36,091 nt of DNA from Chitinophagaceae bacterium (lineage in GTDB: Bacteria; Bacteroidota; Bacteroidia; Chitinophagales; Chitinophagaceae), in the NCBI GenBank assembly GCA_025933775.1, contig JAICZH010000023.1, forward strand, positions 1 to 36,091, read 5' to 3'. A program made the translations under genes and the position numbers. The notes under the pieces were generated by a model. The model was given only the letters and a program-made list of their open reading frames with translations. It was not told the origin of the DNA and searched no databases. The stretch's first letter is position 1; each line of letters opens with the position of its first letter. Below are positions 1 to 36,091 of this stretch, in pieces.

Positions 1-226
1 ACACGGACCAATTTGGTAAACCGCTTCCATTTGGATTACCCGTTTTTGCAAAGTTTGCCCAATATGCGTTCATCATTTTAGCAACCGCTGAATCTTGCGG
101 CGCTATTACAGAACCGTTCCAGCTTCTTAAGTTATTAAACACATACCCGATTTAAGATGCATGCGCTGCACCGTAACGCATCCACTGTTTCATAATAACC
201 AGGAATGCGAAGGCTGATTTTTTCAT
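1..226 (-). pseudogene. Carboxylesterase type B, decayed C-terminal fragment
   Basis: Read on the minus strand, this stretch gives RYGAAHAS, a stop codon, then IGYVFNNLRSW and, towards the window edge, MMNAYWANFAKTGNPNGSG and LPNW. That is the C-terminal signature of type B carboxylesterases (GAxHASEIxYVF followed by a YWxNFAxTGxPNG block), which are alpha/beta hydrolases usually exported in Bacteroidota. The stop falls where the family has Glu in HASEI, so GAA appears to have become TAA (stop at about 166-168). Just upstream of RYGAAH the family similarity weakens and a neighbouring frame reads YYETVDALR, suggesting a second lesion. No signal sequence or nucleophile region is visible before position 226. 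The gene runs off the left edge, so the extent of the loss is unknown. Family call is firm; pseudogene status rests on the stop and the missing upstream part. Confidence 0.75.
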
Positions 227-443
227 CGTGGAAGCTTGTATTTATTTGGCTGTAAAAGTCTTTGCATTTCTTCGTCCGCACGTTTAAAGATAGAGAATGC
301 TGCAGAGAAAAAAGCGCTCAATGAAAGGTGATAAAAATATTGCATGATGGGTGCAACAGCAGTGTGGATATATGAAATAGTTTTATAAAAAAATTTAACT
401 AACGGTTACGGCTAAACGCAGTTTAGATTTTTTTTTAATTACA
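227..443. other. Intergenic stretch at left edge, no supported gene
   Basis: Nothing convincing is encoded between the esterase fragment and the terminator. A 40-codon open frame exists on the minus strand (start 345, stop 223), reading LSAFFSAAFSIFKRADEEMQ in its middle and overlapping the esterase remnant by an ATGA. It could be a short peptide or debris of the gene that once preceded the esterase fragment. I do not recognise it. Confidence 0.3.
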
Positions 444-477
444 AAAAAATATCCCGCATTACTGAGGGATATTTTTT
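444..477 (-). terminator. Hairpin terminator for the small basic secreted protein
   Basis: A 12-bp perfect inverted repeat (AAAAAATATCCC and GGGATATTTTTT) encloses a 10-nt loop. It lies just beyond the stop of the minus-strand gene ending at 489. Read on the minus strand the stem ends in a T run, as expected for an intrinsic terminator; the symmetrical A and T runs could make it act in both directions. Confidence 0.85.
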
Positions 478-488
478 AAAACAATAAA

Positions 489-725
489 CTATTTATCTGT
501 TTTTGTTTTTACCTCACCTTCTTTGGTATCTACTTTTTTCTTGTGCATAGTACCATGATGCTCATGCTTCATTTTATAGCCGTTGTGTTTTTTATGTTTG
601 CTGAAAGTATTGTGCACTTTTTGAGGAACTGTAGAGGTTTGTTTTACCTTGTCCTTATTATCCTGCGCATGAGCAGCAATACCAATGCTGCAGGAAAGCA
701 TTAAAAGAAACAATAGTTTTTTCAT
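489..725 (-). CDS. Small secreted Lys/His-rich protein
   Basis: A 78-residue protein. The reading frame is open further upstream, but the ATG at 725 starts a clean signal peptide, MKKLLFLLMLSCSIGIAAHA before QDNKDK, so I place the start there; the preceding 18 codons do not look like a signal peptide. The mature part is about 58 residues, very basic, rich in Lys, His and Thr, with HKKHNGYKMKHEHHG and a Lys/Thr/Glu tail, and no hydrophobic core. Such peptides in Bacteroidota are usually periplasmic and of unknown role; the His/Lys clusters could bind metal or polyanion, but that is only inference. It stands alone, 73 bp from the LuxE-like gene upstream, and is followed by a strong terminator. 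Confidence 0.7.
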   Translation of the reverse strand: MKKLLFLLMLSCSIGIAAHAQDNKDKVKQTSTVPQKVHNTFSKHKKHNGYKMKHEHHGTMHKKKVDTKEGEVKTKTDK

Positions 726-798
726 TTTATATTTTTTTGGTGAATGATAATACCTGTTACAAATTGTGTGCCTGTTCAATTTTAATCTTTAAAAAAAA

Positions 799-1839
799 TT
801 AATATAAGGTTAATAAGCTGCATCCGCGAAGATCGCTGCTATCACGGCGTCCCAGCACTTCAAAACTTCCATCATGATGTAGCCTGCCTGCATCATCAGT
901 TGCGATAAAGCAGCATGAATATAGGTTCGCAAGGTCTATAATGTTTAAAAGGCCGCTTGCAGGTTGTTTTAGGGAAGTATTTTGTTTTATTGCAAAAGGA
1001 TCATTTTCTTCTCTCATCAAAACTTTCATCCATGGCGCACAATGATACATACCATTTTCTTTGGCATACGCCTGGGATAATAATTCTGTCATTCCATATT
1101 CTGAATGGATGTTTTGTAATCCGGTTTTTTCTTTTAAAAAATGATGCACTGCTTCGCGGGTAATTTCTTCTTTTCTTCCTTTCATGCCGCCGGTTTCCAT
1201 GATGATTGTATAATTTAGTTTCATGGAATATTTTTCTGCAAAATCGAGCAGTGCAAAAGTAACTCCTATCAACAGCGTGGGTTGTTTTTTTATTTCATTT
1301 TGAACAATTACCTGGTACAATTTTTTATGATCATAAACATAAAAATCACTGTTGGCATTTTCGCTTTGCCTAATTAATTCATGCACCATTGTTACTAATG
1401 ATGAATTTTTTCTTTCAAGATAGGAAGGCAATAACCCGAGTACACACCATTGAGCAGGTTTTCCATAAAATAAATTAAAACATTTCAAAAAACTTTTTTT
1501 ATAAAGAGACAAATTTTTTACAAAATGCCGGCTGATGTTTTCGCCCGTGGTTCCGCTGCTTTCAAAAATTATTTCCGGTTCAAACGCTGTTGTTTTCACA
1601 GGTATATTTTTAAAAAATTGAATGGGCAAAAAAGGAATGTCTTCTATTTTGCTTACCTGTAGCGGTTTTACATTAATGGCATCCACATATAATTTATAAA
1701 TGGTATTGTGCCCGTATTGTAGTCTGAATATTTCCAAAGCCATCTGTTGAAAGTTATAATAGCTGGCCGAAAAAATTTTATCTTCCCATTTAGATATTTC
1801 TAAAAAATTATTCAGTTTTAAATATTTAAATTTGAGCAA
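799..1839 (-). CDS. LuxE-like acyl-protein synthetase / acyltransferase
   Basis: A 346-residue protein related to LuxE, the ATP-dependent acyl-protein synthetase of the ANL adenylating superfamily. Visible motifs are SSGTTG at residues 94-99 (phosphate-binding loop), ETGG at 215-218, HSEYGMTE at 245-252 (adenine-binding region), TDDAGRL at 314-320 and GRRDSSDLRGC at 330-340. The length matches stand-alone LuxE-type proteins and is shorter than full acyl-CoA ligases, which carry a C-terminal lid domain. In Bacteroidota such genes are common away from any lux operon and probably activate an acyl group for transfer, possibly for lipid or surface-polymer modification; the substrate cannot be read here. 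It is divergent from the lipoprotein gene at 1853 with only 13 bp between start codons, so the two promoters must overlap coding sequence or the LuxE start lies further in. Confidence 0.85.
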   Translation of the reverse strand: MLKFKYLKLNNFLEISKWEDKIFSASYYNFQQMALEIFRLQYGHNTIYKLYVDAINVKPLQVSKIEDIPFLPIQFFKNIPVKTTAFEPEIIFESSGTTGENISRHFVKNLSLYKKSFLKCFNLFYGKPAQWCVLGLLPSYLERKNSSLVTMVHELIRQSENANSDFYVYDHKKLYQVIVQNEIKKQPTLLIGVTFALLDFAEKYSMKLNYTIIMETGGMKGRKEEITREAVHHFLKEKTGLQNIHSEYGMTELLSQAYAKENGMYHCAPWMKVLMREENDPFAIKQNTSLKQPASGLLNIIDLANLYSCCFIATDDAGRLHHDGSFEVLGRRDSSDLRGCSLLTLY

Positions 1840-1852
1840 TTAAAACACAAAG

Positions 1853-2290
1853 ATGCGTTACCCACTTTTATTTTCAATATTGATGTTAATTATATTTTCT
1901 TGCAGTAAAGCAAAGTTTTCATCAACTCCTTCTTTAAAGTTCAAATCGGTAAATACTACGCAACTCTTGCCTGGTGGAGCTTTACATTTTACATTAACTT
2001 TTACCGATGCCGAAGGTGATTTTTCTGATAGCGGAAATGTGTACATTCAATTTATGCAACGAACCCAACCATCGTGCACTATTAATAGTAATGATGAAAC
2101 CATTCCTATGCCTGCTATTCCAAAAACCAAAGATCAAAAAGGAGAAATAAATGTGTCGCTTGATTATAATTCTATATCACCGCAATGCGCTCCGCTCAAT
2201 GATACCACCGTTTTTCGATTTGTATTGAAAGACGATGCCGGTCATGTAAGCGATACAGCCTCTTCACCCACCATTATTATTTCTAATTAA
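1853..2290 (+). CDS. Hypothetical lipoprotein
   Basis: A 145-residue protein with an SPII signal peptide (MRYPLLFSILMLIIFSC, lipid-attachment Cys at residue 17). The mature part contains LPGGALHFTLTFTDAEGDF followed by an alternation of short hydrophobic strands and a FRFVLKDDAGHVSDT segment near the C-terminus, which reads like an immunoglobulin-like or cadherin-like beta-sandwich with acidic loops, perhaps calcium-binding. Function unknown. It starts a tight plus-strand group: the next gene begins 4 bp after its stop. Two cysteines (about residues 75 and 111) could form a disulfide. Confidence 0.75.
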   Translation: MRYPLLFSILMLIIFSCSKAKFSSTPSLKFKSVNTTQLLPGGALHFTLTFTDAEGDFSDSGNVYIQFMQRTQPSCTINSNDETIPMPAIPKTKDQKGEINVSLDYNSISPQCAPLNDTTVFRFVLKDDAGHVSDTASSPTIIISN

Positions 2291-2294
2291 AAAA

Positions 2295-3143
2295 GTGTTG
2301 GCAAAAAAGATCGCAGCGTTTATTTTATTCAGCAGTATTTTTATAGGAATCTGTGCGGTAGCTTTTTGCATGGAAACAAATTTTTTATTGCATCTTCCAT
2401 TAAACGGAATCAGTTTTTATTGCTTTGTATTTGGCGCAACGCTTGCCCAGTACAATCTTCATTATCTTGTAAAAACTTCTGCAGTGAAAAACTCTGAAAG
2501 ACTTGCCTGGTCAATGAATCATAAACAACTTCATAAAATTCTTTTGGCATCGGGCATTTGTTTAATTCTGTTTAGTTTTTTCAGTTTTCGTTTGCATCAT
2601 TTTATTATCATGGCCATCCTTGCCGTGATTGCGTTTTTATATACATTTCCTGTAATTCCTGTTGGCAAAAAAAAGCGGATAAAAGATTATGGATTTATTA
2701 AAATTATTACACTTGCTTTATTGTGGACATTGGTAACCGTTTGGTTTCCGGTTGTAAATTTTGCTGTTGATGAAAAGATTTTTTTATTTGTTTTTTTTAA
2801 AAGATTTGTTTTCATGTTTGTATTGTGTTTACTGTTTGATATGCGCGATATTGAAATTGATCGTGAAGAAAACATTAATACCATCGCTGTTTTTTTAGAT
2901 AAAAAAAAATCTTATTTACTTGCTTACCTTTCATTAATTCTATTCATCATTTTATCGTTAATCCAATTTTATTTTTTTGGCGATAAAGGCGTTTTAATCG
3001 CAATGTTACTTTCAGGTGTTGCCACTTTTTTTACCATTGAGCTTACCAAAAAATTAAATTCAGATTATGTTTATCTCGCCGGTATTGATGGTATGATGTT
3101 GCTGCAGGCTGTGCTGGTATATCTTATCGGTTTAAAGTTTTAA
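2295..3143 (+). CDS. UbiA-like polytopic membrane protein, first Asp motif missing
   Basis: A 282-residue integral membrane protein with about eight hydrophobic segments. It looks like the UbiA prenyltransferase superfamily: the loop DMRDIEIDREENINTIAV matches the second Asp-rich motif (DxxDxxxD) and its position fits. The first Asp-rich motif (NDxxDxxxD), expected near residues 50-70, is replaced by YNLHYLVKTSAVKNSERL, with no aspartates. That makes a normal prenyl-diphosphate transferase doubtful; it may be a degenerate relative with another role. The start is a GTG 4 bp after the lipoprotein stop (TTG at 2298 is an alternative), implying translational coupling. It is followed after 27 bp by the M42 peptidase. 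Confidence 0.7.
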   Translation: MLAKKIAAFILFSSIFIGICAVAFCMETNFLLHLPLNGISFYCFVFGATLAQYNLHYLVKTSAVKNSERLAWSMNHKQLHKILLASGICLILFSFFSFRLHHFIIMAILAVIAFLYTFPVIPVGKKKRIKDYGFIKIITLALLWTLVTVWFPVVNFAVDEKIFLFVFFKRFVFMFVLCLLFDMRDIEIDREENINTIAVFLDKKKSYLLAYLSLILFIILSLIQFYFFGDKGVLIAMLLSGVATFFTIELTKKLNSDYVYLAGIDGMMLLQAVLVYLIGLKF

Positions 3144-3170
3144 ATTGCACGCTTATAAAATTTTTTAATT

Positions 3171-4298
3171 ATGGCTAAAAGCAAAAAAGCAAAATCTGTT
3201 ATTAATGAAAAATCATTTGAGTTTTTAAAAAGTTATATCAACACGCCATCTGCTGTTGGTTTTGAATCGGGCGGACAAAAAATTTGGCTCAACTATATAA
3301 AAAATTATGTAGATACTACTTTTACTGATGCTTATGGAACAGCAGTTGGCGTAATTAATCCCGATAAAAATTTTAAAGTGGTAATTGAAGCCCATGCTGA
3401 TGAAATCAGTTGGTTTGTGAATTACATCACTCCCGAAGGATTTATTTATTTAAAAAGAAATGGCGGAGTGGATCACCAGATTGCGCCTTCGCAAAGAGTA
3501 ATGATACATGGAAAAAAAGGCGGTATTAAAGCTGTGTTTGGATGGCCTGCGATACATACCCGTTCGGGCAATGCTGATAATAAAGAGCAACAACCCAAAG
3601 TGGAAAATCTTTTTCTCGATTGCGGCGCACGCAATAAAAAAGATGCAGAAAATCTCGGCGTTCATGTTGGCGCTGTTGTTACCTATGCTGAAGGTTTTGA
3701 TGAGTTATCACATAATAATTTTATTGCACGTGCATTTGATAATCGCATCGGTGGTTTTATGATTGCAGAAGTGGCAAGATTATTAAAAGAAAACCTGCCT
3801 GCCGGCAGGCAAGGTAAAAAAACAATTCCTTATTCGTTATATGTGGTGAATGCAGTGCAGGAAGAAATCGGATTGCGTGGCGCGGAAATGATTGCCCGCA
3901 GAATAAAACCAAACATTGCCATCATTACGGATGTAACGCATGATACCAATACCCCGATGATCAATAAAAATATACAAGGCGATTGCTCCTGCGGGAAAGG
4001 GCCGGCATTAACTTACGGCCCGGCGGTGCATAATAAATTATTGGATGTAATTCAAAATGTGGCCGAAAAAAATAAAATTCCTTTTCAATTGCAGGCAGTG
4101 AGCCGCAGCACAGGAACCGATACGGATTCTTTTGCTTACGCAAATGACGGATGCCCGTCTGCATTAATTTCTATTCCGCTGCGTTACATGCACACCACTG
4201 TAGAAATGATTAATAAAGATGATGTTGAAAATACCATCAGGCTTATGTATGAAAGTGTTTTAGCATTAACGCCTAAAACGAATTTGAGTTATTTTTGA
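3171..4298 (+). CDS. M42 family metallo-aminopeptidase
   Basis: A 375-residue cytosolic metallopeptidase of family M42 (TET/FrvX-like), which trims peptides using two metal ions. Metal and catalytic motifs are present in order: AHADEI at residues 74-79 (His75, Asp77), AFDNRIG at 188-194 (Asp190, bridging), QEEIGLRGA at 230-238 (Glu231 general base, Glu232 ligand), ITDVTHD around 254, and RYMHTTVEM with the last ligand His near the C-terminus. All expected ligands are there, so the enzyme should be active. At residues 209-215 the sequence LPAGRQG interrupts the chain; it is encoded by a GC-rich palindrome that looks like an inserted repeat (see separate entry). Last gene of the run beginning at 1853. 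Confidence 0.92.
   Translation: MAKSKKAKSVINEKSFEFLKSYINTPSAVGFESGGQKIWLNYIKNYVDTTFTDAYGTAVGVINPDKNFKVVIEAHADEISWFVNYITPEGFIYLKRNGGVDHQIAPSQRVMIHGKKGGIKAVFGWPAIHTRSGNADNKEQQPKVENLFLDCGARNKKDAENLGVHVGAVVTYAEGFDELSHNNFIARAFDNRIGGFMIAEVARLLKENLPAGRQGKKTIPYSLYVVNAVQEEIGLRGAEMIARRIKPNIAIITDVTHDTNTPMINKNIQGDCSCGKGPALTYGPAVHNKLLDVIQNVAEKNKIPFQLQAVSRSTGTDTDSFAYANDGCPSALISIPLRYMHTTVEMINKDDVENTIRLMYESVLALTPKTNLSYF
3794..3814. repeat. GC-rich palindromic insert inside the M42 peptidase gene
   Basis: A 16-bp perfect palindrome, TGCCTGCCGGCAGGCA (3796-3811), sits in frame inside the peptidase gene and encodes LPAGRQG. It is strongly GC-rich while the flanking codons are AT-rich. From memory, the same peptide (PAGRQ followed by G or A) recurs in unrelated Bacteroidota and candidate-phylum proteins, which would make this a small dispersed element tolerated in surface loops; that recollection is unverified. 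Confidence 0.65.
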
Positions 4299-4344
4299 TT
4301 AATAAAATTTTTAAAATTACTCGTATGATAAGAGAAACATTAAA

Positions 4345-4383
4345 AATCAAAACATGGTTTAAATAATCAAAAACATGGTTTAA
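4345..4383 (+). repeat. Short direct repeat at the transposase remnant
   Basis: Two near-identical copies of about 18 bp (AATCAAAACATGGTTTAA at 4345-4362 and the same with one extra A at 4365-4383) lie in tandem. The second copy leads straight into the transposase remnant, and an in-frame TAA (4364-4366) separates the copies. It may reflect slippage or duplication during decay of the element. Confidence 0.6.
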
Positions 4384-4513
4384 TTTTTTTATAAACTTTA
4401 GTAGAAAACAACCGGAACATCATCGTAAAATAAGTTTTTCAGAAGAATATGAAACGTTTGTAAAATTTTATCAAAAAACATTACAACCTTATGAGATGTA
4501 TAATTCAAAATAA
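4367..4513 (+). pseudogene. IS200-type (Y1) transposase, C-terminal remnant
   Basis: Forty-eight open codons upstream of bioB read NFFINFSRKQPEHHRKISF followed by SEEYETFVKFYQKTLQPYE and a stop at 4511-4513. The pattern of an N-rich helix, then EHHRK(x)SF, EEY(x)xF(x)K(x)Y matches the end of small IS200/IS605-family Y1 transposases common in Bacteroidota (the region after the catalytic Tyr helix). The HUH motif and catalytic Tyr are absent, as nothing related lies upstream; the frame before it holds a stop at 4364. No terminal hairpins typical of a complete element were found. Family assignment is from remembered sequence patterns; a profile search would settle it. Confidence 0.6.
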
Positions 4514-4640
4514 GGTAATAAGGTTGAAAGATTTTGTAAACGATTTTGCTACTAAGGTAAAATACTTGATATGAAAAATCATACAACCGAAAGAGCTATA
4601 AAATAGAAAAGCTTTAACAATCATAAATCTATTTTTATAC

Positions 4641-5633
4641 ATGCAAATGAGAAACGATTGGACAAAAGAAGAAATTGCTGAAATATACAACACACCTTTG
4701 TTGGAGCTTATTTATTCTGCGTCTATGCTTCACCGTGAGTATCATGCCACGGGCGAAGTGCAGGTATGCACGTTGCTTTCAATAAAAACCGGCGGCTGTC
4801 CTGAAGATTGCGCTTATTGCCCGCAGGCAGCGCGTTACAATACCGCCGTGGATGTGCAGGCATTAATGAAAAAAGAAGAAGTGCTTGCTTATGCAAAAAA
4901 AGCAAAGGATGCCGGTTCCACAAGATTTTGCATGGGCGCAGCATGGCGCGAAATAAGAGATAATAAAGATTTCGATCGGGTGCTCGACATGGTGAAAGGA
5001 GTGAATGAATTAGGAATGGAAGTATGCTGCACCATGGGAATGCTTACAGAAGAACAGGCCAAAAAATTATATGATGCAGGCTTGTATGCATACAATCATA
5101 ATGTAGATACATCGGAAGAACATTATGCTGATATAATTACAACAAGAACTTATAAAGATCGTTTGAAAACTTTGGCAAATGTTCGCAAAGCAGGTATCAG
5201 TGTTTGCAGTGGTGGCATCATTGGTCTTGGCGAAACTCATGAAGACCGCATTGGAATGTTGCATACATTATCTACTTTGCCGGTTCATCCCGGAAGTGTT
5301 CCGATAAATGCATTGGTGCGTGTAAAAGGAACTCCTTTGCAAGATAATCCTAAAGTAGATATTTGGGATATGATACGAATGATTGCTACTGCACGAATAT
5401 TGATGCCCACGGCAATGGTGCGCCTAAGCGCAGGACGTACAGAAATGAGCATTGCAGAACAAGCATTGTGTTTTATGGCAGGTGCCAATTCTATTTTTTC
5501 AGGAGATAAATTACTCACTACTCCCAATCCTGCATTTGATGAAGATAATGCTATGTTTCAATTATTAGGATTAAAACCAAGAGAAGCTTTTAAAGATGCA
5601 CCTACTGCAGTTGTGAAAGAATTAATTATTTAA
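4641..5633 (+). CDS. bioB: Biotin synthase
   Basis: A 330-residue radical SAM enzyme that inserts sulfur into dethiobiotin, the last step of biotin synthesis, in the cytosol. The radical SAM cluster motif is Cys53-x3-Cys57-x2-Cys60 ([10 protein letters not shown]). The ligands of the second, [2Fe-2S], cluster are also present: Cys97 (RFCMGAAW), Cys129 or Cys130, Cys189 (SVCSGG) and Arg261 (RLSAGR), almost the same numbering as the E. coli enzyme, which supports the start. ATG at 4647 is a possible alternative two codons in. No other biotin genes are nearby, so bioB is a stand-alone gene here. The product is needed by biotin-dependent carboxylases such as the one whose carboxyltransferase subunit lies at 20567-22222. 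Confidence 0.97.
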
Positions 5634-5667
5634 TTGAAACATTTGTGGCTTGCCTTATATGAGAAAT

Positions 5668-6192
5668 TTATTTGACCGATGGAAGATTTTTGTGTGGGAG
5701 ATCAGGCATCAGATAAATTTTGTGTAACGAAATAAATGAACAAATCAATCCAACAAAAATGATAAAGCTTCTAAGCCAATTCATCGGAACCCACTGATGC
5801 AATGCGGTTTTGATGTTTTCCAGATTTGTAGAAATATCAGATTTAAACATGATGTCGTTCCTGGGATAAAAGTAAGCGAACGTAAAAACATCAACCAGAA
5901 CATATAGTAAAAATGCAACAATTAAAAAGATTCTGATGCTGCGCGAAGATTTCCAAAAAAGAATAAGGGACAATAAGGCAAGTGCCTGGTTTATGGGAGA
6001 AAAAACTCTGAAAAAAGTTCCCGGATTTACATTTTGGAAATAATCTCTTGTAGTTTGAATGGATTGGGGAATATTAGCACCCCATGCTGTGGTATCAACA
6101 ATTGAATTGTACATATTTACAAACAAAACTCCAGTGGCAAAAACAATAGAGAAGTAAAGTGCTATAACTTTCAATGAATTGTTTTCTTTCAA
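5668..6192 (-). CDS. Four-TM membrane protein, possibly DUF1772-like
   Basis: A 174-residue membrane protein with four hydrophobic segments: residues about 8-28, 62-80, 83-105 and 138-158. Between TM1 and TM2 lies a polar loop with NMYNSIVDTTAWGANIP and FFRVFSPINQ, and an FYPRND segment follows TM3. The topology, size and the N-rich loop resemble the DUF1772/anthrone-oxygenase-like family, but I cannot confirm that from motifs alone. It is convergent with bioB (34 bp between stops) and transcribed alone. Function unknown. Confidence 0.65.
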   Translation of the reverse strand: MKENNSLKVIALYFSIVFATGVLFVNMYNSIVDTTAWGANIPQSIQTTRDYFQNVNPGTFFRVFSPINQALALLSLILFWKSSRSIRIFLIVAFLLYVLVDVFTFAYFYPRNDIMFKSDISTNLENIKTALHQWVPMNWLRSFIIFVGLICSFISLHKIYLMPDLPHKNLPSVK

Positions 6193-6311
6193 AATGATGT
6201 GGTCTAATAGTTATAAATTTCTGGTAACTTTTCTTTTCACTTTTAGAGGGTAAATGTAAGAAAAAATTTGAATCTTGAATGGTGAATTAAGAATAACCAC
6301 CGAAAGTAATT

Positions 6312-6349
6312 GATTAGCGAATTGGCTAATCAACTAATTAGCTAATTTG
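6312..6349. repeat. GCTAATT-type repeat cluster before the E1 gene
   Basis: Several overlapping copies of the word TTAGC/GCTAA joined by AATT. It includes an inverted repeat GATTAGC-6 nt-GCTAATC (6312-6331). The cluster runs up to within 7 bp of the E1 start codon. Similar clusters occur at 15565-15588 and 18211-18296. Confidence 0.6.
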
Positions 6350-6355
6350 CAATGT

Positions 6356-8419
6356 ATGGACAAAGAAATTCTTTTGCATGCATTTCGTATAATGGTAACC
6401 GTTAGATGCATGGCAGAAACTTATGAAGCCAACCGGCAAATATGCAAATATGTTCATGCTACATCCAGAGGGCATGAAGCTATTCAAATTGCAACTGCAT
6501 TTCAGTTGCTGCCGTGCGATTATGTAAGCCCTTATTATCGCGATGAAAGTTTATTATTAGGATTAGATTTTTCACCATACACTTTAATGTTGCAATTGCT
6601 TGCAAAAGGTGAAGATATTTTTACAGGCGGAAGAGAATATTATATTCATCCCAATTATCGCGGAGAAGATAAACCAACCATTATACATCAAAGCAGTGCA
6701 ACCGGTATGCAGGCTATTCCTTCAACAGGAATTGCACAAGGCTTGCAATATTTGAAATTTATTAACTCATCACTTTATAAAAAAAGCAATGATGGTAAGC
6801 CTCCCATTGTAATTTGTTCTTTGGGCGATGCGAGCTTAACGGAAGGCGAAGTAAGTGAAGCATTTCAGTTTGCTGTTTTAAAAAAACTTCCAATCATTTA
6901 TTTAGTGCAGGATAATGATTGGGGCATCAGTGTAAGCGCCGATGAAGCAAGAACTATGAATGCATCAGAATTTGCATTGGGCTTTAAAGGCATGAAACAC
7001 ATAAGCGTTGATGGCAGTGATTTTTTTCAGAGCTATGAGGTAATGAAAAATGTGGTGAATGATGTGCGTGAAAATTATCAACCATTTTTAGTTCATGCAA
7101 AAGTGCCGTTGCTTGGTCATCATACAAGTGGTGTGCGAAAAGAATTTTATCGTTCACCGGAAGACCTTGCTTTACATGCAGCAAATGATCCTTTACCCAA
7201 ATTAAAAAAACAATTGCTTGAATCAGGTATTGATGAAAATGATTTAAATAAAATTGAATCATTAGTTGAAAAAGAAGTTGTGCAACATTTTGCAAATGCA
7301 GTTGCAGCGGCAGAACCTGATCCATCAAAAGTGGCAGAACATATTTTTGCTCAAACAACAGTTACAGAAGAAACCGGAGAGCGCAGCCCCGAAGGAAATG
7401 AAAAAGTAATAATGGTTGATGCGGCTTTATTTGCCATTCGTGAAATTATGGAACAATATCCTGAAGCGATATTATTTGGGCAAGATGTAGGACGCAGGCT
7501 GGGCGGTGTTTTTAGAGAAGCTGCAACATTAGCAGAACAATTTGGCGATCATCGTGTTTTTAATACAGCTATTCAGGAAGCATATATTATTGGTTCAACT
7601 GTTGGCTTATGTGCAACCGGCGTGAAGCCAATTGTTGAAGTTCAATTCGGGGATTATATTTATCCGGGCATTAATCAATTGATAAGTGAAGTGGCGAAAA
7701 GTTATTACTTAAGTTGTGGTAAGTTTCCTGTACAAACTGTTATTCGCGTTCCCGTGGGCGCTTATGGCGGCGGTGGCCCATATCACAGCGGATGTGTGGA
7801 AACTTTATTGCTTTCGATTAAAGGAATTAAAATTGCCTATCCATCCAACGCTGCCGATATGAAAGGGTTAATGAAAGCCGCTTTCCTCGATCCCAATCCT
7901 GTAATAATGCTTGAACATAAAGGGCTTTACTGGAGTAAGGTACCGGGCACAGAAGATGCAAAATCTATTGAGCCAAACAGCGTATACGCATTACCGTTAG
8001 GAAAGGGAAATATTGTATTAAATGCTGATAAACAAAAAATAAAAAATGGTGAAAGCTGTTGCATCATCACGTATGGAATGGGAGTGTATTGGGCGAAAGC
8101 AGCTGCAAAAAATTTTAATGATCAAATTGAAATCATTGATCTCAGAACATTATTTCCTTTGGATGAAGAACTGGTTTTTTTAACTGTAAAAAAACATGGC
8201 AAATGTTTGGTGCTTACCGAAGAGCAGCAAAACAATTCATTTGCAGAAGCGCTTGCAGCAAGGATTACAAAAGGATGCTTTAAATTTTTGGATGCCCCGG
8301 TTGAGGTGTTGGGCGCTTTAAATTTACCCGCCGTTCCCATGAATATATTTCTTGAAAAAGCCATGTTGCCGAATGCAGAAAAAGTAATTCAGTTAATTAA
8401 TAAATTATTGAATTATTAA
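6356..8419 (+). CDS. 2-oxoacid dehydrogenase E1, fused alpha and beta subunits
   Basis: A 687-residue fusion of the E1 alpha and beta chains of a thiamine-diphosphate 2-oxoacid dehydrogenase, probably the branched-chain (2-oxoisovalerate) type. The alpha half (residues about 1-330) has YYRDE near 60-64 and the ThDP-binding segment GDASLTEGE at 157-165 with the closing Asn near 187 (VQDNDWG). The beta half (from about 350) has FGQDVG, QEAYIIG (Glu for ThDP activation), VEVQFGDYI, GGGGPYHSG and YPSNAADMKGL. Fused E1 of this length is common in Bacteroidota. The E2 and E3 partners are not in the window. I prefer ATG at 6356; a TTG at 6347 in the same frame overlaps the upstream repeat cluster. 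Convergent with the NRAMP-like gene. Confidence 0.92.
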   Translation: MDKEILLHAFRIMVTVRCMAETYEANRQICKYVHATSRGHEAIQIATAFQLLPCDYVSPYYRDESLLLGLDFSPYTLMLQLLAKGEDIFTGGREYYIHPNYRGEDKPTIIHQSSATGMQAIPSTGIAQGLQYLKFINSSLYKKSNDGKPPIVICSLGDASLTEGEVSEAFQFAVLKKLPIIYLVQDNDWGISVSADEARTMNASEFALGFKGMKHISVDGSDFFQSYEVMKNVVNDVRENYQPFLVHAKVPLLGHHTSGVRKEFYRSPEDLALHAANDPLPKLKKQLLESGIDENDLNKIESLVEKEVVQHFANAVAAAEPDPSKVAEHIFAQTTVTEETGERSPEGNEKVIMVDAALFAIREIMEQYPEAILFGQDVGRRLGGVFREAATLAEQFGDHRVFNTAIQEAYIIGSTVGLCATGVKPIVEVQFGDYIYPGINQLISEVAKSYYLSCGKFPVQTVIRVPVGAYGGGGPYHSGCVETLLLSIKGIKIAYPSNAADMKGLMKAAFLDPNPVIMLEHKGLYWSKVPGTEDAKSIEPNSVYALPLGKGNIVLNADKQKIKNGESCCIITYGMGVYWAKAAAKNFNDQIEIIDLRTLFPLDEELVFLTVKKHGKCLVLTEEQQNNSFAEALAARITKGCFKFLDAPVEVLGALNLPAVPMNIFLEKAMLPNAEKVIQLINKLLNY

Positions 8420-8438
8420 ATTATTATTACCAACTCCA

Positions 8439-9740
8439 TTATTTTACCGCCATATAAACCATGGCAATTGCTGCGGTTCCCATTCCTAAAAAAGTGACCC
8501 ATAAAACTATTTTAGAAAGCAATCCGCTTTTATATTCTCCCAGAATTTTTTCATTTCCTGAAATTTTTATTATTAAAAAAATTAGCGGAACAGCAGCCAC
8601 GCCATTTAATACGGCTGCATATACCAAGGCTTTCACTGGATCAATCCCAACAAAATTGATTATTAAACCAATAAGAGTAGCAATAGTAATAATGCCATAA
8701 AATCCATGTGCTTTTTTTAATTTTAAATTTAATCCTGATTGCCAATTTACAGTTTCTGAAACAGCATAAGCTGCCGAACCTGAGAGTACAGGAACTGCTA
8801 AAAATCCCAACCCGATAATCCCGATAGAAAAAATAAGTTTAGATAAATAACCTGCATGAGGAAAAGAACGTACCAATGGTTCGATTGCTTTAGCCGCATC
8901 TGCGGCAGTTTTTATATCGGTTACACCGCTATTGTGCAAGACAGTTCCCCCAACTACCAATATACTCCATGTAGTAATTTCAGAAATAATCATACCTGCG
9001 TTGTTATCAATTCGCATAGCCCGTATATTACTTCGGCGGATAGAAGGCAGGCCATTCTTCATCCATTTTTTTTGTTTTACCTCTTCCACTTCCTGGGATG
9101 TTTCCCAAAAAAACATGTATGGCGAAATGGTAGTTCCCAATACGCCTGTTATGATAAAAAAAAATGCAAAACTAAATTCTACATGAGGAATAAATGTAGC
9201 TTTAAGAACCGTTAGCCATGGCATTTGAACAATAAAAACAGTTATAGGATAAGCAAGCAATGAAAGCGCAAGCCATTTCAATATTTTTGCATATACTTTA
9301 TAGGTTGTAAATATTTCCAGTATTAAAATGCTTGCAGTAAATAATAATGTCCATACTATAAAGGGTAAGGGAATTATTAATTTTGCTGCTTCTGCCATAG
9401 CGCCAATATCTGCACCAATATTTATCACATTTGCAAAAACAACAAGCAATACAACTGCGTAAAGAACTTTTGCATTATAATGTTGTTTTACAATTGCGGC
9501 TATACCTTTACCCGTTACCAGGCCAGTTCTTGCACACGCTTCCTGTATGCCCATCATAAAAGGCAGCATATAAAAAGCAGTCCATAACTGGCCATATCCA
9601 AATTGAGCACCTGTTTGCGAATAAGTAGCAATGCCGGAAGGGTCATCATCTGCAGCTCCGGCAGTAAGTCCGGGACCAAGTATAGATAAAAATTTCTGAA
9701 ATTTATTTCGCTTAGATTTTGATTTTCCCTCCTGATCCAT
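8439..9740 (-). CDS. NRAMP-family metal transporter with altered metal site
   Basis: A 433-residue membrane protein with about eleven TM segments belonging to the NRAMP/SLC11 family. TM1 reads DDDPSGIATYSQTGAQFGYG: the canonical DPGN has become DPSG (residues 33-36), keeping the Asp but losing the Asn. TM6 reads GTTISPYMFFW (202-212) where classical members have a MPHN motif, so the metal-coordinating Met is Ser and the following His-Asn is Tyr-Met. Classical NRAMPs take up Mn2+ or Fe2+ with protons using Asp, Asn and Met; this protein keeps only the Asp. It therefore belongs to a divergent branch, perhaps one handling a harder ion such as Mg2+; substrate is inference. Transcribed alone, divergent from the LOG-family gene. 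Confidence 0.88.
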   Translation of the reverse strand: MDQEGKSKSKRNKFQKFLSILGPGLTAGAADDDPSGIATYSQTGAQFGYGQLWTAFYMLPFMMGIQEACARTGLVTGKGIAAIVKQHYNAKVLYAVVLLVVFANVINIGADIGAMAEAAKLIIPLPFIVWTLLFTASILILEIFTTYKVYAKILKWLALSLLAYPITVFIVQMPWLTVLKATFIPHVEFSFAFFFIITGVLGTTISPYMFFWETSQEVEEVKQKKWMKNGLPSIRRSNIRAMRIDNNAGMIISEITTWSILVVGGTVLHNSGVTDIKTAADAAKAIEPLVRSFPHAGYLSKLIFSIGIIGLGFLAVPVLSGSAAYAVSETVNWQSGLNLKLKKAHGFYGIITIATLIGLIINFVGIDPVKALVYAAVLNGVAAVPLIFLIIKISGNEKILGEYKSGLLSKIVLWVTFLGMGTAAIAMVYMAVK

Positions 9741-9896
9741 TTTATAAATTTGTAAAGGAAGTTACTTAAACCTGAAAATGTAATCGCAATTTATTTTTTC
9801 TGATAACTGATTATAGTGTTATAAATTTTAAAATAAAATCTAAAATATTTGTTTAAAAAAAATCAAATCAATTATGTTTGATAAAAAAGAAAAGCG

Positions 9897-10679
9897 ATGC
9901 CAGCCACAAAAGAAAAAGTAGCGACCATAAAACAAGAAATAAAATTCTTTGAGGGACCTCAAAGCAGGTGGCAGAATTTTAAATATACGGTAAGTGTTTT
10001 TTTTGAATTTATTAAAGGCTTTCGCGCATTGCATTTTGTTGGCCCATGCGTTACTGTGTTTGGTTCTGCACGTTTCAAAGAAGATCATGAATATTATAAA
10101 CAAGCGCGAAAACTTTCTGCCGAAATTGCAAGGCTTGGCTTTACCATTATGACCGGTGGTGGCCCGGGAATTATGGAAGCTGCTAATCGCGGTGCAAAAG
10201 AGGTAGGGGGCAAAAGCGTAGGATGCAATATCGTATTGGCACATGAGCAACACCGCAATCCTTATTTAGACAAATGGGTGGACATTAAATATTTTTTCCT
10301 AAGAAAAACGTTATTGATAAAATATTCGTATGCATTTGTTGTAATGCCAGGTGGTTTCGGCACTTTAGATGAATTTTTTGAAGCGCTTACTTTGGTTCAG
10401 ACACAAAAAATAAGTATGTTTCCTATTATTATCTTTGATAAAGATTTTTATAAAAATATTTTGGAACATAATCAAAAAATGTATGAAGCGGGAACCATTT
10501 CCAAAAACGATGAAAGCCTGTATCTGGTAACCGATTCCATTCCTGAAGCGATCGCATACATCAAAGAAAAAAGCATTCGTGCATTCGGATTAAAATATAT
10601 GCAACCACAAAAAGCTTTCCCGGTTTTTTTTGAAAAAGGAATAAAAAGAATTTCTCAGTCTTTTCACGTACATGAATAA
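9897..10679 (+). CDS. LOG family (TIGR00730-type) Rossmann-fold protein
   Basis: A 260-residue protein of the LOG/lysine-decarboxylase-like family. Motifs: FGSARF at residues 55-60, TGGGPGIMEAAN at 86-97, FLRK at 134-137 and the signature PGGFGTLDE at 151-159. Characterised relatives are nucleoside 5'-monophosphate phosphoribohydrolases (cytokinin-activating type), releasing a base from a nucleotide. The N-terminal 50 residues and the C-terminal tail make it somewhat longer than minimal LOG proteins, as is usual for the Bacteroidota version. ATG at 9897 is the first good start. The SDR gene follows after 110 bp on the same strand; whether they share a transcript is unclear. Confidence 0.9.
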   Translation: MPATKEKVATIKQEIKFFEGPQSRWQNFKYTVSVFFEFIKGFRALHFVGPCVTVFGSARFKEDHEYYKQARKLSAEIARLGFTIMTGGGPGIMEAANRGAKEVGGKSVGCNIVLAHEQHRNPYLDKWVDIKYFFLRKTLLIKYSYAFVVMPGGFGTLDEFFEALTLVQTQKISMFPIIIFDKDFYKNILEHNQKMYEAGTISKNDESLYLVTDSIPEAIAYIKEKSIRAFGLKYMQPQKAFPVFFEKGIKRISQSFHVHE

Positions 10680-10789
10680 CTTCAATTTTTGTATTTTTAT
10701 CGGGGGTGATGTTTGTAAATAAAAAATTTATTTAAAATATCTTTTATAACAACCCTTCTCTCTTATTTATATTTTTAATAAAACCAACA

Positions 10790-11590
10790 ATGTTTAAAGA
10801 TCAGGTAATCATTATCACGGGTGGAAGTGATGGAATCGGCAAAGCCTTAGCAGGAGCGCTTTTAAAGCAAGGAGCTAAAGTGGCTACCTGCGGACGCAAT
10901 CAGCAAAAATTAGATAACCTCATAAATGAAAATGCCGGGCTTCCTTTATTTACAATGATTGCCGATGTTAGTAAAGAAGATGATTGCAAAAATTTTATAG
11001 AGGCTGCAATCGAAAAATTTGGAGGAATTAATATCTTAATAAATAATGCAGGAATATCCATGCGGGCGCTTTTTAAAGATACTGATTTAGTTACTTTAAA
11101 AAATGTAATGAATACTAATTTTTGGGGAGCAGTTTATTGTACCAAATATGCTTTGAATGCTATTATTGAAAAAAAAGGAACTATTGTGGGAGTCTCTTCC
11201 ATTGCAGGTTACAGAGGTTTGCCGGGAAGAAGCGGGTACAGCGCAAGCAAGCACGCATTGAATGGCTGGCTTGAGGCATTGCGGACTGAATTGCTTGAAA
11301 CAGGAGTAAATGTAATGTGGGTATGCCCGGGTTTTACCACTTCCAACATACGCAATGTTGCATTGAATAAAGATGCCCGGCCACAAGGCGAGTCGCCAAT
11401 GGATGAAAGTAAAATGATGAGCGCAGAGCAATGTGCTCACTATATTTTGAGGGCAATTAAAAAAAGAAACCGAACATTGATATTAACTTCCAATGGAAAA
11501 CAAACGGTATTTATGAATAAATTTTTTCCAAACCTTACAGATAAATTAGTAAGAAAATTTTTTTTCAAAAATGGAGAACTGATAAAGTAA
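10790..11590 (+). CDS. Short-chain dehydrogenase/reductase
   Basis: A 266-residue classical SDR oxidoreductase. The cofactor loop TGGSDGIG is at residues 10-17, NNAG at 85-88, catalytic Asn110, Ser136/137, Tyr150 and Lys154 (YSASK). The basic residue Arg36 after the second strand (CGRN) suggests NADP(H). The C-terminal region has a variable substrate loop (WVCPGFTTSNIRN) and a basic hydrophobic tail, resembling the DHRS7-like/short-chain subgroup acting on lipophilic substrates. The substrate cannot be read from the sequence. It is followed after 64 bp by the SAM hydrolase-like gene. Confidence 0.92.
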   Translation: MFKDQVIIITGGSDGIGKALAGALLKQGAKVATCGRNQQKLDNLINENAGLPLFTMIADVSKEDDCKNFIEAAIEKFGGINILINNAGISMRALFKDTDLVTLKNVMNTNFWGAVYCTKYALNAIIEKKGTIVGVSSIAGYRGLPGRSGYSASKHALNGWLEALRTELLETGVNVMWVCPGFTTSNIRNVALNKDARPQGESPMDESKMMSAEQCAHYILRAIKKRNRTLILTSNGKQTVFMNKFFPNLTDKLVRKFFFKNGELIK

Positions 11591-11654
11591 AATATTTCTC
11601 ATTCATTGCTTTTTACTAACTTTTGCTTTTTAAAAATTCCGTAACAAAATTTGA

Positions 11655-12482
11655 ATGCCATTAATCACACTCACATCCGATATAGGACGGCAGGATTTTT
11701 TAACAGGAGCTATCAAAGGCCAATTGCTTCGCGTTAATCCTAATTTCAATATTATTGATATATCACATGAGCTATCACCTTTTAATTATCCGCAAGCAGC
11801 TTATGTTTGCCGCAATGCAATAAAAAATTTTCCTTCCAATACTTTTCATATTGTGCTGGTAAATCTTTTTGATAAAAGACCTGAACATTTGTTGTTGGTT
11901 CAGCATAATAATCAATTTATCGGTTGTGGTGATAATGGATTAATAACAATGATGCTGGAAGAAGTTCCTGAAAAGATTGTAGCGCTTCCACTAATACCAT
12001 CTGAAAAAAAGAATACTTTATATTGTTCTTATGTTTTTGCAACAGCTTTTCAGCAAATGGTTGATGGGAAAAAAATAGAAGAAGTAGGAGACGCAAGCGT
12101 TTCAATAGAAACTAAAAATCCGTTGCGTCCGTTGCTTGGGCCAAAGTATATTGAAGGGCAAATTATTTTCATTGATAATTTTGAAAATGTAATTATCAAT
12201 ATTACCAAAGAAGAATTTGAAGAACAACGGCGCGGAAGAAGTTTTAAAATTGTTTTTAAAAGAGATGAAATAATTGAGAAAATAAGTGAAACGTATGCCG
12301 ATGTGCACGAGAGCGAAAAGCTGGCTTTATTCAACTCAGCTAATTACCTTGAAATAGCCGTCAATAAAGGAAATGCGGCTGGCCTTTTTGGACTGGAAGG
12401 TTATACCGAAAAAATAAATATGCAAAACCAGTATATTCAAAATCGCTTATTGTATCAAACAGTAAAGATTTATTTTGAATAA
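11655..12482 (+). CDS. SAM hydrolase (DUF62 / SAM hydroxide adenosyltransferase family)
   Basis: A 275-residue protein of the family that contains fluorinase, chlorinase and the much commoner SAM hydroxide adenosyltransferases, which split S-adenosylmethionine to adenosine and methionine. The N-terminal LTSDIGRQDFLTGAIKG (Asp9 and Asp14 region) and IIDISHELSPFN (Asp36, His38) are the family's conserved strand-loops. The second half (from about 165) is the small beta-barrel domain (GQIIFIDNFENVIINI). Nothing suggests halide chemistry: there is no halometabolic neighbour. The length is normal. Cytosolic. Probably part of the plus-strand run after the SDR gene. Confidence 0.88.
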   Translation: MPLITLTSDIGRQDFLTGAIKGQLLRVNPNFNIIDISHELSPFNYPQAAYVCRNAIKNFPSNTFHIVLVNLFDKRPEHLLLVQHNNQFIGCGDNGLITMMLEEVPEKIVALPLIPSEKKNTLYCSYVFATAFQQMVDGKKIEEVGDASVSIETKNPLRPLLGPKYIEGQIIFIDNFENVIINITKEEFEEQRRGRSFKIVFKRDEIIEKISETYADVHESEKLALFNSANYLEIAVNKGNAAGLFGLEGYTEKINMQNQYIQNRLLYQTVKIYFE

Positions 12483-12693
12483 AAAGTTTTCTTTTTACTG
12501 CTTGTTATAATATAAAAATCTCCCTTTAAATTTAATTTACCTGCACAATATTTTTTTAAAAGTTAAGTTTTCTGTTTAAACCTTTTTCTTAATCGCAGTC
12601 TTAGAATAGTTGCTTTTTTAAAAACAGAATTATTTTTTAAATAAGCATTGTTTAAATTTTAAATCTTAATCATTAATCTAAAAAAACACAATT

Positions 12694-13107
12694 ATGAAAA
12701 CTTTTGTATCAGGTATTTTAATGTTCGCAATTATTGCATGTTCATCAGCTTCGGCGCAGGTAAGTTTAAAAGCCATTTCAGCAACATCTGTTAATGCTAC
12801 ATCATCAGTGCATACGGCAGGTATTAATAACGCTTTACATACAACCACTGCATCTGCCAGGTCAACTACAGTGAAAACGGTTCATACAGTAAAAGCTAAA
12901 TCTGTAAAAGCCTCCTCAACTGTAAAAGCTGCGGCAAACAAATCAGCATCAGGAGTTGAAAAAACAACAGGCAATACAAGCGTTTCTGCAAATACATCAG
13001 CTAACGGTGATGCATACACGAAAAATGCCAAAGAAACTACAACTAATTCTGCAATTAGCACTAATTCACAAACAAAGGTAAATAGCGATACCAAAGTGAA
13101 TAAATAA
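12694..13107 (+). CDS. Secreted low-complexity Ser/Thr/Ala-rich protein
   Basis: A 137-residue protein with a signal peptide ending in SSASAQ (residues about 1-22). The mature part is almost entirely Ala, Ser, Thr, Val, Lys and Asn, with loosely repeated TVKTVHTVKAKSVKASSTVK and later TNSAISTNSQTKVNSDTKVN motifs. There is no Cys and no hydrophobic core, so it is probably disordered and periplasmic or cell-surface. A 211-bp spacer precedes it and an intrinsic terminator follows directly, so it is its own transcription unit. Function unknown. It recalls the small secreted basic protein at 489-725 in style but shows no alignable identity. Confidence 0.75.
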   Translation: MKTFVSGILMFAIIACSSASAQVSLKAISATSVNATSSVHTAGINNALHTTTASARSTTVKTVHTVKAKSVKASSTVKAAANKSASGVEKTTGNTSVSANTSANGDAYTKNAKETTTNSAISTNSQTKVNSDTKVNK

Positions 13108-13120
13108 AATTAGAAGAATA

Positions 13121-13152
13121 AAAAATTCCCCAAATTCCATTGGGGAATTTTT
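13121..13152 (+). terminator. Hairpin terminator after the low-complexity secreted protein
   Basis: An 11-bp perfect inverted repeat (AAAAATTCCCC and GGGGAATTTTT) around a 10-nt loop, located 13 bp after the stop codon at 13107 and ending in a T run. Same design (AT-rich flanks, C4/G4 core, 10-nt loop) as the terminator at 444-477. Confidence 0.85.
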
Positions 13153-13179
13153 ATAAGTTTTTTAAAAATTACCTCAATC

Positions 13180-14019
13180 ATGAAAGCATTTTTAATACTC
13201 ATAATATTTTATTTTGCAGAATCAGGTTTGATGGCTCAGTCTGATATTGCAGACTCAGCAAACATTTCTAAAACAGAATTTATTGCAGGCGCAACTTATA
13301 ACTCTGCTTTAAATTATTATGGAAGAATAGATAGTTTAAAGAGTAAAGCTTTTTATCCTTTCGTTGGAATAAATTTTAAAAACGGATTATACATTAATTC
13401 CAGTTTTATTTTTATTAATAATAAACTTTCAACAACGTATGCAGCAACAATAGCGGAGGGCGGCTATCAATTTAAAAATAAATCAGAAAACTGGACAGGT
13501 AATTTATATGCAAATGCTTTTTTTTACCAGGTAAATAACAGCCTTATACAATCTGCTTTGAAAGGCACAGCCGGCATAAATGTTACTAATCTTAATAAAA
13601 TTATCAATGTAAATTTTGGCGGCGATGTAAAATGGAGCACTGATCTGGATTATGGTATTTCGGCAGGTTTGGATCATACTTTCAGAATTGAAAATATGGG
13701 TAAAGGAATTATTGTAATTGATCCTTCGTCATATGTATATGCAGGCACGCAAAAATTTACAAAAACATTTTATGAAAAGAAAAACATTCTTTTTTTTCCT
13801 GCAGGCGAGCAGTTGATTACGAGCAACAGTAAAAAATTTGATATTCTTTCTTATGAATTTTCAGTACCTGTTGTATATGGTTTAGGGAAAATGAATATAA
13901 TTGTTTCACCGGCTTATGTGCTTCCTGAAAACCTGATTACTGTCGATGAAAGCGGCGTCAATTCAGCAAATGCAAGCAATTTATTTTATGTTACTGCTAC
14001 TTTAAAGTTTACTTTCTAA
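13180..14019 (+). CDS. Putative outer-membrane beta-barrel protein
   Basis: A 279-residue protein with a signal peptide ending around LMAQ (residue 20). The mature chain is a series of alternating polar/hydrophobic stretches rich in Tyr, Phe, Asn and Gly (for example GLYINSSFIFINNKLSTTYA and NWTGNLYANAFFYQV), and it ends in LKFTF, an aromatic C-terminus typical of outer-membrane barrels recognised by the BAM machinery. No TonB box or plug domain is visible. Role unknown; could be a small porin-like or assembly-related barrel. It is convergent with the hydrolase lipoprotein gene (52 bp between stops). Confidence 0.7.
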   Translation: MKAFLILIIFYFAESGLMAQSDIADSANISKTEFIAGATYNSALNYYGRIDSLKSKAFYPFVGINFKNGLYINSSFIFINNKLSTTYAATIAEGGYQFKNKSENWTGNLYANAFFYQVNNSLIQSALKGTAGINVTNLNKIINVNFGGDVKWSTDLDYGISAGLDHTFRIENMGKGIIVIDPSSYVYAGTQKFTKTFYEKKNILFFPAGEQLITSNSKKFDILSYEFSVPVVYGLGKMNIIVSPAYVLPENLITVDESGVNSANASNLFYVTATLKFTF

Positions 14020-14071
14020 AAGCATCAAAAAGCATTTGAGAATGTCTTGAAAAAAATAAAAATGTAATTAA

Positions 14072-15493
14072 TTATTTCATTTTACTTTCAATTTCATTCA
14101 AATTAAGTAGCAGTTGTGTGTTTTGAAATTCTGGCTGAAGTTCCATTCTGTTCTTGTCTAAAAATCCATTGGCAATAGCTTTTAAAAGATCATTTTTTGT
14201 TGCAAAGGCATTATTATTTCGTGCATCAAGTATTGCGGAAAAATACCAGGCTTCACTGTTGGTTGGGTCAACTAATTTATACAGATTGTCGAAATATTGC
14301 GCATCATCATTTTTATTTGCATTAATAAGCTGGTTGCTGATGGAATAAAATGCAAGCGATAAATAAGCCTGTAACCTTTGGTACATGGCTCTTTCAGGTG
14401 ACTGTGTTTTTGTCTTTGCTTTTATGTCATTAATTGTTTTGGTCCAATAATCTTTATCGCCCTGCTCAAATTGTTGCTGATAAATGCTTTTAATATTTTG
14501 TTCTTTTACAAATAAATTTTGTGTTGCCTGTTGTTGTTTTTTATATTCAACATTGTTTTTTATTGAAACATCTTTTTCTTTAAAACGATTTACCTCATCG
14601 GTTACTCCATCGAGTAGGCTGATAGAAAGTGTACACTCTTCTTCTGCTCTTACGTAATTATTTTTTTGCAAAAAATTTTCAATTCTTTTTTTACTACTGT
14701 CAATATAATTTTTAATAAAAGAATTATTTAATGGAATTGATTTTTTATACATCGCATCGAATTGTAATGCCGCAAAAGCAATATTCATCGTACTTTCGGG
14801 CGCCCACTCATGAATGCCGTCAAAAAAAATAATGCGATGTCTTATCTGCGTTTGTGCTATATCGTTAGTAATGGTAACGAGGTCCGTCATGTTCATATCT
14901 CCTTCGCCGGTAATGGCTGTAAAAGAAAAATGAATATCAGTTGCATGATCAATATCGGGCAATCCTGCACCATTCGCAATAACTCCTTTTATTTCTTTAT
15001 GATTCAAAGCCAGGTATGTCGCTACTTTTGCACCTCCTGAAAATCCGCACACATATATTCTGTTGCTGTTTGTCTTTAAACGTTTTTTTGTATCAGCGAA
15101 TAAAGTATTCCAAATATTTTCGGCAATTGACCAGTCATTTCCATTTTTTGAATTATTACTTCCTATCAAAATAAAATTATATTTATCTGCTAGTGATTTG
15201 TATTTATCTAAAGGCAATGAGCCATCGCCATGCGGATCAAAAAAATAAATAACAGGTAACGCATCTTTATTTTTTTTGGAAGGAATGTATAGTGCATAAG
15301 ATTGGCCCGCATCGGCTGCGCATGTTACATGAGCAATCACTTTTTCTGTTTGAAATGTATCCGCTTTAATGCTCGTCTTTACTGCAATTGAAGAATCAAA
15401 ATCATTTTTATTTGCAGTTTTGCTATCATTATTTTTACAAGCTATTATGCAAATAAAAATAATTATCAATTTTATAAATTGTATAGCTTTCAT
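14072..15493 (-). CDS. Alpha/beta-hydrolase lipoprotein with C-terminal helical region
   Basis: A 473-residue lipoprotein (lipobox ending at Cys19, CIIAC). The N-terminal half is an alpha/beta hydrolase of the feruloyl-esterase/PHB-depolymerase-like type: nucleophile elbow GFSGG at residues 150-154 (Ser152), acid Asp199 (ITGEGDMN) and His228 (FFDGIHEWAP). YFFDPHGDG near 83-91 probably supplies the oxyanion loop. The C-terminal half (about 250-473) is helical and Lys/Asn-rich, ending in a segment resembling TPR-type helices (DPTNSEAWYFSAILDARNN). Anchored in the envelope, probably facing the periplasm. Substrate unknown. Lies upstream of the cysteine desulfurase stop region and is read on the same strand, 92 bp after that gene. 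Confidence 0.8.
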   Translation of the reverse strand: MKAIQFIKLIIIFICIIACKNNDSKTANKNDFDSSIAVKTSIKADTFQTEKVIAHVTCAADAGQSYALYIPSKKNKDALPVIYFFDPHGDGSLPLDKYKSLADKYNFILIGSNNSKNGNDWSIAENIWNTLFADTKKRLKTNSNRIYVCGFSGGAKVATYLALNHKEIKGVIANGAGLPDIDHATDIHFSFTAITGEGDMNMTDLVTITNDIAQTQIRHRIIFFDGIHEWAPESTMNIAFAALQFDAMYKKSIPLNNSFIKNYIDSSKKRIENFLQKNNYVRAEEECTLSISLLDGVTDEVNRFKEKDVSIKNNVEYKKQQQATQNLFVKEQNIKSIYQQQFEQGDKDYWTKTINDIKAKTKTQSPERAMYQRLQAYLSLAFYSISNQLINANKNDDAQYFDNLYKLVDPTNSEAWYFSAILDARNNNAFATKNDLLKAIANGFLDKNRMELQPEFQNTQLLLNLNEIESKMK

Positions 15494-15564
15494 ATTATAT
15501 TTTCAAAAGTAATTTTTTTGGAAATGAATTTATATGAAATATAATTTCGGGAAAAGATTTAATT

Positions 15565-15588
15565 ACTAATTGGCTAAGAAGCTAATTA
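15565..15588. repeat. Short GCTAATT-type repeat at the desulfurase stop
   Basis: ACTAATTGGCTAAGAAGCTA then ATTA: two inverted or direct copies of the GCTAA/TTAGC word, abutting the stop codon of the cysteine desulfurase. Related in composition to the clusters at 6312-6349 and 18211-18296. Confidence 0.5.
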
Positions 15589-16752
15589 AATAATCTCTTT
15601 CAATTTTTCCACCACAACATCTACTTCTTCTTTTGTATTGTACTTGCAAAAAGAAAAACGAACTGTAACCTGATTAGGATTATTGGTAATCGCTCTTATT
15701 ACGTGGCTTCCGGCATCGGCGCCTGAAGTGCAGGCGCTGCCGCCACTTGCGCAGATATTATTTATATCAAGATTGAAAAGAAGCATTTCAGATTTTTCTG
15801 TTTTTGGAAAAGCAGCGCTTAACACAGTGTATAAACATTTGCCATCAGTATCTCCATTAAAATAAACGCCGGGAATATTTTGCAACAATTTTTTCTTCAT
15901 ATAATTTTTTATTCCGCTGATGTATTCTTTATCTGCTTCATGATTTTGTGTTGCGAGTTCCAATGCTTTTGCAAAGCCAACAATGCCATATAAATTTTCA
16001 GTACCTGCGCGCATGTTGCGTTCCTGGCTTCCACCATTTATAAACGGATTGATTTTTATATTTTCATTTATATATAAAATTCCAACACCTTTCGGCCCGT
16101 GAAATTTATGACTGGCGCCGGTAATAAAATGAACAGGAAGTTTTCTTAAATCAAATGGAAAATGGCCAATCGTTTGAACAGTATCCGAATGAAAAATGGC
16201 ATTATATTTTTTACATAAATTCCCAACTGTTTCTATGTCCGTTATATTTCCGATTTCATTGTTGGCGTGCATTAAAGTTACCAGGCATTTTTCTTTGCTT
16301 TCTTTTAATAGTCTTTCCAGATCATTCAAATCAATTTCACTATTGGATAAAAGTTTTACATAACAAACTTCTGCTTCATTTCTTTTAGCAAGATATTCCA
16401 CACAATGCAGCGTGGCGTGGTGTTCCAGAGGACACGTAATAATTTTTTTACAACCAAGATCACGAACGGAAGCATTAATTGCTGTGTTGGTGCTTTCCGT
16501 GCCGCCGCTTGTAAAAAATATTTCTGCAGGATGTGCATTTAAAATTTTTGCAACCGATTTTCTTGCATTTTCAATTGCCATTCTTGTTTCGCGCCCGTAA
16601 GAATATATTGATGATGGATTACCAAACTTTTCTGTGAGATACGGCATCATTGATTCAAGCACTAAGGGATCGAGTGAAGTAGTAGCTGCGTTGTCGAAAT
16701 AAATTCGGCCCCCCACTTTTGAATTATCATTTATAATCTGACTTCTTTCCAT
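15586..16752 (-). CDS. Cysteine desulfurase (NifS/IscS type)
   Basis: A 388-residue PLP-dependent class V aminotransferase-fold enzyme that takes sulfur from cysteine for Fe-S clusters or thiolated tRNA. Visible: YFDNAATT at residues 18-25, TSGGTESTN at 81-89, His111 (LEHHA), HSDTVQT at 188-194, PLP lysine Lys216 in SHKFHGPKG, and the catalytic Cys341 in GGSACTSG, whose flexible loop is of the short-to-medium NifS/IscS kind. No iscU or sufU neighbour is present; the gene is preceded by the phosphosugar mutase on the same strand (36 bp), so the two are probably cotranscribed. All catalytic residues are intact. Confidence 0.92.
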   Translation of the reverse strand: MERSQIINDNSKVGGRIYFDNAATTSLDPLVLESMMPYLTEKFGNPSSIYSYGRETRMAIENARKSVAKILNAHPAEIFFTSGGTESTNTAINASVRDLGCKKIITCPLEHHATLHCVEYLAKRNEAEVCYVKLLSNSEIDLNDLERLLKESKEKCLVTLMHANNEIGNITDIETVGNLCKKYNAIFHSDTVQTIGHFPFDLRKLPVHFITGASHKFHGPKGVGILYINENIKINPFINGGSQERNMRAGTENLYGIVGFAKALELATQNHEADKEYISGIKNYMKKKLLQNIPGVYFNGDTDGKCLYTVLSAAFPKTEKSEMLLFNLDINNICASGGSACTSGADAGSHVIRAITNNPNQVTVRFSFCKYNTKEEVDVVVEKLKEII

Positions 16753-16788
16753 AAATTTAAAAAATATTCCGCTTTAGAGGTTGGGGGT

Positions 16789-18168
16789 TTACATCGCTTC
16801 GCGAATATCGTTCATAATTTTTTTTGCAATATTTTCTGCAGTGGTTTCAAAATTACTTTCAGAATAAATCCGTATGATAGGCTCGGTATTGCTGGTTCGC
16901 AGGTGTACCCAATCTTTATCAAATTCAATTTTTAATCCATCTTCTGTATTAATAGGATGGCTTTTATATTTATCTTTTATTTTTTTAAAAACTTCTTTTA
17001 CATCAACATTCGTTTCCAATGCAATTTTATTTTTTGAAATAAAATAATCAGGATACATGCCGCGTAATTGATTGATGGATTTTTGTGAATGCGCCAAATG
17101 TGTAAGAAATAAACCAATACCAATTAATGCATCGCGGCCATAATGAAAGTCAGGAACGATAATGCCTCCGTTGCCTTCGCCGCCAATTACTGCGTGCACT
17201 TCTTTCATTTTATTTACCACATTTACTTCACCAACTGCCGAAGGAAAATATTCACCGCCATGCTTATGCGTAATTTCTTTTAATGCTTTTGTGGAAGACA
17301 TATTGCTTACCGTATTTCCTTTTCTTTTACTTAAAATATAATCAGCAACTGCCACTAAAGTGTATTCTTCGCCAAACATATTTCCATCTTCGCATACAAA
17401 GCAAAGCCTGTCCACATCAGGATCTACAGCGATTCCCAAACTTGCATTCTGTTTTTTTACTTCACTGCTCAGGTTGGTTAAATGAGCAGGAAGCGGTTCA
17501 GGATTATGGGCAAATTTTCCATTTACTTCTCCATTTAAAACAATAACATCTTTAACGCCTAATGCTTTTAACAATGCAGGAATATATATTGCACCGGAAC
17601 TGTTTATAGCATCAACAACAATTTTATATTTTGATTTTTTTATTGCTGCAACATCTACTAATTCATAATTCACCACTGCATCAATATGCTTTTGTAAATA
17701 AGAATTATCTTTCGTATAAGCGCCCATTTTATCAACAGGAGCAAAAACAAAATCTTCTTTTTCCGCTAATGCCAAAACTTTTTCTCCATCAATGCTATTA
17801 ATAAATTCACCATTTTTATTGAGCAATTTTAATGCATTCCATTCTTTGGGATTATGACTGGCTGTTAAAATAATTCCGCCTGCAGCTTTTTCTTGCTGCA
17901 CGGCAATTTCTACTGTTGGCGTTGTTGTTAATCCGAGATCAATTACCTGAAACCCACATGCCACAAGGGTGTTAGCGCATAATCCGTTTACCATTTCTCC
18001 GCTCATTCTTCCATCACGGCCAATGATAATTTTTTTTAAGCCTTGCTGAGTGTTGAGCCATGTTGCAAATGCTGCTGTGAATTTTACAATGTCGGGTGGT
18101 GTAAGGTTTTCTGCTGGTTTTCCTCCGATAGTTCCTCTTATTCCGGAGATACTTTTTATCAATGCCAC
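16789..18168 (-). CDS. glmM: Phosphoglucosamine mutase / phosphomannomutase
   Basis: A 459-residue alpha-D-phosphohexomutase. The phosphoserine loop is TASHNP at residues 102-107 (Ser104), the Mg2+ loop DPDVDR at 249-254, the sugar-binding loop GGEGNGG at 329-335, and the phosphate-binding loop RTSNTEP near the C-terminus. In Bacteroidota this gene is usually annotated as phosphoglucosamine mutase, making glucosamine-1-phosphate for peptidoglycan, but phosphomannomutase activity cannot be excluded from the motifs, so the symbol is tentative. The length is normal. ATG at 18168 gives the conserved MALIKSISGIRGTIGG start. Divergent from the methyltransferase gene, with a repeat cluster between them. 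Confidence 0.88.
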   Translation of the reverse strand: MALIKSISGIRGTIGGKPAENLTPPDIVKFTAAFATWLNTQQGLKKIIIGRDGRMSGEMVNGLCANTLVACGFQVIDLGLTTTPTVEIAVQQEKAAGGIILTASHNPKEWNALKLLNKNGEFINSIDGEKVLALAEKEDFVFAPVDKMGAYTKDNSYLQKHIDAVVNYELVDVAAIKKSKYKIVVDAINSSGAIYIPALLKALGVKDVIVLNGEVNGKFAHNPEPLPAHLTNLSSEVKKQNASLGIAVDPDVDRLCFVCEDGNMFGEEYTLVAVADYILSKRKGNTVSNMSSTKALKEITHKHGGEYFPSAVGEVNVVNKMKEVHAVIGGEGNGGIIVPDFHYGRDALIGIGLFLTHLAHSQKSINQLRGMYPDYFISKNKIALETNVDVKEVFKKIKDKYKSHPINTEDGLKIEFDKDWVHLRTSNTEPIIRIYSESNFETTAENIAKKIMNDIREAM

Positions 18169-18210
18169 GTGTTCTTTTGTTTAAGGATGCAAAGATAAAG
18201 CAATTGTTTA

Positions 18211-18296
18211 ATTAGCTAATTCGCCAATGTGCTAATTTGTTATTATGCTAATGACAATTAATTGGCTAATTGGCTAATTAGCCAATTGGCTAATTA
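18211..18296. repeat. GCTAATT-type repeat cluster between glmM and methyltransferase
   Basis: About eight copies of GCTAAT(T) in direct and inverted arrangement, including the 20-bp perfect palindrome AATTGGCTAATTAGCCAATT at 18268-18287. It fills most of the divergent intergenic space. Spacing is irregular, so it is not a CRISPR array. Confidence 0.7.
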
Positions 18297-18298
18297 TT

Positions 18299-18306
18299 TA
18301 CATTTG
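18299..18306 (+). promoter_or_regulatory. Possible Bacteroidota -7 element, methyltransferase gene
   Basis: TACATTTG matches the Bacteroidota -7 consensus TAnnTTTG. It ends 4 bp before the ATG at 18311, so transcription would start about at the ATG, giving a leaderless or nearly leaderless mRNA. Single-motif evidence only; no clear -33 element was identified. Confidence 0.35.
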
Positions 18307-18310
18307 TATT

Positions 18311-19069
18311 ATGACAGAAAACAAACCATGGTTTAAAGATTGGTTTAATTCTCCTTATTATCATCAGCTTTATTTTAAACATGATAAGGCTGAGGCCGAA
18401 AAATTTATTAATAAATTAATTGAACGTTTACAACCTGCAAAAGAATCTTTAATGCTCGATGTAGCCTGCGGAAGAGGCCGCCACTCAAAGATCCTGGCGG
18501 CAATGGGTTTCGATGTTACAGGAATTGATCTGGCAACGGAAAGCATTAAAGAAGCTAAAAAATTTGAAACGGAAAATCTTCATTTTTTTGTTCACGATAT
18601 GCGATTGCCTTTCTGGATAAATTATTTTAATTACGCGTTTAATTTTTTTACCAGCTTTGGCTATTTTAATACAAGAAGAGAAAATGAAAATGCGATAAGA
18701 ACTATTGCACAATCTTTATTACCCAATGGAATTTTTGTAATAGATTATTTAAATGCTCATTATGCTGAAGATCATTTGGTGCATCTATCAGAAAAACAAA
18801 TTGATGATGTTACTTACCTTCTTACCAAATGGTATGATGAAACTTTTTTTTATAAAAAAATAATTATTGAAGATGATGTATTGAAAAAACCATTGGAGTA
18901 CCAGGAAAAAGTTACTAAATTTTCTTTAGGCGATTTTACTGAAATGCTTGCCTATCATCAGTTACAGGTGCAGGAAGTGTTTGGCGATTATAATTTCAAC
19001 AGCTATCATGTAAAAAATTCTCCGAGGATGATTATTATTTCCAAAAAAGTTATAAAGAAGTTACCATAA
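18311..19069 (+). CDS. Class I SAM-dependent methyltransferase
   Basis: A 252-residue Rossmann-fold methyltransferase. Motif I is LDVACGRGRH at residues 49-58, and the acidic end of the second strand is GIDLA at 71-75. FVHDMRLPF (about 95-103) and the FTSFGYF segment correspond to motifs II-III. The N-terminus MTENKPWFKDWFNSPYYHQLY is characteristic of a conserved Bacteroidota subgroup (methyltransferase domain 25-type). The substrate is unknown. Its start lies directly after the repeat cluster at 18211-18296. It is convergent with the RNase HI gene (12 bp between stops). Confidence 0.88.
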   Translation: MTENKPWFKDWFNSPYYHQLYFKHDKAEAEKFINKLIERLQPAKESLMLDVACGRGRHSKILAAMGFDVTGIDLATESIKEAKKFETENLHFFVHDMRLPFWINYFNYAFNFFTSFGYFNTRRENENAIRTIAQSLLPNGIFVIDYLNAHYAEDHLVHLSEKQIDDVTYLLTKWYDETFFYKKIIIEDDVLKKPLEYQEKVTKFSLGDFTEMLAYHQLQVQEVFGDYNFNSYHVKNSPRMIIISKKVIKKLP

Positions 19070-19081
19070 TATAAATTTCGT

Positions 19082-19570
19082 TTATGCTTCACCGTTAGAT
19101 GCGCTTTTTTCATAACCGTCATCAATTAAAAGATTGTTTCCATCTGCGGCTTGTGTTGCTAAAATATCGCAACGATTGTTATAAAAATTTTCGGCATGGC
19201 CTTTCACCCAATTAAAATGAATGGAATGATTTTTTGAAAGCGCATAATATTTTTCCCAGAGGTCGCGGTTTTTTATATTTCCTTTAAAATTTGTTTTGAT
19301 CCATTTATCCAACCATTTTTCCATAATCGCTTTTACCACGTAATTACTGTCGGAATAAATTATAAGATTTAAATTATTTTTTTTCAATGCTTCCAATGCA
19401 GCAATTACAGCCATTAGCTCCATCCGGTTGTTAGTAGTAAGCCGATAGCCTTGCGATAATTCTTTTTTTAATTTGTTCCACATCAATATAACACCGTACC
19501 CGCCTTTGCCGGGGTTTCCCCTTGAAGCACCGTCGGTATAAATTTTTATTTCATTAATTGAATCGCTCAT
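19082..19570 (-). CDS. rnhA: Ribonuclease HI
   Basis: A 162-residue enzyme that cuts the RNA strand of RNA-DNA hybrids. The four catalytic acids are present: Asp13 (YTDGASRGNPGKGG), Glu51 (NNRMELMA), Asp74 (YSDSNYV) and Asp135 (NNRCDILA), with the mobile His125 in KGHAENF. It has the Trp/Lys-rich basic protrusion (EKWLDKWIKTNFKG, about 84-98) of E. coli-type RNase HI. The length is normal. It lies 27 bp downstream of the choice-of-anchor-type lipoprotein gene on the same strand. Confidence 0.96.
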   Translation of the reverse strand: MSDSINEIKIYTDGASRGNPGKGGYGVILMWNKLKKELSQGYRLTTNNRMELMAVIAALEALKKNNLNLIIYSDSNYVVKAIMEKWLDKWIKTNFKGNIKNRDLWEKYYALSKNHSIHFNWVKGHAENFYNNRCDILATQAADGNNLLIDDGYEKSASNGEA

Positions 19571-19597
19571 TAAATTATATGATGGCAGTTGAGTATT

Positions 19598-20332
19598 TTA
19601 ATGCCCGAAACTTTTATAAGCAACTGAATCAATCCCAATACCAGAGCCGTTTCCATTTGATCCGCCATTGGTAACAAAATACCGGAAAGCAAATCTTGTT
19701 TGTAATGTGTCGGTTAAACCAGAGATGGTAATATCAAAACGCGTCCATTGAGAAGGATATGCAAATACATCCGGATGATTGATGCTGCTGTAAACAAGAT
19801 TGGGATTTATATCTAAAAGTATTTGAGTAAAATTTCCAGGATCAAGTCCATTGCCTACATCAAGCCCGTCATTTACCGGGTTTATTCTTACCTGCAGGCT
19901 ATTTCCAAAATCGGTTGTATCACTTACACCGTCAAAAAGGTTCCACGCTCTTGTATAAAAAATTATCCTGTCGCCATTTTGCATAAGTATTGATGGCGAA
20001 ATAAGCCAGTTGCTGATGATTCCTTGTTGTGCTGAGGTTGATAAATAATCAGCGCCAATAAAACCTGCATTCACACCTTTATTGGAATAAGCGTTAAAGA
20101 AAGGAGGATCTTCGCCGCCATTTTTCCAATTACTGTTGCCTTTGGGATCGCTGGTATTTATAAATTGCCATCCTCTTGCCACTGCTGCAGTGGAAGAATC
20201 AAATTCTTCTACAAACGATTGATCGGGAATTGGCGCGGCTTTCGGAGCAGTTTTATTTTTTTTACAGGAATACAATAACAAAAATATTGCGCTGCAAAGA
20301 ATAAAAAGTTTTGGCAAAATAGAGGTTTTCAT
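19598..20332 (-). CDS. Lipoprotein, choice-of-anchor J / adhesion-like domain
   Basis: A 244-residue lipoprotein. ATG at 20332 is chosen because it begins the signal peptide MKTSILPKLFILCSAIFLLLYSC; the frame extends nine codons upstream without adding signal features. After the lipid Cys come a Lys/Pro linker and a beta-sandwich: FVEEFDSSTAAVARGWQFIN, then SNWLISPSILMQNGDRIIFY, SLQVRINP and, at the end, GIGIDSVAYKS. That pattern (FxEdFd...GW...WLisPai...g..l.F.tr....) is the cleaved-adhesin/choice-of-anchor J fold common in Bacteroidota surface proteins. Ligand unknown. A GC-rich repeat element lies upstream. Confidence 0.8.
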   Translation of the reverse strand: MKTSILPKLFILCSAIFLLLYSCKKNKTAPKAAPIPDQSFVEEFDSSTAAVARGWQFINTSDPKGNSNWKNGGEDPPFFNAYSNKGVNAGFIGADYLSTSAQQGIISNWLISPSILMQNGDRIIFYTRAWNLFDGVSDTTDFGNSLQVRINPVNDGLDVGNGLDPGNFTQILLDINPNLVYSSINHPDVFAYPSQWTRFDITISGLTDTLQTRFAFRYFVTNGGSNGNGSGIGIDSVAYKSFGH

Positions 20333-20431
20333 GTAATTATTTTTCGGGTAATTCAGCAATTAGAATATAAAGTGAAATTAATATTTTTTCCTTGTATAAA
20401 ATGAAAGGAATTATAAAACTCATTTCGAGAT

Positions 20432-20488
20432 AGTGGGCGGTGGGGGCACCGCCCACTGCGTTCGGCGGGTGTCCTCACCCACCGGCGG
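20432..20488. repeat. GC-rich double-hairpin intergenic repeat (REP-like)
   Basis: Two adjacent hairpins in an otherwise AT-rich spacer. The first has an 11-bp perfect stem (AGTGGGCGGTG, 20432-20442, with CACCGCCCACT, 20447-20457) and a GGGG loop. The second is CGGCGGGTG-TCCT-CACCCACCG (20463-20484) with one mismatch. Composition and paired-hairpin design resemble REP/BIME elements mobilised by RAYT transposases. No RAYT gene is in the window. Confidence 0.7.
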
Positions 20489-20566
20489 CAATTTGGAATG
20501 CACCCTATAAAATGAAATTGCAAGTCATTAAGTTTTTTTGTTTTGAACAAATAATTTTATAAAAAG

Positions 20567-22222
20567 TTATACTTGAAAAACGCCTGTTTTAAAACTTTCA
20601 ATTTTATAATTGTTATTAGCGGCGGCAATATTTTCTGAAATGATAGCCCTCGTTTCCATCGGGTCAATAATTGCGTCTATCCATAACCGTGAGGCTGCAT
20701 AAAATGGCGTGGTTTGTTTTGCATATTTATCGGTTATTTTTTTTAAAAGACTTTCTTCATTTTCAGTTGAGTTTTCTTTTCCTTTCAATTTTAAAGAAGC
20801 CGTTTCAATTTGTAATAATGTTTTGGCTGCCTGGTCGCCGCCCATCACCGCTATTTTTGCAGAAGGCCATGCATAAATAAAACGGGGATCGTATGCTTTG
20901 CCACACATAGCGTAATTGCCCGCCCCATAAGAGTTTCCGAGTATAATGGTTATTTTTGGAACCACAGAATTGGCAACAGCATTTACCATTTTAGCGCCGT
21001 CTTTTATAATACCGCTGTGCTCACTTCTGCTGCCCACCATAAAACCGGTAACATCTTGTAAAAAAATAATCGGAATTTTTTTCTGGTTGCAATTCATAAT
21101 AAATCTTGCCGCTTTATCGGCGCTATCGTTATAAATAACGCCTCCCATTTGCAGCTCGCCTTTTTTATTTTTAATATTCAATCGCTGATTAGCAACAATG
21201 CCCACTGCCCATCCATCTATTCGTGCATAGCCACATAAAATGGTTTTGCCAAAACCTTCTTTAAATTGTTCAAATGAACTTTTTCTTTCATCGTTATTAG
21301 TTTCGTCGGCATCTACAATTCTTTCAATAATTTCAAGCATGTCGTACGGCATAGAATTGTCATTGGGAAAATAACCATATAATTCTTTAGAATTTTTTGC
21401 AGGAAGCAATGAAGCAATACGGCTGAAACCTGCTTTGGGCACATCTCCCAGTTTACTCATAATTTTTTTTATTTCATCAATGCATTCTTGTTCAGTTTTA
21501 AATTTATAATCTGCAATGCCACTGATTTCATTGTGAGTAACGGCGCCACCCAATGTTTCACTGTCTGTATTCTCGCCGATTGCCGCTTTTACTAAATAAG
21601 GCCCGGCTAAAAAAATAGAACCATTGCCTTCTACCATTAAAGTTTCATCGCTCATGATGGGAAGATAGGCGCCGCCTGCAACACACGGTCCCATTACAGC
21701 AGCAATTTGCGTAATACCCATCGCGCTCATCTTTGCATTGTTGCGAAATATCCGACCGAAATGTTCTTTATCAGGAAAAATTTCGTCTTGCATGGGAAGA
21801 AAAACTCCGGCACTGTCAACCAAATAAATTACCGGCAAATTATTTTCCATTGCAATTTCCTGCATGCGTAAATTTTTTTTCCCGGTGATAGGAAACCATG
21901 CCCCGGCCTTCACGGTTTGGTCGTTGGCAATAACAACACATTGTTTTCCGCTTACATAACCAATGCCCGCAACAGCACCCCCGGCGGGGCATCCGCCGTA
22001 TTCTTCATACATGCCGTAACCGGCAAATATGCCTATTTCAATAAAAGGTTTTTCTTTATCAAGAAGGTAATGAATCCTTTCTCTTGCAGTTAATTTGTTT
22101 CTTTCTTTTTGTTTTGCAATAGCTTTTTTACCGCCGCCTTCTTCAATTTTTATAATTATTTTTTTTACATTATTCAATGCAAGTTTCATTACATCTTCAT
22201 TACGATTAAAATCTATATTCAT
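20567..22222 (-). CDS. Acyl-CoA carboxylase carboxyltransferase (beta) subunit, MCC-like
   Basis: A 551-residue biotin-dependent carboxyltransferase subunit. The two crotonase-like domains are visible: N-terminal with CVVIANDQTVKAGAWFP, YLVDSAGVFLPMQDEIFPD, FGRIFRN and MGPCVAGGAYLPIMSDE; C-terminal with GWAVGIVANQR, IFLQDVTGFMVGS and GAGNYAMCGKAYDPRFIYAW. The VDSxGxxLPxQxEvFPD and FGRIF motifs point to the methylcrotonyl-CoA carboxylase (or geranyl-CoA) branch rather than propionyl-CoA carboxylase, so leucine breakdown is the likely pathway. The biotin carboxylase/carrier subunit is not in the window. The length fits the family. Works on carboxybiotin, hence depends on biotin made by bioB. 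Confidence 0.9.
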   Translation of the reverse strand: MNIDFNRNEDVMKLALNNVKKIIIKIEEGGGKKAIAKQKERNKLTARERIHYLLDKEKPFIEIGIFAGYGMYEEYGGCPAGGAVAGIGYVSGKQCVVIANDQTVKAGAWFPITGKKNLRMQEIAMENNLPVIYLVDSAGVFLPMQDEIFPDKEHFGRIFRNNAKMSAMGITQIAAVMGPCVAGGAYLPIMSDETLMVEGNGSIFLAGPYLVKAAIGENTDSETLGGAVTHNEISGIADYKFKTEQECIDEIKKIMSKLGDVPKAGFSRIASLLPAKNSKELYGYFPNDNSMPYDMLEIIERIVDADETNNDERKSSFEQFKEGFGKTILCGYARIDGWAVGIVANQRLNIKNKKGELQMGGVIYNDSADKAARFIMNCNQKKIPIIFLQDVTGFMVGSRSEHSGIIKDGAKMVNAVANSVVPKITIILGNSYGAGNYAMCGKAYDPRFIYAWPSAKIAVMGGDQAAKTLLQIETASLKLKGKENSTENEESLLKKITDKYAKQTTPFYAASRLWIDAIIDPMETRAIISENIAAANNNYKIESFKTGVFQV

Positions 22223-22286
22223 AATAATTTAATAAGATAAACCAAAACTAAAACTTTAAATTTTAGTTAGAAATAATTTAAACTTT

Positions 22287-22313
22287 TTGGAAAGTTTTTT
22301 TTGAACTTTCTAA
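22287..22313. repeat. GGAAAGTT hairpin, upstream copy
   Basis: TTGGAAAGTT (22287-22296) pairs with AACTTTCTAA (22304-22313) across a 7-nt T-rich loop, one mismatch. A nearly identical hairpin lies on the other side of the lipoprotein gene at 22856-22879. Confidence 0.65.
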
Positions 22314-22361
22314 AGGTTGCGAATTTGCTTTGTCAAACTTCAAATAAATTCATGTACATTC

Positions 22362-22847
22362 ATGATAAATAATTTCTCGTACATAGTGAAATATTTATTT
22401 TGTTTAAGTATTACAATTTTTTTTACTTCTTGCTGTAAAGAAAAAGATTGTCTTCCCGGACAAATAAGAAAAATAAGTTTGGCTTTTTATAGGACATCAG
22501 ATATTGATACAATTGTTCTTAAGCGTTTTTCAAAAACTTCCAATTTCAGCATCCTTATTGATTCAACAATTTTGAATAATTCAAATTCAAACTTCTATCC
22601 AAACGGTGATACAACAGCGGTATATATTTCAGATACTTCATTTACAATCCGAACCACTTATGATTATGAAATATATATTCCTGCAACAAATACTGTCGCA
22701 AGGATCAGTAAAATGATTGATCAACAAAAAAAACATCAGGTTTGTACTGTATGTGATTGCGTTCAAGGCCCTTGCTATAATCCTATTACTTCTTTTACTT
22801 TGAATGGGCAAATTATTTCAGGCGGAGATATTTATATTAAAAAATAA
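22362..22847 (+). CDS. Cysteine-rich hypothetical lipoprotein
   Basis: A 161-residue lipoprotein; ATG at 22362 begins MINNFSYIVKYLFCLSITIF followed by the lipobox FTSC. The frame is open further upstream but only from a TTG lying inside the upstream hairpin region. The mature part has CCKEKDCLPG at the start and VCTVCDCVQGPCYNP near the end, seven cysteines in all, suggesting disulfides or metal binding in the envelope. It is flanked on both sides by near-identical GGAAAGTT hairpins and faces the opposite way to both neighbours, which hints that it may be a separately acquired cassette. Not recognised. Confidence 0.65.
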   Translation: MINNFSYIVKYLFCLSITIFFTSCCKEKDCLPGQIRKISLAFYRTSDIDTIVLKRFSKTSNFSILIDSTILNNSNSNFYPNGDTTAVYISDTSFTIRTTYDYEIYIPATNTVARISKMIDQQKKHQVCTVCDCVQGPCYNPITSFTLNGQIISGGDIYIKK

Positions 22848-22855
22848 ATAAACGC

Positions 22856-22879
22856 TTGGAAAGTTTTTGAACTTTCCAA
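22856..22879. repeat. GGAAAGTT hairpin, downstream copy / terminator
   Basis: A 10-bp perfect stem, TTGGAAAGTT (22856-22865) and AACTTTCCAA (22870-22879), with a TTTG loop, 8 bp after the lipoprotein stop. It could serve as terminator for the plus-strand lipoprotein gene, though no long T run follows. Confidence 0.65.
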
Positions 22880-22918
22880 AAATTATGAATTTATAAGATG
22901 CAGGTTAAAAATTAAGAA

Positions 22919-24544
22919 TTAAACTGTTTCCTTTTTTTCAAGAACTAATTGTAATGCATACCCGAAAATAATTACCAAAAAAGCGCCGATAACATTTAGC
23001 CATAAAAAAGAAATTATATCCGCTTTATAAATAATGATAATGCATATCTCGGCAATAATGGATGCATAAAATGTGGCATTGGCTTTTATTTTTTTAAACC
23101 AAAATGCCACAAGGAAAATACCTAATATAACTCCATAAAATAACGACCCGAGAATATTTACCGTTTCAATAAGACTGTTGCCGAGATTACTGGCAAACTC
23201 TGCGACTGCTATACAAAAAATGCCCCAGCCTAATGTGTATAATTTTGAAATGTGGTAATCCATTTTGGGCGTAAGTTCCTTATTAAAAAATTGTTTATGA
23301 ATATCAACAACGGTGCATGAAGCCAGTGAATTCAATGCTGCGGCAATACTTCCCCATGCTGATAAAAAAATTACTGCAATCAATAACCCGATTAGTCCTT
23401 TGGGCAAATAATCCAGTACAAATTTTAAAAAGATATAATTGGTATCGTTGACATCTTCTCCAGGCAACGCTTTCGTTAAAATATTTTTATACTGAGTTTT
23501 AATTTTATTTTTTGCAACCACGTCATTTGCCAAAACTTTATTATAATTTAATTCAAGCGTTGTGAGTGAATCTTTATAAATAGTTTCTTTGGCTCTTTCA
23601 ATTTGTGTTTCATTAAAATAAATTGGCGCTTTATGAAATTGATAAAATGAAAATATTAAAACACCCAACAATAGAATTAAAAATTGCATAGGCACTTTTA
23701 CAATTCCATTCATTAATAACCCTTTTTTACCTTGTCGTGTATCCATCGCCGTTAGATAGCGTCCCACCTGGCTTTGATCGGTTCCAAAATAAGAAAGCGC
23801 TAAAAAAAAACCGCCGATAACTCCGCTCCAAATATTGTATTTATCTTTCCAGTCAAAACCATTAGCCGTTCTTCCGGAAGTAATGATATTCATTTTTCCG
23901 CTTTTGCCGCCAATGTGCAGCGCATTAGTAAAACTAACGTTTGAAGGCATTAGATGAACAACAATGTAACCGGCTAAAAACATTCCTGCAAAAACAATTA
24001 TCAATTGCAATTTTTGAGTATGTGCTACGGCTTTTGCGCCCCCGCTTACAGTATAAATAATCAACATGCCGCCCATAATAATATTAGTTGTATAAATATT
24101 CCATCCAAGTAATGAACTTAATATTAATGACGGCGCATAAATGCTGATGCCTGTTGATAAACCGCGTGATACTTGGAAAAGGAAAGAAGTAAGTGTTCTT
24201 GTTTTTAAATCAAAACGATTTTGTAAAAATTCATACGCGGTATATACTTTCAGTTTATTAAAAACCGGAACAAACACAATGCATATAACAACCATCGCGA
24301 TGGGCAAGCCAAAATAATATTGAACGAAACGCATTCCATCGGTATAAGCTTGACCCGGTGCGCTTAAAAAAGTAATTGCACTCGCTTGGGTTCCCATAAT
24401 ACTTAATAGAACTAGGTACCATGGCATATCGCGGTTGCTTAAAAAATATCCATCAAGGTTTTTTGTAGTGCGGCTTTTATAAACCCCATAAATAATAATG
24501 GCAGAAAGTGTAGTAATTAAAACTATCCAATCAATATTACTCAT
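22919..24544 (-). CDS. Sodium:solute symporter (SSS family)
   Basis: A 541-residue inner-membrane symporter with about thirteen TM segments, of the SSS/SLC5 family. Markers: the N-terminal GYFLSNRDMPWYLVLLSIMG with TQASAITFLSAPGQAYTDG (the unwound TM1 sodium-site region), YTAYEFLQNRFDLKTRTL and RGLSTGISIYAPSLILSS, and LSYFGTDQSQVGRYL. An unusually long polar loop (about residues 305-375) lies between two TM segments. The sodium-coupled substrate is unknown; relatives in Bacteroidota carry sugars, sialic acid or similar. A 34-residue membrane protein is encoded 54 bp upstream on the same strand, and the PIG-L deacetylase gene lies before that. Confidence 0.9.
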   Translation of the reverse strand: MSNIDWIVLITTLSAIIIYGVYKSRTTKNLDGYFLSNRDMPWYLVLLSIMGTQASAITFLSAPGQAYTDGMRFVQYYFGLPIAMVVICIVFVPVFNKLKVYTAYEFLQNRFDLKTRTLTSFLFQVSRGLSTGISIYAPSLILSSLLGWNIYTTNIIMGGMLIIYTVSGGAKAVAHTQKLQLIIVFAGMFLAGYIVVHLMPSNVSFTNALHIGGKSGKMNIITSGRTANGFDWKDKYNIWSGVIGGFFLALSYFGTDQSQVGRYLTAMDTRQGKKGLLMNGIVKVPMQFLILLLGVLIFSFYQFHKAPIYFNETQIERAKETIYKDSLTTLELNYNKVLANDVVAKNKIKTQYKNILTKALPGEDVNDTNYIFLKFVLDYLPKGLIGLLIAVIFLSAWGSIAAALNSLASCTVVDIHKQFFNKELTPKMDYHISKLYTLGWGIFCIAVAEFASNLGNSLIETVNILGSLFYGVILGIFLVAFWFKKIKANATFYASIIAEICIIIIYKADIISFLWLNVIGAFLVIIFGYALQLVLEKKETV

Positions 24545-24598
24545 AAAAGCCTTGGCAGTGAGGGGTGATTAAAAATTTTAAAAATAAGATTCAAACAA

Positions 24599-24703
24599 TT
24601 ATCGGAAATACTGTGTAATAAAATAATAGAATATTATTTGTAATAATAAAAATGCAAGCACAATGATATACCAAGTATTCCAATATTTTTTTTCGCTTTG
24701 CAT
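24599..24703 (-). CDS. Small single-TM membrane protein before the symporter
   Basis: A 34-codon reading frame, too short for ordinary gene finders. It starts MQSEKKYWNTWYI, continues with one hydrophobic segment rich in Leu, Ile and aromatic residues (about residues 11-29) and ends FITQYFR. The design, a short charged N-terminus with aromatic residues, one TM helix and a short polar end, is that of small membrane subunits. Its stop is 54 bp before the symporter start on the same strand, so they are probably cotranscribed. Small accessory proteins next to SSS transporters are known in other groups, so a partner role is plausible but is inference. Confidence 0.6.
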   Translation of the reverse strand: MQSEKKYWNTWYIIVLAFLLLQIIFYYFITQYFR

Positions 24704-24729
24704 TATTGTTTTTTGTTACACTAATTAAA

Positions 24730-24803
24730 ATCGAATTACACGAATTACACAAATTTCTTTTTTATAAATTTTCAATGTGTATTTCATTTCGTGTAAATTC
24801 GAT
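24730..24803. repeat. Inverted GAATTACAC repeat element
   Basis: ATCGAATTACACGAA (24730-24744) is repeated in inverted form as TTCGTGTAAATTCGAT (24788-24803), one base inserted, with 43 bp between; a further GAATTACAC follows the left arm directly (24742-24750). It fills the space between the small membrane protein gene and the PIG-L gene, and could fold into a long stem. Confidence 0.6.
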
Positions 24804-24818
24804 TCATTCGTACAATAA

Positions 24819-27299
24819 TTATTCATTTTTTGGCAATCCAATTAAATTAGCCATCAGGCGGTAAGCGCCGGGAACTCCTGCCGGCAATTCACGAAAGAAA
24901 ACAAGACTTGCATACACAAAATTTCCTTTGCCATATTTTGCAATGGCAAGACTTCCGTTGCTTTGTTCTTCGCCTGTATCATGCATGCCTATTGGAGTTT
25001 CGTAATGTGAATCTAATGTGGTTGCCTGGTAAGTGCTGCGTTCCTGTACCCATCCATCAAAATCTTTTTCGGTTATTTTATTGGGATAATTTAATGCAGG
25101 ATTATCGGGCAATAAAAAATTTACTTTGGCATCTTCTTCAGTAATGCGTGAGCCGGAACTAATTTTAAATGGATAAGGGCCGACCGTTATATTTTTATTC
25201 CCAACCTGGTTGCTTTTCATGTATTGAACAATCATATTGCCGCCATTTTTTACATAACGCATCAGCACATCATTTTTATCGCTTAAATATTCGTATAAAT
25301 TATAAGCCCTTATGCCGGTAATGATGGCATCGTATTGTTTTAAATTATCATCAGTAATATCTGCTTCATTTAAATAAGTAACCTCATAGCCCATTGCTTC
25401 AAGCGCTTCAGGAACTTTATCGCCGGCGCCGATGATGTAACCAATTTTTTTACCAATAATTTTTATATCAAGATCAATAAGGTTGGCTGTCGCTTTAGGA
25501 AAATATGTTATCGTTGGAATATGATTGTATGCAATTACTTTTGTATAACTATCATAAACTGCATCTCCCATTTTTGCAGTTGCAGAAATTTCTTCTGTTG
25601 TATTTATTTCCTTTGATACAGGAGTAAAAATTTCTGCTATCTTATCTCCTCTGCCAACATTTGCTGCATCAGGACTTGTTATTTTCCAATTATAATTTTT
25701 AGAAACATTCTGTTTTATTTTTAATTCCTCTTTTTTTTCAGAATTGATTTTTACACTTTCTTCAACTTTTACTGGCTTTTTGTTTAATGAAATAAAATTA
25801 TCCTTTATGTATTTCAATTCAACCTTTGGCAGCACTGGTATTGGTTCATACGTATCTCCACGCACCGGATCAATGTAACGATATTGAACCGCACGATTAA
25901 TAATAAAATCTTCGCCATCAATATTTATAACAAACGATGCTTCAAACGGCGGATCGTTCCATGCTTTGCCAATCAACGTTTGATCTCTTACATCAAAAGT
26001 GCCGCCTTGCATCGGATATACAAGCCAGTAAGGTTGCGAAATTTTTTTATCATCAGCAACAGGAATTGTTTTATCAATATTTATATTTTGATTGGTTGGT
26101 AATGAAAGCGCAATTGATGAATCAAAATTTTCAACCCGAATATTTTTTAAAGAAGCATTTACATTTTCTCTTTTATTTAAAACAAAATTTATTTTTAATT
26201 CACCACCCTGCACCACCTGCGATTGCGATGAGGTTGCTGTAACAAACAATCCGCTGCATTCAATAATTATTTTTTGTACTTCATCCAATTTTTTATTTCT
26301 CCAATTACTTTCGGGCAATCCTTTAATAGATTGATATAATTTTACCAAAGCTGGAATAGATAAATCGGGCTGCGCAAGGTTATAATTGCTGATGATGTCG
26401 TCAATCATTGTTTCAATTTTTTCACCACCGGTTATTCTTTTCCAGTCAGTAACTATTCCATCCATTAAAGAATTTTTTGCAACGCTTCCGCCGGTTGTTA
26501 CAAAATATTCATACGATTCGCCTCTGCGCTGCGGCCTTCCTTCACCCTGGCTTTTATGCATTGTACGTGCTTCGCCGCCCAGCTCGCCGTAGCTTTTTCC
26601 AATTAAAGCATTGTACCCGCCAATATCAATTTTTAATTGATCTTCACTCGTTGTATTGTTGCCGCCGAAGTTATACGTGTTCCATAAAATTCTTTTCGCC
26701 TGCCAGGGTTTTACGCCGTATTGAAATTGTTCAGGAAATTTATTCGGATCTGCAGCAGCCTCAAACGCTTCATCAGCAAGGATTGCAGAAGCCGCATGAT
26801 GCCCATGTCCTGCACGTTTATCAGGCGGAAAACGTTTTATAATTACATCAGGTTGATATTTTCTGATCACCCAAACTACATCGCTTAATATTTTTTCTCT
26901 GCCCCATATTTGCAATGCTTCCTGTGCGTTTTTGCTAAATCCAAATTCATAAGCTCTCGTAAAATATTGTTCAGCGCCATCAATTTTTCTTGCTGCTAAT
27001 AATTCTTCTGTGCGTATCATGCCTAATTCAATGCCTTGTTCATCGCCGATTAAATTTTGTCCGCCATCACCGCGTGTTAAGCTTAAATAAGCCGTGCGGT
27101 ATAATTTATCTTTGGCAAAATAAGGAAGTAAAGAATTGTTTTCATCATCAGGATGTGCGGCAATATATAATACCGAAGCCAGCACATTTAATTTTTTTAT
27201 TTGTTGAAAAATTTCAGAAGAAGTAAATGTTTCAGGAGATTGGGAGAAGGTGAAAAGTGATAAGAGAATAGTGAAAAATAATAAAAACAATTTGCGCAT
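24819..27299 (-). CDS. PIG-L family deacetylase, large secreted form
   Basis: An 826-residue exported protein: signal peptide about residues 1-20 (ending LFTFSQ), then a PIG-L/LmbE zinc deacetylase domain. The zinc and catalytic motif AHPDDE is at residues 48-53, and GHGHH at 164-168 supplies the last ligand. Family members remove N-acetyl groups from GlcNAc-type sugars (GlcNAc-PI, mycothiol or bacillithiol precursors), but the long secreted Bacteroidota form is uncharacterised. The C-terminal 500 residues include beta-sandwich stretches and, from about 600, a Rossmann/glutamine-amidotransferase-like segment (YIIGAGDKVPEALEAMGYEV, DAIITGIRAYN), as in other large PIG-L proteins. The next genes downstream on this strand are the small membrane protein and symporter, which may import the released product; inference. 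Confidence 0.88.
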   Translation of the reverse strand: MRKLFLLFFTILLSLFTFSQSPETFTSSEIFQQIKKLNVLASVLYIAAHPDDENNSLLPYFAKDKLYRTAYLSLTRGDGGQNLIGDEQGIELGMIRTEELLAARKIDGAEQYFTRAYEFGFSKNAQEALQIWGREKILSDVVWVIRKYQPDVIIKRFPPDKRAGHGHHAASAILADEAFEAAADPNKFPEQFQYGVKPWQAKRILWNTYNFGGNNTTSEDQLKIDIGGYNALIGKSYGELGGEARTMHKSQGEGRPQRRGESYEYFVTTGGSVAKNSLMDGIVTDWKRITGGEKIETMIDDIISNYNLAQPDLSIPALVKLYQSIKGLPESNWRNKKLDEVQKIIIECSGLFVTATSSQSQVVQGGELKINFVLNKRENVNASLKNIRVENFDSSIALSLPTNQNINIDKTIPVADDKKISQPYWLVYPMQGGTFDVRDQTLIGKAWNDPPFEASFVINIDGEDFIINRAVQYRYIDPVRGDTYEPIPVLPKVELKYIKDNFISLNKKPVKVEESVKINSEKKEELKIKQNVSKNYNWKITSPDAANVGRGDKIAEIFTPVSKEINTTEEISATAKMGDAVYDSYTKVIAYNHIPTITYFPKATANLIDLDIKIIGKKIGYIIGAGDKVPEALEAMGYEVTYLNEADITDDNLKQYDAIITGIRAYNLYEYLSDKNDVLMRYVKNGGNMIVQYMKSNQVGNKNITVGPYPFKISSGSRITEEDAKVNFLLPDNPALNYPNKITEKDFDGWVQERSTYQATTLDSHYETPIGMHDTGEEQSNGSLAIAKYGKGNFVYASLVFFRELPAGVPGAYRLMANLIGLPKNE

Positions 27300-27456
27300 A
27301 ATAAAAAATTATTCTGCGAAAATACGGGAATGTAAATTTGAAGGGGTTTCCGCTTAAATAAAAATTGGTTGACTGTTTTTAAAGAATAAATGATTGCCAG
27401 CAATTTTTATGAAATCGTAAAAATTATTCAAAAATTTAATAAACAGAAATACCAAT

Positions 27457-27470
27457 ATGATTTCAATCAT
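27457..27470. promoter_or_regulatory. Crp/Fnr-type operator upstream of the porin-nirK run
   Basis: ATGATTTCAATCAT, a palindrome with 6-bp arms and the core TGAT-N4-ATCA. The same 14 bp (reverse complement) occur at 31926-31939 and 32600-32613. It lies 55 bp before the chosen porin start. This is the FNR/DNR-class half-site, so the regulator encoded at 31998-32588 is the probable ligand. Confidence 0.8.
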
Positions 27471-27524
27471 CTTTTATCATTCGTATTCTTTTGAAATTTG
27501 CATCTGATTTTCAATCGGGCCCCT

Positions 27525-28820
27525 GTGCATAATATTATTATAAAATATTTCATAAAAGTCTTCATATCCAGTTTTGCGGGATTTATTGCAAGCATTTTTG
27601 GAATGAATGCAAGCGCCCAGGATGCTTTTAAAATAACAGCGCAATACAGGCTTCGCCCCGAATTCAGGCATGGATATAAAACACTTTACCCAGATACTTC
27701 CGGCGCAGCTTTTTTTATAGCTCAAAGGGCAAGGATAGCATTTGATTATAAAAAAGAAAATCTAAAAGCATATATTTCTATACAGGATGTAAGAACATGG
27801 GGCGATGAAGAACAATTGAAAGATATTCCTGGCTTATCAATAAATGAATTATGGATTGAACTTCTTTTCAAAAATAATTTCTCTCTGAAAATGGGGAGGC
27901 AGGAATTGGTATATGACGACCAACGGTTGCTTGGAAATGCAGACTGGAACAATGCCACACGCTCTCACGATGCGTTGCTTTTGAAGTATGCAAATAAAGA
28001 AAAAAAAATCAACTGGCATATTGGAGGCGCATTCAATCAAAATGGTGAACCACTTTTTGAAACTAACTATACCTTAAATAACTATAAATTTTTGGCATTC
28101 ACCTGGCTGAAAAAAGAGTTCGCAAAAAGCTCAGTTTCTGCAACAGCAATTGCAAACGGGTTAAATTCTGTGGTACCTGTTTCTAAAAAAGTTAAAGCCA
28201 GCTTTACTTTTGGGCCGTTATATAATTATCAGGATAAAAATTTTAAAGCAACATTGGGCACTTATTATCAAACAGACAAAACAGAAAATAATTTACAGCT
28301 CTCGGCGTATATGCTTAATAGTTATATTGAACTGTATAATAAAAATTTATTTGGCGGAGCAGGTTTAGATTATTTATCCGGCAATTCTGATAAAACTCCG
28401 GCGGGGTATAGCCAAAATTTTTCTACCTTATATGCTACCAATCACAAGTTCTACGGATACATGGATTACTTTGTAAATTTTCCAGACGATACAAAACAAC
28501 GCGGTTTAATTGATGCTTATCTTCGTATTGGTGTTACTGCAGTCAAAAATTTTAAGGCCACGCTTGATGTGCATCATTTCTATTTGGCCAATAAAAATAA
28601 TATTGTAGTTAATAAAATACAGAAAAGTTTGGGAACCGAATTTGATTTACTCACAGAATACCAGCCTTCTTCCTTAATAAACTTACAGGCAGGCTATTCC
28701 CTGATGTTTGCAACAAAAAATATGAAATTGATAAAAGGCGGAGGCAGTAACAATTACAACGGATGGGCTTTTATAATGTTTAAGGTATCGCCAACTTTTT
28801 TTAACTATGAATTTAAATAA
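27525..28820 (+). CDS. Outer-membrane porin, alginate-export-like
   Basis: A beta-barrel of about 431 residues resembling alginate-export/AlgE-like porins: ITAQYRLRPEFRHGY at the mature N-terminus, FFIAQRARIAFDYKKENLKA, SINELWIELLFKNNFSLKMG, and RQELVYDDQRLLGNADWNN, followed by repeated amphipathic strands. The start is uncertain: no ATG precedes the signal peptide, so I chose GTG at 27525 (MHNIIIKYFIKVF then FASIFGMNASAQ-like cleavage); TTG at 27498 would add nine residues. First gene after the TGAT-N4-ATCA operator and 13 bp before nirK, so it probably belongs to the nitrite-respiration operon, perhaps letting an anion such as nitrite or nitrate through the outer membrane; that substrate is inference. 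Confidence 0.8.
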   Translation: MHNIIIKYFIKVFISSFAGFIASIFGMNASAQDAFKITAQYRLRPEFRHGYKTLYPDTSGAAFFIAQRARIAFDYKKENLKAYISIQDVRTWGDEEQLKDIPGLSINELWIELLFKNNFSLKMGRQELVYDDQRLLGNADWNNATRSHDALLLKYANKEKKINWHIGGAFNQNGEPLFETNYTLNNYKFLAFTWLKKEFAKSSVSATAIANGLNSVVPVSKKVKASFTFGPLYNYQDKNFKATLGTYYQTDKTENNLQLSAYMLNSYIELYNKNLFGGAGLDYLSGNSDKTPAGYSQNFSTLYATNHKFYGYMDYFVNFPDDTKQRGLIDAYLRIGVTAVKNFKATLDVHHFYLANKNNIVVNKIQKSLGTEFDLLTEYQPSSLINLQAGYSLMFATKNMKLIKGGGSNNYNGWAFIMFKVSPTFFNYEFK

Positions 28821-28833
28821 TAAATAAATAAAC

Positions 28834-29853
28834 ATGAAAACAAAAAGAAACATTTTTATATTATTAGTATTAGCTTTTGGGGCATTTGGCACAAGTTGCA
28901 GCAATAACAACAGTGCTTCTGCTGCAGATGAAAAAGTTACAGGCGAAGAAATAGCAGAACTATCCTATGCACCTATGGTACCAAAACCCATCACCAGAAA
29001 TTATCCTACACATGTGATCGTGAATTTAAATATTGTTGAACGCGTGATGAAGCTTGCAGACAGCACTGACTATATGTTCTGGACTTTTGGGGGGGATGTT
29101 CCAGGCCAGTTCATTCGAGTAAGAGAAGGTGATGAAGTGGAAATAAACTTGTATAATTTACCTCAGAATAAATTGTCGCATAGTATTGACCTGCATGCTG
29201 TAAGCGGCCCGGGTGGCGGCGCAGAGGCTTCTAACGTTGCGCCTGGCCACACTTCTACTTTTCACTTTAAAGCATTAAACCCCGGCCTATACGTTTATCA
29301 TTGTGCAACTGCTCCTGTGCCCATGCATATTGCCAATGGCATGTACGGCTTAATTTATGTTCAGCCTAAAGAAGAGCTGCCCGAAGTAGATAGAGAATAC
29401 TATTTAATGCAGGGTGAATTTTATACTAAACAAAATTTCGGAGCTAAAGGCCTGCAGGAATTTGATGAGCAAAAAGGAATTAATGAACAGCCAACTTATG
29501 TGGTATTTAATGGTAGTGTAAATGCCAATACGGGCAAAAATGCATTACCCGCAAAAGTTGGTGAAACAGTAAGATTATATGTTGGGAATGGAGGCCCAAA
29601 TCTTGTTTCTTCTTTTCATGTTATTGGTGAAATATTCGACAAAGTTTATGTAGAAGGAGGCGAAATGGTAAACCGCAATTTCGGTACAACCCTTATCCCA
29701 TCGGGTGGTGCAGCAATCGTAGAAATGAAAATAGATATTCCCGGCATTTACAATATTGTTGACCATTCTATCTTCCGCACATTTAACAAAGGATGCCTTG
29801 CGCAAATAAAAGCAACAGGCGGAAGAGATACTTTAATCTTTAGAAAAAATTAA
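28834..29853 (+). CDS. nirK: Copper-containing nitrite reductase
   Basis: A 339-residue NirK, reducing nitrite to nitric oxide in the periplasm. All copper and catalytic residues can be placed: type 1 copper His116, Cys157, His165 and Met170 ([25 protein letters not shown]); type 2 copper His121, His156 and His311 (VDHSIF); active-site Asp119 and His262 (SSFHVIGE). Two cupredoxin domains, first about 50-180, second 190-330. The signal sequence ends in a lipobox-like FGTSC (Cys22) followed by a short Ser/Asn/Ala linker, so it is likely a membrane-anchored lipoprotein. No fused cytochrome or cupredoxin domain. It is flanked by porin (13 bp) and nirV-like gene (30 bp), and controlled through the operator at 27457. 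Confidence 0.95.
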
Positions 29854-29883
29854 CTTAATAAAGCATTTCTTTTTATAAGAAGA

Positions 29884-30681
29884 ATGAAATCAATTTTTGT
29901 AATATTATTTTTTATTAGTTGCCTTTCATGTGAAAGCCAGCCTAAAATAAATATTACTGCAGAAAAGAAAATGGTAAAGGTAAACGGCGGTAAGTTTAAA
30001 ACTTTTTATGTTTCAAAAACTGATAAGCCATTAATTGTAGCGCCATTTTTAATGGATGAATGTGCGGTAACCAATGCAGAATTTCTTGAATTTGTAAAAG
30101 CAAATCCTGCATGGAGCAGATCAAAAGTAAAAAGGATTTTTGCAGATTCTAATTATTTAAAACAATGGAAAAGTGATTTTGAAATTGGAGAATCAAATAA
30201 AAATATTTACAATTCGCCGGTTGTAAATGTATCATGGTTTGCTGCAAATGCTTATTGCAACTGGAAAAATAAACGGCTTCCAACCCTTGCTGAGTGGGAG
30301 ATTGCGGGCAATGCACCTCCTGAAAATATACCTTACACTTCCGTAACAGATTACATAATGAAATGGTATGAGAAGCCATCTTTGCCTGTATTGCCCAATG
30401 TAAAGAGTACTTATTGCAACACTTATGGATTATACGATATGCATGGATTGATATGGGAATGGACATTTGACTTTAATAGTTTTATAAGTACCGGTGATTC
30501 CAGGAATACAACTAACGATAACAATAATTTATTTTGCGCAGGAGCATCCATTAATGTAACCAACCGCGATGATTATGCAGCTTTTTTACGCTATGGTTTT
30601 CGTGGAAGCCTGAGAGGAAGTTATTGCATTTCAAGTCTTGGATTTCGTTGCGTTAAGGATTTATCATCAAACAAATTTTAA
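29884..30681 (+). CDS. nirV: NirV-like SUMF1/FGE-domain lipoprotein
   Basis: A 265-residue lipoprotein (SCLSC, Cys16) with an FGE-sulfatase/SUMF1 (C-type-lectin-like) domain: MVKVNGGKFKTFYVS, FLMDECAVTNAEFLEFVKAN, SPVVNVSWFAANAYCNWKN, RLPTLAEWEIAG, NTYGLYDMHGLIWEWTFDF and the end RGSLRGSYCISSLGFRCVKD. These are the standard order of SUMF1-family motifs. Genes of this kind directly downstream of nirK are called nirV; their biochemical role is unproven. The RGGSW and paired redox Cys pattern of true formylglycine-generating enzymes is not preserved, so sulfatase activation is unlikely. It is in the nirK operon, 30 bp after nirK and 10 bp before the SCO gene. Confidence 0.85.
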   Translation: MKSIFVILFFISCLSCESQPKINITAEKKMVKVNGGKFKTFYVSKTDKPLIVAPFLMDECAVTNAEFLEFVKANPAWSRSKVKRIFADSNYLKQWKSDFEIGESNKNIYNSPVVNVSWFAANAYCNWKNKRLPTLAEWEIAGNAPPENIPYTSVTDYIMKWYEKPSLPVLPNVKSTYCNTYGLYDMHGLIWEWTFDFNSFISTGDSRNTTNDNNNLFCAGASINVTNRDDYAAFLRYGFRGSLRGSYCISSLGFRCVKDLSSNKF

Positions 30682-30691
30682 AATAATTAAC

Positions 30692-31315
30692 ATGAAAAAA
30701 TACATCTCTCTTTCTTTAATTACAGCCCTTTTATTTAGCTGCAATGGAAATGTTGCTGTTGTAAATAATAATGCAGGCACAGATAACGCTGCAAAAAAAT
30801 CTGTCACAAAAAATAATAATACTGCTGCTGCTGCAGAAAGTATTTTTATAGTAACCGATACGTTTCAAACGCAAAATAAAAAAGAGATGATTTTATCTTC
30901 TCTTGCCGGCAAGCCAAGCGTTGTTGGAATGATTTTTACTAACTGCAGCTATGCGTGCCCGAAGATAACGGCGCAAATGAAAAACATTGCCGGTAAATTA
31001 AAAGCTGATGGCAAGGATGCTAATTTTGTGCTGGTGAGTTTTGATACAAAAAGAGATAATGCCGCTCAACTTAAAATGTTTGCGGGTATGATGAACATTG
31101 ATGATAGCTGGATACTTTTGCATGGCAGCGAGCAAGCTGTAAGAACGTTGTCAGTATTGCTGAATGTACAATTTGAAAAAGATGCAGAAGGTAATTTTTC
31201 GCACAGTAATATTATTTCTGTACTCGATAAAAACGGCGTGCTTGCATTTCAAAAAGAAGGATTGGATGCTGATCAAAAAGAAACCGTTGATAAAATTGAA
31301 GAACTAATAAAATAA
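30692..31315 (+). CDS. SCO1/SenC-type copper chaperone lipoprotein
   Basis: A 207-residue lipoprotein; ATG at 30692 is chosen because it starts the signal peptide MKKYISLSLITALLFSC (Cys17); the open frame upstream overlaps nirV. The thioredoxin-like SCO fold is recognisable with the copper ligands Cys85-x3-Cys89 (FTNCSYACPK) and His171 (NFSHSNIIS). SCO proteins deliver copper to cupric enzymes in the periplasm, classically CuA of cytochrome oxidase; here the position as fourth gene of the porin-nirK-nirV run suggests it loads NirK. The Ala/Asn/Thr-rich linker (about 20-50) allows reach from the membrane. It is convergent with the cytochrome gene. Confidence 0.92.
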   Translation: MKKYISLSLITALLFSCNGNVAVVNNNAGTDNAAKKSVTKNNNTAAAAESIFIVTDTFQTQNKKEMILSSLAGKPSVVGMIFTNCSYACPKITAQMKNIAGKLKADGKDANFVLVSFDTKRDNAAQLKMFAGMMNIDDSWILLHGSEQAVRTLSVLLNVQFEKDAEGNFSHSNIISVLDKNGVLAFQKEGLDADQKETVDKIEELIK

Positions 31316-31336
31316 AAGAGAGCTTCTTAAATTTTG

Positions 31337-31355
31337 TCCTTCTCCTTTGGAAGGA
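31337..31355. terminator. Hairpin between SCO and cytochrome genes
   Basis: TCCTTC (31337-31342) pairs with GAAGGA (31350-31355) around a 7-nt loop, in the space between convergent genes. It may terminate one or both transcripts, though T runs are weak. The wording (CCTTCTCCTTTGGA...GGATGA) resembles a frequent Bacteroidota intergenic repeat, from memory. Confidence 0.45.
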
Positions 31356-31368
31356 TTGGATGAAGTTA

Positions 31369-31872
31369 TTATTTTACTCCATCATTTTTTCTCATAAATT
31401 CCAGCAAATCGCGGGCGTTTTTATCTGAAAGATTTTGATTGGGCATGCGCACCAAACAAATTTGAAGATTGGCTTGTGCCCTGGGATCTTTTTCCAGCAT
31501 CTCATCTGTATTGGTAATAAAGTTCATTATCCATTCTGGCTTATATCTTTTTGTAACTCCCAGCCATCCGGGGCCAACTAATTTTTCATCTGTTAGTTTA
31601 TGACATCCGGAGCATTTTACATTGTATATTTTTTCACCGCCATTTGCAAGATTTTCATCCAGTTTTTTCGCAATATCTACATGAGTAAACTTGCCGGCTC
31701 CCCGGTTAGGATCATACTTTGCTGCATCATTACCGCCGGGGTTTGGTAATTTTTCATCGCCTTCGTCAGGGTCCTGAACCACTGAGCCTGAAGTAGCAGA
31801 TTTATTTTGATTGCCATTGTTACAAGCATACATCATTACCGATAACAGTCCTATCATCATAAATTTTTTCAT
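31369..31872 (-). CDS. c-type cytochrome lipoprotein
   Basis: A 167-residue lipoprotein (lipobox MYAC, Cys17) with an Asp/Gly/Pro-rich linker and a single class I cytochrome c domain: heme motif Cys87-x2-Cys90-His91 (CSGCH), GPGWLGV at 100-106, and the axial Met143 in VRMPNQNLSD. It should carry one heme on the periplasmic face of a membrane. Its start is 53 bp from the TGAT-N4-ATCA palindrome that it shares with the divergent regulator gene, so it is expected to be co-regulated with nirK. The likely role is electron donor to NirK (inference from location and redox type). Confidence 0.92.
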   Translation of the reverse strand: MKKFMMIGLLSVMMYACNNGNQNKSATSGSVVQDPDEGDEKLPNPGGNDAAKYDPNRGAGKFTHVDIAKKLDENLANGGEKIYNVKCSGCHKLTDEKLVGPGWLGVTKRYKPEWIMNFITNTDEMLEKDPRAQANLQICLVRMPNQNLSDKNARDLLEFMRKNDGVK

Positions 31873-31925
31873 AAAACAAAATTAATATTTATGTACAAGA
31901 ATACAGGTATGCGTGCAGAATAATT

Positions 31926-31939
31926 ATGATTGAAATCAT
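31926..31939. promoter_or_regulatory. Crp/Fnr-type operator between cytochrome c and regulator
   Basis: ATGATTGAAATCAT, identical (inverted) to the copy at 27457 and in the same orientation as 32600. Here the symmetry extends to 10-bp arms on each side (31922-31943). It lies 58 bp before the regulator's ATG and 53 bp before the cytochrome's ATG, so one site can serve both genes and allow autoregulation. Confidence 0.82.
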
Positions 31940-31997
31940 AATTGTAGTTTTTGTAACTTACTTTTTAAAATCATAATTGATTTTTTGGAGATAAAAT

Positions 31998-32588
31998 ATG
32001 ATAGAAGAAAAATTCTTGTTAGAAAAAGGAGCCACCTTAAGAAAGTATAAAAAAGATCAAAGTATTTTTTACGAAGGTGATAAGTCCATGTATTATTTTC
32101 AAATTGTGGAAGGCAGCATAAAAATGGTAAGTGTAAACGACACTGGTAAAGAATTTATACAAGGCATATTCAAAGCCGGAGATTCGTTCGGAGAACCGGT
32201 TTTGTTAATTGATGAACCTTACCCTGCTACTGCTGTTGCTAATGAAGATTCATTGATTATAAAATTAGATAAAATTGTGTTTTTAAATATTCTTAAAGAA
32301 AATCCAGTCATTCATTTTCAATTCTCGAAGGTGCTTGCAAAAAGAATTTATCACAAATCACTAATCGCAAAAGAAATATCAACTTATGGACCTGAGCATA
32401 GGATATTTTCTGTTTTAAAAATTTTTAAAAAGAATTATAATTTAAACGGCGAAGCTTATAAAGTTGAATTGTCGCGCCAGCAAATTGCAGATATGACAGG
32501 GCTTCGTGTAGAAACAGTTATCAGGAATATTAAAAAATTGCAGCAAAAAAAATTGATTAACATACAAAAGGGTAAAATATATATGTAG
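31998..32588 (+). CDS. Crp/Fnr-family transcriptional regulator (DNR/NNR-like)
   Basis: A 196-residue regulator. Residues about 12-110 form the cyclic-nucleotide-like sensor barrel (FYEGDKSMYYFQIVEGSIKM, GIFKAGDSFGEPVLL), then the dimer helix (about 103-125) and a Crp-type winged helix with RQQIADMTGLRVETVIRNIKKL (160-181). Glu172 and Arg176 in the recognition helix match the Glu and Arg with which FNR reads the TGA half-site. The protein has no cysteine at all, so it cannot carry FNR's [4Fe-4S] cluster; a heme/NO-sensing DNR type is more likely, though no heme ligand can be assigned. The sensor lacks an obvious Arg-Ser cAMP pocket. Its own promoter region carries the palindrome at 31926. Confidence 0.9.
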   Translation: MIEEKFLLEKGATLRKYKKDQSIFYEGDKSMYYFQIVEGSIKMVSVNDTGKEFIQGIFKAGDSFGEPVLLIDEPYPATAVANEDSLIIKLDKIVFLNILKENPVIHFQFSKVLAKRIYHKSLIAKEISTYGPEHRIFSVLKIFKKNYNLNGEAYKVELSRQQIADMTGLRVETVIRNIKKLQQKKLINIQKGKIYM

Positions 32589-32599
32589 CCATATTCTTT

Positions 32600-32613
32600 A
32601 TGATTGAAATCAT
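32600..32613. promoter_or_regulatory. Crp/Fnr-type operator before the cupin-12TM pair
   Basis: ATGATTGAAATCAT, identical to the copy at 31926-31939. It lies 11 bp after the regulator's stop and 45 bp before the cupin ATG, so the cupin-12TM genes have their own regulated promoter and are not merely read through from the regulator. Confidence 0.82.
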
Positions 32614-32658
32614 GTTAGCCGTGCTGATTTTTGTTTTACTTTCCAAAAATTAAAATTA

Positions 32659-32955
32659 ATGATTATAAAAGATGTTCTTGATCAGCTTGAAACAGCAAAC
32701 CATCCTGTAGCTAAGCCACTTCATAAAGGAAATAATTTTAAAGTGATAATTATGGGTTTCAAAAGCGGGATGAAATTAAAAGAACATACTGCGTCTATGC
32801 CATCCAAACTTACCGTTATATCAGGCAAAGTAATTTACAATCAGCAGGGAATAGCAACAGAATTGCAACAGTACGATGAAATTGAAATACCTGTAAACAT
32901 CATTCATACTGTTGATGCAAAAGAAGACAGCTTATGTTTACTTACTCAAGGATAA
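32659..32955 (+). CDS. Small cupin-domain protein
   Basis: A 98-residue single-domain cupin. The first motif reads GMKLKEHTASMPSKLTVISGKVIY (split here as GMKLKEHTAS then LTVISGKV) with His43, and the second DEIEIPVNIIHTVDAKEDS with His83; the usual second His and Glu of motif 1 are missing, so metal binding would be incomplete. No signal peptide, so cytosolic. Small cupins near NO and nitrite genes may sense or scavenge reactive nitrogen, but no activity can be claimed. It follows the operator at 32600 and is 12 bp upstream of the 12-TM gene, so these two form an operon. Confidence 0.8.
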   Translation: MIIKDVLDQLETANHPVAKPLHKGNNFKVIIMGFKSGMKLKEHTASMPSKLTVISGKVIYNQQGIATELQQYDEIEIPVNIIHTVDAKEDSLCLLTQG

Positions 32956-32967
32956 AAGGATTTGCAA

Positions 32968-34206
32968 ATGCCTTCACCTGAAAATAATATTACTGCGCAA
33001 AAATGGATGCGCATTGCAGTAATTAATTTATTAATTGTAGCATTGCTTGGTGTTATAATGCGCTATAAAATTGCTTACTCGCTTCCTTTTATTGAGCAGG
33101 AAAATTTTCTGCATGCTCACTCTCATTTTGCTTTTTCAGGCTGGATAGCACAAGCATTGATGACGCTAATGATTGCTTATCTGGGAAGGCATTCAAAAGA
33201 AAATATTTTTAAAAAATATAAGTGGCTGTTGCTGGCAAATTTAATTTCAGCTTATGGTATGTTGCTGTCATTTCCCTGGGAAGGGTATGGTATTATTTCC
33301 ATTATTTTTTCAACCGTGTCAATTTTTATTTCTTATGTATTCGCTTTTATTTTTTGGAAGGATTTAAATAAACTGCAATTAAAAAGAGTAAGCCATTATT
33401 GGTTTAAAGCAGCGTTAGTTTTTAATATTCTTTCCTCCTTCGGCGCATTTTTTCTTTCTTACATGATCGCTAATAATATCTCTCATCCTAACCGGTATCT
33501 TGCCTCAACGTATTATTTTTTACACTTTCAATATAACGGTTGGTTTTTCTTTGGCTGCATGGGTTTACTAAGTGAGCATCTTTATAATTCGGGGATTTCT
33601 TTTCTGATCCAAAGAAAAGTTTTCTGGCTTTTTGCAGCCGCTTGTATTCCTGCCTATTTTTTATCAGCATTATGGCTTCCCATTCCTTTATGGATTTATA
33701 TAATTGTAGTGATTGCTGCGCTTGCACAATTATTGGGTTGGTTAATTTTACTAAAACAAATGATTACTGAAAAATCAATTCTCTTTAAAGACATTAATGT
33801 TCAAACCCGATGGATATTAATTTTATCAGGTATTGCATTATCAATAAAATTATTATTACAGGCTGCCTCAACTATTCCTTCTTTAAGCAAGTATGCATTC
33901 GGTTTCAGGCCGGTGGTTATTGGTTATTTACACTTAGTTTTATTGGGAGTAATTACGTTATTTATTATTGCATATTCAAAAATGAAAAATTTAATTTATA
34001 CAAACCGCACAGGAAATGCAGGTATTATAATTTTTATTGTGGGTATTATTTTAAATGAACTTTTTTTATTAATTCAAGGTTCTTCTTATATGATTTTTAT
34101 TCCGGTTCCATATATTAATCAATTATTGCTGGCAGCAGCTATATGCCTTTTTTTGGGATTAGTGATGTTGATTTCAGGATTAAGAAAAAAAATTTTTCTT
34201 ACTTAA
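32968..34206 (+). CDS. 12-TM protein resembling heme-copper oxidase subunit I
   Basis: A 412-residue polytopic protein with about twelve TM helices. ATG at 32968 is preferred over the in-frame TTG at 32962. Conserved-looking intramembrane histidines are in TM2 (ENFLHAHSHFAFSGW, His49, His51, His53), a middle helix (YYFLHFQYNGWFFFG, His186) and a late helix (VIGYLHLVLLG, His322). The TM2 and middle-helix wording recalls heme-copper oxidase/NorB subunit I, but the paired His of TM7 and the HxH of TM10 are not recognisable, so it is at best a divergent relative lacking a normal binuclear centre. NnrS-type motifs are also absent. It shares a TGAT-N4-ATCA operator with the nirK genes, so a role in NO or heme handling is a fair guess. 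Confidence 0.7.
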   Translation: MPSPENNITAQKWMRIAVINLLIVALLGVIMRYKIAYSLPFIEQENFLHAHSHFAFSGWIAQALMTLMIAYLGRHSKENIFKKYKWLLLANLISAYGMLLSFPWEGYGIISIIFSTVSIFISYVFAFIFWKDLNKLQLKRVSHYWFKAALVFNILSSFGAFFLSYMIANNISHPNRYLASTYYFLHFQYNGWFFFGCMGLLSEHLYNSGISFLIQRKVFWLFAAACIPAYFLSALWLPIPLWIYIIVVIAALAQLLGWLILLKQMITEKSILFKDINVQTRWILILSGIALSIKLLLQAASTIPSLSKYAFGFRPVVIGYLHLVLLGVITLFIIAYSKMKNLIYTNRTGNAGIIIFIVGIILNELFLLIQGSSYMIFIPVPYINQLLLAAAICLFLGLVMLISGLRKKIFLT

Positions 34207-34257
34207 CTATTTGTATTTAATGCCTAAATAAAAAGCCTTTTTAATTTGTTCTAATTT

Positions 34258-34612
34258 ATGAAAAAAGATATTGCTACCAGACAAGATATTAATTTGCTAA
34301 TGCATAGTTTTTTATACAAAACTTTTAGATGATAGCACTATCAATTACATTTTCACTGATGTAGTAAAGATCGATATAGAAACGCATATACCGGTAATTG
34401 TTGATGTTTGGGAAATCATTTTATTCTACAGAAATGTTTACCAAAATAACCCAATGAAAATTCATCTTGACCTACAAATAAAACACCTTTATTAAAACAT
34501 CACTTCGATGTGTGGCTCAGTTTTTTAGTGCTACGGTTGAGAGTTATATGAATGCAAGATTGCCACTATGGCAAAGCAAAAAGCATTATCCATTGCTACG
34601 GTTATCACATGA
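34258..34612 (+). pseudogene. Group III truncated hemoglobin, shattered pseudogene
   Basis: Reading across frames recovers a group III truncated hemoglobin: MKKDIATRQDINLLMHSF (frame from 34258), then after a one-base shift at about 34321 LDDSTINYIFTDVVKIDIE and THIPVIVDVWEIILFY, NPMKIHLDL, a stop at 34493-34495, then HHFDVWL, FSATVESYMNA and KIATMAKQKALSIATV in three further frames. Typical features are the FTDV helix, the distal and proximal segments (HIPVIVDVWE, HLDL) and the HHFDVWL helix. Four frameshifts and an internal stop make it certainly non-functional. Such globins detoxify NO or bind O2 in many bacteria. It lies 51 bp after the 12-TM gene in the same direction, so it was probably the last gene of that operon. 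Confidence 0.88.
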
Positions 34613-35001
34613 AAATTGCACAACAAATTGCTCATAAGCATACATTTTTATATATTCAATTAATAATTACATCGAACATTATTGTAAAAAAACCAATAAT
34701 ATTCGTTTGCTCATTAAGCAGCAATTGCACATAATTAAACAACTCTCAAATTTTTTTAGAAAGTTCAATCTTGAAGTTAACTTTAGAATGTAAAACATTG
34801 AAAACTTCACAGTACCAAACCTTACATTCGTAAAATTGTCTTCAAGCTTTGAGATTTGTGCTTTTGAATGCAAAATAATTTTCCCAATTGATCCTGCGTC
34901 AAATTGGGAGGAAGCCTAAAAATAACTTTCAATGAAACCACTGGTACAATTCCTCCACTAAGTATTTATCCCAATAACTTAATTTCGATAAAAATTTATT
35001 A
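34613..35001. other. Gene-poor spacer before gamma-glutamyltransferase
   Basis: Between the globin relic and the GGT gene the only recognisable content is the HigA-like relic (34746-34914). Within it CCCAATT (34883-34889) and AATTGGG (34902-34908) could pair as a weak hairpin. No promoter consensus was identified for the GGT gene. Confidence 0.5.
34746..34914 (-). pseudogene. XRE-family (HigA-like) antitoxin, decayed
   Basis: On the minus strand three frames together give LPPNLTQDQLGKL, then QKAQISKLEDNFTNVRFGT and finally HSKVNFKIELSKKI with a stop at 34746-34748. This matches the helix-turn-helix and C-terminal strand region of HigA-type antitoxins in Bacteroidota (LTQEQLG...vqKaQISKLE...fgtv.kvf.al.akvnf.iel). 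At least two frameshifts separate the pieces and the N-terminal third is not seen, so it is a relic. No toxin partner (HigB/RelE) remains recognisable on either side. Confidence 0.7.
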
Positions 35002-36091
35002 ATGAAAAAAACGCAATTTTTATTATCGGTAGTTTTTATTTTTTGTTTGGCATATCATGCAACTGCTCAATTAAAAATCAATCCATATAAATATGAATCG
35101 GCAAAAAAAATAGTTTGTAAAAACGGCGCAGTGGTTTCGGCACATGCATTAGCAAGTGAAGTAGGCGTAAACATCTTAAAACAAGGCGGCAATGCAGTGG
35201 ATGCTGCGATTGCCACACAACTCGCTCTGGCTGTGGTTTTCCCGGGCGCAGGCAATATTGGCGGCGGCGGATTTATGATCATTCATTTAAAAGACGGAAA
35301 AAATATTGCGATTGATTTTCGGGAAGTGGCGCCCGGCAAAGCTTCGCGTGATATGTATCTCGATAGCAACGGTAATGCACAAATGCATTTATCGCAGGAA
35401 GGTTATTTATCCACAGGAGTTCCGGGTTCTGTTGCCGGTATATTTGCAGCTATGAAATATGCAAAACTTCCATTTAAAAAATTAATTCAACCTGCCATTG
35501 ATTTAGCTGAAAATGGATTCGTGATAACTGATGACGAAGCAAAAAGTTTTAATTCATCAAAGCATCTTTTTTTAAAATTAAATACTACTGTTCCTGTTTT
35601 TGTAAAAGAAAATGGATGGAAAGAAGGCGATACATTAGTTCAGAAAGATCTTGCCAATACTTTAAAAAGAATAAGAGATAACGGCGCAAAAGGATTTTAT
35701 GAAGGCGAAACGGCAAAGCTTATTGTAAATGAAATGAAAAAAGGAAACGGAATTATCAGCGAAGAAGATTTAAAAAATTATCAGGCAAAAATAAAGGAAC
35801 CACTCACTTTTAATTATGAAGGAAATACAGTATTGACAATGCCTCTGTCGAGCAGCGGCGGAATAATTCTGGAACAAATGATGAAGATGAGCGCCATGGA
35901 ACATATTGATACAATGCATTACGGAACTCCACAATCCGTACAACTGATGGCGGAAGTGGAACGGCGTGCTTTTGCAGACCGGGCAAAATTTTTAGGCGAT
36001 CCTGATTTTGTAAATGTTCCGGTAAAAACTTTAGTAGCGGATGCCTATCTTAAAAAAAGAATGAGTGATTATGAACCCGACAAAGCGGGCA
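35002..36091 (+). CDS. ggt: Gamma-glutamyltransferase, N-terminal part (runs off window)
   Basis: The first 363 codons of a GGT. A signal peptide (MKKTQFLLSVVFIFCLAYHA, cleavage after TAQ, residue 23) sends it to the periplasm. Then come NGAVVSAHALASEVGVNIL, QGGNAVDAAIATQLAL, FPGAGNIGGGGFMIIH and DFREVAPG, all standard for the large subunit of the family, which cleaves the gamma-glutamyl bond of glutathione. The self-processing, catalytic Thr lies near residue 390 in the well-studied E. coli enzyme and is therefore beyond the right edge, so activity cannot be judged. The visible part is open throughout. Confidence 0.93.
   Translation, partial: MKKTQFLLSVVFIFCLAYHATAQLKINPYKYESAKKIVCKNGAVVSAHALASEVGVNILKQGGNAVDAAIATQLALAVVFPGAGNIGGGGFMIIHLKDGKNIAIDFREVAPGKASRDMYLDSNGNAQMHLSQEGYLSTGVPGSVAGIFAAMKYAKLPFKKLIQPAIDLAENGFVITDDEAKSFNSSKHLFLKLNTTVPVFVKENGWKEGDTLVQKDLANTLKRIRDNGAKGFYEGETAKLIVNEMKKGNGIISEEDLKNYQAKIKEPLTFNYEGNTVLTMPLSSSGGIILEQMMKMSAMEHIDTMHYGTPQSVQLMAEVERRAFADRAKFLGDPDFVNVPVKTLVADAYLKKRMSDYEPDKAG

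Follow-up and report, generated by a model that had tools for sequence, protein, structure and literature searches.

Three copies of a predicted Crp/Fnr operator around a nirK locus in a Chitinophagaceae bacterium

DNR of Pseudomonas and beta-proteobacteria is a Crp/Fnr protein that lacks the FNR-type cysteine motif, has nir, nor and nos genes under its control and shares with FNR the box TTGATnnnnATCAA, in which four bases part TGAT from ATCA; alpha-proteobacterial NnrR, an FNR-like activator of denitrification genes, has the consensus ctTTGcgnnnncgCAAag (Rodionov et al. 2005, PMC1274295). Among Bacteroidota, HcpR2 (Bacteroides and others) is likewise a Crp/Fnr protein lacking the FNR-type cysteine motif and serves nitrosative-stress genes, with hcp as its main target and GTAACnnnnGTTAC as its motif; B. 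fragilis dnrN has been named HcpR-regulated, and nitric oxide (NO) acts on P. gingivalis HcpR via haem (PMC1274295, PMC12750200), haem-based NO sensing being a trait of both DNR and HcpR. An NnrR-like Crp/Fnr gene also lies in the nos cluster of one CFB-assigned scaffold with clade II nosZ, and the figure legend names c-type cytochrome and transmembrane-protein genes among those drawn, though not necessarily on this scaffold (PMC6264515); in the accessible part of that paper, the case is one of gene neighbourhood only, without operator, spacing or regulon. We found no description of such an operator, or of a nos-linked Crp/Fnr regulon in Bacteroidota, in the open-licence PMC literature searched.

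Here we describe a locus, within a window of 36,091 nucleotides from a Chitinophagaceae bacterium, where a Crp/Fnr regulator gene lies among three operator-like palindromes and a nirK cassette (Table 1). Like DNR and HcpR2, the encoded protein lacks the FNR-type cysteine motif, and its putative sites share the N4 spacing of the DNR box; like the activator NnrR, it is predicted to activate its targets. By contrast, the operator type, TTATGAY-N4-RTCATAA, has A rather than the T of the FNR box as the first base of its half-site core, so that the window and family operators match neither TTGAT-N4-ATCAA (DNR) nor TTGcg-N4-cgCAA (NnrR), and the promoters are of the Bacteroidota kind, with a -7 element of the form TAnnYTTG. 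The solved DNR structure (3dkw) bears only a remote sequence likeness to the window regulator (5.4e-8). Names originally given to the genes hold for nirK, the porin, the FGE-type nirV, SCO1, the cytochrome c and the Crp protein, whereas searches of Pfam and NCBIfam at 0.01 gave no match for the "cupin" and "12TM" window proteins. Our scripts called genes with a simple ORF finder made for this analysis.

Table 1. Features of the nirK locus in window coordinates; operators, -7 elements and transcription starts are predictions.
Feature	Position	Strand	Remarks
Operator 1, ATATGATTTCAATCATCT	27455..27472	+	Points to porin-nirK; contains the 14-mer exactly (minus strand); differs from the 18-base consensus by 3 mismatches
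-7-like element, GAAATTTG	27493..27500	+	TTTG at offset 24-27; predicted transcription start 27505
Porin, Alginate_exp family	27525..28820	+	PF13372 6.4e-15; probable GTG start 27525, chosen by eye from signal-peptide-like sequence (listed open frame from 27498)
nirK, copper nitrite reductase	28834..29853	+	TIGR02376 347.3 bits, above the cut-off of 296.3; product aligns to nitrite reductases of solved structure (2zoo 7.8e-133)
nirV, FGE-sulfatase fold	29884..30681	+	PF03781 4.8e-33
SCO1/SenC-type protein	30692..31315	+	PF02630 5.8e-17
Cytochrome c	31369..31872	-	PF00034 3.3e-8; resembles the cytochrome c adjoining nosZ in relatives
-7 element, cytochrome c promoter, TATTCTTG	31896..31903	-	CTTG at offset 24; predicted start 31891
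Operator 2, TTATGATTGAAATCATAA	31924..31941	.	Full consensus; spacing fits cytochrome c promoter
Crp/Fnr regulator	31998..32588	+	196 aa, no cysteine; recognition helix GLRVETVIR
Operator 3, TTATGATTGAAATCATGT	32598..32615	+	Points to cupin-12TM
-7-like element, TTACTTTC	32636..32643	+	TTTC at offset 24; predicted start 32648
Cupin-like protein, 98 aa	32659..32955	+	No family match; name from the original prediction, kept by eye
12TM membrane protein	32962..34206	+	Conserved family without a name; window protein without family match
Decayed group III truncated haemoglobin gene	34307..34636	+	Several in-frame stops; family by 2ig3 match, 2.1e-10

A scan of the window places exact copies of the 14-mer ATGATTGAAATCAT at 27457-27470 (minus strand), 31926-31939 (plus) and 32600-32613 (plus), just where the original prediction had put them; its statement that the window holds no further copy stands for 0 or 1 mismatch, with a single extra place at 2 mismatches (21327). 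The arms, ATGATT and AATCAT, are fully paired around two unpaired central bases. Extending the search to the whole assembly (3,253,249 bases in 197 contigs, 98.19% complete), as had been proposed, we again found ATGATT-NN-AATCAT (ATGATTNNAATCAT) at 0 mismatches three times, all in the nirK locus and inside a span of 5.2 kb. Looser forms are common, with ATGAT-N4-ATCAT occurring 20 times and the 14-mer at up to 2 mismatches at 870 places, and the remarkable feature is therefore the clustering of the exact copies rather than their bare count. Counting exact 14-mers per genome proved uninformative across 195 family genomes (0 to 8). Within the window, joining the operator, at up to 3 mismatches, to a correctly spaced -7-like element returned these three sites, against 0.14 expected from shuffles, the -7 pattern here being [CT]TT[GC], widened to admit the TTTC of the third site. 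When we read 47 operator-like sites in the fetched genome parts, only these three were intergenic, had a -7-like element and lay no more than 250 bases from a gene start, a reading in which some loci span about 3 kb, so that genes beyond the edge would be missed, and in which L361 and one L362 site lie near the edge. To the extent of these searches, the three sites look like operators whose regulon does not reach beyond the nirK locus.

Most loci of the regulator's relatives carry the same element beside its gene. The searches covered part of the family (195 and 394 genomes); of the 68 regulator matches outside the window's own genome at E 1.2e-32 or better we fetched 60, spanning 40 genera by our count. 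A de novo palindrome scan beside crp in these 60 Chitinophagaceae loci recovered TTATGAY-N4-RTCATAA, which makes it very likely that ATGATT-NN-AATCAT is a real operator. Among palindromes beside crp, TATG-N8-CATA occurs in 46 loci, ATGA-N6-TCAT in 41 and TGAT-N4-ATCA in 37; TGAT with other spacers occurs in 0 to 8 loci, and mononucleotide shuffles give a mean of 0.5 and a maximum of 3. At up to 2 mismatches the 18-mer lies in 75 of the 119 gaps of these loci (3.8 shuffled, 3 reversed), and the first core base is A at 74 of 81 family sites. A second set of 80 named loci (L046-L125), many from Flavobacteriaceae but partly repeating family genomes (L046/L197 and L049/L198 are identical), gives 62 of 139 gaps (6.1 shuffled, 3 reversed).

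The distance from operator to promoter is conserved as well. In the family loci, YTTG stands at offset 24 in 24 of the 31 sites that face the gene behind crp, mostly 12TM, and in 40 of the 59 that face away from crp, towards cytochrome c, against means of 0.24 and 0.37, respectively, at other offsets; the wrong side of the site has it in 0 of 31. The conserved -7 form is thus YTTG at a fixed offset; the exact TAnnTTTG was too strict a pattern, with 6, 2 and 3 matches in three sets. Spacing is looser in the named loci: facing away from crp, 18 of 32 sites have offset 24, but towards the downstream gene 14 of 36 have offset 25 and 9 have offset 24. Within the window, operators 1 and 2 have YTTG at the conserved offset and operator 3 has TTTC instead; neither operator 1 nor operator 3 has a -7 element that follows TAnnTTTG fully, and the divergent side of operator 1 reads TGAA. 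A centre at -41.5 is the position of class II activators. That is where the operator centre falls, given the fixed offset and the placement of the Bacteroidota -7 element in T-8 to G-5 numbering, with TTTG at -8 to -5 (PMC6847099).

By sequence, the window regulator has a Crp/Fnr fold (PF00027 8.8e-20, PF13545 4.6e-9, PF00325 5.1e-7), and its complete lack of cysteines rules out FNR-type oxygen sensing through a [4Fe-4S] cluster. Residues E172, T173, I175 and R176 are invariant in 141 of 141 regulator sequences, and V171 is present in 137. Glu172 and Arg176 had been taken as the sign of an FNR-type reading of TGA; they are indeed at these positions, but they do not mark that reading, since CRP has both, as E181 and R185. 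The telling residue is Val171, which stands, to judge by eye from the helix motif, where CRP has Arg180. In the accessible part of the study that treats CRP positions 180, 181 and 185, arginine at 180 goes with G3 of the site (PMC1274295). At position 181, most HcpR2 proteins have proline, and some serine or glutamine, against glutamate in all 141 sequences of the present family. In a tree confined to proteins related to the window regulator, the window protein falls in a fork of eight rows (100/98), and the other seven rows, from five different loci, have nosZ; the named loci were represented there by one in three, with L061 and L115 added, and some entries were dropped by a coverage filter.

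Within 9 kb of the regulator, the 60 loci hold the 12TM gene in 53 cases, nosZ in 44, cytochrome c in 43 and a truncated globin (trHb) in 36. The Fe-S repair protein RIC is encoded in 26 loci, directly behind 12TM in 19, and 11 of those 19 have an operator with a -7-like element in between. Predicted operators precede cytochrome c (beside nosZ), RIC and nirK. The link to nirK in relatives is weak: of 42 nirK matches we fetched 40, two without a nirK frame in our gene caller, and just 8 of the remaining 38 cassettes combine TGA-N6-TCA with YTTG at offset 24, three within three mismatches of the 18-mer and five with 4 or 5, and some of the eight look like sister genomes. The bare TGAY-N4-RTCA core precedes 20 of the 38. 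A second peak lies at offset 46 (7 of 38). With nosZ, cytochrome c and 12TM as the usual neighbours, a "NirK regulon" is too narrow a definition. The regulator's company of nosZ, 12TM, RIC and truncated globins, and that company alone, suggests nitric oxide as the signal.

From the computed sites, spacing, conservation and gene linkage we infer a mechanism that we consider probable as a whole. A dimer of the local Crp/Fnr protein, the best candidate to bind the three sites, would occupy TTATGAY-N4-RTCATAA centred at -41.5 and act as a class II activator at the porin-nirK-nirV-SCO, cytochrome c and cupin-12TM promoters. Its commonest role in the Chitinophagaceae examined would be in nosZ modules and NO defence (nosZ, cytochrome c, 12TM, RIC and truncated globin); in this lineage, where no nosZ was found and the globin is decaying, a nirK cassette would stand under that operator as well. 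Induction is most likely by nitric oxide. As a type, the regulator most likely belongs, as a variant, with the DNR/NnrR kind: a class II activator that has no cysteine, probably responds to NO and governs nos-type modules, and that is here coupled to nirK.

It is unlikely that the sites instead serve another Crp/Fnr paralog, FNR- or DNR-like and encoded elsewhere in the genome, with the local regulator having other targets. TGA-N6-TCA cores are common to Crp/Fnr proteins, and the Crp gene next to some nirK cassettes (L157, L173, L174 and L178) is a different one (27 to 31% identity), three of these cassettes being preceded by boxes that differ from the 18-mer by at most 3 mismatches; since some relatives' nirK genomes have no close match to the window regulator, other paralogs may use similar boxes. 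Yet the element recurs at fixed spacing beside the regulator's own gene in most of the 60 family loci and again among the named loci, and the exact copies in this genome lie only around that gene.

Very unlikely is a repressor, or a regulator acting on its own gene through the shared site, the autoregulation that the original prediction had included. Operator 2 does lie between divergent genes, with its centre some 65 bases ahead of the start of crp, and YTTG stands at offset 24 towards crp for 7 of 59 upstream sites in relatives; in L196 and L198, read by eye, it is a second site in the gap that has this spacing. In the window, however, the crp side of operator 2 reads TAAA at that offset, so that this shared site has a correctly spaced -7 element on its cytochrome c side only and autoregulation is not supported here, and the conserved -41.5 centre is a class II activator position. 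That the 14-mers are a chance cluster or a recent functionless duplication is scarcely credible, for all that near matches are common in this AT-rich genome, given an element conserved in relatives and flanks that, by eye on unaligned letters, have little in common apart from the operator and the -7 position. Of the regulon first proposed, the three operator-like sites and the candidate regulator are supported; autoregulation and the restriction to NirK are not.

The 12TM protein belongs to a family in which H53, H55, H188 and H324 are present in 68 of 68 aligned sequences. We considered a NorB/CcoN-type oxidase: the window protein does not match PF00115 (heme-copper oxidase subunit I), and 2 of 17 relatives score 19.4 and 16.4 bits, below the cut-off of 34.8. 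Comparing the 68 sequences with COX1 proteins (three groups under our own labels and nine single proteins), hhalign gave probabilities of at most 5.7%, against up to 1.4% for the reversed control, and a PDB search with the 12TM profile returned one chance-level match (E 0.44). No profile comparison was significant; the oxidase assignment is rejected for now and kept as a lead. A possible but doubtful extension is that the regulator represents a widespread Bacteroidota family, as yet without a name, of NO-responsive class II activators that form the dedicated switch for clade II nosZ, acting through TTATGAY-N4-RTCATAA at -41.5, and that their frequent partner 12TM, with its four invariant histidines, is an unrecognised haem protein handling NO or the electrons of N2O or nitrite respiration. 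In this genome, which yielded nirK but neither NO reductase nor NosZ, RIC or an intact globin, 12TM would then be a candidate NO-handling partner.

Bacteroidota with clade II nosZ are thought to be an important nitrous oxide sink. Knowledge of how environmentally relevant N2O reducers are regulated is described as limited, especially outside Proteobacteria (PMC6264515). Most of the 60 loci repeat one combination of regulator type, 18-base operator and fixed promoter geometry, which makes regulon prediction possible, and its position beside nosZ in most relatives examined offers a testable model for how nosZ, whose product removes the greenhouse gas nitrous oxide, may be switched on. The window illustrates how a regulator of this type could be put to use in nitrite reduction where nosZ is absent, its host perhaps being a partial denitrifier and a source of NO.

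A motif search places the three identical palindromes of the nirK locus where the original prediction had them (see table). Across the whole assembly ATGATT-NN-AATCAT, the two arms of the palindrome, has exactly three occurrences, every one of them at this locus; the looser ATGAT-N4-ATCAT occurs 20 times.

Features of the nirK locus in the window, with the letters at offset 24 (bases counted from the end of the 18-mer consensus to the −7-like element) and predicted leader lengths
Feature	Position	Strand	Letters at offset 24	Leader (bases)
Operator 1, porin-nirK side	27457		TTTG	~20
porin, nirK, nirV, SCO (in this order)		+		
Operator 2, cytochrome c side	31926		CTTG	~19
cytochrome c		−		
Operator 2, regulator side	31926		TAAA	
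Crp/Fnr regulator (crp)		+		
Operator 3, cupin-like side	32600		TTTC	~11
small cupin-like protein		+		
12TM membrane protein	32962–34206	+		
Truncated haemoglobin remnant, group III	34307–34636			

Of 195 family genomes sampled, 106 have a match to the regulator at a cut-off of 1e-20, the weaker matches probably being other Crp paralogs. From the 68 best regulator places outside the window's own genome we took 60 as a family set, and as a second set 80 named loci, many of them from Flavobacteriaceae, and scanned the gaps on both sides of the regulator gene (at most 400 bases per side) for all 4-base palindromes with spacers of 0–12. In the family set the leading palindromes were TATG-N8-CATA (46/60), ATGA-N6-TCAT (41/60) and TGAT-N4-ATCA (37/60, against 0.5 loci on average and at most 3 in mononucleotide shuffles; TGAT palindromes at other spacers, 0 to 8), which are registers of one element. 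The same element leads in the named loci (59 for ATGA-N6-TCAT, 55 for TATG-N8-CATA and 27 for TGAT-N4-ATCA). The consensus from these gaps, TTATGAY-N4-RTCATAA, is present with at most two mismatches in 75 of 119 family gaps, against 3.8 in shuffled and 3 in reversed sequence. A frequent asymmetric variant, TTATGCG-N4-ATCATAA, lies in the gap upstream of crp in the family loci.

The core TGAT-N4-ATCA resembles that of FNR; its first base is A here, whereas it is T in the FNR/DNR box, given as TTGATnnnnATCAA in PMC1274295. The regulator itself (196 aa) has no cysteine. Glu172 and Arg176, which had been read as the residues that recognize TGA in FNR, are indeed present and, like T173 and I175, invariant in 141 of 141 aligned regulators (V171 in 137); CRP, however, carries the corresponding E and R as well, so the pair alone does not indicate FNR-type reading. 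The absence of Arg at the position of CRP 180 fits the absence of G3 in the site; section 8 of PMC1274295 treats CRP positions 180, 181 and 185.

Most operators in the family set also keep a fixed distance to a −7-like element. Of 31 family sites oriented towards crp's downstream neighbour, which is mostly 12TM, 24 have YTTG starting at offset 24 (mean at other offsets, 0.24); of 59 oriented away from crp, towards cytochrome c where that gene is present, 40 do (0.37). Among the named loci, offset 24 is found in 18 of 32 sites facing away from crp; towards the downstream gene the spacing is less strict, since offset 25 (14/36) leads over 24 (9/36). CRP and FNR occupy −41.5 at class II promoters. 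In PMC6847099 the −7 element of F. johnsoniae, TANNTTTG, has TTTG at −8 to −5, and an offset of 24 therefore puts the operator centre at −41.5. Such a geometry is compatible with a class II activator. A search for the operator joined to an element relaxed to [CT]TT[GC], with at most three mismatches, returned just the window's three sites (0.14 expected); two others had 4 and 5 mismatches. In the examined stretches of the genome we read 47 operator-like sites, among them 14 of the 17 further matches to ATGAT-N4-ATCAT (the remaining 3 exceed three mismatches). Apart from the window's three, none of these is intergenic and also has a −7-like element and a gene start no more than 250 bases away; one more intergenic site, in L362, has TTTC at the offset and no gene start before the locus end.

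Of the 60 family loci, 53 have 12TM within 9 kb of crp; at the same range 44 have nosZ, 43 cytochrome c and 36 a truncated globin, and 26 have the Fe-S repair protein RIC (ScdA) in the locus. In the usual layout, whose gene families were tested in two loci (L211 and L239), one flank carries an ABC ATPase, nosD, nosL, nosZ and cytochrome c, and the opposite flank the regulator with 12TM and sometimes RIC. RIC directly follows 12TM in 19 family loci, and in 11 of these the two are separated by another operator core, accompanied by a −7-like element at a spacing of 23 to 25. Within 9 kb, the named loci hold a 95-aa membrane protein (37/80) and a group III truncated globin (52/80), the latter without a match in Pfam or NCBIfam. 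The 12TM protein belongs to a conserved family, unnamed in Pfam or NCBIfam, in which all 68 of 68 sequences share H53, H55, H188 and H324. Two of 17 members resemble heme-copper oxidase subunit I below the threshold, a likeness that profile comparison did not confirm. In the tree, the regulator of a contig catalogued under Candidatus Kuenenia (Planctomycetota) lies very close to that of Fluviicola (Bacteroidota); the contig is possibly misbinned.

Of 394 family genomes, 41 have a nirK match at 1e-50, counting the window's own, and most of the 40 nirK loci examined lie apart from a window-type regulator. Among 38 nirK cassettes, 20 have the bare core TGAY-N4-RTCA (other spacers, 0 to 4) and 8 carry YTTG at offset 24 from TGA-N6-TCA (0 to 3 at any other offset except 46), only 3 of these 8 falling within three mismatches of the 18-mer; two pairs of nirK loci (L158/L159 and L194/L195) resemble sister genomes. 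The second YTTG peak, at offset 46 (7/38), lies 22 bases beyond the first. Locus L191 (4875–10135), from the window's genus, has the same regulator module; there a different NirK (TIGR02376, 444.3 bits) comes after cytochrome c and a porin, preceded by an operator with one mismatch, and occupies the place behind cytochrome c that nosZ has in relatives. The window regulator falls in an 8-row fork (100/98), whose other seven rows (five different loci) have nosZ; that of L191 falls in a separate 43-row fork (100/99), with nosZ in the locus for 33 rows. We infer that nirK was joined to a window-type regulator at least twice.

In the window's own assembly, 98% complete in 197 contigs so that any single absence could be a gap, the sole NosZ match is the cupredoxin end of NirK; searches for ScdA/RIC and Pfam globin proteins found none, and the single COX1-family protein groups with long oxidases that we labelled aa3, which leaves no NorB-like match. 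The only match to the group III truncated haemoglobin family found in the genome is the remnant directly downstream of 12TM, broken by several in-frame stops, four within the matched stretch.

NosZ, RIC and globins act on nitrous or nitric oxide, and because of these neighbours nitric oxide is the likeliest inducing signal. Judged from sequence, this would be a DNR-like regulon in Bacteroidota that has an operator and a promoter geometry of its own, its binding, activation and signal being predicted, and that appears tied mainly to nosZ and, in the window, to nirK.
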